The notes under the pieces: generated by a model
Databases searched by the model: none
Told to the model about the DNA's origin: nothing
The model's input: only the letters and a program-made list of their open reading frames with translations
Position numbers and translations under genes: made by a program
From: Microcoleus sp. FACHB-672
Lineage (GTDB): Bacteria; Cyanobacteriota; Cyanobacteriia; Cyanobacteriales; Oscillatoriaceae
DNA: 64,000 bases
NCBI RefSeq assembly: GCF_014695725.1
Contig: NZ_JACJOU010000022.1
Span: 1-64,000, forward strand
Direction: 5' to 3'
Shown here: in pieces, positions 1-64,000 of the stretch
Layout of the letters: each line of letters opens with the position of its first letter
Numbering within the stretch: the first letter of the stretch is position 1

Positions 1-329
1 CCGCCGTTGTAAAGCCATTCATCTAAGCTGGCTGCTTCCCAAATCGGGTAGAAGTGCAGGCCGATGGCGTTAGAGGAGGGCACGACTGCGCCGGAGATGA
101 TGTTGTTGCCGTATAGCAGTGAGCCGGCAACGGGTTCGCGGATGCCATCGATGTCCACTGGAGGGGCAGCGATGAAGGCGATGATGAAGCAGGTGGTGGC
201 GGTTAGGAGGGTGGGGATCATTAGGACGCCGAACCAGCCGACATAGAGCCGGTTTTCGGTTGATGTGACCCACTCGCAGAACCGTTCCCAAACGTTGGCG
301 CTTTCGCGGCGTTGGAGAGTTGTGGTCAT
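1..329 (-). CDS. psbA: Photosystem II D1 protein, N-terminal part (runs off left edge)
   Basis: D1 is the reaction-centre core subunit of photosystem II in the thylakoid membrane, carrying the primary electron-transfer cofactors with D2. Reading the minus strand from the ATG at 329 gives about 109 residues that begin [20 protein letters not shown] and contain the conserved first membrane helix (about residues 33-55) and the lumenal stretch [20 protein letters not shown]. The frame is open to the window edge, so roughly two thirds of the usual 360-residue protein lies outside. The residue that separates low-light from high-light D1 forms (position 130) is not included, so the isoform cannot be told. 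A promoter lies directly upstream. Identification is near certain from the motif run. Confidence 0.97.
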
Positions 330-364
330 TGATTTATGATTGCTATTGATTTTTCGAGGTGCGC

Positions 365-420
365 GGTAGCGTTTTTTCTACCTTAGTATATAGATTACTG
401 TCTATATTGAGTTTTGTAAA
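365..420 (-). promoter_or_regulatory. psbA promoter and 5' leader hairpin
   Basis: On the minus strand a -35 element TTTACA (415-420) is followed after exactly 17 nt by TAATCT (392-397), close to the sigma-70 consensus usual for cyanobacterial psbA. Transcription would start near 385, leaving a leader of about 55 nt. That leader begins with an inverted repeat GGTAG/CTACC (365-369 with 378-382), which would put a small hairpin at the extreme mRNA 5' end. No clear Shine-Dalgarno sequence precedes the ATG. The start point is inferred, not mapped. Confidence 0.7.
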
Positions 421-860
421 GCAATTTAATAAAAATTTTATTTTGTGCCGGCAAGCGGTTGGTCGGCAGTTTTTGAGAGAGGTTTAGGAATATGCAAGCC
501 CAAATGCCAGAGCGCGCTCGCCTTCATTAAGCGGGAAATACCTTTTGACTCAAAGCATTCAGCACCCTTACCATCGGCCTCATCAGCTACGGATGACTCT
601 CCGATTGCCCTGAGACCCTCACAGTGAATCACAAAAATATTTCTGACTGAGAATTGTAGGAATCCAGCAATTAATTAATATAACTTGATAATTCCAGCCG
701 CTCACGAGCCTGGGCTTTAAAATTAGCAGATTAAGAGATATTAGCTTATTTTACATTGTAAATTTTTTACTTGCCTTCACCAAGAAACTAAAGTAGGTTA
801 CACAAACCTTATTTTTATAATTATTATAATAATGATGCTTGACAGTTAGGAGTAGTTTCT
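421..860. other. Intergenic region between psbA and the first chemoreceptor
   Basis: No convincing gene is visible here. Two overlapping 60-residue frames at 438-632 on opposite strands have no recognisable motif or ribosome binding site. The part from 660 to 840 is very AT-rich and probably holds the promoter of the chemoreceptor gene at 861. An AGGAG at 848-852 is that gene's ribosome binding site. Confidence 0.5.
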
Positions 861-2492
861 GTGTTGGCAAATCTTAAACTTAGAGGCCGTATATTTACGG
901 GTTTTTCAATTCCTGTAGTTTTAGGACTTGGATTTAGTGGGCTAGTTTTTTTCGTAGGCAACCAACTTTTGGAAGCACTTAAACAAGTCGAGAGAACACA
1001 GGAAATTGTTGTCCAGACAGACATTATGGTTTTGAGAACTTCCATGATGGCTCGACAAGTGCGGGGTTACCTCCTCGTCAAATCTGAAGAACCTCTCAAG
1101 GAATTTAGGAAGCAAAAGCAACTTTACGATATGGCTGTTGAGGCTTCAAAAAATCTGATAGAAGACCCAGTCCAGCAACAAATTTTCAACGAAATGATTC
1201 AGTTAGGCGATGAATATTATGAAATGTGCCTAGAAACTTTTCGTCTAAAGGATGCCGGTCAGCACAATCAGGCTGTTAACCTTTACCTAAAAGAGTCTAA
1301 AGCAATGGTAGGGGGGCTAGATCTCCTGGGTGAAAAAGCAAACCAAAACGAGCGAAAAATAATGGAATCCTATACCAGAAGTGCAGCTAATGCTGTCCAG
1401 TTTCTGATCTTAGCGGCTGTGGTAACCGCACTGTTATCTTTGGTGCTTTCTGGTGCCGCTGCGTCTCTGATCTGGGGAACCATTGCCAAAACGAATCGAA
1501 CGATGAATCAAACAGCCAATACAATTGCCGGTTCTTCAACACAAATTGCGGCGTCAGTAGAGCAACAGGAGCGTAATGCTTCACAGCAGGCGACTTCTGT
1601 TAATGAAACCACCACCACTATGAATGAGTTAGGTTCTTCCTCAAGAGTGACTGTGCAACAAGCAGAATCATCCGCAGAAACTGCGCGTCAAGTTTTAAAG
1701 TTAGCAGAATCATCTGTAGCCGGAGCCACTCAAGTATTAAACCTAGCAGAGAATGGAGCAACGGGAGCGCGCCAAGTTTTGTCTTTGGCACAGGGGGGAA
1801 GTCAGACGGTTGAGCGAACTTTAGAGGGAATATCAATTCTGAAAGACAAAGTTACTAACATTGCCGAACAAATTGGACGTTTGAATGAGCAGGCTCATCA
1901 AATTAGCAGCATTACGAACATCGTCAGTGATTTAGCCAACCAAACAAATATGCTAGCCCTTAATGCAGCAGTAGAAGCCGTGCGGGCGGGAGAACAGGGC
2001 AAAGGATTTGGTGTAGTCGCCACAGAAATTCGTAAATTAGCCGATCAAAGTAAAAAATCAGCGGATAAAATTAATAGCTTAGTTTTAGGGATTCAAACAG
2101 CTATTAATTCAACTGTTGTTGCGACAGAAGAAGGACGGAAAACAGCCCAGGAAAGTATTCAACTTTCTCAAGAAACAGCAGAGGCTTTCAACCAAGTCAC
2201 TCAATCGATTAACGAAATTATTTTAAAATCTTCTATGGGAGTAGCGGAAGCGATTAATTCGATTGTGTTGCACAATCAAAAAACTTCACTTGAAGCAATT
2301 GAAAATGTAGTAGTAAACAATCAACAAATTTCTTTAACAGCTAAACAGCAAGCAGTTGCGATTGAACAAGTTGTTGAGGCGATGAACTTTCTGAATCAGG
2401 GAGCTGTTCAAACTGCTACTGGGCTGGCTCAAACCAAAATTGGACTTCAAAAACTTAATGAAGCGGCTCAGAGTTTAAAAGCAGCGGCGTAA
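861..2492 (+). CDS. Methyl-accepting chemotaxis protein (chemoreceptor), first of a tandem pair
   Basis: This is a membrane chemoreceptor of 543 residues expected to control a CheA kinase, in cyanobacteria usually for phototaxis or pilus motility. It has a membrane helix at about residues 13-33, a helical periplasmic sensor (four-helix-bundle type), a second membrane helix near 175-200, then a long cytoplasmic coiled coil. The signalling tip is unmistakable: [20 protein letters not shown] followed by [20 protein letters not shown]. No clear HAMP domain is seen between the second helix and the coiled coil. Start is GTG at 861 with AGGAG eight bases upstream. Residues 275-316 contain three 14-residue repeats. 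The gene next door is a close paralogue. No che genes are in the window, so the partner kinase is elsewhere. Confidence 0.93.
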
Positions 2493-2620
2493 GGATTTTA
2501 GCTGAATTTAAACATTTATAATCTAAAATCTTCATTTTTAAACGAGGAGCAATCCTTGAGTCAGATAAAATTCTTCATTTAACGCAGTTTTTCTGAAACG
2601 TCCTTCAATCTATCAAGAAC

Positions 2621-4264
2621 ATGTCGAAAAAAATCGCTACAAAATACGCAAGGCTAACTCAAATAGTACCCTTAAGTTTTGGGACAGTATTTTGTCTAAT
2701 GCTGTTGGGTGCATTGGCTTTTAAAATGAGTTCAAATACTTTAGTATCATCCGTCGGTTGGGTGACGCATACTTATGAAGTCAAAGAAGACTTGAAAGAC
2801 TTGGAAAAGATGTTAATTGATGCTGAAACCGGACAAAGAGGGTTTATTATTACGGGTCAAGAGAGCTTTTTAGAACCTTACAACAATTCAATACAAAAAT
2901 TAAATGCTCGATTTGATGAAATAAAAAAATTGCTTAAAGATAATCCCGATCAAATCAGGAATTTAAGCGAAATTAAAAATTTATCTGATCAAAAAATGAA
3001 GGAATTAGCTGAAACTATTTTCCTGAAAAGAACCGGCAAAGAACAAGCATTAAGAACTTTAATCTTGTCGGCAAAGGGAAAAAATATTATGGATAATTTT
3101 AGAGTAAAAACGGCTGAAATGATTGAAGCTGAAAACCAGCTTTTAATCAAAAGGCAAAACATAGCAAAACAAGCTGAGGAATGGGGGAACCTTACTTCTT
3201 TCGGAATTCCCGTTTTGGGTATAATTTTCTGCTTATTCATTTTATTGTTTATTACCCGACGAGTTGTACAGCCACTTAATATGGTGGCAAGCTCAATCGC
3301 TAGATCTTCTGGCGAAATTTCGATCGCAGTAGAGCAACACGAACGGATTGCTCAGCAACAGGCTGTTTCGGTTAATCAAACCAGTACGACGATGAATGAA
3401 TTAGGTGCATCCTCAAAAGCAACAGTTGAACAAGCCCAATCAGCGGCAGAAAATGCGCGTCAGGTCTTCAGGTTAGCCGAATCATCAGTAGTAGGGGCTA
3501 CACAGGTATTAAACCTTGCAGAAGATGGAACTACTACAGCCCGTCAAGTTTTATCTTTGGCAGAGGGGGGAACCCAAACAGTTGAGCGTACCTTAGAGGA
3601 AATATTTATCCTCAAAGAAAAAGTCAGCAAGATCAGTCAGCAAATTGGACGTTTGAGCGAGCAAACGAATCAAATTGGCACCATTACGAACATCGTCAGC
3701 GATTTAGCCAATCAAACAAATATGCTTGCTCTCAATGCGGCGGTGGAAGCTGTACGGGCGGGAGAACATGGTAAAGGATTTGGGGTCGTGGCTACAGAAA
3801 TTCGTAAATTAGCCGACCAAAGTAAAAAATCAGCCGATAAAATTAATACCCTCATTTTTGGGATTCAGTCGGCAATCAGTTCCACAGTTATGGCTACGGA
3901 AGAAGGCCAAAAAACTGCTCAGGAAGGCATCAAACTGTCTCAAGAAACGAGCAAGGCGTTTACGAATGTTACTCAAGCGATTAATGAGGTGATTTTAAAA
4001 TCTTCTCAGGGAGTTGCTGAGGCAATCAATGATATTGTTTTGCATAATCAAACAACCGCGCTGACCGCAATTGAGGATGTGGTGGTGAACCTTCAACAAA
4101 TTTCCCTAACTGCTAAAGAGCAAGCCAATGCCATTGAGCAAGTCGTTGAAGCCATGAGCAGTTTAAATGAGGGAGCAGTTGAGACAGCCAGCGGTATCAC
4201 ACAAACTAAAGTGGGGATTCAAAAACTCAACGAGGCGGCTTGTGATCTCAAAGCTGTTGTGTAG
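2621..4264 (+). CDS. Methyl-accepting chemotaxis protein with CHASE3-like sensor, second of a tandem pair
   Basis: This 547-residue chemoreceptor is paralogous to the gene just upstream. The cytoplasmic halves align almost without gaps, including the tip segment [20 protein letters not shown] and the triple 14-residue repeat (residues 279-320). The sensor parts differ. This one has membrane helices near 20-40 and 190-210 flanking a helical periplasmic domain with the motif DAETGQRGFIITGQESFLEP, typical of CHASE3. The pair therefore looks like a duplication followed by replacement or divergence of the sensor, giving different inputs to the same signalling output. The spacer between the two genes is 128 nt, so co-transcription is possible. 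The ATG at 2621 has only a weak ribosome binding site. Confidence 0.93.
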   Translation: MSKKIATKYARLTQIVPLSFGTVFCLMLLGALAFKMSSNTLVSSVGWVTHTYEVKEDLKDLEKMLIDAETGQRGFIITGQESFLEPYNNSIQKLNARFDEIKKLLKDNPDQIRNLSEIKNLSDQKMKELAETIFLKRTGKEQALRTLILSAKGKNIMDNFRVKTAEMIEAENQLLIKRQNIAKQAEEWGNLTSFGIPVLGIIFCLFILLFITRRVVQPLNMVASSIARSSGEISIAVEQHERIAQQQAVSVNQTSTTMNELGASSKATVEQAQSAAENARQVFRLAESSVVGATQVLNLAEDGTTTARQVLSLAEGGTQTVERTLEEIFILKEKVSKISQQIGRLSEQTNQIGTITNIVSDLANQTNMLALNAAVEAVRAGEHGKGFGVVATEIRKLADQSKKSADKINTLIFGIQSAISSTVMATEEGQKTAQEGIKLSQETSKAFTNVTQAINEVILKSSQGVAEAINDIVLHNQTTALTAIEDVVVNLQQISLTAKEQANAIEQVVEAMSSLNEGAVETASGITQTKVGIQKLNEAACDLKAVV

Positions 4265-4311
4265 GGATTACAAATTTTAGATTCTTAAAGTTATCTAAAA
4301 TCTATAATCCC
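4264..4311. terminator. Bidirectional terminator between chemoreceptor and HIT genes
   Basis: An imperfect inverted repeat, GGGATTA...AATTTTAGAT (4264-4283) and ATCTAAAAT...TAATCCC (about 4294-4311), lies exactly between two convergent genes and starts at the chemoreceptor stop codon. It would form a long AT-rich hairpin on either transcript. The assignment as a terminator is from position and symmetry only. Confidence 0.5.
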
Positions 4312-4319
4312 CAAGTCAT

Positions 4320-4691
<372 letters not shown>

Positions 4692-4905
4692 CTATATGCC
4701 ATCCTAAGGGGGTAAGGCGTTTGAGTAAACTACTTTTTGTTAATAAAGATTGCGAAGATTTTGCTCAGTTGTGGGGGAGTGGGTAGAGAATGATAGCGTT
4801 ATTATGAATGCTGGTAGTTACCTAGCTCTAAAAAATGATTAGAAAGCTTTTTTAAAAAATATAAATTCCAGACCGATAATTTTTACCAATTTCAGGAAGA
4901 TTAAA

Positions 4906-6435
4906 GTGCTTGCGAGAGTTTGGAGTGCATCGCTGGTTGGCATCGACGCCGTTAAAGTCGGTGTAGAAGTTGATGTGTCGGGTGGCTTGCCGGGAATTGT
5001 GGTGGTGGGGCTGCCAGATACCGCCGTGCAAGAGTCGAAAGAAAGAGTCAAGGCGGCGCTGAAAAATGCCGGCTATGCCTTTCCAATGCGGCGAATTGTG
5101 ATTAATTTAACACCGGCAGATTTACGAAAAGAAGGGCCGATCTTCGATCTATCGATTAGTGTCGGGATTTTAGCCGCCTCTGAGCAAGTCAGTGCCCAGT
5201 TGCTGGGAGATTATTTATTTTTGGGGGAAGTTTCCCTGGATGGCAGTTTGCGTCCCGTTGCCGGCGTGTTGCCCATTGCAGCGGCGGCCCAAAGGCTGGG
5301 GATCACCGGCTTGGTGGTGCCGGCAGCAAATGCCCAGGAAGCGGCTGTGGTGCAAGGGATATCCGTCTATGGGTGCAAGCATCTGGCTGAAGTGGCAGAC
5401 TTGCTCAATAATCCAGAACGCTATGTGCCGGTGAAACTGGATGGGTTAAAAGAGTTAGCGACAGCGCAATATGCCGGCCCTGACTTAAAGGATGTTAAAG
5501 GTCAAGCCCACGCCCGCCGCGCCTTGGAAATTGCCGCTGCCGGTGGTCACAATCTCATCTTTGTAGGGCCACCGGGAAGCGGTAAAACCATGCTGGCACG
5601 ACGGTTGCCTGGAATTCTGCCACCGCTATCGTTTCAGGAAGCCCTTGAAGTCACGCAAATTCATTCTGTTGCCGGTCTTTTAAAAAATAGAGGTTCCCTC
5701 GTCAGCGATCGCCCCTTCCGCAGCCCCCACCACTCAGCCTCTGGCCCTTCCCTTGTCGGCGGCGGCAGTTTCCCAAGACCTGGAGAAATCTCTCTCGCCC
5801 ACCGGGGGATCTTATTTCTCGATGAGTTAACCGAGTTTAAACGCGATGTTTTAGAATTTCTGCGCCAGCCGCTAGAAGATGGTCACGTTACAATCTCGCG
5901 TACGCGGCAATCTGTGAGTTTTCCCGCACAATTTACCTTAGTTGCCAGTACAAATCCCTGCCCCTGCGGCTATTTTGGAGATTCAATTCAGGCTTGTACG
6001 TGTACGCCCCGGCACCGAGAGCAATACTGGGCAAAGCTTTCTGGGCCTTTGATGGATCGGATTGACTTGCAAGTGGCGGTCAACCGGCTCAAACCTGAAG
6101 AAATTACGCGCCAACCCACGGGTGAGGAATCTGCGCCGGTGCGAGATCGGGTGAGGGCAGCACGGGAACGCACCCGTGATCGCTTTAAAGAAGACCCAGC
6201 GGTGGGCTGCAATGCTGAAATGCAGTCACAGCATTTGCGCCGGTGGTGCCAGCTAGAAGATGCTAGCCGCAATTTATTAGAAGGCGCAATTCGCAAGTTG
6301 GGTCTTTCGGCGCGGGCGACTGACCGCATCCTGAAAGTGGCGAGAACCATTGCAGATTTGGCAGGGGATGAGAACTTGCAAACTCCCCATGTAGCTGAAG
6401 CGATTCAGTACCGCACAATTGACCGAATGCAGTGA
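4906..6435 (+). CDS. comM: YifB/ComM-family AAA+ ATPase (Mg chelatase-like)
   Basis: This 509-residue protein has the standard three-part layout: an N-terminal ChlI-like domain opening VWSASLVGIDAVKVGVEVDV, a central AAA+ domain with Walker A GPPGSGKT near residue 220 and Walker B FLDELTEF near 300, and the C-terminal Mg_chelatase_C part ending ...AEAIQYRTIDR. A CPCG...CTCTP cysteine cluster in the AAA domain is typical. In naturally transformable bacteria ComM is a helicase that promotes branch migration during integration of transforming DNA; that role is inferred here. The GTG start at 4906 follows an AGGAAG ribosome binding site by about eight bases. It is not a chlorophyll-synthesis chelatase subunit, which lacks the N-terminal domain. 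Confidence 0.93.
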   Translation: MLARVWSASLVGIDAVKVGVEVDVSGGLPGIVVVGLPDTAVQESKERVKAALKNAGYAFPMRRIVINLTPADLRKEGPIFDLSISVGILAASEQVSAQLLGDYLFLGEVSLDGSLRPVAGVLPIAAAAQRLGITGLVVPAANAQEAAVVQGISVYGCKHLAEVADLLNNPERYVPVKLDGLKELATAQYAGPDLKDVKGQAHARRALEIAAAGGHNLIFVGPPGSGKTMLARRLPGILPPLSFQEALEVTQIHSVAGLLKNRGSLVSDRPFRSPHHSASGPSLVGGGSFPRPGEISLAHRGILFLDELTEFKRDVLEFLRQPLEDGHVTISRTRQSVSFPAQFTLVASTNPCPCGYFGDSIQACTCTPRHREQYWAKLSGPLMDRIDLQVAVNRLKPEEITRQPTGEESAPVRDRVRAARERTRDRFKEDPAVGCNAEMQSQHLRRWCQLEDASRNLLEGAIRKLGLSARATDRILKVARTIADLAGDENLQTPHVAEAIQYRTIDRMQ

Positions 6436-6524
6436 GAGTAAGGGCTGAGTTTTAAACCGGCTCTTGATAGTAAGTGAAAAAGTCTGTTTTGGTATGAGAT
6501 ATTCTTGAAAGCCGGTAAAAATAA

Positions 6525-6566
6525 AAAGCATCACGCTTGTTGTCAAATGTGATGCTTTAATTTTTA
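6525..6566 (+). terminator. Rho-independent terminator downstream of comM
   Basis: A perfect 10-bp stem AAAGCATCAC (6525-6534) / GTGATGCTTT (6549-6558) with a 14-nt loop is followed by a run of T at 6561-6565. It lies about 90 nt beyond the comM stop codon. Confidence 0.8.
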
Positions 6567-6571
6567 ACAAA

Positions 6572-6601
6572 TAAAAGTGAACTCGAAAAACTTCACTTTT
6601 A
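6572..6601 (-). terminator. Terminator downstream of the SH3-domain gene
   Basis: A perfect 10-bp stem TAAAAGTGAA (6572-6581) / TTCACTTTTA (6592-6601) sits just beyond the stop codon of the minus-strand gene at 6624 and is followed on that strand by a T-rich tract. Together with the neighbouring hairpin it separates two convergent genes. Confidence 0.65.
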
Positions 6602-6623
6602 GCAAATTTGAGCACAGTTAACT

Positions 6624-7010
6624 TCAACTTGCTCCGCCAAAACCCTGGCAATTAAAACCGGCTCCAATAAATTTGGAGGAGACCCAACCTTCTAATGGCT
6701 GATCACCATTGGGTAATTCCGCCCTGGTAATATACAACCAGTGCCAAGCCTCTGTATTCATTGGGGCGCTATTTCTTCTTGCCACCCTGACTTTTGCGCC
6801 TTTGGGGATGCTGCTGATCACCCGGTAAACTACCCCCGGCCCTTCTCGGACAGCGAGAGGGGTACTTTGGGTTGTGACATTTGCACAGTAGTCGGCAATT
6901 AAAACCGGCTCTGGACTGCCGTTTTGGCCGGCTACAGCGCCCGTCCCCAAACCCACTACAGCCAATGAAAGCCCTGCTGCTAGTGTTAAGGATTTTCTCA
7001 ATTGATTCAT
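6624..7010 (-). CDS. Secreted SH3b-domain protein
   Basis: This is a 128-residue protein with a clear signal peptide (positive start MNQLRK, hydrophobic run to about residue 27, likely cleavage after AVA or VAG). The mature part contains one bacterial SH3-like domain (TPLAVREGPGVVYRVISSIP... WVSSKFIG), a fold that often binds peptidoglycan or peptides in the periplasm. Two cysteines, one at the start (YCANV) and one at the end (FNCQGF), could form a disulfide, which is inference. No enzyme domain is attached. It is a single gene with its own terminator. Function is not known beyond the domain. Confidence 0.8.
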   Translation of the reverse strand: MNQLRKSLTLAAGLSLAVVGLGTGAVAGQNGSPEPVLIADYCANVTTQSTPLAVREGPGVVYRVISSIPKGAKVRVARRNSAPMNTEAWHWLYITRAELPNGDQPLEGWVSSKFIGAGFNCQGFGGAS

Positions 7011-7391
7011 CTTTCTTAATTCTTACTCGTTAAGGTTCTAAATTTAGCCAGCACCCGCGTTATCTTGGAGTGTGTATAATCTTACTCAAACAATTTTTAA
7101 ATCTCTCTATTCTTTAACTTTTTTTCCCATTGTTCTTTTGTACAATACCAGGCAGAGGTAGGGACGCTTTCTCAATTTTGGATATTTTAGGATTATAAGC
7201 GAGTCGCTTTTTTAAATTTTGATAGTTTAGAAGCTTGGATTTTAAACTAATAGCAATTTCCTCAACTAAATTTTTTATTGTTGAAAATAATGCAAATTCA
7301 CAGCAAAATCTGTTCGGATAGCATCCGCTTAGTCATTTTATTTGCCTCACTCCGGGCGGTAGCCGGCCTACCGCTTATTTGACGTTGCTCG
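7011..7391. other. Intergenic region with a hairpin next to the HTH gene
   Basis: This AT-rich stretch holds no gene I can support. At its right end a 7-bp stem GCGGTAG (7356-7362) / CTACCGC (7368-7374) with a 5-nt loop lies 18 nt past the stop of the minus-strand HTH gene and may terminate it, although the T-tract is weak. The SH3 gene promoter should lie near 7020-7100. Confidence 0.45.
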
Positions 7392-7982
7392 TTAGCCGGC
7401 AGTCCCACCATCGCTCCCGGATGATTCTGATGTGAGCGATCCCCGACCGGCACCTGTTTTTTTCCGCTGTTCCTGAGGCACCGGCTCAGATTCTAAGGCA
7501 GGCGGCGACACTGCGCTCTCAGATAGATTGCGAGAAGTGTGCAAGCGGAAGCCCATTTGTTGTAGGTAATCCCACCCCCTTTGCATTGCTACAGGTCGGT
7601 CTATTTGAGTGGAAATCCACTCGGCCACTTTCCGGCTGTTCCATAACCCACCATCAGGGGCCGGCCCATGTAAAGCTTGCCACAATAGAGCTTGCTGATC
7701 CTCAGACAGCAACGGCTCGCCACCCGGATTTTCGTGACGGCGATCTCCGAGTCCTTCTGGCCCAAGTTGGTTGTAGCGGCGAACAATTTTGCGAATCCAA
7801 TCCAAGCTATAACCCGTTACCTGCGCGACTTCTTGGGTCGTTTTTCCAGAAGCCAGCAGCCACACAATTTGATAATGACTGCGTTCAACCGGATCTTTAG
7901 CTTGGCGGTAACGCGTTTCAAGTTCAGTTGCGTTGAGGAGCGGTTGAATGGTTACACGTTTAGGCATATTTGCGAATCGCAC
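7392..7982 (-). CDS. Stand-alone IS630-type helix-turn-helix (winged helix) protein
   Basis: This 196-residue protein has the DNA-binding front part of an IS630-family transposase: a first HTH of the form TTQEVAQVTGYSLDWIRKIVRRYNQLGPEGL (about residues 48-78) and a winged-helix region (about 88-148, LLSEDQQALLWQAL...WNSRKVAEWI). Where a transposase would continue into the DDE catalytic domain, this protein ends with about 45 low-complexity residues rich in Ser, Glu, Gly and Pro. It may be a domesticated regulator or a transposase remnant; inverted repeats of an intact element were not found around it. The start may be the second methionine (MPKRVTIQPLL), six residues in. Confidence 0.7.
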   Translation of the reverse strand: MRFANMPKRVTIQPLLNATELETRYRQAKDPVERSHYQIVWLLASGKTTQEVAQVTGYSLDWIRKIVRRYNQLGPEGLGDRRHENPGGEPLLSEDQQALLWQALHGPAPDGGLWNSRKVAEWISTQIDRPVAMQRGWDYLQQMGFRLHTSRNLSESAVSPPALESEPVPQEQRKKTGAGRGSLTSESSGSDGGTAG

Positions 7983-8204
7983 CTTCAGTGATGTAATGAG
8001 TTTACAGAAATTAGCGGGAAATCTAAAATCTCAATACTTTATGCCGGTGGAGCGCAGACTGCAGGGCAACTCACCATTGCCATATAATCAGGGGCAAACT
8101 CGAAAATGTGGTCTGAGCCTGAAAATCCTATAACAGTTAATTAAAAGCTGATTTGCTGCTCAGCAAGCTTTGCGCTCAACAATATTACGGAGGGAAGGTT
8201 AACT

Positions 8205-8600
8205 GTGGACATTATCGAGATTCTTCAGCAAGACTATCAAAGATTTCCCCTTGACCAAACTTACAGTATTTATGATAAAAATGTTTATTTTAAAGATCCG
8301 CTCAATGAGTTTCGGGGTGTAGAACGCTACCGGCTGATGATCGGTTTTATCAAGACTTGGTTTATTGACACGCAAATGGATGTGCACGATATGCAGCGTG
8401 CCGGTGACACGATTGAAACCCGCTGGACACTGAGCTTTAACGCGCCGGTTCCCTGGAAACCCCGGATCGCCATTCCCGGTAAGAGTGAATTAAAACTCAA
8501 CGCTGAAGAATTAATTGTTTCTCACATTGATTATTGGAACTGTTCGCGCCTTGATGTTGTAAAGCAGTTGTGGCCCGGAAAATCCGCTAAGGTTAATTAA
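8205..8600 (+). CDS. DUF2358 family protein
   Basis: This is a 131-residue protein of the DUF2358 family found in cyanobacteria and plants, with an SnoaL/NTF2-like alpha-beta pattern. Visible family features are YSIYDKNVYFKDPLNEFRG near residue 20, a TRWTLSF strand near 65 and a C-terminal HIDYWNCSRLDVVKQLW. No catalytic role is established for the family. GTG at 8205 is preferred because a strong GGAGGGAAGG ribosome binding site lies 6 nt upstream. A second, more divergent member of the same family is encoded at 30420-30893. The ArsA-like gene follows in the same direction after 240 nt. Confidence 0.85.
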   Translation: MDIIEILQQDYQRFPLDQTYSIYDKNVYFKDPLNEFRGVERYRLMIGFIKTWFIDTQMDVHDMQRAGDTIETRWTLSFNAPVPWKPRIAIPGKSELKLNAEELIVSHIDYWNCSRLDVVKQLWPGKSAKVN

Positions 8601-8832
8601 TGTAAAAACTTCTCAGGAGTAGTTATGACTGGGAGCTGGAAATTGAGGGGTTAATCAGTCAACAAATTGCCAGTGCAGATTGAAAATTGAGGATTGACGC
8701 CGCATCCACCGGCACTGAGGAACGCAAAATCGCTAAATGCCTAACAGGGATTGAAATCTCCCTTCAGCCAGACCTGTTGCCGACGAAAACCCGCTAAATT
8801 AAATAAATGTAAATAATTCTCAGGCGGGGTTA
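8584..8832 (+). repeat. Imperfect 42-nt direct repeat (8584-8625 and 8791-8832)
   Basis: The segment spanning the end of the DUF2358 gene (from CCGCTAA at 8584) recurs 207 nt later, immediately before the ArsA-like gene, with about three quarters of positions identical. The shared core is AATGTAAA...TTCTCAGG. The second copy ends 8 nt before the ATG at 8841. The intervening DNA holds no gene but includes a CRISPR-repeat-like string at about 8739-8758. Confidence 0.6.
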
Positions 8833-8840
8833 AACGATTC

Positions 8841-10028
8841 ATGCGCGTAATATTGATGACCGGCAAAGGAGGCGTGGGCAAAACCTCCGTAGCAGCGGCT
8901 ACAGGCTTGCGTTGTGCTGAACTCGGCTATAGAACCCTTGTGCTGAGTACAGATCCCGCTCACTCTTTGGCAGACAGTTTTGATCTGGAACTGGGCCACG
9001 AGCCGCAACTGGTGCGCCCCAACTTATGGGGGGCAGAACTCGATGCGCTGATGGAATTAGAAAGCAATTGGGGTGCGGTGAAGCGCTACATCACTCAAGT
9101 TCTGCAAGCGCGAGGACTGGATGGCGTCCAAGCTGAAGAGCTGGCCATTCTACCGGGTATGGATGAGATTTTTGGCCTAGTCCGGATGAAGCGTCATTAT
9201 GACGAGGGTGAATTTGATGTGCTGATCATTGACTCAGCACCCACCGGCACAGCATTGAGATTGCTGAGTTTACCGGAAGTCAGTGGCTGGTATATGCGCC
9301 GGTTTTATCGCCCACTGCAACAAATGTCAGTTGTGCTGCGCCCTTTGGTTGAACCATTTTTTAAACCTCTTGCCGGTTTTTCCCTGCCTGACAGAGAGGT
9401 GATGGATGCGCCCTATGAGTTTTACGAACAAATTGAAGCATTAGAAAAAGTTCTCACAGATAATACTCAAACATCTGTGCGCTTAGTCACCAATCCAGAG
9501 AAAATGGTGATTAAAGAGTCGCTTCGTGCTCATGCCTATTTAAGTCTTTATAACGTCGGCACAGATCTAGTCGTGGCAAACCGGATTATTCCTGAATCTG
9601 TAACCGATCCTTTCTTTCAGCGCTGGAAAGAAAATCAGCAGCAATACCGGCACGAAATTCACGAGAATTTTCACCCACTGCCGGTTAAGGAAGTCCCCCT
9701 TTATTCCGAAGAAATGTGCGGCTTAGCTGCCTTAGATCGCCTGAAAGAAACGCTGTATGCGGATGAAGATCCGACTCAGGTTTACTACAAAGAAACCACC
9801 CTAAGAGTGGTACAAGAGAATAATCAGTACAGCTTAGAACTTTACTTGCCTGGAATTCCTAAAGATCAAGTTCAACTGAATAAGACGGGGGATGAATTAA
9901 ATATCCGAATTGGCAACCACCGGCGCAATTTAGTGCTGCCGCAAGCATTGGCTGCTCTACAGCCTGCCGGTGCCAAAATGGAAGATGATTATCTCAAGAT
10001 TCGCTTTACTGAGGTGGCAAAGGTTTAG
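8841..10028 (+). CDS. ArsA/GET3-family ATPase with C-terminal Hsp20-like domain
   Basis: This 395-residue deviant P-loop ATPase has GKGGVGKT at residues 8-15, the A-loop/switch I motif [12 protein letters not shown] near 36 and the switch II segment [16 protein letters not shown] near 130. The final ~85 residues (from [20 protein letters not shown]) look like the small-heat-shock-protein-type beta domain fused to many cyanobacterial ArsA homologues. There is a single ATPase half and no CxxC zinc pair as in eukaryotic GET3. No ars genes are near, so an arsenite pump role is unlikely. A GET3-like chaperone or targeting function is inference. The ATG at 8841 overlaps nothing and is preceded by a weak GGCGGGG. 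Confidence 0.88.
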
Positions 10029-10048
10029 CCGGCGAAGTGAAAGGATTT

Positions 10049-10277
10049 ATGAGTTTTAAACTGGGCGCTTCTATTGCCGCATTTTACACAGGGAAACCGA
10101 TTGGAGAAAAGTTTCTGGAAGGGGCACCTGTGTCTGCGGCATGGAGGCTAGTGGTGAGGAATGTATAATGTTCTCCAGCAAGAAGTTGTGAGACTTTAGC
10201 GCATTAATCATCCGCAACAGCCGCAGGTTGATCACCAGAGTGAAGTGGTAGAAGCTGAGCCGGCTGTACCTGGTTAA
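10049..10277 (+). pseudogene. Decayed small gene (frameshift plus stop) after the ArsA-like gene
   Basis: An ATG at 10049 opens a 39-codon frame (starts MSFKLGASIAAFYTGKPIGE, stop at 10168). From about 10158 a different frame continues coherently as MYNVLQQEVVRL, hits one stop, and goes on as a Gln/Glu/Val-rich stretch ending ...EVVEAEPAVPG at a stop at 10277. Together they read like one small protein of about 75 residues broken by a frameshift and a nonsense codon. The alternative is a genuine 39-residue protein followed by chance coding-like sequence. I do not recognise the family. The remainder to 10404 shows nothing clear. Confidence 0.4.
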
Positions 10278-10404
10278 TCGATGCCGGTGGAAGATTTATT
10301 TATTTAGCGGATTAGCTACGCCTTAGCTTCTTACACCAGCGCTTAACCTATCTGTGGTTATCTGTGATAAAAATATATCGCATTCAGGCAAATTGACTAA
10401 CTTT

Positions 10405-12393
10405 TCATTTTGTCTCAACTGTAATATTCCAAGCATCTAAAGTAATTCCAACCGTTTGCTCAAGCAAAGTTAGTGCGTTTAAATAATCAATTCTAGCGTC
10501 TAATTCTGCATTTCTGGCTTGGGCTAAGTCATTTTGAAAACCGACAACATCAATAATATTGGATATTCCTAATTTAAGCTTTTCTTGTTCTATACTCAGT
10601 TGCTTTTCAGATAATTCTCTAGCGCGTTGGGCAAGTTCCACTTGTTTGAGCTTCAAGTTAACATCTCTGATTCTATCCGTTACTTCAATTTCTAAACTTT
10701 CTTTCACATCATTTAAACTGTTTTCAGCTTGAAGTCGGTTAACTCGACTTCGTTGATATCTTTGTTCGACTGTTAAATCGCCAAATTCTCGGCTGAAAGT
10801 CAAGCCGGCTCTCACGTCTGTTGTTTTATCGCTTCCTGTATTTGCGACATTGCCATAGGTTGCATTAAAATCTAAATTCCACTTTCGCTCATTTTCTGCT
10901 AGTAAAAGCGCAAATTTAGAGATATCTAGGGCAAGTGTTGAGCGTAAATAATTGGGATTGTTGGTCAAAGCAAGTTGGTTTAAATTTTTTACATCTGGCG
11001 GTGTTGTGGGTAACGAAGAAGGTGCGGCGGCTAAAATATTGGTAGTTCGCTCAATGTCGAGAATTTTAATCAGTTCCAACCTGACTCGCTCTCGCTCATT
11101 CTCAGCAGCTAATAAAGTGAGTTGCCGGCTGGCAACATTTGTCTCACTTGGAAAAATATCCACTGGCGCTTCTCTGCCGGCATTAATTAAAACCTGCAAA
11201 GTTTCCAATTGCTGTTGAGCAATTTCTAGAGAAATTCTTTCGATTTTAACGCGTTCCTGAGCTTGTAGTAAGTTTCTATAAGCTAAAATAGCATTGGTTA
11301 TAATATCGCTCAGCGTAGATTTTAAAAATAAAATATTAGCTTGTTCGTTCAAACGAGCAATATCTATAGAAGCTCGGTTAACTTCAACGCCAAATCCCCT
11401 TAAAAGCGGTTGATTAAAATTGAGCTGGAGATTTTGTCCAAGTGCGCCGCCATCATTGAAATCATCATCAAAATCAAAGTTATTCGTTGTTAAAGCGCGT
11501 CCCGTGCCATTCCAGCCAAAACTCAAGTTTCCACCTGCAGGAAGGGTAACAGAAACATTTGCCCCCAGATCCACGCCGCCTGATTTGCTTGTGCCGGCAC
11601 CTACTCTTTGGCGATCTAATGCGATTGAAATTCTGGGTGTAAAATTAGGAACAAACTTATCTTGTGCAACGGCTAAATCTTGTCTTTGTACAATTCTTTC
11701 GAGATAAGCGTTTTTAATTCCTCGATTATTCTGCAAAGCCAAAATTACAATATCAGAAACCGTTAAAAGAATCCCTGGCTCATCGGTAACGGATGGTTGT
11801 TGTGCCGGCTTTTGTTTCGTTTCTGTCTGTAAATCACCTCTTTTTTTACTTTCTAAATTATTGTTGGTCGGTGAATTTGAGCTAGATGCCGACAAGGAAT
11901 GCTGTTGAAATTGGGTGGAAATTTTTGCAGGGGAATTGAGGGGTTGAGAACGATTCGCAGACGCTAAAGTATTAACCGACTTTTTCCATCCAAATTTTTT
12001 TATCCGACTCTGAGAATTGTTTACTGCTGTTTTTAATGCCAAATTTTGATAAGTTGAAGATTGAACTACCGACGCGGGCGGAGAAATTGGTTGCTGCTGT
12101 TGAACGTTAGGAAGTGGAGGATTATTTTGAGTTGAGATTTGAGAAGATATTAACCGCTGAGTGTTTTTAACTTGAACAGGGTTAATTTTTGCAGAGGGTG
12201 CCGGCTCAACTAATTTACCTTCAGCAGTTGCTTTGACAGTTAAAAAAGGTTTAACAGCAAAAGCTAAAATACAAACCCAGCCCACAGTAGCACCCACGAG
12301 TGTGAGAATGCGAAATATCCTGTCTCGGATGGAGAGAACTGAGGAAGGGCTTGGATCTAGCTCGTCGGAAGTAGGATGCGGGGGCTGATGCAT
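10405..12393 (-). CDS. TolC-like outer-membrane efflux protein
   Basis: This 662-residue protein is a member of the outer-membrane efflux family. The C-terminal ~440 residues contain the two OEP repeats of long alpha-helices and short beta segments (for example NLQLNFNQPLLRGFGVEVNRA and ARIDYLNALTLLEQTVGI). Before them sits an unusually long N-terminal extension of about 200 residues with one hydrophobic segment (about 29-50) and then low-complexity Gln/Ser/Pro/Asn-rich sequence. The gene lies last in a minus-strand cluster after a membrane-fusion protein and a MacB-type permease, so it is the likely exit duct of that exporter. The substrate is unknown. The hydrophobic segment is rather far from the N-terminus for a signal peptide and may act as an anchor. 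Confidence 0.88.
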   Translation of the reverse strand: MHQPPHPTSDELDPSPSSVLSIRDRIFRILTLVGATVGWVCILAFAVKPFLTVKATAEGKLVEPAPSAKINPVQVKNTQRLISSQISTQNNPPLPNVQQQQPISPPASVVQSSTYQNLALKTAVNNSQSRIKKFGWKKSVNTLASANRSQPLNSPAKISTQFQQHSLSASSSNSPTNNNLESKKRGDLQTETKQKPAQQPSVTDEPGILLTVSDIVILALQNNRGIKNAYLERIVQRQDLAVAQDKFVPNFTPRISIALDRQRVGAGTSKSGGVDLGANVSVTLPAGGNLSFGWNGTGRALTTNNFDFDDDFNDGGALGQNLQLNFNQPLLRGFGVEVNRASIDIARLNEQANILFLKSTLSDIITNAILAYRNLLQAQERVKIERISLEIAQQQLETLQVLINAGREAPVDIFPSETNVASRQLTLLAAENERERVRLELIKILDIERTTNILAAAPSSLPTTPPDVKNLNQLALTNNPNYLRSTLALDISKFALLLAENERKWNLDFNATYGNVANTGSDKTTDVRAGLTFSREFGDLTVEQRYQRSRVNRLQAENSLNDVKESLEIEVTDRIRDVNLKLKQVELAQRARELSEKQLSIEQEKLKLGISNIIDVVGFQNDLAQARNAELDARIDYLNALTLLEQTVGITLDAWNITVETK

Positions 12394-12514
12394 AAGAATT
12401 AAAGCCGGCTCAGTAATTTTTTTGCAAAGGTGTTATTTTAAACCGCAGAGGGGTTAAGGTTTGGGGTGATTTAGTTTAGATTTTTTTGGTTATTTTTAAA
12501 CTTTTATGGAATTT

Positions 12515-13696
12515 TCACTCAGAACGTAATGCTTTAACGGGATCGAGTCGGCTGGCACGGATAGCCGGCATAAATCCAGCACCCACCCCCACTAATAGGG
12601 CTGATCCTAATGCTAAAGCTGCGGTGCCGGTTTCAAACTCGTAAGGCAGTGTAAACGTCTCAGCCACCACAACCGTTAACCCGTGTACTGTTACAATTGC
12701 TACCATTCCCCCGACTAAACTTAAAATCGCTGCTTCTAGAATAAACTGCAACATAATATCGGTCTGAGTTGCCCCAATTGCTCGCCTCAGACCGATTTCT
12801 GGGGTACGTTCCATCACCGCTGCGATACTAATATTAGCAATTCCAACGCCCCCAACCAGCAGTGAAATTGCCCCCAGTGCTAGCAGTGCTTGTGAAACCA
12901 ATTCCAGGGTTTTTTGCTGCTCTATAATTTTCTTAACACTGTTATAAATATAAAACTTCTGACCTGGAAAACGCTGTTCCAGAAGCTTCTTAACTTGTTC
13001 TCCCATATCTGCCAAGTCTTCCATCTTGTAAGGGCGCAGCCAAATTTCTCCAATATCGCGGCGACCCGTCAGGGCGCTGTGAACCGACATCGGCAGTAGC
13101 AATTGTCCCTCTGGCTCACCCAGACTCTCCTTGGTTGGCACCACCCCTACGACAATATAAGGCCGGCTATCAGCATAGATGCGTTGATTGATCGGATCTT
13201 CGCCTTGAAACAGGGTTTCTACCAAAAATTCATCAATTACCACTACAGGACGGTAGCTAGCAAAATCCCCAGGATTGAAAAATCGGCCCGCCACCAATTG
13301 CCGGCCAGTTGTGAGCAAGTAGTCTAGAGAAACCGCCTGCATGTCAGGCGTGGCTTCCTCTCCCTGAAACACCGTTTTTGGAGCACCTGTCGACTCTCCC
13401 GCACTGATCGCCTGCAAACCCACGATTCGCTGTCGCAAAAATTCCATATCTTCCAACTTCAGATCGAGCCGCTGCCCGGTGTCACGATCCCACAGGGCGA
13501 AAACCCTAAGGTGCGGCGCATCGCGTTCTGCGAGTTGCTGTTGGAGCACAGCTTTGCTAATATTGCCCACTTGAAGCGTGGCGCTGACAGCAGCCACTCC
13601 CATGAACACTCCCAGCGTTGTCAAGGCGGAACGCAAGGGGTTGCCGCGCAAAGAGTTGCAAGTGAGGGCGAGGAGATCGAAAGGGGCGAGGCTCAT
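12515..13696 (-). CDS. MacB-type ABC transporter permease
   Basis: This 393-residue protein has the four-helix topology of MacB/FtsX-like permeases: helix 1 near residues 22-45, a large extracytoplasmic MacB_PCD domain to about 270, then three helices (about 270-295, 318-345, 358-380). The conserved coupling segment ERTPEIGLRRAIGATQTDIM is present, and the C-terminus ends in the typical PAIRASRLDPVKALRSE. The nucleotide-binding partner normally encoded beside it is not found in this cluster, so the ATPase must come from elsewhere. It starts 21 nt after the upstream adaptor gene stops, consistent with an operon. Confidence 0.92.
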   Translation of the reverse strand: MSLAPFDLLALTCNSLRGNPLRSALTTLGVFMGVAAVSATLQVGNISKAVLQQQLAERDAPHLRVFALWDRDTGQRLDLKLEDMEFLRQRIVGLQAISAGESTGAPKTVFQGEEATPDMQAVSLDYLLTTGRQLVAGRFFNPGDFASYRPVVVIDEFLVETLFQGEDPINQRIYADSRPYIVVGVVPTKESLGEPEGQLLLPMSVHSALTGRRDIGEIWLRPYKMEDLADMGEQVKKLLEQRFPGQKFYIYNSVKKIIEQQKTLELVSQALLALGAISLLVGGVGIANISIAAVMERTPEIGLRRAIGATQTDIMLQFILEAAILSLVGGMVAIVTVHGLTVVVAETFTLPYEFETGTAALALGSALLVGVGAGFMPAIRASRLDPVKALRSE

Positions 13697-13717
13697 ATCG
13701 ATTTTAGAGTTAGGCAG

Positions 13718-15304
13718 TTATTTTTTGGTTCTCGGTTTTCCCTTGCCATTTTTAGCTTTCGGGGGTTCTATTTCGGGAGTCACCGGCATTCCAGCCTCCA
13801 AAGCAGCCTCTGGCGGGGGCACCACAACCTGGTCGCCCGGTCGCAGTCCAGATTTGACCTCCACCGTGACTAACCCTTCTAAACCCAGCTTAACAGGACG
13901 TTTCTGAGCTTTGCCTTGAGTGTCGCGCACCCAGACAAACGGTAATGGACCCTCCCGCTGAATGGCCTCTGTATCCAAAACCACAACGTTCTGCCGCGCA
14001 TCCAGCACGATTTCCACATTCACCTGACTGCCTGGAATCAGCTTACCGCTCGGAGTGCTCAGCCGCACCGTTGCCGGCACAGTTGCTTGAGCGGCTTCGC
14101 TGCTTTGATCTTGGCTATTTTGGGTGCCGGCACCTGCCAGTGGTGACAAACTCACAATCTGGCCGGCGAAGGTTTCTCCTTCTGGGCCAATCACACTAAT
14201 CCGGGCTTCTTGATTCGGCTTTACTCGCGCCGCATTCAGAGTGGAAAGCTGAAGTTTTACGAATTCTTGGGAGGGATCGCCCAGGGTGAGCAGCTTATCG
14301 CTGAGGTTAACGCCATCCCCTTCTTTAACGACGAGGTCGAGAATCACACCGCTAATCGGGGCAATCACAACATTTTCTTGAAGTTTCGCTTCAATTTCTT
14401 GGCGTTCTAATTGCGCTTGTTGTAGTGCGATAGTCGCGGTGGCAACGTCTGCTTCTGCCTGTCGCAATGCAGCGGTGGCGTCTCGTTCAGAGGCTTCCGC
14501 TTGTTGCAATGTAGTGCGATCTTCTTCGGCTTTGTCCTGAAATTCTTCTTCTATTGTTTGAATTTCTAACTGAAGGCGTTGTTGCTCAATAATATTGGTG
14601 TTCACTTGTGACTGTGCTTCGCGTAAAGAAGATTCAGCATTGCGAACTGTCTCTTCCTGCTCTCGAAGTTCCGTTTTGGCAATGAAACCTCGACGATCTA
14701 ATTCTTCAAGTTCACGCAGCTCTCGCTGTGTAGATGCGAGGCTTTCTTTAGCATCAAGAACTTTTTGCCGGCTGCTTGCTAAGGTGAGTTGTTGTTTTTC
14801 GCTCTCCAACTGCTGCTGGTTGAGACGGATTTGTTTTGTATTGTCGCGCCGGCTGACAATATCCTGTAGTGCCTTTTGGGCAGCGTTGAGCTGTGCGGTG
14901 GCTTCGAGAACTTTCTGCCGGTTATTTGCTAGGGTGATTTCCTGTTCCCGAATTTTCGCCTGCTGGGTGCTGAGGCTTATCTGTCGTTCCGGGTTTCGCA
15001 ACACGAGCAGTTGCTCCCCAGAATCAACGCGTTCGCCTTGTCGCACCAATACTTGAGCAACTGCACCTTCTAGGGGCGATTTGAGTGTCTGCTGACCCCC
15101 AAGTTCCACTGTGCCGCTCTCGTTGATTGTACTTTCAACGTTGTCTTGTTTAACGTCAATTAGACGCACCGAGACGGCATCGGCTGGCCGGTTAATAATT
15201 TGGCCATAGACTAACCAGCCGCCAGCGCTTGCCAGGGCTAAAACTGCTGACATCATGATCCATTTGATGCCGGCTGTGACTTGTTTTTTATCTTTTTGCC
15301 CCAT
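13718..15304 (-). CDS. Membrane fusion (HlyD/MacA-type) adaptor protein
   Basis: This 528-residue periplasmic adaptor has one N-terminal membrane anchor (about residues 13-31), a lipoyl-like half domain (ESTINESGTVELGGQQTLKS...), a very long coiled-coil hairpin rich in Gln/Glu (about 105-315) and the second lipoyl half with APISGVILDLVVKEGDGV, followed by the beta-barrel part. The lysine-rich tail ends PKAKNGKGKPRTKK. The long hairpin suits docking onto a TolC-type channel, and such a gene lies in the same cluster after the permease. First gene of the cluster; start ATG at 15304. Confidence 0.92.
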   Translation of the reverse strand: MGQKDKKQVTAGIKWIMMSAVLALASAGGWLVYGQIINRPADAVSVRLIDVKQDNVESTINESGTVELGGQQTLKSPLEGAVAQVLVRQGERVDSGEQLLVLRNPERQISLSTQQAKIREQEITLANNRQKVLEATAQLNAAQKALQDIVSRRDNTKQIRLNQQQLESEKQQLTLASSRQKVLDAKESLASTQRELRELEELDRRGFIAKTELREQEETVRNAESSLREAQSQVNTNIIEQQRLQLEIQTIEEEFQDKAEEDRTTLQQAEASERDATAALRQAEADVATATIALQQAQLERQEIEAKLQENVVIAPISGVILDLVVKEGDGVNLSDKLLTLGDPSQEFVKLQLSTLNAARVKPNQEARISVIGPEGETFAGQIVSLSPLAGAGTQNSQDQSSEAAQATVPATVRLSTPSGKLIPGSQVNVEIVLDARQNVVVLDTEAIQREGPLPFVWVRDTQGKAQKRPVKLGLEGLVTVEVKSGLRPGDQVVVPPPEAALEAGMPVTPEIEPPKAKNGKGKPRTKK

Positions 15305-15493
15305 TATGAACTCTTATAGGCGAGGCGATTCCTCTTAATTTAACTATTGGTGGTGAGCTAGAGCAAAGAAATTTATATTAAACTTCATGCAAAAGTCTTC
15401 AAATGCCAATCTATGCCGGCGCGTTACGCTGCACGAGCATCTGTGATTAAAAAAGATTTTTTCAAGAAATCCATTGTCAATGTTTTGAGAAAG

Positions 15494-15532
15494 TCGGGAC
15501 TTGAAAGCTCACTGTTGTTTGACTTGTCCCGA
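15494..15532 (-). terminator. Inverted repeat after dnaN
   Basis: A 7-bp stem TCGGGAC (15494-15500) / GTCCCGA (15526-15532) lies about 30 nt beyond the dnaN stop codon. It may terminate dnaN transcription, but the loop is long (25 nt) and no strong T-tract follows. Confidence 0.35.
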
Positions 15533-15562
15533 ACAAATTGACTCAATGAATGTTTTGATAGC

Positions 15563-16744
15563 TCAAGCTCTCAATTGCACCGGCATGACTAAATAAATCA
15601 TTTTCATCCCTCCCAACGGCGTTAGAACCACCGGATTTGTCGCTAAATTAAGCTGAATCTGAATTTCAGAAGTGCTTAGCACTTTTAACCCATCCATCAA
15701 ATATTTAACATTGAAGGCAATTTCTTTCGGTTCATCTGCCGAAATTTGCGCCGGCATTGACTCTCTTCCACTCCCCACATCCGCCGCTTCAACTGATAGA
15801 AAAATCTGCTGGTTCTCGCTATCAAGCGTACACTTGACAATATTATTCTTTTGATCTGCAAGCACCGCAATCCGCTCTAAAGCGCTCAACAGTTGCCGCC
15901 GGTCAACATTAACTTGGTTAGAAAAATTTTTGGGAATTAATTGCCGGTAAGCCGGATATTGTCCCTCTAATTTTCGGCTCGTCAGCCGCTGATCTCCTAA
16001 CTCAAAAACAATTTGCCCTTGGTCAAAATGCAGGGCGATCGGTTCAGATCCTTGGCGCATTCCCACCATTCGTTCCAATTCCCGCAAAGCTCTCGCCGGA
16101 ACCGTCATTTCAAATTCTCGGTTGTCGGTTTCTGGCTGATCTGAGTCCTCATCAACCTTACCCTGTTTGGGTGTTTGCACAACAGCCAGCCGGTGGCCAT
16201 CAGTCGCTGCAAATTCTAAGTCATCTTGCCCAACTTTCAAGTGGACGCCGGTGAGTACCTGCTTGGTTTCATCCGCACTGGTGGCGAACAAAGAACCCCG
16301 CAGTCCTTCAATTAAAGCCTCACCAGGCAAATAGATTGCTTGACCATTTTCCACAACCGGCAACTCTGGAAATTCTTCTACTCCCATTCCCCGAACTTTG
16401 TAGCGTCCTGACGTTGAAGTGATGGTGGCAGTAATACCGGCATCTGAACCCTCACCGGCAGCTTCTTCAACCGCTAGCGTGATCTCTCCCTGGGGCAAAC
16501 GCGACACAATATCATTGAGTAGTTTTGCCGGCAGCGTCATTTCCCCCCCCTCTTCCACAGAGGCAGCAAAACTGGTGCGAAGTCCGAGACTAAGGTCAAA
16601 TCCTGTCAACTGCACCCGCTGCGTTTCCACATCCGCACTCAAGAGTACGTTAGCAAGCACTGGATGCGTCGGACGAGAAGGCACTGCACGACTTACGAGC
16701 GATAAATTGGTACTGAGGTCACTTTGGGCACAAACCAGCTTCAT
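15563..16744 (-). CDS. dnaN: DNA polymerase III beta subunit (sliding clamp)
   Basis: The clamp is a homodimeric ring that tethers the replicative polymerase to DNA. From the ATG at 16744 the product is 393 residues beginning MKLVCAQSDLSTNLSLVSRA, which matches the usual cyanobacterial start and length. Three clamp domains follow, with TLPAKLLNDIVSRLP near residue 67 and the C-terminal ...VYLVMPVQLRA-type ending (here MIYLVMPVQLRA) that forms part of the partner-binding pocket. The frame stays open upstream to 16969 but that part is not conserved clamp sequence and runs into the DnaA-box region, so it is excluded. Together with dnaA on the same strand it brackets the predicted origin. Confidence 0.97.
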   Translation of the reverse strand: MKLVCAQSDLSTNLSLVSRAVPSRPTHPVLANVLLSADVETQRVQLTGFDLSLGLRTSFAASVEEGGEMTLPAKLLNDIVSRLPQGEITLAVEEAAGEGSDAGITATITSTSGRYKVRGMGVEEFPELPVVENGQAIYLPGEALIEGLRGSLFATSADETKQVLTGVHLKVGQDDLEFAATDGHRLAVVQTPKQGKVDEDSDQPETDNREFEMTVPARALRELERMVGMRQGSEPIALHFDQGQIVFELGDQRLTSRKLEGQYPAYRQLIPKNFSNQVNVDRRQLLSALERIAVLADQKNNIVKCTLDSENQQIFLSVEAADVGSGRESMPAQISADEPKEIAFNVKYLMDGLKVLSTSEIQIQLNLATNPVVLTPLGGMKMIYLVMPVQLRA

Positions 16745-16920
16745 GGCGTTTAAATGTCTACTTTGGAGTGATTGAAGTACGGAACACGCCATACCCCTGA
16801 GCGATATTTTGGCAGAATTTGCCTGGAAGGAAATCGTAGCACTCTCTAGAGTTAACAATCTAGTTGGATGCCGGTGCGAATAAAACGACTGATCAGAAAT
16901 GAATTTATAAAGAGTAGTCG

Positions 16921-17215
16921 TAAAGGCTGTGGAAATTGTGGAAAAACTTGAGAAACGCTTTGCCGGCAAATCTTTGATGCCGGTTCAGCCTGTGGAAAAC
17001 CTGTGGGAAAAGTCCCCGGTTTTTCCACAGAGTATTTATACTTGTCCGGGTTTTTCACTGGATCAGGCCGCTTTTCCACAGATTATCCACAGAGTTTTCC
17101 ACAACTTTAGGGAAGTTTTCCACAGGATGGGTCGACCTTCTTAATTCTTAACCGTATTATTTAATAAAAGTTAAAATCAAAAATTTTCTGCATCGGCAAC
17201 AAAAAGCCGATCAAG
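16921..17215. other. Predicted chromosomal replication origin (oriC) with DnaA boxes
   Basis: The dnaA-dnaN spacer holds at least eight matches to the DnaA box. TTTTCCACA lies on the plus strand at 17021, 17072, 17095 and 17116. TTATCCACA, the perfect consensus, is at 17083. On the minus strand TTTTCCACA is at 16937-16945 and 16991-16999, and ATTTCCACA at 16928-16936. A degenerate copy is at 17002. The boxes switch orientation around 17011-17020. An AT-rich stretch at 17137-17190 on the dnaA side is the natural candidate for the unwinding element. Position between dnaA and dnaN is classic for bacterial origins. Unwinding site and activity are inferred. Confidence 0.88.
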
Positions 17216-17270
17216 AACTTCGCAGTTTTGCATCTGTGTACAGGCAATCTTCAAGGTTAGGAAAGAAAGA

Positions 17271-18641
17271 TTACCTAGATGGCCGACTTGCAAAATTAAT
17301 GCGATCACTCAGTTGGCGAAGCGTTTGGGCTAAACTGGGATCGCTCTCTTTTAGTTGGGCAACTTTTTCGCAGCTATACATCACGGTTGTATGATCTTTG
17401 CCGCCAAATTCTTCTCCAATTTTCGGCAAACTTAAGTCTGTATGCTGTCGCATTAAATACATTCCAATTTGACGAGCTTGACTAATTTCTCGCCGACGCG
17501 AGTTGCTTTTCAAGTCTTCGATTGAAACATCAAAGGCTTCGGCAATCGCCATAATCACTGCTGCCGGTGAAGCTTCTATTTTCTCTGTTTGAGGATTTAA
17601 AATCGGCGTAATATTTTCCACCGTCATCGGTAAACCAGAAATTGAGATATAGGCAACCGCCCGAATTAAAGCTCCCTCTAATTCTCGAATATTGGAGGTG
17701 TAGCTAGAGGCGATATATTCAATCACATCTCTAGGCAGACGCATATTTTCGTACTCTGCCTTTTTTTGCAAAATTGCCATCCGTGTTTCTAAATCGGGCG
17801 TTTGAATATCTGCAATCAAACCCATTGAAAAGCGAGAACAAAGTCGTTCTTGTAGGCGAGGAATTTGATTAGGAGGCCGGTCTGAGGCGATCACAACTTG
17901 CTTACCGGCTTCGTGCAAGGTATTAAATGTGTGGAAAAATTCTTCTTGGGTGTATTCTTTGCCTTCGAGAAATTGAATGTCGTCTACCAAGATGACATCT
18001 GCAGCGCGATAATGCTCGCGAAAGCTTTGCATACTATCTTTACGAATGGCTGCGATTAAATCATTGGTAAATTGTTCAGTGGAAACATAAAAGATTTTGG
18101 CATCGGGATCGATTTCCAAGCGATAGTGACCGATAGCCTGCATTAAATGGGTTTTTCCTAAGCCGACACCGCCACACAGAAACAGGGGATTAAATTCTCG
18201 TCCGGGAGATTCTGCCACGGCAAGAGAAGCGGCGTGAGCCATGCGATTGTTAGATCCAACCACGAAGCGCGAGAAAACATATTTCTGGTTTAAGTCGGTC
18301 GGTTTGGGCCGGGGGGTGGGTGTGGGTTCTGGGGTGCCGGTGGCAGATGGCCACAGAAATTGGGTTTCACCGGCACTCGTGGTTTGATCAGCTTGGGCCG
18401 TGGTAATGTAAATTTCGACGCTGTGGCCCAAAATGTCACGCACAACGTCAGCAATGGTTTTGATGTAATACTTCTGCAACCAATTACGCGCAAAAGGGTT
18501 GGGCGTGCGAATGATCAAACAGTTATTTTCCAGTTGTTCGGCACTGGCAGTCTTGATCCAAGTCTCGAAGGTAGGCCGGCTCAGTTGCAGTTGCAGGCGT
18601 TCTAAGACTTGATTCCAAAGACTTTCAAGGGGAATGGTCAC
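17271..18641 (-). CDS. dnaA: Chromosomal replication initiator DnaA
   Basis: This 456-residue initiator has all four domains: domain I (residues 1-80, [21 protein letters not shown]), a Pro/Thr-rich linker (about 90-117), the AAA+ domain with Walker [10 protein letters not shown] (157-165) and Walker B ILVDDIQF (Asp220, Asp221), and the DNA-binding domain IV with [15 protein letters not shown] near the C-terminus. It binds the DnaA boxes located just downstream of its own stop codon. Autoregulation is not evident, since boxes lie on the dnaN side. The spacer upstream of dnaA is filled with heptanucleotide repeats. Confidence 0.98.
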
Positions 18642-18661
18642 CGCTTACCTCTACTGCTAAC

Positions 18662-18785
18662 TGGGCATGGGGAATGGGGGATGGGGGATTGGGCATGGGG
18701 CATGGGGATCTTTTCATCACCTCTTTCACTGTGTCACTCTCCCACTCTCCCACTCAGGACTTAGGACTCAGGACTCAGGACTCTC
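18662..18785. repeat. Heptanucleotide tandem repeats upstream of dnaA
   Basis: Two blocks of degenerate 7-nt repeats are present: GGGCATG/GGGAATG-like units at 18662-18708 and TCCCACT then AGGACTC units at about 18735-18785. They resemble the short tandemly repeated repetitive (STRR) sequences described in filamentous cyanobacteria. The remaining spacer to 19011 contains no gene; it must hold the divergent promoters of dnaA and the protease gene. Confidence 0.75.
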
Positions 18786-19011
18786 CTAACCCTAGTCTCT
18801 CAAATCCCCCTAATCTATAATGAAGTCAAGCCAAGGACATTTTTATTTGGCAAAGAAGCTATTCTGATTGTGGGGGGAAACTCCGGTTAAATACTGTTAA
18901 TTTAACGGCTTTCTATAAAAAATTGAAAGTGTCTTTGCCATCGCTGTCTGCAGTCTACCAAAACCCTGCGTGACCTGTCGTTAGCGCCCGAAATCCAAAC
19001 TTCACAATCTA

Positions 19012-20289
19012 ATGTCCAAAATCAATCTGATGGATACTTCAACCAGCAAGACTGAGGCATCAAGCAAATTTTCGTGGAAGCAGCCGGCAATTTACTTACT
19101 GCTGGTGCTGATGGGAGCCGGTGGCACGTTCTTGGGCACGCGTTTTATCAAAGCTAACCCGCAGTTATTTGCCGGCTCAACGGCGAAACAAACTCAACAG
19201 TTCAAGAGTTTAGCTCCTCTGCAAACAGAGACTGCTGCAGTTGAGTCCTTGCCACCGGCTGATGTGGATTCTAATTTTATTGTGGCGGCAGTTGAGAAAG
19301 TGGGTCCGGCTGTGGTGCGGATTGATGCCTCCCGAACCGTAAGCCGATCACGCTCAGATATGTTTGAAGATCCCATTTTTCGCCGATTTTTTGGCCGAAA
19401 TCAACCGCAACCTCCTCAGCAGCGACGCGTTGAGCAGGGCGTTGGCTCTGGTTTTGCCCTCAGTGAGGATGGCCATATTATCACGAACGCTCATGTGATT
19501 GATGGTGCGGATACGGTGGAGGTGACACTCAAGGATGGGCGCACGTTCACCGGCAAGGTACTGGGGGAAGATCCGGTGACTGATGTGGCGGTGGTTAAGA
19601 TTCAAGCCCTTAACTTGCCGGCGGTGACGATCGGAGATTCCGCGCTGCTACAGCCGGGGGAATGGGCCATCGCCATCGGCAATCCTTTGGGGTTAGACAA
19701 TACGGTGACAGCCGGCATTATTAGCGCGACTGAACGATCTAGCAATCAAGTGGGCGTGCCTGATAAGCGGGTTGGCTTTATTCAAACCGATGCTGCGATT
19801 AATCCCGGAAATTCTGGCGGACCACTGCTGAATGCTGCCGGTGAGGTGATTGGCATGAACACGGCTATCATTAGTGGGGCGCAAGGGCTGGGTTTTGCGA
19901 TTCCGATTAACTCGGTGCAAGAAATTGCCCAGCAGCTGATCAGCAAAGGCAAAGTTGAACATCCCTATCTTGGCATTGAGATGATTGCCTTGACGCCGGA
20001 AATTAGAAAAGAAATTAACGCTGAACCCAGTAGTGGCATTCGCGTAGAAACCGACCAAGGTGTTTTAATCAGTCGGATTGCTGAGGATGCACCGGCAGCT
20101 AAAGCGGGGTTGCGGGCCGGCGATGTGATCCAAAAGATTGACAATCAGCCCATTACTAAGGCAGAAACCGTGCAACAGTTGGTACGAGCCAGCAAGCTCG
20201 GTAGCCCCCTGCAAGTTGAAATTAACCGTAATGGGAAGACGTTGAAACTGGAGGTAAAACCCGGCCCAATGCCGGTGCAACCTGAGTAG
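19012..20289 (+). CDS. HtrA/Deg-type trypsin-like serine protease (HhoA/HhoB/HtrA group)
   Basis: This 425-residue protease has an N-terminal membrane/signal segment (about residues 24-45), a trypsin-like domain with the catalytic triad His161 (TNAHV), Asp191 (TDVAVVK) and Ser268 (PGNSGGP), and one C-terminal PDZ domain (about 320-415, GVLISRIAEDAPAAKAGLRAGDVI). One PDZ domain and a Phe-rich loop before the first strand fit the cyanobacterial HhoA/HhoB/HtrA group, which degrade damaged proteins in the periplasm or lumen and matter under light and heat stress. Which of the three paralogues it is cannot be decided here. The ATG at 19012 may not be the true start; MDTSTSKTE begins six residues later. 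Confidence 0.93.
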   Translation: MSKINLMDTSTSKTEASSKFSWKQPAIYLLLVLMGAGGTFLGTRFIKANPQLFAGSTAKQTQQFKSLAPLQTETAAVESLPPADVDSNFIVAAVEKVGPAVVRIDASRTVSRSRSDMFEDPIFRRFFGRNQPQPPQQRRVEQGVGSGFALSEDGHIITNAHVIDGADTVEVTLKDGRTFTGKVLGEDPVTDVAVVKIQALNLPAVTIGDSALLQPGEWAIAIGNPLGLDNTVTAGIISATERSSNQVGVPDKRVGFIQTDAAINPGNSGGPLLNAAGEVIGMNTAIISGAQGLGFAIPINSVQEIAQQLISKGKVEHPYLGIEMIALTPEIRKEINAEPSSGIRVETDQGVLISRIAEDAPAAKAGLRAGDVIQKIDNQPITKAETVQQLVRASKLGSPLQVEINRNGKTLKLEVKPGPMPVQPE

Positions 20290-20346
20290 CCGAGTTTTGC
20301 TCCGTTACTGTGTGGCGCGATGGCAGCCGCCAACCGCGCCACCCTA

Positions 20347-20787
20347 TTATTTGTCACTTGGAGAATTCCAGAAATTGGGGAGTTTTAAATTTTGTATTTG
20401 CGCTTGCGACGACGCCGTACTGGAAGGCATAGTGGCCAACTTTAACCCACCGAGAATCAAAGTTACTAAAATCGCTACAATGTAAAGATTAAGCTTACCA
20501 GGACGTGATAATAACCGATTGGCGAGAGAAGACTTGTTCCCATTGAAAGTTTCCATCTGTTTAGCGCGGATCGTTACCTCCGTTTTGGTAACGTTGATCA
20601 GTTCAAGTTGCTTTAACTGCCTAAAAGCGTTGAGAACCTCACGTTCGCTATAGGGTCTTTCCTTAAACTCAGCACTCCATGCTTGAAAATCCTTGATGTT
20701 AAGGTTAGCCGTAGCTTTGGTGGGAACTTTCCGCAGAATCCATTGATAGAGAAGGTTAGCGCAGGGGGTCAGCTGTTCTTGTAACAT
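20347..20787 (-). CDS. Conserved-looking hypothetical protein with one membrane helix
   Basis: I do not recognise this 146-residue protein. Residues 1-78 are helical and charged and look like a small winged-helix or replication-type HTH fold (SEREVLNAFRQLKQLELINV). A single membrane helix lies at about 99-118 (LNLYIVAILVTLILGGLKLA), followed by a short Ser/Gln-rich tail. It could be a membrane-anchored DNA- or protein-binding factor; that is inference. It is convergent with the protease gene and divergent from the deformylase gene. Confidence 0.6.
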   Translation of the reverse strand: MLQEQLTPCANLLYQWILRKVPTKATANLNIKDFQAWSAEFKERPYSEREVLNAFRQLKQLELINVTKTEVTIRAKQMETFNGNKSSLANRLLSRPGKLNLYIVAILVTLILGGLKLATMPSSTASSQAQIQNLKLPNFWNSPSDK

Positions 20788-20955
20788 TTGTGTATAGGTA
20801 ATTTGGTATTGCCCGTCTTCCGTGGCATTTTTATAGTGCCCAAGAATCGAAAGCTATCAGCAGAATTTTGACGATTTTAACAAAACTTTACAATTAGCCT
20901 ACCTCTTCAGGCAGATGCAGCTCTTCTTTATTTAATGTAGCGTAGAAAAATTTTT

Positions 20956-21480
20956 ATGAGCGACTTACTGGAAATCTCTCAACTAGGCGATCCCATCCTG
21001 CGCCGGCAAGCTCAGCCAATCGAAAATGTTCACGATGAACACATTCAAAAACTGATTGATCGCTTAATTTTTACTGCCGGTAAAGCGAATGGCGTAGGAA
21101 TTGCCGCGCCCCAAGTGGCAGAATCTTACCGCTTGTTTATTGTGGCATCGCGCCCAACGATAAGATATCCCAATGCGCCGGTGATGGAACCAACAGCAAT
21201 ACTGAATCCCCAGATTATTGCTCACTCCGCTGAAGTTGTGAAGGATTGGGAAGGATGTTTAAGTATTCCGGGGATTCGGGGATTGGTTCCGAGATATCAA
21301 GCGATTGAAGTTGAATACACCACTCGGGATGGCAAACTGTGCCGGCAAACATTAAGCGATTTTGTTGCCCGAATTTTTCAGCACGAATTCGATCATCTCA
21401 ACGGCATCGTGTTTGTTGATCGGGTAGAGAGTACGCTAGAGATTGTCACAGAGCAAGAATACCAGAAACTGATTGTTTAG
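20956..21480 (+). CDS. def: Peptide deformylase
   Basis: It removes the formyl group from the N-terminal methionine of new proteins, using a metal ion. The 174-residue sequence has all three family motifs: GVGIAAPQ (residues 46-53), EGCLS with metal ligand Cys101, and QHEFDHLNG with metal ligands His143 and His147 and catalytic Glu144. Length is normal. The ATG at 20956 is in good context and the protein start matches family expectation. A TPR protein gene follows 119 nt later in the same direction. Confidence 0.96.
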   Translation: MSDLLEISQLGDPILRRQAQPIENVHDEHIQKLIDRLIFTAGKANGVGIAAPQVAESYRLFIVASRPTIRYPNAPVMEPTAILNPQIIAHSAEVVKDWEGCLSIPGIRGLVPRYQAIEVEYTTRDGKLCRQTLSDFVARIFQHEFDHLNGIVFVDRVESTLEIVTEQEYQKLIV

Positions 21481-21599
21481 CCATCAGCCTGAACCCGTAA
21501 AAATACCGAGTTCAGGCCAGATCAATATGTGTAAGATTGCTGCAGACACCCTTGGGTGCGAGTGCGGTTCACTACATATTGGGTAGGGTTGCAGGAAGC

Positions 21600-23069
21600 A
21601 TGGCTAACACAAATGACGACTCCGATATCGAGTTAGAGTTAGAGCAAATGCGGCGGGAACTCGCAAAACCTGAGCCAATTACAAGCAATCAGAATCCCGC
21701 GTCAATTGCAAGTAATCAGAATCATACGTTAGTTACAAATACTCAGAATGCTGAGCCAATTGCAAGCAATCAGAATATCGAACTCTACCCACAAAAACTC
21801 TACACTTCATCATATATTGCAATCGGCCTTTTAATTGTTGGGGTGGGTGCCGGCTTCTTCACCTTATATAAAGCACAGCAGTGGACGCTCGCTAAATCCC
21901 AAACCGTAATAGCGAAGGTGGAAACTGTTAAGAATAGTCCTGATATCAATTCGCTGACAAATGCAGAGCAATCTTTGACAGAAACAATTGCCATTTTAGA
22001 AAAGATGCCCAATGCGCCTGGATTTCCCTACAAACAAGCTCAAGCGGATCTAGTTAAGCTGAGAGGACTGCAAAGCATTGTTGGGGTAAATTTTTTAGCA
22101 GCAGAAAATCTAAAAAATGCTGAAAAACTAGCGATGGAAGCTGCTATTTTGGTGCAAAAGCCACCGCATCCGGTGAAAGTTTGGTATGAAGCGAAGCAGA
22201 AATGGCAAATGGCGCTTCTCCTCGTTAAAACGATTCCCGTAAGTACATCTGTGGCAGAAATCGCTCAGCAGAAGTTGCCGGCTTACCGTTCTAATTACGA
22301 GATAATCAGCAAAAGATTTGCAACTGCTCAGCAGGCAGCAGACTTTAATAACCGAGGGGTTCTTAAACTTGAAAAAGCGGAGTATCGGCGAGCTTTAGAA
22401 TATTTTACGCAAGCAGTAAGTCTGAATTCCAGCATCGCTGAGTCTTACTTCGGGCGGGGAATTGCGTATTCGGCTTTGGGAAATAATCAGAAAGCCGTTC
22501 AAGAATACAACCAGGTTATTAAACTGAATGCTAACTATAGTCAAGCATATTTTAATCGCGCTTTGGCGCAATATGTCTTAGGAAATAAACAACAGACAGT
22601 ATCTGATTTAAGTGAAACAATCCGCGTTGAGCCAAACCATGCTAGAGCTTACCTGGAACGAGGTTCGCTGCGTTATGAGCTAGGAATTCAGGAAAAAGGA
22701 ATTGAAGACTTACAGAAAGCCTCAGAACTTTTTTCTCAGCAGGGAGATACCAAGAATCTGCAACAAGCTGAAAAATTAATTAGCCAGTGGCAAGGAACTG
22801 CTGAACCGGCTGCTGTTGCAGTAAGTGATGCAGAATTAGAGGATTCTGAGTTAGATGAATGCGAGGACGCGTGGCAAAGCCATTCCCCGGCACTCTCCTG
22901 TTATCTTCCATCAGTTGATATTACTAATCGGCGTGACCGGCAACCGTTAAATACTGGTTCTACTAATATTCTTCCTAAAACTCAAAGTGATGCCGGCAAT
23001 ACTGAAACCTCAATTCGTACGCCTTCTCGCAGCCGTGGCGGTAGCTTTAGCCGTAGCAGAAGAAGATAA
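21600..23069 (+). CDS. TPR-repeat membrane protein
   Basis: The product has 489 residues if started at the ATG at 21600, which has GCAGGAAG just upstream; the frame is open from 21537 but without a better start. It has an acidic N-terminus, three and a half 9-residue repeats containing SNQN/NTQN (residues about 29-60), one membrane helix (about 71-90, IAIGLLIVGVGAGFFTLY), a helical region, then at least three TPR units between about 255 and 370 (AADFNNRGVLKLEKAEYRRA, AESYFGRGIAYSALGNNQKA, SQAYFNRALAQYVLGNKQQT). The tail is acidic and then Ser/Arg-rich (PSRSRGGSFSRSRRR). TPR units mediate protein-protein contacts. The specific role is unknown. Confidence 0.8.
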   Translation: MANTNDDSDIELELEQMRRELAKPEPITSNQNPASIASNQNHTLVTNTQNAEPIASNQNIELYPQKLYTSSYIAIGLLIVGVGAGFFTLYKAQQWTLAKSQTVIAKVETVKNSPDINSLTNAEQSLTETIAILEKMPNAPGFPYKQAQADLVKLRGLQSIVGVNFLAAENLKNAEKLAMEAAILVQKPPHPVKVWYEAKQKWQMALLLVKTIPVSTSVAEIAQQKLPAYRSNYEIISKRFATAQQAADFNNRGVLKLEKAEYRRALEYFTQAVSLNSSIAESYFGRGIAYSALGNNQKAVQEYNQVIKLNANYSQAYFNRALAQYVLGNKQQTVSDLSETIRVEPNHARAYLERGSLRYELGIQEKGIEDLQKASELFSQQGDTKNLQQAEKLISQWQGTAEPAAVAVSDAELEDSELDECEDAWQSHSPALSCYLPSVDITNRRDRQPLNTGSTNILPKTQSDAGNTETSIRTPSRSRGGSFSRSRRR

Positions 23070-23110
23070 GCTTAACTAAGTATTACTCACTTAGCATTCA
23101 GCACTCAATC

Positions 23111-24472
<1,362 letters not shown>

Positions 24473-24546
24473 TTAAAGATAATTAACCGCAGATGATAGC
24501 GCAGCGTACCGCCGGCATACACAGATAAAGAGGAGTTGGCCGGCTT

Positions 24547-24930
24547 TTAGCGAGTAAATAAGTTGGGAAATAAATACCGGAATCCTATGAGGAATAAAAA
24601 TAGGCCATAGAGTTTTTTCATGAGTTCGCTGCTAATGTATGGCTGATTAGCAAAAAGTGCGCCGAAGAGATTGCCAATTACTAAGCCAATGGCAATGATA
24701 ATCGCGTGTTTAATATTCAGGTTGTTGTTGCGATGGTAGACAATTGCACCGAGAATTCCAATCGGTAATACCTGGGCGGCTAGAGATGTGCCGGTGGCTA
24801 ATTTTTGATCGAGGCTTAATAGGAGTACCATTGCCGGCACCATAATTGCGCCGCCGCCGATGCCGAACATTCCGCCGGCGACACCGGCAACTAAACCAAT
24901 TAGTAGCAATTGAATCAAAAGGTTAGACAT
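24547..24930 (-). CDS. TauE/SafE-type membrane protein, half length
   Basis: This is a 127-residue hydrophobic protein with about four membrane helices and the family-typical glycine motif GVAGGMFGIGGGAIMVPAMV near residue 16. Full TauE/SafE transporters, thought to export sulfur-containing anions such as sulfite or sulfoacetate, have about 250 residues in two homologous halves. Only the first half is present here, and the sequence between its end and the nearest gene shows no second half. It could be a natural half-size member that dimerises or a truncation. It lies between the beta-glucosidase and argS on the same strand. Confidence 0.75.
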   Translation of the reverse strand: MSNLLIQLLLIGLVAGVAGGMFGIGGGAIMVPAMVLLLSLDQKLATGTSLAAQVLPIGILGAIVYHRNNNLNIKHAIIIAIGLVIGNLFGALFANQPYISSELMKKLYGLFLFLIGFRYLFPNLFTR

Positions 24931-24988
24931 TCTTCTATTTCAGGTTTTGAGTTTTTTGGCTTGTCAAACTTAGCATGATAACGGGGAA

Positions 24989-26746
24989 TCACATCCGATC
25001 TAATACTCGAATTCCTAGCAAGTACAATCCCATTTTTAGCGTGTAAGCTGTCAAATCGCACAGCATTAAGCGAGAAGTTCGCTGCGGTTCTTCTGCTTGC
25101 AAGACAGAACACCGATCATAAAATTGATTGAATTTTTGGCTAAGTTCAAAAAGATATTGACACAGCCGGTTTGGCAGTAAATCAACTTCTACGATACTGA
25201 TAACTTCGTCCAGTTGAAGTAAATGCTTCGCTAAGGCTAGTTCTGTTTCTTCTTGCAACAGAATTTTTCCACCGGCACCTAAATTGTCAAAATCAATATT
25301 ACCCTTGCGGCTAATCCCTTGCACTCGGACATAAGCATAGAGCATATAAGGGGCAGTATTGCCCTGTAACGTCAGCATTTTGTCATAGCTAAAAATGTAG
25401 TTGCTGGTGCGATTTTGACTCAAATCGGCATACTTAACGGCACTTAATCCCACGATTTGGGCGACATTGGCAATAAATTCTTCAGTTTCCTCGCGTTCTT
25501 CTTCTTTGATTCGGGTTTCTAAATCTGCACGGGCGCGAATTACTGCTTCATCTAATAAATCCCGCAGCCGCACGGTTTCCCCAGAACGAGTTTTTAATTT
25601 TTTGCCATCTTCTCCTAATACTAATCCAAAGGGAACATGAACAATTTCAACATTATCTGGAATCCAATCGGCACGTCTAGCAACTTGAAAGAATTGAGCG
25701 AAGTGGTTAGATTGGCCGGCATCGGTAATATATATGAGCCGATCTGCCTCATCTTGTTGAATCCGGTAGCGCAGGGCTGCTAAATCGGTTGTGGCGTAGT
25801 TATAGCCGCCATCGGATTTTTTGACAATTAAGGGTAAAGGATTGCCTTCTGTGTTCTTAAATCCTTCTAAGAAAACACATTTTGCCCCGGCATCTTCCAC
25901 CAGCAATCCTGACTTCTCTAAATCTTCCACGACTGCCGGCAGCAAGGGATTATAGAACGATTCGCCCCGTTCCGTTAAACAGATATCTAGCAAGTCATAA
26001 ATTACTTGAAATTCACGCCGCGATTGCTCACATAAAAGCTGCCAAGCGTGGCGGGTATCTTCGGCACCGGCTTGCAGTTTCACCACTTCTTGTTTGGCGA
26101 TTTCTTTAAAGGCTTCATCGCTATCAAACCGCTGTTTTGCTTTCTTATAAAAAGCAACTAGATCGCCTAAATCGAGAGCATTTGCCGTTGTCAGCGCCTC
26201 TGGAGAAACTTCCCGCAGGTACGCGATCAGCATTCCAAATTGAGTCCCCCAATCCCCGACATGATTCAGCCGCAGAACATCATGACCTTTAAATTCTAAA
26301 ATTCGGGCGATGCAATCACCGATAATGGTGGAACGCAAATGCCCGACGTGCATTTCTTTGGCAATATTGGGACTAGAAAAATCCACCACCACGCGCAGGG
26401 GTGTTTTCGCCTTGGGAATTCCCAGCCGGCTATCTCCCTGAATTGCCATCAACTGGGTTTCCAGATAAGCCGGCTTGAGGGTGAGATTGATAAAACCAGG
26501 ACCGGCAACTTCTGGCGGTTCGCAAAAGTCGGCGATTTGCAAATTTTGAACGAGTTTGTCTGCGATCTCACGCGGCTTTTGCCCCAATTTCTTTGCCAGG
26601 GACATCGCCGCATTCGATTGATAGTCGCCAAATTTCGGATTGCTGGCAGGGACAAGCATGGCGTCTGTGCCGGCCATTTCGTCCCCAAAGGCGGCGATGA
26701 AGGCTTGGTTGAAGCGGGTTTTGAGCTGTTCGAGGGTGGAGTTCAT
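24989..26746 (-). CDS. argS: Arginyl-tRNA synthetase
   Basis: This class I synthetase charges tRNA-Arg. The 585-residue protein has the N-terminal additional domain (residues 1-110), the HIGH-type motif HVGHLRST at 133-140 in [20 protein letters not shown], a KMSKS-equivalent region [17 protein letters not shown] and the C-terminal DALR anticodon-binding domain ([13 protein letters not shown] ... LGIRVLDRM). The degenerate KMSKS is normal for ArgRS. Length is as expected. Start ATG at 26746. Confidence 0.97.
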
Positions 26747-27175
26747 GATGCTAGATGCAACGCAGGCTTACGTCGTGTCTATCTAATGTAGCAAGCTGTC
26801 GATCTTCACATCAATCAATTTATGGTTTTGCGCGAATCCTACGGTTTTTTCTATAGCTGCAACTCATGCAAGTTCATCACACACGCTACGGTTGCGTTAA
26901 TTGCCCGCGCTTCTGTGATTTTTCAATGCTCATCCGGCTGAAAAGCTTGCGATGCCGACATCTTGCCAGCTAGATCTCTAACAACCGATTTAGGATTGCT
27001 ATAGAACCTCTCAGTTCAGTCCAATTTGATTAAGTGGGATTATTGGTAAATAATATTTTAATATATAGCGCAAATATCTTTACTTATAAAACTAAGTAAA
27101 ATGAAACTCGAATTACGGGACTAGAGAGTTCCTAATCCGTCGAAGAAAAGTTTGAAGCCCAGATAAGTTTATGTT
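26747..27175. other. Intergenic region between argS and a small hypothetical gene
   Basis: No gene is supported. The segment TTTAGGATTGCTATA near 26990-27005 resembles TTTAGGGTTGCTATA near 39746-39761, so it may be a small dispersed repeat. The stretch 27035-27110 is very AT-rich. Confidence 0.4.
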
Positions 27176-27403
27176 TTAACTGGCAACTTTTAAGAAACCG
27201 CGACGCACTCCATAAATCAGCCGATTGATGATCACTTGATGTTCATCGCTGATTTTATCTTCTAACAGTACAGCTTTTAGATGCTGGCGATCAGAGCTAG
27301 TCAGGAACCCGGAAAGGAGAACTTGACCGAATAAATCTTCTAGCGTGCCTGGGGAGGGATCGAGTTGAGACAGATGAGAGCTAAAGCCGTAGGTGATACC
27401 CAT
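27176..27403 (-). CDS. Small hypothetical protein
   Basis: This 75-residue protein has no family I can name. Its composition looks coding and the ATG is preceded by a strong AGGAGG ribosome binding site (AGGAGGTCTATCAA before the ATG), which is the best reason to believe it is expressed. The sequence has a helical C-terminal part with basic residues (INRLIYGVRRGFLKV). The N-terminal half contains a PGTLEDLFGQVLLSGFLTSS stretch suggestive of a small helical regulatory protein. It is monocistronic, with 686 nt of non-coding DNA upstream. Confidence 0.65.
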   Translation of the reverse strand: MGITYGFSSHLSQLDPSPGTLEDLFGQVLLSGFLTSSDRQHLKAVLLEDKISDEHQVIINRLIYGVRRGFLKVAS

Positions 27404-28089
27404 TTGATAGACCTCCTGTAGTTAGTCCTGTAATTCGTCTATATTTAATAGTCTGCCGTGTTTGCCGGCAAAGGTCATCAGCAGAAGCGCTAGTCTTGTT
27501 TTTTTCGGGATTCCGCAACATCTCTAACAGTAAAATTACGGAAAATCTAAGGGAAATTACACACAAATTCTAGCGTTCTCAGCCTTAAAAGTTAGGGGTA
27601 TATGAGAATTAGCTGATATCCGCCGACAAATGTGATTACGCGCGTTCCTCTTGATCTACCACAGTTATTATTTTTGACATACCTTCTAAGCCAAATCGGC
27701 TTCTCGATATTCAAGCCGGCGCTGATCCCCTTTTCTTACTCCTGTAGTGTCTCTACTCTTTATCTACCGAAAGTAAGAGGACAAAAGCAGGCTTTCTGCT
27801 ATCCTATTTTTTCGGGTCATCATTCCCTATGTTTACACACTGGCAAGGCGCTGCGTTCCAAGTCAATTCACTTTGACAGTTCAGCCATCTAATTTCAGAG
27901 AATTTACATAGAGCCAATGTCTGTAATTGTTCTGAGGTTTTTGTAAAAACAATCACAATTTAGATGCTTTAAGGCTCTAGAGCCTAGCTTTGCCCTGGCC
28001 GACTTCATAAAATTCAACACCTCTATAAAGATTTCTCGATAAAATATTTCTATAACTAGAGGAATAGTCACAATTATTACGGACATATA
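27404..28089. other. Long intergenic region before the ethylene-receptor-like kinase
   Basis: There are 686 nt without a supported gene. An 86-residue plus-strand frame at 27632-27892 and a 60-residue minus-strand frame at 27904-28086 have no motifs and no ribosome binding sites. The region must contain the divergent promoters of the flanking genes and could hold a small RNA, but I see no specific structure. Confidence 0.45.
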
Positions 28090-30369
28090 ATGCTAGGACT
28101 TTTGCCAAACTTTTTTTCTGGAAGTTTTATTCCACATGGCCACTGCTACCTATGGAAGCCAAGTTTGGTAGGGTTGCATATAGTCTCCGACTCATTGATA
28201 GCACTAGCTTATTATTCAATTCCAATAATGCTGGTCTATTTCGTTGCCAAAAGGCGAGACGTGCCATTTTACGGCATCTTTTTGTTGTTTGGAACATTTA
28301 TCATCGCCTGCGGCAGCACACATATTTTGGAAATTTGGACCCTTTGGCATCCAAATTACTGGCTTTCGGGGTTCCTGAAAGCCTTTACTGCTGGGGTTTC
28401 TGTATATACAGCTTTAACACTGACACCGCTGATCCCTCAAGCGTTAGCGCTCCCCAGCCCAGCCCAACTGGAAGCAACTAACCACAGGCTAGAAAATGAA
28501 ATTCTCGAGCGCAAGCGGGTGGAGGAAGCACTACGACAAGCCCACAAGGAATTCGAGAAACACGTTGCAGAATGGACTGCCGAATTACAAGCAGCTAACG
28601 CGCTACTGCAACAGGAGATGGTTGAACACAAGCAAGCAGACGAAGCGTTACGCAAAAATGAAGCGCAATTCCGAGCGGTTTTTGAGTGGACAGCGGTTGG
28701 TATCATATTCGGTGATTTGGACGGGCGAATTGTGGAAAGCAATTTAGCCTTGCAAGAACTCATGGGATATAGCAGCGAAGAACTTCGCGGGATGATTTTC
28801 AGCAAGCTTATCCATCCGGACGATGTCACAATCGATCTAGAACTTTTTCAAGAAATGCGAGCAGGAAAAAGGGATGGTCACCGGCGAGAAAAGCGCTATA
28901 TCTGCAAGAATGGTTTGATTATCTGGGTTCATGTAACGGTTTCTCTAATCAGAGATCAAAGCGGGCAACCTCAATTTATTGTGGCAATAATCGATAACAT
29001 TACTGAGCAGCGGCAGGCTGAAGAGGCACTGCGGGAAAGTGAAGCGCAGTATCGCCGCATTGTTGAAACCGCCACAGAGGGAATTTGGGTTTTGGATGCG
29101 GAGGGCAATACAAATTTTGCCAATCAGCAAGTCGCTCAAATGCTTGGCAGTACGCCGGAGGAGATGATAGGTCAGCCTTTATTTGCGTTTATGGATGAGG
29201 AAGGTAAAGCAATCTCGCTGGAGAATATGGAGCGCCGCCGGCAAGGAATTAAAGAACAGCATGATTTTAAGTTCTATCGTAAAGATGGCTCTCATCTGTG
29301 GGCAATTGTGTCTACGAATCCCATCTTTGATCGAGCGGGAAACTATGCCGGTGTTTTAAAAATGATTACTGACATCACCGAACGCAAGCAGGCAGAATCT
29401 GCGTTGCGGGAACGTGAAGCGCGGTTGAGGAAGCAAACCAATCAGCTTGAACAAGCTTTCTACAAACTGCAACAGACCCAAAGCCAATTGGTTCAGAGTG
29501 AAAAAATGTCTTCTCTAGGACAAATGGTGGCGGGTGTCGCTCACGAAATTAACAATCCTATTAATTTTATTCACGGTAATCTAATGTACGCCAGTGAGTA
29601 CACCCTAAGCTTGTTGGAATTGCTGCATCTTTACCAGTTACACTATCCCGAGCCATTGCCACAAATTCAAGCCAAAACAGAAGCTGTGGATCTGGATTTC
29701 CTTATAGAAGACCTTCCAAAAATGCTTTCTTCGATGTCTGTAGGAACTGAGCGTATTCGCTCAATTGTCCTGTCATTGCGAAACTTCTCGCGACTGGATG
29801 AAGCAGAAATGAAGCCGGTGAACATTCATGAAGGTCTCGACAGTACGCTGCTAATTTTGCAACACCGACTTAAGGCTGGGGTTAAAAATTCTGAAATTCA
29901 GGTGATCAAAGAATATGGTGAATTGCCTTTAGTGGAGTGCCATGCCGGCCAGTTGAATCAAGTGTTTATGAATCTCCTTAGCAATGCAATTGATGCTTTA
30001 GAAAATGTGACTTCCCCACGAATCATTACGATTCATACTTCAGTGGGGTTTGGCGAGGAGGAACAGGAATCTTCAATCCATCATCACCAATCCCCAAATC
30101 TAGATCCCCAGTTTGTGATCATTCGCATTGCTGACACCGGCATCGGCATGAGTGAGGATGTGCGCCGACGTCTGTTCGATCCGTTCTTTACGACTAAACC
30201 TGTTGGCAAAGGCACAGGATTGGGATTGTCGATCAGCTATCAGATTATCATTGAGAAACACGCGGGTCAGTTGAAGTGTATTTCGTCCCCAGGCAAAGGC
30301 GCGGAGTTTGTCATAGAAATTCCCATTCACCAACATTCTAAAAAGCCGGTTTTATTTTCGGGAGTCTAA
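28090..30369 (+). CDS. Ethylene-receptor-like sensor histidine kinase (ethylene-binding domain, two PAS, HisKA/HATPase)
   Basis: This 759-residue kinase opens with three membrane helices matching the ethylene-binding domain of plant ETR1 and cyanobacterial SynEtr1. Helix 1 has SDSLIALAYYSIPIMLVYFV with Asp34. Helix 2 has FIIACGSTHILEIW with the copper ligands Cys74 and His78. Helix 3 ends at PLIPQAL near residue 118. A coiled coil follows (about 125-190), then two PAS domains (about 195-315 and 320-440), a linker helix, and a histidine kinase core with phospho-acceptor His485 in GVAHEINNP and an HATPase with [26 protein letters not shown]. Known cyanobacterial homologues bind ethylene through Cu(I). 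No response regulator gene adjoins it. Confidence 0.92.
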   Translation: MLGLLPNFFSGSFIPHGHCYLWKPSLVGLHIVSDSLIALAYYSIPIMLVYFVAKRRDVPFYGIFLLFGTFIIACGSTHILEIWTLWHPNYWLSGFLKAFTAGVSVYTALTLTPLIPQALALPSPAQLEATNHRLENEILERKRVEEALRQAHKEFEKHVAEWTAELQAANALLQQEMVEHKQADEALRKNEAQFRAVFEWTAVGIIFGDLDGRIVESNLALQELMGYSSEELRGMIFSKLIHPDDVTIDLELFQEMRAGKRDGHRREKRYICKNGLIIWVHVTVSLIRDQSGQPQFIVAIIDNITEQRQAEEALRESEAQYRRIVETATEGIWVLDAEGNTNFANQQVAQMLGSTPEEMIGQPLFAFMDEEGKAISLENMERRRQGIKEQHDFKFYRKDGSHLWAIVSTNPIFDRAGNYAGVLKMITDITERKQAESALREREARLRKQTNQLEQAFYKLQQTQSQLVQSEKMSSLGQMVAGVAHEINNPINFIHGNLMYASEYTLSLLELLHLYQLHYPEPLPQIQAKTEAVDLDFLIEDLPKMLSSMSVGTERIRSIVLSLRNFSRLDEAEMKPVNIHEGLDSTLLILQHRLKAGVKNSEIQVIKEYGELPLVECHAGQLNQVFMNLLSNAIDALENVTSPRIITIHTSVGFGEEEQESSIHHHQSPNLDPQFVIIRIADTGIGMSEDVRRRLFDPFFTTKPVGKGTGLGLSISYQIIIEKHAGQLKCISSPGKGAEFVIEIPIHQHSKKPVLFSGV

Positions 30370-30419
30370 TCGTGTCGGCTTAACGTTTGTGTTCTAGAAA
30401 GCGAATTAAAAGCGTTCTA

Positions 30420-30893
30420 TCAGTTGCTTGAGTCTTCTCCATCTTTTCCCGGTTGCATGAACTGTTTTAAAATTTCTTTGGGTTCACGATCCCATGTGTC
30501 GATGTGTTCGTAGATCAGGGCATCTTTGTTGAGTTTGTAAGTCGAGTAACCGTTGAAAAATACGCGAGCTTTCCAGGGAACTCTCAACACGCCGCGGACT
30601 GTCCACTTTGCCAGAATGGTCTCCTCGGTTACCCAATCAACTTCATGAAGATCGAAGTAGATTTTTGTAAAAAATAGCCGGCTGTGAAATCGCAATGTCC
30701 AAAATATAATCCGATAGTTGAATTTCCATTTAAAAGTGTTAACTGGATCTTTAAATAAAATATCATTTGTATAGATATCGTAAGAAATATCTTTCTCAAA
30801 AAGCGTTGGTAAGTCTTTTTTGAGTGTTTCAATCACTTCTTCTACCTGTCGCTGATCTTTAAGCACTGCTTCTACTCCCACGATCTGACACAA
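30420..30893 (-). CDS. DUF2358 family protein, second copy
   Basis: This 157-residue protein belongs to the same family as the product at 8205-8600. Shared features are DIYTNDILFKDPVNTF (compare IYDKNVYFKDPLNEF), the strand ILAKWTVRG, the PWKARVFFNGYSTYKLN segment (compare PWKPRIAIPGKSELKLN) and the terminal HIDTWDREP (compare HIDYWNCSR). It carries an N-terminal helix of about 30 residues that the other lacks. Function is unknown; a lipid- or pigment-binding NTF2-like fold is possible. It is convergent with the upstream kinase gene. The first ATG (MCQIVGVEAVL) may be upstream of the true start. Confidence 0.8.
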   Translation of the reverse strand: MCQIVGVEAVLKDQRQVEEVIETLKKDLPTLFEKDISYDIYTNDILFKDPVNTFKWKFNYRIIFWTLRFHSRLFFTKIYFDLHEVDWVTEETILAKWTVRGVLRVPWKARVFFNGYSTYKLNKDALIYEHIDTWDREPKEILKQFMQPGKDGEDSSN

Positions 30894-31201
30894 TGATTAT
30901 TGTATCTACTTAACTCCCTGGTTCTGTGGGCGCACCCATTGTTACTCGTTTTGCTGCCCAGACACAAGCCGGAAACCGCTAAGCCGCGCCTCTTTGGGTT
31001 GTGCCGGCGCGGTTTACTGAATGCCTGAGTTCGTTTTTGCCGGCTTCACTTGGCGACGCCATTTAAAATTTCCAACAAAAAAATGTTTGCTTCAGACAGA
31101 TAGACAAAGGAATTGCGATAACTCAGTGTTCGCTCAAACTATCGGCTATGCTATTTATTAAAATAAATTCAAGTAGGCTATTTTAAAATTTTCCGAGGAA
31201 G
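30894..31201. other. Intergenic region with a GC-rich hairpin
   Basis: There is no gene. An inverted repeat AAACCGC (30973-30979) / GCGGTTT (31009-31015) encloses a GC-rich loop. From about 31060 the base composition turns strongly AT-rich, matching the following acyltransferase gene. Confidence 0.4.
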
Positions 31202-32284
31202 ATGCTTAATTCTCTAACTTCTTTAAATTCTGAAAAAATGAATAAACAATTATATTTCCAAAAACTAGACGCGCTGCGAGGAATTGCATCGTTATATGTC
31301 CTGCTTCATAATCTTGTTTACGGGTTAGTTGGCCTTAACTTAATTTCGCCAAAATTTAAAATATTTTTTGCTGCCGGCCAAGAAGCGGTGATTTTATTTT
31401 TTTTATTAAGCGGATTTGTGATTTACATTTCATTTTATAAAAATCCACATATCAATTTCAAAGGATTTTTTATTAAAAGATTTAAAAGAATTTATTTTAT
31501 ATTGCTCATTTCTTTAATTATTTCTATTTTTATTTCAGCTTTTAATGGTAATTTAGCACAAAGATTTTCTGAGAGAGAATTAATCGGAAATTTATTATTT
31601 CTCCAAGATTTTGGCCGGGTAAAGCCAGGAAATTTGGTTGACCCTTTTTTGGGTAATCTTCCATTATGGTCTTTATCCTATGAATGGTGGTTTTACATGA
31701 TGTTTTTTATAGCTTATACAGTTTTACCTAAAAACAAAAATAGAATTTATTTGGTTTTAACACTTTCGGCAATTTCTTACGTAATTTTTATGATTCACCC
31801 CAACCATTTATGTTTAATTTCTGCTTATTTTATTCTTTGGTGGTCGGGAGTGGAAGCGGCTACCATCTTCACAACTTATAAAAGATTCACGTACAATCAT
31901 CTACAACCTATATTTATTTCGTTGATTTTAATGTCACTTTTGGCTACACTTCCATTGCAAGGGGCAGAAGAACTTAGATTCGGTTATTATCCATTTTTAG
32001 TATTACGTCATTTTCTTGCGGCTTTATTATTAATGTTTCTTGGCTGGATTTGGTATATAAACAAATTGTTTATGTTTGATAAATTGTTAGGAGTCTTTGC
32101 AAAAATCTCTCCTATTTCTTACGCACTTTATATTTTCCATTATCCAATTTTAGTGCAGTGGCACCTCCGACCGTACATCCCTAATTATTGGCTGGAATAC
32201 AGTTTAAAATTTGTTGTGCTGATCGGGCTGGCATATTTAACAGAAATTAAACTACAGTCCAGAATTTATCGGTGGATTAAATAA
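31202..32284 (+). CDS. Acyltransferase family 3 membrane protein
   Basis: This 360-residue integral membrane protein has about ten hydrophobic helices. The N-terminal family signature LDALRGIASLYVLLHNLVYG is present, with the conserved RG and the histidine in helix 1, and FFLLSGFVIY follows in helix 2. Such enzymes transfer acetyl or other acyl groups to sugars of polysaccharides, lipopolysaccharide or peptidoglycan. The gene is far more AT-rich than its neighbours: 31381-31500 has 23 G+C in 120. AGGAAG sits directly before the first ATG; a second candidate is MNKQLYFQKLDALRG twelve residues later. Substrate unknown. Recent transfer is a reasonable inference. Confidence 0.9.
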   Translation: MLNSLTSLNSEKMNKQLYFQKLDALRGIASLYVLLHNLVYGLVGLNLISPKFKIFFAAGQEAVILFFLLSGFVIYISFYKNPHINFKGFFIKRFKRIYFILLISLIISIFISAFNGNLAQRFSERELIGNLLFLQDFGRVKPGNLVDPFLGNLPLWSLSYEWWFYMMFFIAYTVLPKNKNRIYLVLTLSAISYVIFMIHPNHLCLISAYFILWWSGVEAATIFTTYKRFTYNHLQPIFISLILMSLLATLPLQGAEELRFGYYPFLVLRHFLAALLLMFLGWIWYINKLFMFDKLLGVFAKISPISYALYIFHYPILVQWHLRPYIPNYWLEYSLKFVVLIGLAYLTEIKLQSRIYRWIK

Positions 32285-32300
32285 CTTGAGTTTTGAGAAA

Positions 32301-33482
32301 CTAGCTTTTGCTATTGAAGCGATTTTGAACGAATGTAAGCAATCGTTGAAAGTTGGTTGAAAGGCGACTTTGAAAGCTTGGCGCGGGAGACAGATTCATG
32401 CCGGCAAGACGCTGCTGCACGGGAATAGAGTCTTCAGAGGCCGGCTTTGCATAGGGTCCTTCTCGCAATGCTTTGGCTAAAGCATCGTTATCCTCTCGCA
32501 AACCTTCGTAGAAAAACAAAATTTCCCCTCCAATGCCAACTGAGCGATTGTAATTGATAGCTTGGATAAGGTATTCAGGAGTAATGCGGTATGAACCCAC
32601 CTTAATTAAAATGCCTGGGGAAACCTTCGATAACTGATCCGCTGTAAATTGCTCACGCACCAGCCGGTCAATAATATCTTTGTAGCTGTAAAAGTCGCGG
32701 CGATAAACTTGGGGGTGAATCAAATCCGTTAATTCTTGATCAAGCCAAGCTTTGGAATCTTGCAAATATTCATTTAAACACCATTTATAAATATTAGGAG
32801 CCATTGACACCAGAATATCTGGTTTAATGGCTTTCACCTCTTGATAAAGATGCGCTAAAAAGTTGGTGAGAATATCAGCACGCCATTGCACCCATTGGGG
32901 ATCTTTTGGGTTTTGCGGCGGATTTTGATTAAATGTTTGGCAGTAGCGTTCAATTGTGCCCGGATCGTATCCCCCTTCACAGGGAAATGCCGGCAGTCGA
33001 TCATCTCCGTGAATCCCGTTGATGTCGTAGTTTCTCACCACTTCCAGCACTAAACTGAGCATAAAATCTTGCACTTGCGGATCGAGGGCATTCATCCACT
33101 CAAAACCGTTTTTTTTCAACAGGTTGCCGGCATAGTCACGGGCTGCCCATTCGGGTTTTTTGGCTAGCAGATGACCCCCGCCTAAGTTGTAAGAACTGGC
33201 AAAACCGTATTCAAACCAAGGAATCACTGCTAGGTTATACCGGCTTGCCTCTTCAATGAGTTCGGCTAAAGGATCACGCCCTTGGTAAAGGGGATCGATT
33301 TCCACTCCAAAAGTTTCCCTCATCACTTGACTGGGATACAAGGTGTGCGCTTTATTCCAAACAACGGGAAAAACCATATTAAATCCCGTTTCTGCTAGAA
33401 ATTTCATCGCTTCCGCAATGTTTTTCTTTGAGCGCAAAACTTTACTATCCGTATTGGTCAGCCAAACACCGCGTATTTCCAT
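32301..33482 (-). CDS. Family 10-like glycosidase (GHL10/DUF187 type)
   Basis: The product has about 393 residues from the ATG at 33482 (MEIRGVWLTNTDSKVLRS), where recognisable family sequence starts. The frame is open up to 33638, but that 52-residue extension begins at a TTG without ribosome binding site, so the shorter form is preferred. Family features are GVWLTN, a TIM-barrel pattern with NMVFPVVWNKAHTLYPS, VIPWFEYGF, WMNALDPQVQDFMLSL and GIHGDDRL, and ISMAP-type strands. Homologues are presumed to act on peptidoglycan or other cell-surface glycans. No signal peptide is seen in the short form. Convergent with the acyltransferase gene. Confidence 0.85.
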   Translation of the reverse strand: MEIRGVWLTNTDSKVLRSKKNIAEAMKFLAETGFNMVFPVVWNKAHTLYPSQVMRETFGVEIDPLYQGRDPLAELIEEASRYNLAVIPWFEYGFASSYNLGGGHLLAKKPEWAARDYAGNLLKKNGFEWMNALDPQVQDFMLSLVLEVVRNYDINGIHGDDRLPAFPCEGGYDPGTIERYCQTFNQNPPQNPKDPQWVQWRADILTNFLAHLYQEVKAIKPDILVSMAPNIYKWCLNEYLQDSKAWLDQELTDLIHPQVYRRDFYSYKDIIDRLVREQFTADQLSKVSPGILIKVGSYRITPEYLIQAINYNRSVGIGGEILFFYEGLREDNDALAKALREGPYAKPASEDSIPVQQRLAGMNLSPAPSFQSRLSTNFQRLLTFVQNRFNSKS

Positions 33483-33768
33483 ATCACTTGAGTTTCCAAA
33501 GAAGCATCCCCACATCAAATTTAGCATTTGCTTACAGCCGGCTTTGGGCTTTAATTGATGTGCCTTAAAATTGTTATATTCGGCTAGGTGAAACAGTCTG
33601 CCAACACCCCAATCCAGAATATTTTGCACCGCTGACAATTTAAATCGGCTTAAACAAGTAGCGCATAATGCTTTTTATTATAATGAAATATACTTTGGGT
33701 AAGCGTCACCATAACCTTTATGAAAGGTAACGTTTGAGAAAACTATTTAACGAACTGAGAGAAAGCCC

Positions 33769-36700
33769 ATGCAAGAATTGTTAAGAAATATTTTTTCACA
33801 GCAATTCATTCTTGATGGGCGAGGTTGGGCTATCCTGCCTCAGTGGGGAACGTGCGACCTCTGGCAGCCGGCCTTAGTGTGGCTGCATATCCTGTCGGAT
33901 TCCCTGATGGCGCTGGTTTATTACTCAATTCCAGTAATGCTGGTCTATTTCGTCCGTGGGCGTTCCGATCTGCGGTTTTCCTGGGTTTTTTGGCTGTTGG
34001 GAGCCTTTATCGTTAGCAGTGGGACAACTCATTTGACGGAAGTATGGGCGCTGTGGCACCCGCAGTCTTGGCTAGCCGGCAGCCTCAAAGCCTTGACTGC
34101 TGTTGTTGCTTTATGCACAGCCGGCGCAATGCTACCCCTGATTCCTCAAGCACTGGCTTTGCCATCCGATTTGGCAGCAAGCAAGCACAGACTCACATTA
34201 GAAATTTGCGATCGCGCTGTGGCAGAGGCACAACTGCGCCAAACGACGGCTGAGCTGCAAGCGATTTTTAAAGCAGTTCCCGATTTGTACTTCCGGCTTT
34301 ATGCCGATGGCACCATTCTTGATTACAACGCCGGACACCCTGAAGATTTATATTTATCGCCAGAAATGTTTTTGGGGAAACGAATGCAAGATGTTTTGCC
34401 GGCAGGCGTGGGAACTCAGATGGCTTCTGCGATCTCGCAAGTATTCGCTTCGCCAGAAGACACCTCTCCCCTGCCGATACAAATTGAGTATTCTTTACCC
34501 ATGCCGGCAGGAAAACAAACCTATGAAGCTCGGCTCATTCCTTTAATCGACAACCAAATTATTGTGATCGCCCGCAACATCACGATTACCAAGCGTTCCC
34601 AAGAACAGGTACGTTCCTCTCAACAAATGCTGCGGCTGGTGATTGACAATATTCCCGAACTTATTTTCTGGAAAGATAAAAATTCAGTTTATCTCGGTTG
34701 CAATCAGAACTTTGCACGGGCTGCCGGTGTGGCCACTCCAGACAAGATTGTCGGGCTAACAGACTTCGACTTGCCCTGGACAAAAGAGGAGGCCGGCTGG
34801 TTCCGCGAGTGTGACCGGCGCGTGATGGAAAGCGACACAGCGGAATATCACATCATCGAAACCCAACTGCAAGCCGATGGCAAACAGTCTTGGGCGGATA
34901 CCAATAAAATTCCACTCCATGATGCCGGCGGCAGCGTGGTGGGCATTCTGGGCACCTATGAGGACGTGACAGAGCGCAAACAGGCAGAGGAGTTGTTGCT
35001 CAGAAGCGAAGCCCGGTTCCAAAGGCTAGCCGCAAGTGTGCCGGGAGTGATTTACCAATATCGCCTCAGTGCCGATGGTTACCAGTCAATCTTATATGTG
35101 AGTCCAGCCTGCCGCGAACTTTATGAATTAGAACCCGAAGAATTTCAACAAACATTTGCCTATCACCTGATCCATCCTGATGATCGTCCATCCCTAGACC
35201 GGGCGATGGCTGTCTCTGCTTCTACCTTAGAGCCTTGGCATTGGGAGGGCCGGCTGATCACACCGTCGAGCGAGCGCAAGTGGTTGCAAACGGCGGCGCG
35301 GCCAGAATTGCAGCCTAACGGAGATATTCTCTGGGATGCCTTAGTCATCGATATCACCGAGCGCAAGCGGGTAGAAGAACAAGTTTACTTTCAAGCACTG
35401 CTGCTCGATGCAGTGGAACAAGCGGCAATCGCTGCCGATTTAGATGGCAAAATTACTTATTGGAATCGATTTGCCGAGACGCTTCAGGGTTGGCAAAAAG
35501 AAGAAGCCCTCGGTCGAAATTTTATAGAACTCTTACCCGTTGAGGCTTCCCGAACTGAGGCGGCAGAACTGCTGTCTCGCTTGAGAGCCGGTACAAGTTG
35601 GAGCGGCGAATTTGCCTTGCAACGTAAGGACGGCACAACTTTCCCGGTGATGACCACAAACTCGCCCATCTACGATGTCAATGGCGTCCTGATCGGCACT
35701 GTGAGCATTTCTCAAGACATCACGAAGCGTAAACAGGCCGAAGAAGCGCTGCGGCACTCGGAAGTACGCTCTAGAACCCTCGCGCAACGAGAAAAACTGC
35801 TGAACCGGCTCGCCAGCCAAATCCGCAACTCTCTTGATTTAGATACGATTTTAGGAACCGCAGTTCACGAAATTCGCAATCTGCTGCAAATTGATCAGTG
35901 TCTATTTATTTGGTATCGCCCAAACAGTTCTGAACTTTTTATTTTGAATTCTGAGTTACACGGGTCCATTGAAAATTCAAAATTAAATATTCAAAATATC
36001 TCTCATTGGGAAGTAGTGAAGGAGGCAAAAAATCCTGATCTGCCCAGCTTTCTCGGTTGTTACTCGGCTAAAAAAACAGACATTCTGATTAACAGGCAAC
36101 TGTTAAACCTGGAAATGTTGCGAGTGGATGATATGTCGGAGGCGAGTGAGCCTTGGGAGCGATATCTTCGCAAGCATTTGGGCTACACTGCTTTTTTAGC
36201 CTTACCCATTCAAACGCGCTCTGGTGACGTTGGTGTGGTTAGCTGCGGGCATTTTAGTGAGCGCCGGCCTTGGAGTGATAATGAAGTGGAACTGCTGCAA
36301 GCTGTGAGTGATCAGCTAGCGATTGCCATTAGCCAAGCCGAAAGCTACGCTCAAGCCCAGGAAGCGGCTAGAATTGCCCAAGCGCAAGCTCAACAGCTTG
36401 AGCAAGCGCTCAAAGCGCTGCAACAAACTCAAGCGCAGCTGATTCAAAGTGAGAAAATGTCTTCTCTAGGGCAGATGGTTGCCGGTGTTGCCCATGAGAT
36501 CAACAATCCGGTTAGTTTTATTCAGGGTAATCTTAATTTTGCGGTTGAGTATATCCAAAAGCTGTTGCAAATCGTGCAGCTTTACCAGCAAGTATATCCG
36601 AAGCCCGCACCTGTAATTGAAGCAGTTGCGGTTGCTATTGATTTAGATTTTATTATTGAAGATTTGCCGAAAATGCTCTCTTCTATGAAAATAGGAGCCG

Positions 36701-37296
36701 AACGTATTCGTCAGATCGTGCTGTCTTTACGGAACTTCTCGCGTCTAGATGAATCCCAGAGCAAATCTGTTGATATCCACGAAGGTTTAGACAGCACTTT
36801 GTTGCTGCTACAACACCGGCTGAAAGCCCAGCCTAAACATCCTGAAATTAAGCTAATTAAAGAGTATGGTCCTTTGCCGCCGGTGGAGTGCTATGCTAGC
36901 CAGCTCAATCAGGTGTTTATGAATATTCTGGCGAATGCGATTGATGCCCTCTTTCCTACGCGGGGAAGTTCCCAAAACCTTGAGGAAAAATCTATCATTC
37001 AAGATCCGCAGATTCGCCTACGCACCGAAGTCTTAGAGGGAGATCGGATCGCGATCATTATTGCAGATAACGGGCCAGGAATACCAGAGGACGTGCGTCT
37101 GCGAATTTTCGATCCTTTCTTTACAACGAAAGCTGTTGGATCGGGTACGGGTTTAGGGTTATCAATTAGCTATCAAATTATTGTTGAAAGGCATGGGGGT
37201 CAGTTGAGATGTATTTCCTCACCCGGTGGAGGTGCAGAGTTTATTATTGAGATTCCTATCAGGCAACCGACTCCAATCGTAACTGTGCGCCGATAA
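33769..37296 (+). CDS. Ethylene-receptor-like multi-PAS sensor histidine kinase lacking the copper cysteine
   Basis: This is a 1175-residue paralogue of the kinase at 28090. The N-terminal three helices align directly: [20 protein letters not shown] (Asp44) in helix 1, [19 protein letters not shown] in helix 2 and [10 protein letters not shown] after helix 3. The position equal to the copper-ligand Cys is Ser84 (codon AGT at 34018-34020), while His88 is kept. Then come about four PAS domains (about 155-280, 283-405, 410-535, 540-655), a GAF domain (about 690-860), a coiled coil and a histidine kinase core with His909 in GVAHEINNP and an HATPase with DNGPGI and TGLGLSI. The ligand of this domain without the Cys is unknown. 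Confidence 0.92.
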
Positions 37297-37342
37297 GTCG
37301 TTATCTTGGTCAAAATCTGTGTCAAAGCTGAATTTGCACAGA

Positions 37343-38014
37343 TTATCTTCCTCCTGAAAGATTGACTGCATAAGCGAGTGCTGCTTGCTGTTCAATATTT
37401 AAATCCTCAAAGCCAAAGCAAACAAGCATGAGAGGCGGTAAGGCTGAGTTTGTATATAAAAAGATTTGATCCGATGCATCTATGAGAACGATTTTATCTT
37501 CCTCGATTTTCACTTTATAAAGTGATTGTTTGGCCGGGGTTTCTATTTCAAAACCGTAGTCGCGAAGTTTAATTCTATAAATTTCTTTGCCGGCTTCATT
37601 TTTAAGCTGATAATTCCCATCTTCCTGCCGGCTTAAAATATAAAGCTCTTTTGTTTGCTCGGCGTTCTCAATTGTCCAGGCGCTACCTTTGATCGCCGCA
37701 TAACCTAATACTTTGCCGGCAGCGCTGTTAATTCTGAACTGTTTGCTGTTAGTTCCAATCGTGAACTGAGCAATTTCTTTTTCAGTCGCATCTAGGAATT
37801 TTGCCCCACCCACGACTGGCTTAATTGAAAAGGTATTCGTTCCCTCCTTTAGTTTAAATTGCATGGTATCATCGGCATCTTTATCAGGTTGTAACGAATT
37901 ATTTTCAGCAGGTTGGCTGTTTTGATTGCTAGAAACCTCGCCACAGCTTACAAGAATTGGTGTTATAGAAACTAAAAGGCAATAAAAAATTACGATTTTC
38001 AGTATTTTTTTCAT
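37343..38014 (-). CDS. Predicted lipoprotein
   Basis: This 223-residue protein has a lipoprotein signal peptide: MKKILKIVIF, a hydrophobic stretch and the lipobox LVSC with Cys24. A Gln/Asn/Ser-rich spacer follows, then a domain of repeated short beta strands (FKLKEGTNTFSIKP, FRINSAAGKVLGYAAIK, YQLKNEAGKEIYRIKLRDYG) resembling a beta-sandwich or tubby-like/LURP-type scaffold; that likeness is tentative. It should be anchored to a membrane on the periplasmic side. It is convergent with the preceding kinase gene; no operon partner. Confidence 0.75.
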   Translation of the reverse strand: MKKILKIVIFYCLLVSITPILVSCGEVSSNQNSQPAENNSLQPDKDADDTMQFKLKEGTNTFSIKPVVGGAKFLDATEKEIAQFTIGTNSKQFRINSAAGKVLGYAAIKGSAWTIENAEQTKELYILSRQEDGNYQLKNEAGKEIYRIKLRDYGFEIETPAKQSLYKVKIEEDKIVLIDASDQIFLYTNSALPPLMLVCFGFEDLNIEQQAALAYAVNLSGGR

Positions 38015-38178
38015 ATTAATTAAACTTACTTTTGAAAAACAAAGTTGAGAATTTTAGCATAAATAAACTCGCTTGGCTGCTCAAACTAATGGCTATAAAA
38101 CAAGGAGCCTCACTCATGCAATTTTCTGGGGATTTAATTTGGTTTTGTTTCTGTTGCTACTTAGAAAATTAATTAAGT

Positions 38179-38310
38179 TATCATGCTTTAGAAGGAGTAG
38201 TTTTTTAAGAAATTTATCCCTTAGATAGAATCTATTTTTAACGTGAGCATATTATATCATGCTTTAGATAGAGAACTTTTGCCAAAATCTTTATCCTTTA
38301 GATCGAAGAT
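38179..38310 (+). repeat. Four quasi-periodic repeats upstream of the ChaB-like gene
   Basis: The motif TATC-(ATG/C)-CTTTAGAT-N-GAA occurs at 38179, 38215, 38255 and 38292, that is with spacings of 36, 40 and 37 nt. Copies differ by small indels. The array ends about 60 nt before the ChaB-like start codon. It might be a regulator binding array or a degenerate repeat; no function is known. Confidence 0.5.
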
Positions 38311-38372
38311 TTTCCTAGCTTCATTGATTAGGATAATAGTTGAGAAACTTAAATAGTAGTTGGAGTGTTTTC

Positions 38373-38621
38373 ATGGCTGATACACAGCAAGTAAAAGAGT
38401 TACCGGCAGAACTCAAAGATCAAATGCTCGAAGGCTCTCAACAGATATATCTGGCTGCCTTGAATAGTGCTATGTCAAACGGGATGGATGAAGATTCTGC
38501 CCGCCGCGTTGCAATGAATACCGTAGAACATGACTATCAAAAAGGTGACGATGGCAAGTGGCACCGCCGGCCTCAACAAAGCAACCAGACCCGCAAATCG
38601 GTTCAGTCTGGTGGCAACTAG
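38373..38621 (+). CDS. ChaB-like protein
   Basis: This 82-residue protein starts at ATG 38373 (MADTQQVKELP), with GGAG seven bases upstream; the frame is open from 38340 but without a better start. It contains the ChaB family pattern: LPAELKDQMLEGSQQIYLAALNSA, a helix with EDSARRVAMNTVEHDY and the ending KGDDGKWHRR. ChaB was named for an association with the ChaA cation exchanger in E. coli; its biochemical role is unsettled, and similar proteins occur in phages. The Ser/Gln/Asn-rich tail is not conserved. A strong terminator follows. Confidence 0.85.
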   Translation: MADTQQVKELPAELKDQMLEGSQQIYLAALNSAMSNGMDEDSARRVAMNTVEHDYQKGDDGKWHRRPQQSNQTRKSVQSGGN

Positions 38622-38975
38622 ATGCCTTTAAAAAAAGGGTTTAAATCGATTGTTACCCTTGTGAAAATTACAAGGTGCAATAATTTTTCCCGACTTAAGT
38701 AAAAATTTCAGCCACGTATCAAATCTAAAAACCTCCTGATGGATTGGAATGCAGTGACAGCTAACAAACCAGGAGGTTTTTTGCGTTAACTTGAGGGTGA
38801 TACGTCTACCTCCGTTGACAAGAAAGGCATTAGGGAGTTGCTTATTAACTCGTTTAGGGAAAAGGATTCAGATAGGAAAATCTTTGCCAACTCCAAGCAA
38901 TGATTCCCTGAATGTCTTGCCCCGACAGTCTTTACATTTTGTTGTTTAACTCAAATTGCTGGAAAATCTTTAGCC
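38622..38975. other. Intergenic region between ChaB-like and TspO genes
   Basis: The stretch separates two convergent genes and holds only the strong hairpin terminator at 38727-38782. No further gene or RNA is recognised. Confidence 0.45.
38727..38782 (+). terminator. Strong terminator after the ChaB-like gene
   Basis: AAAAACCTCCTG (38727-38738) pairs perfectly with CAGGAGGTTTTTT (38770-38782), giving a 12-bp stem with a T-tract on either strand and a loop of 31 nt. It lies between two convergent genes and can serve both. Confidence 0.75.
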
Positions 38976-39452
38976 CTACTGATCCGCAGGATTGAGACGA
39001 ATCATTTCCCAAGTTGTATAAGTGCCAATGGGACTCCAAATTACATAGGGAAGGAGTAAAGCAGCAGCCCATCCCGAAATCGGCCATACGGTTAGTAGTA
39101 ACAGTAAACCTAAAAGGGTGCCGGTAGCTCCGATAATGGTGCCGGCTTTGAGACTTCGCAGCCTTAACATTCCGGGATTGTAGGAAACAATCGCAATTTC
39201 TACTAACAGGTAAAAAGCCATCAACAACCAAGTTTTCTGGCTTCCTGGATCTTTTTCCCAAATAATATAAGCTGACCAAGCCCCACAAATAAAGACGATA
39301 CTCCAAATAACCGGAATCAGCGCCTCAAAAGTCAGCCATCTTGGGCGCTGTAGATGCTTGAACCACTTGACATCCTTTGGCGTAATCAAGTTACTACCTA
39401 GGGCAACTAAGAAAGTAACGCCGCCAATCACCATCCAAGATCTAATAATCAT
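38976..39452 (-). CDS. TspO/MBR family membrane protein
   Basis: This 158-residue protein has five membrane helices. Characteristic TspO positions are visible: KHLQRPRWLTFEALIPVIWSIVFICGAWSAYIIW in the first two helices and loop, and LLLPYVIWSPIGTYTTWEMIRLNP in the last. TspO proteins bind tetrapyrroles and cholesterol-like ligands; in bacteria they are linked to porphyrin handling and stress. The sequence is somewhat divergent from the classic W-x-PP loop (RPRWLTFEA), but the order of aromatic residues fits. ATG at 39452. Confidence 0.82.
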   Translation of the reverse strand: MIIRSWMVIGGVTFLVALGSNLITPKDVKWFKHLQRPRWLTFEALIPVIWSIVFICGAWSAYIIWEKDPGSQKTWLLMAFYLLVEIAIVSYNPGMLRLRSLKAGTIIGATGTLLGLLLLLTVWPISGWAAALLLPYVIWSPIGTYTTWEMIRLNPADQ

Positions 39453-39808
39453 TATTCCCCCACTTTTGTGCCGTGCCCAACCCCATAAAGCAATCGCCTC
39501 GTGTAAATTTTTCCAAGACAGGTTAGAGAGTCCTCATCCAACTCTGCTGATCCCCTAATGCCGGCCAATTTTCCAAAAATCTACAGATGGTGTTATTTTG
39601 TCAGGTGGGGAGGGGAAGGGGCAATCAGCCCGGAGTCTGAATTTTGAAAAAACTGCCCTATAGGGCTGCTATCGGATTTGTAAACCTCGTGAGGTGAGAA
39701 GGCCGGTTTTATAGAAAAACCAGGGTTTTTCCTGTTCACAAACAATTTAGGGTTGCTATATACTGGTTTGTAACAGCAATCTCATTCGTTGCAATCAAGT
39801 TTTTCGCC
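39453..39808. other. Intergenic region with a short palindrome
   Basis: There is no gene. A perfect 12-nt palindrome GCCCTATAGGGC lies at 39655-39666, followed by a hairpin-prone AAAACC/GGTTTT stretch around 39715-39735 and the dispersed-looking TTTAGGGTTGCTATA near 39746-39761. The promoter of the next gene should lie just upstream of 39809. Confidence 0.4.
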
Positions 39809-40102
39809 ATGCCTCTCTACGATTATTTCTGTCCTAGCAATAACCAGAAGGTCGAAGTTATGCACAGTATGAACCAGGAAGTTAAAACCTGGGGTGACGT
39901 GTGCAAGTTGGCTAAATGTGAAACCGGCAATACTCCGGAAGATGCTCCTGTGCGCCGGCTGCTTAGCGCGCCAAGGCTGAGTGTCCCAACATCCGACAGT
40001 GATTACAAAAGTGTCGGGATGTCTAAGCTGGTGAAACGCGATCAAGGGGTTTATGAAAATGTGACGGCGAAGGATGGAGAAGACCGAATTGTGTATCGCT
40101 AG
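39809..40102 (+). CDS. FmdB-like zinc-ribbon-type small protein with incomplete cysteine set
   Basis: This 97-residue protein starts MPLYDYFCPSNNQKVEVMHS, very like the FmdB-family start MPLYEYxCxxCgxxFE, with a matching HSM ending of the first hairpin. Only the first cysteine of the first CxxC is kept (CPSNN); further cysteines are at about 32 and 37. Zinc binding is therefore doubtful or altered. The C-terminus is charged with no motif. Function unknown; FmdB-type proteins are often regulatory. The gene stands alone with its own terminator. Confidence 0.7.
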   Translation: MPLYDYFCPSNNQKVEVMHSMNQEVKTWGDVCKLAKCETGNTPEDAPVRRLLSAPRLSVPTSDSDYKSVGMSKLVKRDQGVYENVTAKDGEDRIVYR

Positions 40103-40138
40103 AATTTGAGTTTTAATCTGAATTTAAAAATTAAACCT

Positions 40139-40196
40139 TACCGGCACAGTTAGCTAAAAAAGCCTTTTTAGGCGGAATCAGTGCCGTATTTTTTTA
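40139..40196 (+). terminator. Terminator after the FmdB-like gene
   Basis: TACCGGCAC (40139-40147) pairs with GTGCCGTA (40181-40188) with one bulged base, enclosing an inner GCCTTTTTAGGC palindrome, and is followed by a run of T at 40189-40195. Confidence 0.7.
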
Positions 40197-40284
40197 ACGG
40201 TAAATGCGGAAAAGCTTCTGGTTGGGGCAAAGTGCCGGCAATTCACTCCAACCAGAAAATGACCGGCTAGCAAAGTATTGTGGA

Positions 40285-41727
40285 TTATCCGCGCCACCGG
40301 CGAGCAAAATAAATCAGTGTCGCTTGAGGTATTTGTCCTTGCAGCCAATTAAGTGCCTGATTTTGATTAGGCTTGGCTTGATAAAACCTGCACACATCAA
40401 CCAAACGAATGGGCGCTGTGGAGGTGGAATTGCGCCACCGGCGGGCAAACTCTTGTAAGGTGGCGGCGGGAATTTGCCCTTGCAGCCAATCAAGCGCCTG
40501 ATTTTGGTTGAGCCGGCGCTGATAGTATAAGCAAACATCAACCAGACGGATGAGTGTTGATTGAGACGAGGTAGTAGGAGTGCGCCACTTTTGGGCAAAT
40601 TCCTGCAAGGTGGCTAAAGAGATTCGCCCCTGCAACCACTGTAGTGCTTGATTTTGATTGGTCAAACCTTGATAAAACTTGAACACGTCAAGCAGGCGAA
40701 TGGGTACGTGGAATTTTGAGTTTCGCCATTTTTTAGAAAACTCGCTGAGGATGGCTTGAGGAATTTGTCTTTGTAGCCACTCAACGGCTTGATTTTGGTT
40801 GGGTAAGGCTTGATAGTATTTACCGGCATCCACCAAACTAATAATATATTGAGACGGGGTAGGAGGTGCCGGTGTTGGAGTGGGTATGGGTGTCGGTTTG
40901 GGTGCCGGTGCCGGGGTTGGTATCGGAGTGGGTGCCGGTGCCGGCTTGGGCATCACACTATTATCCATCAGTGCCGTCCACGTTTGAACCCCTACGATGC
41001 CATCAGCCTCAAGTCCCATCGCCCTTTGAAACGCAACGACCGCATTTTTGGTACTGGCACTAAAATAACCGTTAACGGTTCCAGGATTAAAGCCTTTTTT
41101 TTGCAAACATTGCTGGAAAAGCTTGACGATTGAGCTGGTTTGCCCTTCCCGTGAGCTTTGAAAACGATTGATGTCCACACCGCCAGAGACTCCATTCACC
41201 CGCCCAGAGTCGGTATATTGCCACATTGTCCAGGTATCCCAACCGCCAGTGATCCAAGGCGCAGAGTCGCTGGTGTAATGCGCGATCCACAGGGGATAGT
41301 CTGAGAAACGCTGCATATCGCCGATTCGTTGCCAGAATCCGGGATAGGTGTAGATAATCGGTCTGCGTCCGGTTGCTTTCTCGACTATCGATAACCATGT
41401 TGCCATGCGTGTGGCGATTGCGCTGGCACTCATACTGCCGGTGGATTCGATATCTAAGACTGCCGGCAAGTCTCCAGGCAGCATTTTGACGATTTTGAGG
41501 AAATGCTGCGCTTGCGCTTGAGCATCGCTTTGGGGGCGAAAGAAGTGGTACGCACCCCGCAGCAAACCAGCTGCCTTAGCGCCGGCCCAATTGGTTGCGA
41601 AGCTACTGGCGACAAAAGTTGTGCCTTCAGTGGCTTTGATAAAGGCAAACGAAATGCCATCATTGGCAACTGCCCGCCAATTGACGTTTTCCTGAAAATC
41701 TGAAACATCTATGCCGTATGCACTCAT
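40285..41727 (-). CDS. GH25 lysozyme with peptidoglycan-binding domain and four C-terminal repeats
   Basis: This 480-residue modular cell-wall hydrolase has a GH25 muramidase domain (residues 1-195; GIDVSDFQ, FAFIKATEG, AVLDIEST with the catalytic Asp/Glu pair, WQYTDSG), a peptidoglycan-binding domain (about 200-258; LQKKGFNPGTVNGYFSAST), a Pro/Thr/Ala linker (about 262-290) and four tandem repeats of 42-50 residues (about 294-480). The repeat core reads VD-x(5)-YQ-x(4)-NQNQAL-x-WLQ-x-QI then F-x-x-x-WR. No signal peptide is seen, so export may need lysis or a special route. The repeats may bind cell wall or carbohydrate; that is inference. Monocistronic. Confidence 0.92.
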   Translation of the reverse strand: MSAYGIDVSDFQENVNWRAVANDGISFAFIKATEGTTFVASSFATNWAGAKAAGLLRGAYHFFRPQSDAQAQAQHFLKIVKMLPGDLPAVLDIESTGSMSASAIATRMATWLSIVEKATGRRPIIYTYPGFWQRIGDMQRFSDYPLWIAHYTSDSAPWITGGWDTWTMWQYTDSGRVNGVSGGVDINRFQSSREGQTSSIVKLFQQCLQKKGFNPGTVNGYFSASTKNAVVAFQRAMGLEADGIVGVQTWTALMDNSVMPKPAPAPTPIPTPAPAPKPTPIPTPTPAPPTPSQYIISLVDAGKYYQALPNQNQAVEWLQRQIPQAILSEFSKKWRNSKFHVPIRLLDVFKFYQGLTNQNQALQWLQGRISLATLQEFAQKWRTPTTSSQSTLIRLVDVCLYYQRRLNQNQALDWLQGQIPAATLQEFARRWRNSTSTAPIRLVDVCRFYQAKPNQNQALNWLQGQIPQATLIYFARRWRG

Positions 41728-41962
41728 GTCTGCTCAATTTGTAAAGGATGGGTTCGATTCAAGTTTCTAACAGGTTACTGAGCTTTGGCTTTTTTTTCAG
41801 TGCGTTGAGAAATGAGAATTTGTACTTATTGCGGGAAGATAATTGTAAAAATTCTGCTAAAAATAAAAGGTTGAGAGGCAGAACTTGACAGTGATCGAGC
41901 AAACCTGTAGTAGGTAACTCTTCACTAGAATTAATGATTGTTCAGCAACGGGGAAATCGCTC

Positions 41963-42736
41963 ATGGATGTTATTCCAGCAATCGATTTGTTAGAAGGCCG
42001 GTGTGTACGGCTGTATCAGGGAGATTATTCACAATCGCAAACGTTTAATGAAGACCCTGTTGCCGTGGCTAAACAGTGGGTAGATCAAGGTGCGACGCGG
42101 TTGCATTTGGTGGATCTTGATGGGGCAAAGACGGGCGCGTTGGTGAACCGGCAGGCGATTGCAGAGATTGTGCGGACGGTTTCGGTGCCGGTGCAGCTTG
42201 GAGGCGGCTTGCGAGATTACGCTGCCGTTGCCGATCTATTGTCTTTGGGTGTGGATCGAGCGATTTTAGGGACGGTGGCGGTAGAAAAACCGCAGTTGGT
42301 GTGGCAGTTGTGCGAAGAGTTCCCAGGTCAAATCATTGTTGGGATTGACGCCCGTGATGGTAAAGTGGCCACGCGAGGCTGGCTGGAAACGTCTGAGGTG
42401 CTGGCAACAGATTTAGCTCAGCAAATGGCCCAACACGGGGCGGCGGCAATTATCTATACAGATATTTACCGGGATGGGACGATGCAAGGGCCAAATATGC
42501 CGGCTTTGCGAGAAATTGCCGATGCAGTTGACATTCCCATTATTGCCTCTGGTGGGGTGAGTTCGATTACTGATTTGTTGAGTTTGCTGGCGCTCGAATC
42601 TGTGGGAGTCACCGGCGTCATTATCGGACGTGCCCTGTACACGGGTGATATTTCGCTGAAAGAGGCATTGCAAGCGATCGGCCCGGAACGGCTACAGGAT
42701 ATTCCCCCGGATTTTGGTTCCTCAGCGTTTGCTTAA
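41963..42736 (+). CDS. hisA: Phosphoribosylformimino-AICAR phosphate isomerase
   Basis: This histidine biosynthesis enzyme carries out the Amadori-type isomerisation of ProFAR to PRFAR. The 257-residue TIM barrel has the N-terminal [19 protein letters not shown] with the first catalytic Asp (Asp8), the two phosphate-binding glycine motifs LGGGLR and ASGGVSS, and the second catalytic Asp in [14 protein letters not shown]. Length is normal. It is not in a his operon; cyanobacterial his genes are usually scattered. The ATG at 41963 follows GGGGAAA by about seven bases. It is convergent with the giant kinase gene. Confidence 0.96.
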
Positions 42737-42775
42737 AAGCCGGTGATTGTTCTGAATGTGGGGCATTGAGATGCG

Positions 42776-45700
42776 CTAAAGTGCAACCACCGTTTGAGAA
42801 GACTGCACAACTGGAATTGTAATCATGAACTCGGCACCCTCTCCGGGTGCTGAATTGCAGGTTAACTGACCTCCGTGCTTTTCCACGACAATTTGATAGC
42901 TAATTGATAATCCTAACCCTGTGCCGGCACCGACGGGTTTTGTGGTGAAGAAAGGGTCAAATAAACGCCGGCGAATTGCTTCGGTCATTCCTGGCCCATT
43001 GTCTGTAATTCGGATCACAACACAGTTGTTTTCGACTGATTCTGTCTGAATCCGAATTGTTCTTTTTTCACTGCATTCTTGGGATGAAAAACTTTCGATC
43101 ACACCTGGCTCATCAAGTATGTCAATAGCATTGGTGATGATATTCATAAATACTTGATTTAACTGGCCGGCGTAACACTCTATTAGGGGCAGCTTGCCAT
43201 ATTCTTTAATTACTTGAATCGCGCCATGTCCGCCTTTGTCTTTGAGCCGATGTTGTAAAATCAGCAGGGTATTATTAATCCCGTCGTGAATATCAACCGG
43301 CTTCATTTCGGCTTCATCCAAACGCGAGAAGTTGCGGAGCGAGTAAACAATTTCTCGGATACGATCAGCTCCCATTTTCATAGAAGATAGCAGTTTGGGT
43401 AAGTCTTCCCTTAAAAATTCTAGTTCAGTCGCCTCTATTTCCTCTGCAACTCTAGGTGTGGGATTGGGATATTCTTCCTGGTAAACTTCAATCAGTTGCA
43501 GCAAGTTTTGGGCGTACTCGTTGGCGTGAACCAAATTGCCATAGATAAAGTTAACCGGGTTGTTAATTTCGTGAGCTACGCCAGCAACTAACTGACCGAG
43601 TGAAGACATTTTTTCGGTTTGAATCAGTTGAGTTTGAGTGGTTTGGAGTTCTTGCAAGGTCAGTTTTAATTGTTTCGCCTGTTCTTTAAGGCGCACATTT
43701 TTTTTCTGTAATTCCACCGTGCGTTCTTCAACTCTCAACTCCAGCGTTCGGCTGTAATCTTCTAATTGCTCATTCGCTGCTTTGAGGCTGTCAGTAGCAT
43801 CAGACAAATTTCCATAAAGACGAGCATTTTCCAGCGAAATCGCGACTTGGGAAGATAGAAGTTTTAGAAGTTCTAGCCTGTCTGGAGTAAATGCGCCGGC
43901 GATCAAATTATTTTCTAAGTAAAGAATGCCGGTGAGTTTGCCTTGATTAATGATAGGCGCACATAAGATTGACTTGGGTTGCTTCTTTGCGATATACGAA
44001 TCTGTTGTAAAGAGTCCCTCACAAGCGGCATCATTTAAAACGACGCTTTCTTTCGTTCGCTCTACATAATTTATGACAGACAAAGGTAAATTACGACTAG
44101 TTGTAACTGGAGTATTAACACCCAATACTGTCTCATCTTGCTCAACTGTGGCGCTGGCTTCTATCACTAGCGTCCCACTTTTTTCTAAGATAAGATAGCT
44201 CACTTGAGCGCCGGCATTTTCCATGACAATTTGCATTAATTTCTCTATCAAATGGCTTAAAAGGATTTCGCCGGAAATGGCTTGAGTTGCTTTGATGACG
44301 GTGGCTAAATCCATCGCTGCTGAACTCCCGCCAGTGGTCGAGACGGTTGTTTTGTGTAAGGACGTTAAATTTTGCGCCGGCTCATCTGCAATCTCTCGCT
44401 TCTGCCTTAAAGAAAGTAACTGCGGATATCTTTCTTCTAAGTCTTTGATCTTGGCTTTTGCTCCCCAGTTAATATAACCATAATGTGCTTTTGTCAAATA
44501 CATCTGAGCAATTTCTTCTCTTCCTTTTGTTAGATAAAATTCTGCGGCTAGTTCATAAGCGAGTGCTTCTTCCTGGATGTAACCTTGTTCTCTTGCTCCT
44601 GCGCTCGCTCGATCATAATACTCTGCCGCTTCCCAATGTTCCCCCAAAACTCGCGCCTTCTCTGCCTCCACTAGCTCGTATTTATGCTGAAAGTTTGACG
44701 GGCAATGATCCGCCCATTTCTTCATTTTTTCTTGGTTCGACTCCACCAGAGTCATATATTGCTGTTGTTTGTCGGTTTTGGCATGAGCATACTCAGCCAG
44801 GAGAGCCAAAGAATAGTAAAACTTATGGGTGGCAATATACACCAACCCTATAGCCGATTTGGCATTTTCTTCTGCAAGCGAAGCGGTAACAATAGCTTCA
44901 GCAGACTCTTTTGCTAAATATAGGAGAATTGTTTTGGCTGTATAAGTGTTGAAAAGTGAAAAATGATCGTTACTGGCGTACAATTTTGGCAAGATGGCTT
45001 GTTCATCAAAACTTTCACCAATCAAACGATACTTATCTACCGCTAATCCTAATAAATTTAAAGTCAGTTGTCTCCAAATACTGGCATAGTAAAAAGAATG
45101 CGTGTTTTTTAGCTTAGGCAATAAATCTATGAAAGGCACTTGCTTCTGAGCTATAGACTCTAGTTTTTCCTCAATTGTAAAGATGTAAGCACAATAATTA
45201 GAAGCACAAAAGCTAGCATAGACTAAATCTCCAACTTCAAGCCCACTTTGAAGCCCTTCCATTAATGGAATCATTGTTTCCCTGATATGCCTTTTCCAGG
45301 GTCTGATAAACACGTTAAACATATTAATTACTGTGCATTTCAGTTCTCTGGCATCGAATTTATCCAACAGCTTCAGAGCCAGCAACCCAGCATGATATCC
45401 AGACTCTATATCTCCCAGCGCACCACACAGCACAAGGCCATACCAACTATATGTAAAAGCGGCTAGAGGTGAATGACCGTGTTCAATACAAAGATTGACC
45501 TGTGTGAAGATAATTAGGGGAAAAATATCGGGCTTGGCTTGATAAGCAGGAGCAGTGAGAGCCATAAGCAGCCGCATTGCCGCCAGTTTATAGGCATCAG
45601 TCATTTCTGGAATGTCTTCCAAGTCCTCAAGTCGAGGTAACGTCACCTTCTCGCTCCCGTTGCCAAGCACGTTGGATAGCGAAACGCCAATCATTTCCAG

Positions 45701-48364
45701 AGCTTGCAGCCCGGTATCGACGGCTTTTGCCATCTGAAGTTGAGCTGTATACATCTGGATTTTTAGCTCGTACACCTTCATCCGCTCAAGCAGGGTGTTA
45801 GCTTGTTTTAAGACGACCTCAGCCAGTGTTTCTGCCGGCTCAAAGTTAGTGTTTAAATACTGCACTTCCACGGCTTCGACATAGAGTGCAAGTGTTAAGT
45901 CATACTGACTTTGCCAGGAGTCAATTGCCAGCAGTCCTATTGCTACATTTAAATATCTGAGTGCAGCTTCATAAGCGGTTGCCGCCTTGGCACGCCGGCC
46001 TGAGGTAAGATTGAGTGCGGCGAGTTCATCTTTTTGCTTTTGCTCAGTAATTAAATTAACACCTATATTCAAATGGTTAACAATATCAAAAAGATTTTCA
46101 GCCAGGGTTTCGCGCCCCATATTTTGCAGCAACAACTGACCGACTTTCAGGTGTACTTCTTTTTTATGGTCAGCAGGAATTAAAGCATAAGCCGCTTGCT
46201 GAACTCGGTCGTGTAAAAACTTATAGTCAACCTGTATCTCTCTGACTGCGTTATTGAGATCATCTGGATCAAACGCAAGGGGAATTTTATAGTCGGAATT
46301 CAAAGGTAAAATTAAACCGCGCTGAAGTGCCGGCCACAGTTCCCCAGCGGTAGCGATGGCCGGCTTTTCATTTACAATCGCCAGAATCTCTAAATTAAAC
46401 TGATTTCCAATACAAGCAGCCAGCTTTAAGACGTTCTGCGTTGCATCTGGCAGTTTTTGAATTTGGCTGATCATTAATTCAACGACATTTTCGGTGATTC
46501 CTACGGCTTGAATTTGCTCAATTTCCCAATGCCAAGAATCGGCAACAATATCGTAAGCTAACAGATTTTCTGAATGCAGAGACTTAAGTAACTGAGTCAA
46601 GAAAAAAGGATTTCCCCCTGTTTTTTCTAGCACCAGGTCAGCTAAAGATTTTGCTTTTTCGGTGGAGCAACTCGTTGTCTCTGCGATTAAATGAGTCACA
46701 TGATCTAACTTTAAGGAACCCAGGGTAATCGTATTGACAATAGCTCCGGCTTTTTGAATTTCCTCTAAAGTTATCATGAAAGGATGGGTTGCGCTGACTT
46801 CATTATCTCGATACGCACCAATGAGTAATAAATATTGGCTTTCTGGCTCTGTGATCAGTAGTTCAATTAACTTTAGGGAGGCCAAATCCGCCCACTGCAA
46901 GTCATCCAGAAATAAAACCAGTGGGTGTTCTTTTTTTGTGAAAACATGAATGAATTGTTGAAAGACTCGATTAAACCGATTTTGAGCTTCAGCAGCACCT
47001 AATTGCGGCACCGGCTGTTGTTTTCCAACAATCAGTTCAACTTCGGGAATTACATCGATAATCACCTGACCGTTGGGGCCAAAAGCCTCTAAAAGTTTTT
47101 GTTTCCAAGCTTCTATTTGTTCGCTGCTTTCTGTTAGCAGTTGCCGCATTAATGACTGGAAGGCTTGAATGAGTGAAGCATAAGGGATATTTCGCTTGTA
47201 CTGATCAAACTTGCCGGCAATAAAATATCCCCGTGCCGCAACAATGGGTTTATGTATTTCATTGACTAAAGCCGACTTGCCAATCCCTGAATAGCCGGCA
47301 ACTAGCATCATTTCACTTTTGCCTTGTGCGGGCGAATCTGGAGAAAAAGTTACTTGTTCTTCAATAAATTTTTCTACTACATTCGCCCCGACTCGGTTAT
47401 CCTGCGGACAGGCTACGCGCACAAAAGCATTCATCAGTATGGCAACTTCGGCATCACGTCCATAAAGTTTTTGGGGAATGAGAAATTGACCGGATTTATC
47501 TCGCTCACCGACTATGAAGTTTCCTATGGTGCCGGTAGTTTCTAACTGAATAAAACAGGCTTCTAAATCCGCTTTTAATCCTAAAGCAGTTTGATAGCGA
47601 TCTTCAGCGGTTTTGGCGAGTAATTTCATCACGATGTCAGAAACTGCTTTGGGAATTTCTGAATTGAGCTGATGAGGGGACACCGGCATTTTAGCAATAT
47701 GGCAGTGGACTAATTCCAGAGGATCGGTTGATTGAAAGGGTAGCCTGCCGGCAAGAATTTCATAAAAAGTAACCCCTAGAGAATAAAAGTCGGTGCGGTA
47801 GTCAATCGACCGATTCATTCTGCCGGTTTGCTCTGGAGACATATAGGCAAGTGTCCCTTCCAAAAAACTGGGATTGCTCAGTTGAGGACTTTCTGCCGAA
47901 AGGCGGGTGGCAATACTAAAATCGATAATTTTTACTTGGCCAAGCTGCTTGTTTATAATAATATTATGAGGTTTAATATCTTTATGAATAATATGATTTT
48001 TATGTAATTTTTCTAATATTAATGCTAACTGAATTGCAATTTTTAAAAAATCTCTTAATTGAATTTTTTGACTGGCTAGCAAATTTTTGAGTGATGCCCC
48101 GCTAAAATCTTCTAAAATGAGTGCCAAACCGTTTTGATAGTTCTCCAAACTATAGGGTTTGACAATTCCTTCGATATTCAGAGGTTCAAGGATCTTATAC
48201 TCATGCCTCAAGCGGGTAAGCGCTTCTAAAGAGGGATACTCAGCTTTCAGGGTTTTAATGATCACTGAGGTTAATTCTGGCTCCCTAGCTCCACGATAAA
48301 TGATGGTACTGACGCCTTCATGAATCGCTTCGATGAGTTGGTATCCTGACAGGGATTTGATCAT
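42776..48364 (-). CDS. Ser/Thr protein kinase - AAA ATPase - GAF - histidine kinase fusion (HstK type)
   Basis: This 1862-residue cytoplasmic multidomain kinase has a Ser/Thr kinase domain at 1-270 with HKDIKPHN (Asp129) and IIDFS in place of DFG (Asp148, Ser150). It is followed by an AAA_16-type ATPase (about 300-560; Walker A GYSGIGKSA, Walker B LVLFLDDLQWAD), a long helical TPR-like region (about 700-1350), a GAF domain (about 1400-1560) and a histidine kinase core with His1598 in GVAHEINNP and an HATPase with DNGPGM and TGLGLSI. The same architecture is known in heterocyst-forming cyanobacteria, where such kinases join Ser/Thr and His signalling. The histidine kinase core is closely related to the two ethylene-receptor-like kinases nearby. 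Single gene; partner unknown. Confidence 0.94.
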   Translation of the reverse strand: MIKSLSGYQLIEAIHEGVSTIIYRGAREPELTSVIIKTLKAEYPSLEALTRLRHEYKILEPLNIEGIVKPYSLENYQNGLALILEDFSGASLKNLLASQKIQLRDFLKIAIQLALILEKLHKNHIIHKDIKPHNIIINKQLGQVKIIDFSIATRLSAESPQLSNPSFLEGTLAYMSPEQTGRMNRSIDYRTDFYSLGVTFYEILAGRLPFQSTDPLELVHCHIAKMPVSPHQLNSEIPKAVSDIVMKLLAKTAEDRYQTALGLKADLEACFIQLETTGTIGNFIVGERDKSGQFLIPQKLYGRDAEVAILMNAFVRVACPQDNRVGANVVEKFIEEQVTFSPDSPAQGKSEMMLVAGYSGIGKSALVNEIHKPIVAARGYFIAGKFDQYKRNIPYASLIQAFQSLMRQLLTESSEQIEAWKQKLLEAFGPNGQVIIDVIPEVELIVGKQQPVPQLGAAEAQNRFNRVFQQFIHVFTKKEHPLVLFLDDLQWADLASLKLIELLITEPESQYLLLIGAYRDNEVSATHPFMITLEEIQKAGAIVNTITLGSLKLDHVTHLIAETTSCSTEKAKSLADLVLEKTGGNPFFLTQLLKSLHSENLLAYDIVADSWHWEIEQIQAVGITENVVELMISQIQKLPDATQNVLKLAACIGNQFNLEILAIVNEKPAIATAGELWPALQRGLILPLNSDYKIPLAFDPDDLNNAVREIQVDYKFLHDRVQQAAYALIPADHKKEVHLKVGQLLLQNMGRETLAENLFDIVNHLNIGVNLITEQKQKDELAALNLTSGRRAKAATAYEAALRYLNVAIGLLAIDSWQSQYDLTLALYVEAVEVQYLNTNFEPAETLAEVVLKQANTLLERMKVYELKIQMYTAQLQMAKAVDTGLQALEMIGVSLSNVLGNGSEKVTLPRLEDLEDIPEMTDAYKLAAMRLLMALTAPAYQAKPDIFPLIIFTQVNLCIEHGHSPLAAFTYSWYGLVLCGALGDIESGYHAGLLALKLLDKFDARELKCTVINMFNVFIRPWKRHIRETMIPLMEGLQSGLEVGDLVYASFCASNYCAYIFTIEEKLESIAQKQVPFIDLLPKLKNTHSFYYASIWRQLTLNLLGLAVDKYRLIGESFDEQAILPKLYASNDHFSLFNTYTAKTILLYLAKESAEAIVTASLAEENAKSAIGLVYIATHKFYYSLALLAEYAHAKTDKQQQYMTLVESNQEKMKKWADHCPSNFQHKYELVEAEKARVLGEHWEAAEYYDRASAGAREQGYIQEEALAYELAAEFYLTKGREEIAQMYLTKAHYGYINWGAKAKIKDLEERYPQLLSLRQKREIADEPAQNLTSLHKTTVSTTGGSSAAMDLATVIKATQAISGEILLSHLIEKLMQIVMENAGAQVSYLILEKSGTLVIEASATVEQDETVLGVNTPVTTSRNLPLSVINYVERTKESVVLNDAACEGLFTTDSYIAKKQPKSILCAPIINQGKLTGILYLENNLIAGAFTPDRLELLKLLSSQVAISLENARLYGNLSDATDSLKAANEQLEDYSRTLELRVEERTVELQKKNVRLKEQAKQLKLTLQELQTTQTQLIQTEKMSSLGQLVAGVAHEINNPVNFIYGNLVHANEYAQNLLQLIEVYQEEYPNPTPRVAEEIEATELEFLREDLPKLLSSMKMGADRIREIVYSLRNFSRLDEAEMKPVDIHDGINNTLLILQHRLKDKGGHGAIQVIKEYGKLPLIECYAGQLNQVFMNIITNAIDILDEPGVIESFSSQECSEKRTIRIQTESVENNCVVIRITDNGPGMTEAIRRRLFDPFFTTKPVGAGTGLGLSISYQIVVEKHGGQLTCNSAPGEGAEFMITIPVVQSSQTVVAL

Positions 48365-48765
48365 GTTAGTCTTTACGGTTGCTAAGGTTATGCTGAGGTT
48401 ATGGGGTGGGGATGGTAGATGTACTTATTTGAAAGAAATTGCTATAGGAAATAGTGCCAGAAATTTCATCGGGTTGAACGTGATAGGTAGCAGTCGGCAA
48501 GCTCATCATTGAAATGCAGTTGCTTTACCTTTAAGCTACAATTCTAAAGTGATTTTAATAAGTTTAACCACCGAAAATCTAAGGAGTACCGCTTGTGTAA
48601 ATTCCCGGAGAAAACGAGTCCGTAAATTCCCATATAAATTGTTTCTAGCAAGTGCACCTCTATATTTAGAAGCAGCCTGAGGATCAGCTAGTTGTAAATA
48701 TAGCCGCAGAATTTAAATATCTATATAATTGCCGGCTGAGAATAAAAAATATCAAGAGTAAGTCA
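48365..48765. other. Intergenic region between the giant kinase and the dipeptidase
   Basis: There is no gene, tRNA or clear structure. ATTGCTATAGGAAAT near 48440 is another variant of the short dispersed sequence noted at 26990 and 39746. The region contains the divergent promoters of the flanking genes. Confidence 0.4.
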
Positions 48766-49473
48766 GTGAAACCTTATCAAAAAATGCCGATTCAGGAGTG
48801 CGACGAGCCTCTGGTGGCAATTCCTCTGGATTGCTTTGCAGTTGTTGCGCCTCATCCATACCAAGCCTTGGGTGCACCTTATGGAACAAAATCACCGTTT
48901 TATGTGCGTCAAGGTGTTTTAACCGGCTTAATAAACGCTCAAACCGAATTACAACACCGACATCCTGGTTGGCGCATCCAAATCTTCGATGCCTACCGGC
49001 CCATTTCAGTGCAGAAATTTATGGTAGACTTCACCTTTGCCGAACTCGTCTCGCTCCACAATTTGACGGCGGCAGATTTAACAGAAACTCAGCGACAAGC
49101 CTTTTTAGAGCAGGTGTATCAATTTTGGGCAGCGCCTAGCCTCAACCCAGAAACGCCGCCACCCCATAGCACCGGCGCTGCGGTGGATGTGACATTGGTA
49201 GATGCCACTGGCTCACCTGTGGATATGGGTTCTCCGATTGATGAAATTTCGCCGCGATCTTATCCCGATCATTTTGCCGGCAGCACAGAGCCGGGGGAAA
49301 TACAACATCACGCACATCGGCAGCTCTTAGCAGAAGTGATTAGTTCAGCCGGTTTTCAACGTCATCCCAATGAATGGTGGCACTTTTCCTGTGGCGATCA
49401 GATGTGGGCTTGGTTGTGCAGTCAACAGGGTGCCGGTGAGCCGGTTGTGGCGCGTTACGGGCGCGTAGAATAG
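48766..49473 (+). CDS. D-alanyl-D-alanine dipeptidase (VanX/M15D family)
   Basis: This is a 235-residue zinc peptidase of the VanX type, which hydrolyses D-Ala-D-Ala dipeptide. Metal ligands and catalytic residues are in place: PHSTGAAVDVTL (His134, Asp141) and NEWWHF (catalytic Glu203, ligand His206), with the substrate-stabilising arginine in DAYRP (Arg78). There is no signal peptide, so a cytoplasmic role in recycling wall peptides is more likely than vancomycin resistance, for which vanH/vanA partners are absent. Start is GTG at 48766. Confidence 0.92.
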   Translation: MKPYQKMPIQECDEPLVAIPLDCFAVVAPHPYQALGAPYGTKSPFYVRQGVLTGLINAQTELQHRHPGWRIQIFDAYRPISVQKFMVDFTFAELVSLHNLTAADLTETQRQAFLEQVYQFWAAPSLNPETPPPHSTGAAVDVTLVDATGSPVDMGSPIDEISPRSYPDHFAGSTEPGEIQHHAHRQLLAEVISSAGFQRHPNEWWHFSCGDQMWAWLCSQQGAGEPVVARYGRVE

Positions 49474-49524
49474 CCAATGTGCGGGTAATTGTAGAGAAAT
49501 AAAAATATGAAATAGCTTTGGCGC

Positions 49525-50139
49525 TTAAGAGCCAGTATTTTGATTGCTAATCGCCTTTTGAAATTCGCTCACCGCGTCATATTGATCTGAATAATTAACA
49601 TACTGAACTAATAGATTCAAGTCTAGTGCTGGTAGCAAAATACTGCGTTCGCACAGCTCATACTCCTGTTCAGCCAAATGATAAACCTCAAGCTTTCCAT
49701 TTTGCCAAAACCACACTTCAGGAACATAGACTCGCTTATAATTTTCCAGCACATTCACACCGCCGCTGGTAATAACCACCTCAATAACAATATCGGGAAC
49801 AGGTTTTTTTGTTTCTAGATTGTAGGACTCGTCAGGCTCTTTTCTTCCCCCTAATTCCTTGCTTCCTAAAGTCGCGCTTCCGCGAGTATAAAATCTGATG
49901 CCCTTCACGCGAAAATAAGTTTCTAGCAGTAAGCCAATCGTACTCTTAAAATCTTCATGTTCAGGTGAAAGCGGAGCCATAATATCCAATGTTCCATCGA
50001 GATAAATTAGTCGGGTGCCGACAATTCCCTCCAAGGCTGATTCTATGGCTTCAAACTGCTCCCAACTGACTCCGTGTAAGGTTACACAGCCTTCTTGAGG
50101 TGGCAAACCGGCTTGTTTCTCCAGAAGTGGTGAACTCAT
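49525..50139 (-). CDS. Uma2 family (DUF820) predicted nuclease
   Basis: This 204-residue protein belongs to the Uma2/DUF820 family, very numerous in cyanobacteria, with a restriction-endonuclease-like PD-(D/E)xK fold. Visible elements are RLIYLDGTLDIMAPLSPEHE, the segment GGRKEPDESYNL, PVPDIVIEVVITSG (Asp and Glu of the core) and ENYKRVYVPEVWFW. Biological function is unsettled; links to mobile elements have been suggested. ATG at 50139. The atp operon terminator lies beyond its upstream side. Confidence 0.9.
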   Translation of the reverse strand: MSSPLLEKQAGLPPQEGCVTLHGVSWEQFEAIESALEGIVGTRLIYLDGTLDIMAPLSPEHEDFKSTIGLLLETYFRVKGIRFYTRGSATLGSKELGGRKEPDESYNLETKKPVPDIVIEVVITSGGVNVLENYKRVYVPEVWFWQNGKLEVYHLAEQEYELCERSILLPALDLNLLVQYVNYSDQYDAVSEFQKAISNQNTGS

Positions 50140-50350
50140 CTTAATGCCTGAATAGGAAAATCTTGGATTGCTGTATTACCTGCCCGATTAGAACTCACAA
50201 TGGACAAGTTAACTTGATGATAACAAAAAGGTGTTTGAACAAGGCCGCACTTATAGAATTCATTCTGCTGCTTGTCACATCATTTTGAATGCTTCTTCAA
50301 GACATCAAAAAGGTTTGGCTTCTTTTGGAGGAATTTTTTGGGAAAACGAC

Positions 50351-50380
50351 AAAAAAAGCGCCTGAGTGAAGCTCAAGCGC
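50351..50380 (-). terminator. Rho-independent terminator of the atp operon
   Basis: On the minus strand the stem GCGCTTGAG / CTCAGGCGC (plus-strand 50372-50380 with 50358-50366, one C/A mismatch) is followed by seven T (50351-50357). It lies about 30 nt after the atpG stop codon. Confidence 0.85.
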
Positions 50381-50409
50381 ATAAAAGTGATAAATTGTCA
50401 ATACAAAAC

Positions 50410-51363
50410 CTAACCGTTGAGTGCCTCAGCGCCGCCCACAACTTCCAGAATTTCTTGCGTAATTGCTGCCTGCCGCGCTTTGTTGTAAGACAGTGTCAGG
50501 CTGCCAATCAACTCTTTCGCGTTGTCACTGGCGCTGCTCATTGCCGTCATCCGCGCCGCCAGTTCGCTAGCCGCAGACTCTTGGAGTGCCCGCAGTAGCT
50601 GGTTACTCAGATACAGCGGCAACAAGGCGTCAAGAATTTGCACCGGATCTTGCTCAAATAGCATATCTCTCGGCAGACTCTTCATCGCCGGCGCAGTCAC
50701 TGTCTCGCGCTGAACTTGGAATTCTCCGCCTTGAGAAGTGAGGCGGAAAATTTCATCATCTCTGACTTCCAAACCTTGAGAAGTCAGCGGCAAGAGCGTT
50801 TGAACAACCGGCCTGGAACTGATCAGCGAAACAAACTTGGTGTAAATCAACTCCACCCGATCCACTGTTTCAGACAAGAACAGCGATAGCAGTTGATCCG
50901 CAATCTGAGAAGCTTCATCTGCGGTGGGAATTTGTTCTAAGCCGGTGTAAGTCGCATCAATCGGCTGATTGCGCCGTTGGAAATACTGCGTGGCTTTACG
51001 CCCCACCAGGACAAATCTGTAGTCCACACCTTGAGCTTTCAGTTGCTTGGCCCGGTTTTCAGCCTGCTTGATGATGTTGTTGTTGTAGCCGCCACACAAC
51101 CCGCGATCACCAGAAATGACGAGCAACCCGACTGACTTGACTTCCCGCTGCCTCAGCAAGGGGAGGTCGGCATCTTCAAACCGCAACCGGGCTTGTAAGC
51201 CGTAAAGCACTCGCACTAAGCGATCTGCAAAGGGGCGAGTTCCAATCACCTGTTCTTGGGCGCGACGTACTTTAGCGGCGGCCACAAGGCGCATGGCTTC
51301 TGTAATCTTTTTGGTATTTTTAACCGACTGGATACGGTCACGAATCGCTTTTAGATTTGCCAT
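50410..51363 (-). CDS. atpG: ATP synthase gamma subunit
   Basis: The gamma subunit is the central rotor shaft of F1. From ATG at 51363 the protein has 317 residues starting [20 protein letters not shown], the usual start. The longer open frame to 51447 covers repeat DNA and is excluded. The C-terminal rotor helix [20 protein letters not shown] is present. The region around [20 protein letters not shown] is the insertion typical of cyanobacteria and chloroplasts; it lacks the regulatory cysteine pair of plant plastids. Last gene of the operon, about 200 nt after atpA, across a repeat-filled spacer. Confidence 0.97.
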
Positions 51364-51384
51364 AATCTTGAGTCTTGAGTGTTT

Positions 51385-51572
51385 CTTAAGTCCTGAGTCC
51401 TGAGTTGGAGAGTTCTGAGTTTTGGGCATTGCTATTTTACTCAGCACTCAGCACCCAGCACTCAGCACTTTTTATGCCATTGCCTTGAAGGCTTGAGTGC
51501 TGAATCTTGAGTTTTGGCGTTGCTTTTTACTCAAAATTCAGCACTCAGCACCCAGCACTTTTTACGCCATTG
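51385..51572. repeat. Repeat-filled atpA-atpG spacer with duplicated atpA 3' end
   Basis: The spacer is built from degenerate heptamers (CTCAGCA and relatives; also AGTCCTG units) and a tandem duplication with a period of about 90-92 nt. GAGTTTTGG occurs at 51417 and 51509; CACTTTTTAYGCCATTG at 51466 and 51556. The right copy contains the real atpA stop codon (ends SFKAMA-stop), and the left copy preserves a vestigial version (AFKAMA-stop). Confidence 0.75.
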
Positions 51573-53079
51573 CTTTGAAGGATTGCTTGAATTCAGCGAC
51601 TGCTTCTTTCAGGACCTTTTCTGCCTCATCACCCAGCTTCTTCTCAGTCTTAATCAATTCAGCGTACTTGGGCTTGCTGGTGCGTAAATATTCGCGCAAA
51701 CCTTTCGTAAAGCTGGTGATTTTGTTAACTGGGATATCATCCATTAGGCCATTAATACCGGCATAGATAATCGCCACTTGCTCGTTCACCGGCAGTGGAG
51801 AATATTGAGACTGTTTCAGCAGTTCACGTAAGCGCTCACCCCGTGCCAGTTGGTTCTGAGTGGTCTGATCCAAGTCGGAGGCGAACTGAGCGAAGGCTGC
51901 CAAGTCGTCATACTGAGCCAGTTCCAGTTTCACTTTACCGGCAACTTGTTTCATTGCCTTGGTTTGAGCGGCGGAACCCACACGGGACACAGAGATACCG
52001 GGGTTGACTGCCGGTCTCAGACCAGAGTTAAACAAGTTGGAAGAAAGGAAAATCTGGCCATCCGTAATCGAAATCACGTTGGTCGGGATGTAGGCAGATA
52101 CGTCACCGGCTTGGGTTTCGATGATAGGTAGGGCGGTCATGCTGCCTTCACCCAATTCGTTGCTCAGCTTTGCGGCGCGTTCTAGCAAACGAGAGTGGAG
52201 GTAGAACACGTCCCCAGGATAGGCTTCCCGTCCCGGTGGCCGGCGCAGCAACAAGGACATTTGGCGGTAAGCTTGAGCTTGCTTGGAAAGGTCATCGTAG
52301 ACTACCAAGGTGTGCTTGCCTTTATACATGAAGTATTCCGCCATACTCGCGCCGGTGTAGGGAGCGAGGTATTGCAATGTTGCGGGGTCACTTGCGTTTG
52401 CAGCAACAACGATGGTATACTCCATCGCGCCTTTTTCTTGGAGAACGTTGACGATGTTCGCCACGGTTGAGGCTTTTTGGCCAATCGCGACGTAAACGCA
52501 GATTACGTTTTCGCCTTTTTGGTTGATGATGGTGTCAATGGCGATTGAGGTCTTGCCGGTTTGCCGGTCGCCAATGATCAGCTCGCGCTGGCCACGTCCG
52601 ATGGGAATCATGGAGTCGATGGCGGTGATGCCGGTTTGCAGCGGTTCATACACTGAGCGGCGTTCGATAATACCGGGTGCCGGTGATTCAATCAAACGAG
52701 TTTCGCCGGTGTTGATTTCGCCTTTGCCGTCGATAGCACGGCCTAAAGCGTCCACAACGCGACCCACAAGCGCATCACCGACCGGCACCTCAGCAATTCT
52801 GCCGGTGGAGGTAACGGAGGAGCCTTCTTGAATATCGCGGCCTTCACCCATGAGCACTGCGCCCACGTTATCTTCTTCGAGGTTCAGGGCGATGCCAATG
52901 GTGCCATCTTCAAATTCGAGCAGTTCGCCGGCCATTGCTTGTTCCAAGCCATAAATCCGGGCGATGCCGTCGCCAACTTGCAGCACGGTTCCGACGTTTG
53001 AAACTTTAACGTCTTGGTCGTACTGCTCAATTTGTTGCCGAATAATATTGCTGATTTCGTCAGGTCTAATACTTACCAT
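51562..53079 (-). CDS. atpA: ATP synthase alpha subunit
   Basis: This is a non-catalytic nucleotide-binding F1 subunit, 505 residues. Walker A is [14 protein letters not shown] (near 170) in [16 protein letters not shown]; the family signature [17 protein letters not shown] is near residue 363. N-terminal [20 protein letters not shown] is the standard cyanobacterial start. Length and motifs are normal. Between atpH and this gene lies a 97-nt spacer with four TGTCAGG-type heptamers. Confidence 0.98.
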
Positions 53080-53089
53080 TGTTGTTACT

Positions 53090-53116
53090 TGTCAGGTGTC
53101 AGGTGTTAGGTGTCAG
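53090..53116. repeat. Heptanucleotide repeat in the atpH-atpA spacer
   Basis: TGTCAGG at 53090 and 53097, TGTTAGG at 53104 and TGTCAG at 53111 form a clean 7-nt tandem repeat of nearly four units directly upstream of the atpA start codon on the minus strand. Confidence 0.85.
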
Positions 53117-53175
53117 TTCTTGGCCGTCAATTGTCCTTTGTCATTGCCAACAAACAAAGAACGTTTAACAAATGA

Positions 53176-53736
53176 CTAAGCCGCACTGCTGAGGCGGATA
53201 CCAATACGGCGCAGCTGTCCTCGCAAACTAGCGTCAACGACTTGCGATCCCACTTTAATTATGACTCCGCCAATCAAGTCGGGGTCTATTTTGGTACTCA
53301 GTTCAACAGCTCGTGCGCTGGTCATTGCTTGTACCTTTTCACGGACTGCTTGCTGCTGCGCTTCTGTTAGTTCTACTGCTGAGATGACTTCAGCTAAAAC
53401 GGTTTGATTGAGTTCGCGCAGAAGTGTCAGGTACTGTTGAGCGATACCTTCTAAGAACAAGATGCGACGTCTATCTACAAGCAGCATTAAAAAATTGCGG
53501 GTGAAGGGGTGAACTCCCTCGCCGGCAATTTGTCCTAGAACTGCTTTTTTGTCCGCTTCTTTAACGAAGGGATTGCCCAAAAACTGGCGCAATTCCTCGG
53601 AATTATCCAGAGCACTCAGCAGGGAACGCACATCTTCACCGATTTGCTCTGTGATATTTTGCGATTTAGCCGCCGACATCAGAGCTTCTGCGTAGGGTTC
53701 GAGGATTTCAGCACTAACCAAACTGCCTTTCATCAA
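53176..53736 (-). CDS. atpH: ATP synthase delta subunit
   Basis: This 186-residue stalk subunit connects F1 to the b/b' peripheral stator. It has the N-terminal helical domain ([20 protein letters not shown]), [13 protein letters not shown], and the C-terminal signature SRID-like segment [31 protein letters not shown]. The start overlaps the atpF stop by four bases (ATGA), indicating translational coupling. Either of two adjacent ATG codons may be used (MMKGS). Confidence 0.96.
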
Positions 53737-54290
53737 CGCCCTCCTAGCATCGTAATGCTGCGATCAATCAATTGTTGCTGAGTACCCTCATTTAATTGAG
53801 ACTTGAGTTGGGACTCAACTTGCTGCAAAGCCAGCGCTGCAACGCGCTGGCGCAGTTCCTTAAGCACCCGATCCAGGTCAGAATTTAGATCTCTGGCTGC
53901 ATCTTCCTTCAGGCGCTCAACGTCTTTGACTGCCTGAGCTAAGATGGCTTCTTTTGCCACTTTTGCCCGTTCTTCTGCGCTGCGGCGGATGCGTTCTGCC
54001 TCGGCTTGGGCTTGGGTTAATTTTTGCTGCGCGTCGGACAATGCTGCCGCTGCGTCTTTCTGGCGCTTTTCTGCTTCCTTAATTGCTGTTTCAATGCCGG
54101 CGCGTCGTTCGCTGAGGATCTTCCCCAAAAAACCACGCCCGAAGTAAAACAGCACTCCAATAATAATCGCCAGGTTTATTAGGTTGGTTTCTAATATGTC
54201 TATATTGAGACCGACCCCACCTTCCGCTAATTCCGAGTGAACTTCACTGGCTGCTGTAGCCAATACTAAAAAAATCCCCATCATACTCAA
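53733..54290 (-). CDS. atpF: ATP synthase subunit b
   Basis: This 185-residue peripheral stalk subunit has one membrane helix (about residues 32-50, [20 protein letters not shown]) followed by a long charged coiled coil ([20 protein letters not shown]...). The N-terminal segment [20 protein letters not shown] is like that of other cyanobacterial b subunits, where it may be processed. It overlaps atpH by four bases at its 3' end. Upstream is the hairpin-forming repeat spacer shared with the b' gene. Confidence 0.96.
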
Positions 54291-54321
54291 TCCATAACAG
54301 TGTTCATTAGCTCTGGGCTAG

Positions 54322-54385
54322 GAGAATTGAGAATTGAGAATTGAGAATTGGGAAGTCATTCTTAATTCTTAATTCTTAATTCTTC
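54322..54385. repeat. Complementary heptamer repeats forming a hairpin between b' and b genes
   Basis: The block of GAATTGA units (54322-54350) is followed after 7 nt by a block of ATTCTTA units (54358-54385). The two are complementary except for one position per repeat, so the spacer can fold into a stem of about 20-25 bp. The right arm reaches the stop codon of the b' gene (54384). Confidence 0.75.
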
Positions 54386-54872
54386 ATTTGACTAACTCAG
54401 GGCCGAGGAGTTTTTCGAGGATCTGGCGACTGAGGGTGTCTACCTGTTGCTCAAGAGACCGCATAGCTTCTTGTTTTTGCTGTTCGATCTCTTGCTGAGC
54501 TTTTTCTCGCTCTTGCTGGGCTTGTTTTTGTGCTTGGGCTATTTGCTCAGCCGCCATTTTTTGGGCATCTGCTTCAGCCTGGGCAATAATTGCTTGAGAC
54601 TGCCGGCGAGATTCCCCTAGCTGTTGCTCATATTGAGCGGCCAACATCTGGGATTTTTCCAGGCGTTCGCGGGCTTGTTTTTGATTGTTGCGGATGTACT
54701 CTTCCCGCTCATCTATTGCCTTGGTCAAGGGCTTATAAAAGATTGCGTTCAGAATTGCAGCCAATAGTAAAAACTGCACAGCCATCAAAGGCAGCGTGGC
54801 ATCTATATCAAATAGCCCGCCTCCCTCCTCTGCAGCAGTTTCAACGGCTAATAAAATTGTCCAGTATGTCAT
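54384..54872 (-). CDS. atpF': ATP synthase subunit b' (second b-type subunit)
   Basis: This 162-residue protein with an N-terminal membrane helix (about 29-46, [20 protein letters not shown]) and a Gln/Glu/Lys-rich coiled coil (from [20 protein letters not shown]) is the b' partner that pairs with b in photosynthetic organisms. Presence of both b and b' is diagnostic for cyanobacterial or plastid-type ATP synthase. Also called atpG in cyanobacterial nomenclature. Confidence 0.95.
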
Positions 54873-54913
54873 GGCTTTTAATGGCCCCGATCTCTGTTAA
54901 TAAAGAGTGATAA

Positions 54914-54971
54914 AGGGTGAAGATTGAGTGGTGAAAGATGAAGCATGAAAGATAATTTCACGCTTCACCCT
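54914..54971 (-). promoter_or_regulatory. Hairpin in the atpE-atpF' spacer
   Basis: AGGGTGAAG (54914-54922) and CTTCACCCT (54963-54971) form a perfect 9-bp stem between the c and b' genes. A stem-loop here could attenuate or stabilise mRNA so that subunit c, needed in many copies, is made in excess; this is inference. Confidence 0.5.
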
Positions 54972-55040
54972 TCACCGCAAGCAGTACGCACACGCTGAGC
55001 GATCGCCCTTGCTTCAGTGCGTCAGAACTTCAGTCCTTTC

Positions 55041-55371
<331 letters not shown>

Positions 55372-55426
55372 TTGGATCTAAAATCCACGTCTCCAAAATC
55401 TACAATTTCATCAACAAAGTGAGGGT

Positions 55427-56179
55427 TCACTCGTGATGCTCTTCACCACCATGCCCTTCCATTGCCTCATGAATGTAGGCAGCTGCCAGAGTGGCAAAAA
55501 TCAACGCCTGAATCGCACTGGTAAAAAGTCCCAAAATCATGACCGGCAATGGCACAAACAAGGGAACCAGCAGCACCAATACCGCCACCACCAATTCATC
55601 CGCCAAAATGTTGCCAAATAGACGGAACGAGAGCGAGAGGGGTTTGGTAAAGTCTTCCAGAATGTTGATGGGCAAAAGGATTGGCGTTGGCTGAATATAC
55701 TTGGCAAAGTATTCTAAGCCACGCTTGCTGAAGCCGGCATAAAAATACGCCAGAGATGTCAGCAGTGCCAGGGCCACGGTGGTGTTAATGTCATTGGTTG
55801 GGGCAGCCAGTTCACCTTCAGGCAAATGGATTAGCTTCCAGGGAATTAACGCTCCCGACCAATTTGACACAAAAATGAACAGAAACAGTGTGCCAATAAA
55901 TGGCACCCAAGGGCGGTACTCTTTCTCGCCAATCTGGTTTTTGGCCAGATCCCTGATAAAGTCCAGGGCGTATTCCATAAAGTTTTGCATACCACGGGGA
56001 ATCCGCTGTACGTTCCGCGTGGCTGCCAGGGAAGCTATCACTAGCACGGCAATTACAAACCAGGAGGTGAGAAACACCTGTCCATGCAGTTTTAGATTGC
56101 CGATTTGCCAGTATAAATGCTGGCCGACTTCCAATTTGGCGAGGGGAAGAGTGTAAAGGGCGTTTAAAACATCCAGCAT
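55427..56179 (-). CDS. atpB: ATP synthase subunit a
   Basis: This 250-residue membrane subunit forms the proton half-channels beside the c ring. Conserved segments are [33 protein letters not shown], the helix with the essential arginine in [19 protein letters not shown], and the C-terminal [21 protein letters not shown]. Length and topology are normal. The frame begins [20 protein letters not shown] at 56179. Confidence 0.97.
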
Positions 56180-56250
56180 ATCGATTCAGGAGTCTTCCAA
56201 GCGCAATGTCCATCAGGACATACGACTGGGCGAAAGAGTAGTTGGAGGAT

Positions 56251-56709
56251 TCACAGGTTGTCTGACTTATTTAGGTCAGGCATGAGTGTTGTTCGCAACA
56301 CATAAACGATGAGCGCGGCTTTATATGTCAGAAATCCCAAAAATATGGGCAATATGTGTAGCTGATTCCATTGAGTTGCTACTATAATCAACCCAATGAA
56401 TATTGCTAACCGCGTCTTGCTAAGACGCTCTTTTTCTCTGCCAATGCGCTCAACGTCCTTCGCCAACATTCTCAAGTAAACCACACCTGTGCACGCCCCG
56501 ATCAAATAATTCAGGGCAATGTTTAGCGAGTAAGCAATCCAGACAGAAACGAAGATAATCCCTGTCAGTGCCAGAGTCCACAGCAATAACTCTTTTTGGA
56601 GTTGGTAGAACTCTTGCATCGATTCATCCGGTTCTGATCGAACAGAAACAGATTGAGGAGCATCTTCCGCTAGGGAAGTCGGTTCGAGAGAGTCGTCTGG
56701 CAAGTTCAC
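56251..56709 (-). CDS. atpI: ATP synthase subunit I (Atp1)
   Basis: This is a small membrane protein with four helices that heads the operon and helps c-ring assembly. Family-typical sequence starts around [20 protein letters not shown] and includes [20 protein letters not shown]. The start is unresolved: the frame is open to a TTG at 56778, a GTG at 56709 is given here, and the ATG at 56619 (MQEFYQL, with GGA upstream) gives 122 residues, the shortest plausible form. The N-terminal part is acidic and not membrane-like. A heptamer repeat block lies upstream. Confidence 0.88.
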
Positions 56710-56799
56710 CAAAAGATGTTTGGATGTGCAGGCCACTGCCAATGATATCACGCAGGGGTAACAATTCTTAAAAAACAATTAATCAGAGTGGAGGGGAAA

Positions 56800-56848
56800 G
56801 GGGCATGGGGAATGGGGCATTGAGCATTGGGGATTGGGGATTGGGCAA
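56800..56848. repeat. Heptanucleotide repeat upstream of the atp operon
   Basis: GGGGCAT, GGGGAAT, GGGGCAT and further degenerate GGGGATT units run through 56800-56848, the same repeat family as in the dnaA upstream region (18662-18708). Confidence 0.75.
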
Positions 56849-56924
56849 GGCTGCGCCAACCAAAAATGGGCGGGAAAAAGGGGGAATTTTTGGTGGCGTA
56901 GGGCTTTAGTTCCTAGCTCTACAG

Positions 56925-57785
56925 TTAATCCTGCTGGTGGGAGAATAGGTAGGCACCGGCAGCCGATAGGGCAATGGCAATGACCAGCAGCACTGGCACG
57001 CTGTACCAGGGAAATTGGGAAGCCGGCAAATAAGCGGCAGCACGTAAGCCAATGCTGGTATAAGTCAACGGCAGCAGATAGACAATTGCTTTAATGGCCG
57101 CCGGCAGGGTAGCCGGATCAAAAAATGTCGCCCCTAAGAAAGACATTGGGATAATCAAAAAATTGTTTGCCAAACCGACACTTTCCAGGGACTTGACAGT
57201 TAAGCCCATAATCACCCCCAATCCAGAAAATACCGCACAGTTAAGCAGCAGCAACAAAAGAAACAGCGGGTTGAGAAAACTCCACACCTTGCCGGTGAAC
57301 AAAATCGCCACGAGGATCACAGAACCGGATGTCATCAACCCGCGCACAATTCCCGCCATCATTTTGCCGATGTGCAACGCCAAGGGGTGCACCGGCATCA
57401 GCAACATCTCCTCAAATGTCTTGCTAAACAGCCGGTCACCACAAATTGAAAACGTGGTGCCTCCAAAACAGATTGCCATCGATGACAGCGCCACCATCCC
57501 CGGTAGCATAAATTCCAAATAGCTGCTGTAATTACCACTAATTCCTGATCCGGGCTTGATTGAGCTTCCTAGCCCCAAGCCAAAAGCGAGAATGTAGATC
57601 AACGGCGACACCAAACCAGAGGCGGCAACTTGGACAATTCGCACGCGCAAATCAAGCCAATCTCCCCAAAATACAGTGAGACTGTCTTGCCAAATGGTTT
57701 TAATCAGCGAAGGTTTCAGCGAGGTATCAAAGTTCACAGATGCTAGAGCGTTGAGATTGTTGATCCGTATTGTTACATTTCTCAA
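56925..57785 (-). CDS. ABC-2 type transporter permease
   Basis: This 286-residue permease has six membrane helices in the ABC-2 arrangement: helix 1 near residues 50-75 (VSPLIYILAFGLGLG), the amphipathic EEMLLMPVHPLAL segment that contacts the ATPase, and hydrophobic helices to the C-terminus. It resembles the NodJ/DrrB group that exports lipids, lipo-oligosaccharides or drugs. No ATP-binding subunit gene is adjacent, so its partner is encoded elsewhere. The N-terminus before residue 25 is not hydrophobic. It starts at the ATG at 57785. Confidence 0.88.
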   Translation of the reverse strand: MRNVTIRINNLNALASVNFDTSLKPSLIKTIWQDSLTVFWGDWLDLRVRIVQVAASGLVSPLIYILAFGLGLGSSIKPGSGISGNYSSYLEFMLPGMVALSSMAICFGGTTFSICGDRLFSKTFEEMLLMPVHPLALHIGKMMAGIVRGLMTSGSVILVAILFTGKVWSFLNPLFLLLLLLNCAVFSGLGVIMGLTVKSLESVGLANNFLIIPMSFLGATFFDPATLPAAIKAIVYLLPLTYTSIGLRAAAYLPASQFPWYSVPVLLVIAIALSAAGAYLFSHQQD

Positions 57786-57924
57786 TGCTCCAACTTAAAA
57801 CTTTTAACTCAACACTGACGTTAGAACGGATGTTGAGCTAGTTTGCCACTCATATTTTTTTGTACTTGTCAATAATTCCCCTTTTCTTCGCCCTTGTGAG
57901 AACGCCTTTACTCAGCACTCCTTA

Positions 57925-58659
57925 TTAATTCAGCCAAGGAGGATTGGTAACATTGTGAGGATTTGAGAGCCACAAATCATAGCGAGTGAGTGTTTCTCCT
58001 GTTTGTAGGTTCTTGATGAATGGCTTAGCCATCCAGATTTGGCAGCCGCACAGAGGTTTCGGTTCCTTAATTTCAAAGCCGCCGGCTGCCGGTTGCACCT
58101 GAAAAAATTCAATATGCCAGTGAGCCGGCTCAACGGCTATGTGGGTCGGGGTTTGCGTCCCAGCGGCAACGCCTGCCTGACGGTTATCGGCTTTAATGGC
58201 GGTTGTAAAAAAGTCAATATCGAGCAAATAAGATTCAAACCCTTGCTTGCCGGCAACTGCTAAAATCTGCTGCCAATCATAAACAATCGGTTGCTCACCC
58301 TCCCAGCACGTATCTGTGGTGAAGCAGTAGCCCCCCAGAAGCCACACCAATTTTGACAAAATGCTTTCGACTCTGGATCGGTCGCGTTGCAGAAGTTCCA
58401 CATCCTCAGGTAGTAGCAGGCGACCGGGTACGCACCACCAGTATTCCCAAGCAACTAAGGCGTCTAGCGGAATAATCCGTTTGACGATGCCGGGAACGCG
58501 ATCACGTAACTGAATTTTCTGAATTTCTGCCGGCGTTGCTTGTCGCGGGTCAGGAATCGGCAGTTCCAGGTTTTTGGCTAGGGGATGGGAATGAGCGATG
58601 GCCATTTCATTTGGGATGAACGAGTGCATATCCAATAGCAGCGCGTCAGTATCTACCAT
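57925..58659 (-). CDS. Conserved-looking hypothetical protein
   Basis: I do not recognise this 244-residue soluble protein. It is rich in Trp (WEYWWCVPGRLL, VYDWQQIL, AHWHIEFFQV) and has no signal peptide or membrane helix. Codon use and composition look like its neighbours, so it is probably a real gene. The segment CGCQIWMAKPFIKNLQTGET near the end contains a CGC cysteine pair. The N-terminal MVDTDALLLDMHSFIPNEMA is acidic and helical. Neighbours give no hint. Confidence 0.7.
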   Translation of the reverse strand: MVDTDALLLDMHSFIPNEMAIAHSHPLAKNLELPIPDPRQATPAEIQKIQLRDRVPGIVKRIIPLDALVAWEYWWCVPGRLLLPEDVELLQRDRSRVESILSKLVWLLGGYCFTTDTCWEGEQPIVYDWQQILAVAGKQGFESYLLDIDFFTTAIKADNRQAGVAAGTQTPTHIAVEPAHWHIEFFQVQPAAGGFEIKEPKPLCGCQIWMAKPFIKNLQTGETLTRYDLWLSNPHNVTNPPWLN

Positions 58660-58696
58660 GATCCATCCCTCAAGTAATGATTACCTAATTCATAGA

Positions 58697-58869
58697 TAAG
58701 TAGGCGGAAAAAATTCAACCCTCCTAAAGAGGGAAAAAGGCTTTTGATGTGATCATCATTACACCCGTAGCTTGCTTAGTGCGAAACGCTGGAATCGGGC
58801 AAGGCTGCACCATCCTAAATATATGATGACGAGGTGAAGCAGTTGCGTTTATCGATATCCGCCTACTTA
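58697..58869. repeat. 173-bp candidate element with perfect 12-bp terminal inverted repeats
   Basis: TAAGTAGGCGGA (58697-58708) is the exact reverse complement of TCCGCCTACTTA (58858-58869). A small stem CCCTC/GAGGG (58719-58723 with 58729-58733) lies inside. There is no gene within. This could be a MITE-like element or a structured RNA; no clear target site duplication is seen. Confidence 0.45.
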
Positions 58870-59220
58870 ACTTATGATTTTAAGTTTAGAACCTTATTAG
58901 AGAGCAATCTTGGAACTTTATGACAATTTAAAGATTTTTATAATTGATTTACCAAAATAGATATTGCTTTTATATAAAACTTTGGCGTCCACCGGCTTGG
59001 AAGAGAAATATCTCTAGCACCCTTCACCTTTGAGGGAGCGCATAATGGCTAATTTTTCGGTATTTTATCTGCCTAAGTCGTATCTTTTTCTGAATTTTAT
59101 ACCCTTAAAACCGGCAATGGGGTGATGACAGGTTTCACCTCCTACCCTATCCTGACTTCCCAGGCTTCCATTTTATGGATAGATTAATGCAGTTATTTGC
59201 ACCCAATTTATTAGGGCAAC
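58870..59220. other. Intergenic region upstream of the hypothetical gene and after the sensor kinase
   Basis: This AT-rich stretch has no gene, tRNA or recognised motif. It separates the 3' end of the minus-strand kinase gene from the 173-bp element. Confidence 0.4.
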
Positions 59221-60849
59221 TCATAACGGTTTTTTTAGATTTAATGGCAACTTCACCGTAAATGTTGTGCCGCTTCCAGGTTCGCTCGTCACTAAAATTG
59301 TGCCCCTGTGTAAATCTGTCGCTCGTTTCACAATAGCTAAACCCAGACCCGTTCCTGGCATTTCGCTAGCATTTTGGCCGCGATAGAAAGGTTCAAACAA
59401 TCGTTCTTGGTCTTCTGGAGTAATGCCAATCCCCTGGTCTTGAATGTGAAAGACTGCCTCGCCGTCCCACTCTGCGAGTTTAAAATAAACCTTGCTATTG
59501 GGTGGCGAATACTTCAGCGCATTTGAAAGTAAATTACTGAGAATATGCCGTAACAATTTCTCGTCCATACAGGCTTCGCAACTTTCCCCTTGCCGAATAA
59601 AGGAAATTGTCGTGTTATTGACTGCACCCATTTGAATTTCTTCAACCAAATTGCAACAAAAATTATCCAAATCTATAGGTGCTGGATTAAACGCTAGTTT
59701 ATCCACATCTGAGCGCCCGACGATTAGAACATCCTCTAACAAATCGGTCATTCTTCTAACCGCTTCCTTAATTCGACCGAAATATTTTTTTTGTTGCTTT
59801 TCAGTCAATTGTTTGCTGTGATTTTCGAGTAATCCTGTAAAACCTAAAACGACTGTTAGGGGGTTGCGAAATTCATGGGTGACCATGTAAACAAAACGAG
59901 ATTTAAGTAAATTGAGTTCTTTTTCTTTAGCTAGCGCTAAGCGAATTTCGGCTTCTAAGCGCTGGCGTTCGGTAATTTCATAACGGAGTTGCTCATTTAC
60001 CAGAGTGAGAGCGGCGGTGCGTTCCTCAACTTTGGTTTCGAGCTGTTCATTGAGGTGTTGCAGTGCTGCTTCAGCCCGCTTGCGCCCGCTAATGTCTCGC
60101 ACGATTGCTAAAGCCGAGCCATCGGTTTCGATCTCTACATCTTCTGTATTAACGATTCGCACCTCGTAATCGCGCAGATTGTTATTGAGGGGGATCTGGT
60201 ACTCAAAGATTTGCGTCTCGCCGGTTGAGAGCGCTTGCGTCGCATAGTGGGTGATGGCACTCGCTACTTCCACCGGCAGGATCTCCCGCACATTTTTACC
60301 TAAAACGTCACACTTGGACACCATCGGCTGAAAATCATCTGCCGGCAAAAAATCCAAAAAAGTACCATCTTGACTGATGCAAAACATGGTATCCGGGATA
60401 GCGCTAAGAATGGCGCGATTTTTAGCCTCGCTGTTTTTCAGTGCCGCCTCTGCCTGCCGGCGTTCCCGTCGCCCTGCTGCCTCCCGTAACTCGCGCTCAA
60501 TGGCGGGAAGTAGTCGGGCAAGCTTGTCCTTCATCACATAATCATGGGCACCGGCTTTCATTGCGGCAACCGCTACTTCCTCGCCAATTCTGCCTGAGAC
60601 GATAATAAATGGCAGATCCAGCCCTTTGTCACGCATCAGATGCAAAGCGGCTAGGGCGTTGAAGTGAGGTAAAGAATAATCCGCCAAAATAATATCCCAG
60701 TGTTGCCCCTCAAGGGCGGCGCTCATCGCCTGTGCTGTTTCCACCCGTTCTACAAAAGGCTGGTAACCGCCACGTCTGAGTTCGCGCAGCATCAGAACCG
60801 CGTCGTTTTCCGAATCTTCTACAATCAAAACCCGCAACGACACACTCAT
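59221..60849 (-). CDS. Hybrid response regulator - PAS - histidine kinase
   Basis: This 542-residue protein starts at ATG 60849 (MSVSLRVLIVEDSENDAVLM), 5 nt after the stop of the upstream response regulator; the frame is open further upstream but overlaps that gene. It has a receiver domain (1-125; phospho-acceptor Asp57 in ILADYSLP, Lys in MKDK), a PAS domain (about 140-258), a coiled coil, and a histidine kinase core with His325 in VTHEFRNP, N-box LSNLLSNALKYSP and TGLGLAIV. Receiver-first kinases often act after another kinase. The two genes form an operon and probably one phosphorelay. No membrane segment, hence cytoplasmic. Confidence 0.93.
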   Translation of the reverse strand: MSVSLRVLIVEDSENDAVLMLRELRRGGYQPFVERVETAQAMSAALEGQHWDIILADYSLPHFNALAALHLMRDKGLDLPFIIVSGRIGEEVAVAAMKAGAHDYVMKDKLARLLPAIERELREAAGRRERRQAEAALKNSEAKNRAILSAIPDTMFCISQDGTFLDFLPADDFQPMVSKCDVLGKNVREILPVEVASAITHYATQALSTGETQIFEYQIPLNNNLRDYEVRIVNTEDVEIETDGSALAIVRDISGRKRAEAALQHLNEQLETKVEERTAALTLVNEQLRYEITERQRLEAEIRLALAKEKELNLLKSRFVYMVTHEFRNPLTVVLGFTGLLENHSKQLTEKQQKKYFGRIKEAVRRMTDLLEDVLIVGRSDVDKLAFNPAPIDLDNFCCNLVEEIQMGAVNNTTISFIRQGESCEACMDEKLLRHILSNLLSNALKYSPPNSKVYFKLAEWDGEAVFHIQDQGIGITPEDQERLFEPFYRGQNASEMPGTGLGLAIVKRATDLHRGTILVTSEPGSGTTFTVKLPLNLKKPL

Positions 60850-60854
60850 AGGGT

Positions 60855-61298
60855 TTACAGCCGCACCGGCGGGGCTTCGTTGAGCAACAACCAATACAGC
60901 CCCAACTGTTGCACGGCTTGGGCAAATTCTGTAAAATCAACAGGTTTGCGGACGTAGCTGTTAGCACCCAAGCTGTAACTCTTGATCATGTCTTGTTCCT
61001 CACGCGAAGTCGTGAGAACCACCACCGGCAGCAGTTGTGTGCGCTTATTCGCCCGCAAGCGTTGCAGCACTTGTAGTCCATCCAGTTTCGGCAGCTTTAA
61101 ATCTAGCAAGATCAGCTGTGGCATGACGCTAGGATCTCGCCCCGCATAATTGCCAGTGCTAAAGAGGTAATCTAAGGCTTCAACCCCATCATTAACAACA
61201 ATTACCTCATTAGCGATATTACTTTTTCTCAGGGCACGAAGGGTTAAAACTTGATCGTCCGGGTTGTCTTCTACGAGCAGGATAATTTTGTTGTCCAT
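60855..61298 (-). CDS. Rcp1-type single-domain response regulator
   Basis: This 147-residue CheY-like receiver starts MDNKIILLVEDNPDDQVLTL with phospho-acceptor Asp66 in LLDLKLP, Thr in VVLTTSREEQD and Lys in YVRKPVDF. The extended loop around DYLFSTGNYAGRDPSVMP is characteristic of the Rcp1 group that pairs with phytochromes and related kinases in cyanobacteria. It lies directly upstream of the receiver-PAS-kinase gene in the same operon. No output domain is present, so it probably acts by protein contact. Confidence 0.95.
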   Translation of the reverse strand: MDNKIILLVEDNPDDQVLTLRALRKSNIANEVIVVNDGVEALDYLFSTGNYAGRDPSVMPQLILLDLKLPKLDGLQVLQRLRANKRTQLLPVVVLTTSREEQDMIKSYSLGANSYVRKPVDFTEFAQAVQQLGLYWLLLNEAPPVRL

Positions 61299-61790
61299 TG
61301 TTTCGTTGTTTGCTGTCTCTTGTGTGGGGGCGGATGCCGGTCAAGATAGATTGTCTAAAGTTAAGCCAAATGTGAGCTGTCTAGTTGTCCTTTCCAGTCT
61401 CTAGTCCCAGTGCCTCTTGCCCTGTATTCCTTTTTGGCACTAAGTTTTAAAATTTAAGCAGTAAAAAGTCGTGTTAGCCTTGCCCTTGCGTTTCTGCACA
61501 AATCAACCAGCCGGTTAATTTTGAGAAATATCGTAAAGTAATCGCACATCCCTGAAAAAGTACAACAAAAGTAACTGAGCTTTCAGTTCAGTAAGAGCCA
61601 GCTTGGCAGAATCTACAGATGGCCGGCTGGCAAATCTTCTAGACTACTTGCTGGTAGGTTAACATCTGCCTTACCCCGAATGCCAACCCTTTGTAGAGTT
61701 TGGTTGCTCAGATGGCCATAAACTGGCAAATATGAGAGCTAGCCATTTGGCTGATTGCCGGTGTCATGATTTTTTTTGCCGGCACTACGC
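61299..61790. other. Intergenic region between cdd and the response regulator
   Basis: There are about 490 nt without gene. Parts look like promoter DNA for the minus-strand response regulator operon (AT-rich near 61440-61570). No RNA gene or repeat is recognised. Confidence 0.4.
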
Positions 61791-62198
61791 TCACAATCGA
61801 AACCCATCAGGCAACAACTCGGCTGCCGGCATTTCTGTGAAACTTTCCCGTCCTTGAAAAATTACAAGCGCATCTACCCCAAACTCAAAAATAACTTGCC
61901 GGCACGCACCGCAAGGAGAGCAAGGCACCTTTTGTTGATTAACCACAGCAATTGCGTGAATTTCCATTTCCTCACCTTCCGCCGCAACCGCCGAACCAAT
62001 CGCCACCCGTTCCGCGCAAATCGTTAAACCATAAGAAGCATTTTCAACATTGCAGCCGGCAAATAAATTTCCCTTTTTCGTGAGAACCGCCGCCCCAACC
62101 TTAAATTGAGAATAAGGAGCATAAGCCCGTTTAACCGCCTCCAAAGCTGCCGATAACAGTCGAGAACGATCTTCAGTCGAAAGACTTAAACAAGTCAT
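61791..62198 (-). CDS. cdd: Cytidine deaminase
   Basis: This zinc enzyme of pyrimidine salvage converts cytidine and deoxycytidine to uridine forms. The 135-residue protein is a normal homotetrameric-type length. The active site is intact: CAE (zinc ligand Cys61, proton-shuttle Glu63) in GLTICAERVAI and PCGAC (Cys96 and Cys99) in VPCSPCGACRQVIFEF. The substrate motif FAGCNVENASYG is present. ATG at 62198 starts MTCLSLSTED. Single gene. Confidence 0.97.
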   Translation of the reverse strand: MTCLSLSTEDRSRLLSAALEAVKRAYAPYSQFKVGAAVLTKKGNLFAGCNVENASYGLTICAERVAIGSAVAAEGEEMEIHAIAVVNQQKVPCSPCGACRQVIFEFGVDALVIFQGRESFTEMPAAELLPDGFRL

Positions 62199-62456
62199 AT
62201 TAATAAATTCAATAAACCTTCCAAAAAAACCTTAAAAGTCGGCAAATCTTGTATTTTAGTAGCTAATAACAACTAACCGCAAAACATACCCATTCCCTCA
62301 GTCATTAAACCCTTACAAAAATCCAAAATAATCTAAATTCTTATAAAACAGCCCATAACCCATCTGTGTTTATCTGTGGATGCAGGTGGAACTTGAATAA
62401 CGAGCAAAGCAAATTCCAGTTTCACCTGCGGAATCTGTGGGTAGAAAACTCTTTCA

Positions 62457-63797
62457 CTAATTTCCAAACTCTTTCCCACCACTTTTGCGCTCAGGCGATC
62501 CTGCCGGCACCGGCATCACCAGCACCTTATCAACCCGGTTGCCATCCATATCCACCACTTCAACCCGTAAATTATGCCACACAAAATGATCAGCAGAATT
62601 GGGAATACGCCCCAACTGCGTAATCACAAACCCCCCCATTGTGTTATAATTTTCGTCCTTCTCTTCCCGACTATCCTCAATTCCAAATAGTTCAAAAAAC
62701 TCATCCACTGATAACATCCCATCCAGCAACCAAGAACCATCCTCACGTTGCACAATTTGCGGATCATCCGACTCATCAATAGAGGGAATATCCCCAACAA
62801 TCTCAATTAAAATGTCATTAATGGTCACTAATCCCTGGATAATGCCGTATTCATCCACAACGAGTACGATGTGAGTGCCCGTTTGCTTGAATAACTCTAG
62901 AACTTTCAATCCTCGCGTGCTTTCTGGGACAAATAAAGGCCGGCGCAACAGCATGGTCAAATCGAGTGGTTCCCCAGCCAAACAACGAGATAATAAATCC
63001 GTCACTTGCACAACACCCAGCACATTGTCAAGCTCGCTCTGACAAACTAAAAGCCGAGAATGGTTGCTGTTGATCATCTTTTGTCGGTTTGCCTCAGCCG
63101 AGTCCTCCAAGTTCAGCCAGACAATTTCTGGTCTCGGTGTCATCAGCGCACTGACAGGGCGATCTCCTAGGCGAAACACCCGTTCCACCATGTCTTGTTC
63201 GGCTTCCTCAAACGTTCCCGCCTCAGTGCCTTGCTCAATTAAAACTTTGATCTCTTCCTCTGTCACTTGTGGCTCTGTAGAGGGTGTAATGCCCATCATC
63301 CGCACCACAATATCTGTCGAAGCGCTTAACAGATAAACAATGGGAGAAGCTAATCTAGCCAGCATCCGCATCGGAATGGCGACTACAGCAGCCAGCGGTT
63401 CCGGGTTATTCAGCGCCAATCGCTTGGGCACGAGTTCACCAATAATCAGTGTCAGATAGGTGATAATCAGCACTGAAATGATAGTCGCGAGTAATTCTCT
63501 GTATGGATTCAGGAAGGGAACAAGACTGAGCAGGGGCGTTAGTATTTTAGAAAATGTGGTTTCACCGAAGGCACCGGAGACGATCGCCAACAATGTGATC
63601 CCCACCTGAACCGTTGGCAAGAACTGATTCGGGGCATTTGCCAGTTCTAGCGCTGTACGGGCCTTAATATCACCTTGGTTGGCTATCTGTTGCAAACGTG
63701 CTTTGCGGGAAGAGACGATGGCCATCTCTGACATAACAAAGAGGCCATTTGCCAAAATTAGCAGGAGAATAATCAGAATTTCAATGGTTGGGGACAT
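62457..63797 (-). CDS. CorC/HlyC-family membrane protein (CNNM/DUF21 with CBS pair)
   Basis: This 446-residue protein has an N-terminal DUF21 membrane domain (three to four helices, residues 1-185; SRKARLQQIANQGDIKA is typical), a CBS domain pair (about 205-330; RVFRLGDRPVSALMTPR, VVDEYGIIQGLVTINDILIE) and a C-terminal CorC_HlyC domain (about 345-435). The family is linked to magnesium or cobalt transport; older names include hemolysin. Nothing nearby narrows the role. Upstream from 63798 to 64000 I see only intergenic DNA. Confidence 0.93.
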   Translation of the reverse strand: MSPTIEILIILLLILANGLFVMSEMAIVSSRKARLQQIANQGDIKARTALELANAPNQFLPTVQVGITLLAIVSGAFGETTFSKILTPLLSLVPFLNPYRELLATIISVLIITYLTLIIGELVPKRLALNNPEPLAAVVAIPMRMLARLASPIVYLLSASTDIVVRMMGITPSTEPQVTEEEIKVLIEQGTEAGTFEEAEQDMVERVFRLGDRPVSALMTPRPEIVWLNLEDSAEANRQKMINSNHSRLLVCQSELDNVLGVVQVTDLLSRCLAGEPLDLTMLLRRPLFVPESTRGLKVLELFKQTGTHIVLVVDEYGIIQGLVTINDILIEIVGDIPSIDESDDPQIVQREDGSWLLDGMLSVDEFFELFGIEDSREEKDENYNTMGGFVITQLGRIPNSADHFVWHNLRVEVVDMDGNRVDKVLVMPVPAGSPERKSGGKEFGN

Positions 63798-64000
63798 TGC
63801 TAAAGGTGCCGGGGGTTAGGGGCTAGTTTGACGTGAAGAGTGTAGAGCCGATCTTTAATTTCACTGTTTACTCGTTACTGTTCACTCTCCAGACTCCTGA
63901 CTTCTGAGCTTGCAACTAAATTAGCATTTTGTGCCCAACAGTAAATATGTCACAAGCTCTGTTGCGCTGCGAACCGGCTTCTAAAATGAGGAAAGTAGGC

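Follow-up and report, generated by a model that had tools for sequence, protein, structure and literature searches.

The histidine kinase gene at 33769..37296 (forward strand; gene A) raises the question of whether a protein built like an ethylene receptor, with a serine in place of the copper-binding cysteine, can still sense ethylene. In published work, the copper site is formed by Asp25, Cys65 and His69 (PMC12643061), ethylene binding is abolished by mutating C65 or D25 in AtETR1 or the matching Cys in SynEtr1 (PMC11819568), and the ETR1 membrane domain remains folded with a Cys-to-Ser change (PMC8982231). The window, i.e., the whole 64,000-nucleotide stretch of Microcoleus sp. FACHB-672 DNA analyzed here, lies on contig C22 of the assembly that we call G000, which carries eight proteins with an ETR1_N domain; the congeners G001 and G002 carry eight each, and these were sorted into orthogroups labeled A to H in this analysis, with the gene at 33769 in orthogroup A. 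Gene A is an open frame encoding 1175 aa, with a membrane domain of the ethylene-binding type at the N-terminus together with about four PAS folds, a single GAF, and the HisKA and HATPase domains. Pfam analysis placed ETR1_N (PF25487) at residues 36-131 (33874..34161, forward strand; G000:C22:33874-34161) with an E value of 5.2e-36 and a score of 123.2 bits against the curated cut-off of 27, HATPase with an E value of 2.2e-24, and HisKA with an E value of 1.1e-5 and 25.8 bits, slightly below its cut-off of 26.9. As in a sensor histidine kinase, the HisKA region carries its His and the HATPase its N, G1, F and G2 boxes (H, N, G1, F and G2 motifs at 909, 1052, 1100, 1114 and 1124), which bears out the initial annotation of an intact 1175-residue frame with kinase motifs kept; the F-box pattern used gave no match in the G001 orthologue. 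Sequence searches of solved structures with the membrane domain returned no match (E up to 1), and the AlphaFold model of this domain, owing to its low confidence (mean pLDDT 54), was used only for its three long helices. Gene A resembles SynEtr1 (slr1212, Synechocystis) and other cyanobacterial ethylene receptors in its N-terminal three-helix ETR1_N domain and in sharing five kinds of site residue (Asp, Tyr, Ile, Pro and His), and resembles SynEtr1 also in a PAS/GAF and histidine kinase output, and differs from SynEtr1 in having Ser in place of the copper Cys.

The copper-site residues were then read from the sequence and its translation and by aligning the protein to the neighboring paralogue and to a single orthologue, with ETR1 numbering presumed from the motifs. 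Positions 34015-34020 read AGC AGT (Ser83-Ser84), followed by GGG ACA ACT CAT, so that Ser84 (AGT, 34018..34020, forward strand) stands at the ETR1 Cys65 position four residues before His88 (CAT, 34030..34032, forward strand; ETR1 His69), the latter being common to all three species. Asp44 (GAT, 33898..33900, forward strand) occupies the ETR1 Asp25 position. Relative to a functional ethylene receptor, gene A therefore lacks the Cys ligand of Cu(I) and has the His and the Asp, together with other residues named as essential in ETR1: Tyr51, Ile54, Pro55 and Ile81, which we take to be ETR1 Tyr32, Ile35, Pro36 and Ile62. The plant etr1-1 allele changes Cys65 to Tyr; gene A is like it in that this Cys is naturally altered while the receptor is complete in other respects, and unlike it in having Ser rather than Tyr, in being a bacterial PAS/GAF kinase, and in showing the change in the one genome seen. 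The serine reported in the initial annotation, where the neighboring paralogue has Cys, was confirmed as AGT and aligned opposite Cys74 (TGC, 28309-28311) of paralogue C, a 759-aa ethylene-domain kinase of orthogroup C (28090..30369, forward strand) that has Asp, Cys and His all in place and sits 3.4 kb upstream of gene A in G000; the two genes lie within a few kilobases of each other in all three species.

An even draw of 77 genomes of the class, 38 of them with ETR1_N (90 matches, 85 domains scorable by a local profile), was combined with an even draw of 50 genomes of the order, 39 of them with ETR1_N and with 11 weak rows left out, to give 179 scorable domains. At column 90, where 167 of these 179 have Ser, gene A has Ala; this position is presumably ETR1 Ser98, as judged by motif, and Ala stands there in all three A proteins. 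ETR1 Ser98 is described as having a moderate effect on binding (PMC6586836). The claim that gene A keeps the whole domain architecture therefore holds for Asp44, YYSIP (51-55), His88 and PLIPQAL, and does not hold for the Ala at column 90, for the atypical domain start (GTCDLW) or for the rate at which the domain changes (see below). The other cysteines in the first 150 residues of gene A (29, 116 and 147) are all present in both congeners alongside Cys84, and for this reason none of them specifically replaces it; Cys116 in helix 3 was dropped as a specific compensating residue.

The orthologues of gene A in G001 and G002 have Cys84 (TGT), His44 (CAT) in place of Asp44, and Ser55 instead of Pro55. 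The last of these was rejected as a mark of loss since Ser is common at that position (22 of 179 domains), while His at the Asp position was seen in one of the 179, namely the A protein of G001 itself. Hence the Cys has been lost here and the Asp in the congeners, i.e., different site residues in different species, and from the published C65, D25 and SynEtr1 Cys mutants weak ethylene binding or none is to be expected of all three A proteins. Codon 84 of gene A is a single T-to-A step from the congeners' TGT and is known from one assembly of the species, so a sequencing or assembly error at a single base, or a rare allele, with TGT as the true codon at 34018-34020, has to be weighed. We regard this as very improbable, given that the assembly (6.37 Mb in 34 contigs) is 99.84% complete with 0.75% contamination and the frame is intact, and it would leave the congeners' loss of Asp and the Cys-less orthogroup F (below) unexplained. 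The same A gene as that of G002 was also found on the MAG contig JAHHHM010000041.1, labeled Microcoleus vaginatus WJT46-NPBG5. Beyond the genus, a search of 388 genomes sampled from the order gave no orthologue of gene A (E 1e-55; mostly six candidates per genome scored), the 3 of 388 that matched all being in the genus, and among the matches listed for 310 sampled genomes of the class (E 1e-50; eight or fewer candidates scored) there were only the gene itself and paralogue-level relatives of 45-51% identity. A contig scan with the gene A domain gave a single relative, the congener's orthologue. Among the genomes searched, gene A is therefore a genus-specific paralogue of the cyanobacterial ethylene-receptor kinases.

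Evolutionary rates of the membrane domain and of the rest of each protein were compared by the Nei-Gojobori method over the three species, a number that gives little power for branch tests, with domain spans of 98 codons in orthogroup A and 107-110 in the others. Between G000 and G001 or G002, the gene A membrane domain was 82-83% identical and the rest 94%, the domain/rest dN ratio was 3.4 (G001) and 3.5 (G002), and dN/dS was 0.41 and 0.44 in the domain and 0.12 in the rest. The other seven ethylene-domain orthogroups gave dN ratios of 0.24 to 1.35 over 21 pairwise comparisons, and the G001-G002 pair of gene A, with a ratio of 1.36, showed no excess in the domain. The replacement versus silent counts of gene A gave Fisher p values of 0.0051 and 0.0036 uncorrected, which become about 0.12 and 0.09 after correction over 24 comparisons, and given that number of comparisons the evidence for an excess in the domain is moderate. 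Equal-length windows outside the domain reached its replacement count in 0 of 955 cases against G001 and in 2 of 955 against G002. Since dS was equal in the domain and the rest (0.22-0.23 against both congeners), neither gene conversion nor transfer is favored as the origin of the domain's divergence.

Together, these data are best accounted for, with a probability that we put at roughly two in three, by a membrane site that is losing copper and ethylene binding under relaxed selection in a protein whose kinase part is retained and uses another input. The copper and ethylene site would be decaying, with the cytoplasmic PAS/GAF/kinase part held under strong purifying selection; going by the published mutants, gene A would have no high-affinity binding of Cu(I) or ethylene, its three helices would probably persist as a membrane anchor and a dimer or transmission module, and its activity might be controlled through the PAS/GAF domains or through a pairing with an ethylene-competent paralogue such as paralogue C. 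Gene A has thus probably stopped sensing ethylene, with its signaling half intact, and the ethylene insensitivity that the initial annotation had offered, for a partner protein, as one option is the best-fitting reading, the loss of Cys in an intact kinase being by this analysis real. Site loss is favored by the change of Cys to Ser here and of Asp to His in the congeners, by the Ala that all three carry where ETR1 presumably has Ser98, by the excess of replacements in the domain between G000 and each congener, and by the natural precedent of orthogroup F. Against it, six of the seven residues listed as ETR1-essential remain in gene A of G000, the Fisher values weaken on correction, the G001-G002 pair lacks the excess, and the domain dN/dS is about 0.4 and not 1, which means that some constraint remains.

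The same excess of membrane-domain replacements, seen in the comparison with either congener, could also reflect a switch of ligand or metal, in which Asp/Ser/His in G000 and His/Cys/His in the congeners were adaptively rebuilt for another metal state or a small ligand. One residue of the Asp/Cys/His set is swapped in each lineage and His88 is kept in all three, and His could plausibly coordinate Cu(I). The changed residues, however, differ between the orthologues without convergence, many changes lie off the site, a shared new site was not seen, and dN/dS is below 1, so that we judge such a switch quite unlikely. Sensing of a different ligand or of redox state, as first proposed for this domain, is possible, and nothing found here points specifically to either.

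Orthogroup F is a second set of paralogues without the Cys. In G000, its ethylene-type domain (G000:C7:200705-200989; L006, L026, L237; on G001:C17 and G002:C10 in the congeners) is part of an open frame that runs over 1976 codons and, by Pfam, also encodes GAF, PAS, HisKA, HATPase, two receiver domains and Hpt. The Cys position is Gly in all three species and the Asp position is Glu, Gln and Glu. In the family's other genera, the proteins closest to F retain the Cys (L050 in G003; L047, L049 and L052 in G005, G006 and G007). The F domain has a dN/dS of 0.11-0.24 and shows no acceleration over the remainder of the protein (domain/rest dN ratios 0.78-1.06), and this conservation indicates that a domain without these ligands can stay under selection. 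Orthogroup F resembles gene A in joining an ethylene-type domain that lacks the Cys to HisKA and HATPase, and differs from it in having Gly rather than Ser, in the additional loss of Asp, in being shared by the three species, in a domain that is not accelerated, and in its receiver and Hpt domains. The stably conserved Cys-less domain of F also speaks for gene A being an ethylene-insensitive subunit maintained by selection, which as a partner in heterodimers or as a constitutive receptor would set the threshold at which its paralogues respond to ethylene; six ethylene-domain proteins of G000 carry the Cys, and gene A outside its domain is 94% identical to each congener. We consider this decidedly improbable, because the congeners changed another site residue, which means that Ser itself is not the feature being kept, and because the literature consulted shows no heterodimers of cyanobacterial ethylene receptors. 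A broader proposal is that ethylene-type domains repeatedly become sensors or subunits that do not use Cys-His copper, with the genus showing an old and stable case in F and an ongoing one in A, where the site is rebuilt differently in the sister species (Asp/Ser/His and His/Cys/His); this is speculative and, on balance, unlikely.

Across the class draw, the Cys was absent in 5 of 85 scorable domains, two of them in the genome studied here, and in the combined set it was absent in 16 of 179 (13 of 163 outside the genus, several of these being degenerate), the position being Cys in 163, Gly in 7, Ser in 4, Trp in 2 and Phe, Tyr and Leu in one each. The four Ser domains, gene A included, were scattered. 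The initial annotation had proposed testing whether Ser at this position forms a conserved clade, and this was not borne out: the congeners have Cys84, and parsimony on domain trees of 118 columns, in which many forks are poorly resolved, gave four separate changes for Ser and 13 for Cys presence with 201 rows (17 Cys-less), and three and seven with the 188 rows (10 Cys-less) that remained once long branches and sequences without the His had been removed. Orthogroups A and F each formed a starred three-row clade. Natural Cys-less ethylene domains were not named in the titles or abstract openings of the literature searched, most subscription papers lying outside it, which is weak evidence that such domains are unreported.

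These genes provide natural ethylene-type receptors that lack the copper Cys, which can be compared with close orthologues still carrying it and with the eight ethylene-domain genes of each genome, and the set permits a direct test of roles of the membrane domain beyond ethylene binding. The 16 of 179 domains also indicate that the site has to be checked before an ETR1_N match is annotated as an ethylene receptor. Several individual sequences may be recorded. L280 (G038:C5:158780-159480), from another family of the order, has Ser at the Cys position in an otherwise canonical domain. L308 (G026:C40:29200-29900) has Tyr there, which we take to be the same change as in etr1-1. L229 (G003:C11:157000-163000), chemoreceptor-like by eye, has an ethylene-type membrane domain that is degenerate, Ser occupying the Cys position and no Asp being seen by eye. 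L064 and L172 (G006:C3:6430760-6431041), in a related genus, have an in-frame TAG in the ethylene domain. The orthogroup D protein L234 (G000:C33:152400-161300) is about 2668 aa long in G000 versus 2141 and 2135 aa in the congeners. L302, L311 and L313 (G048, G008 and G039) have the motif CGGTTH, in which the Cys comes one residue early and could serve as a displaced ligand.
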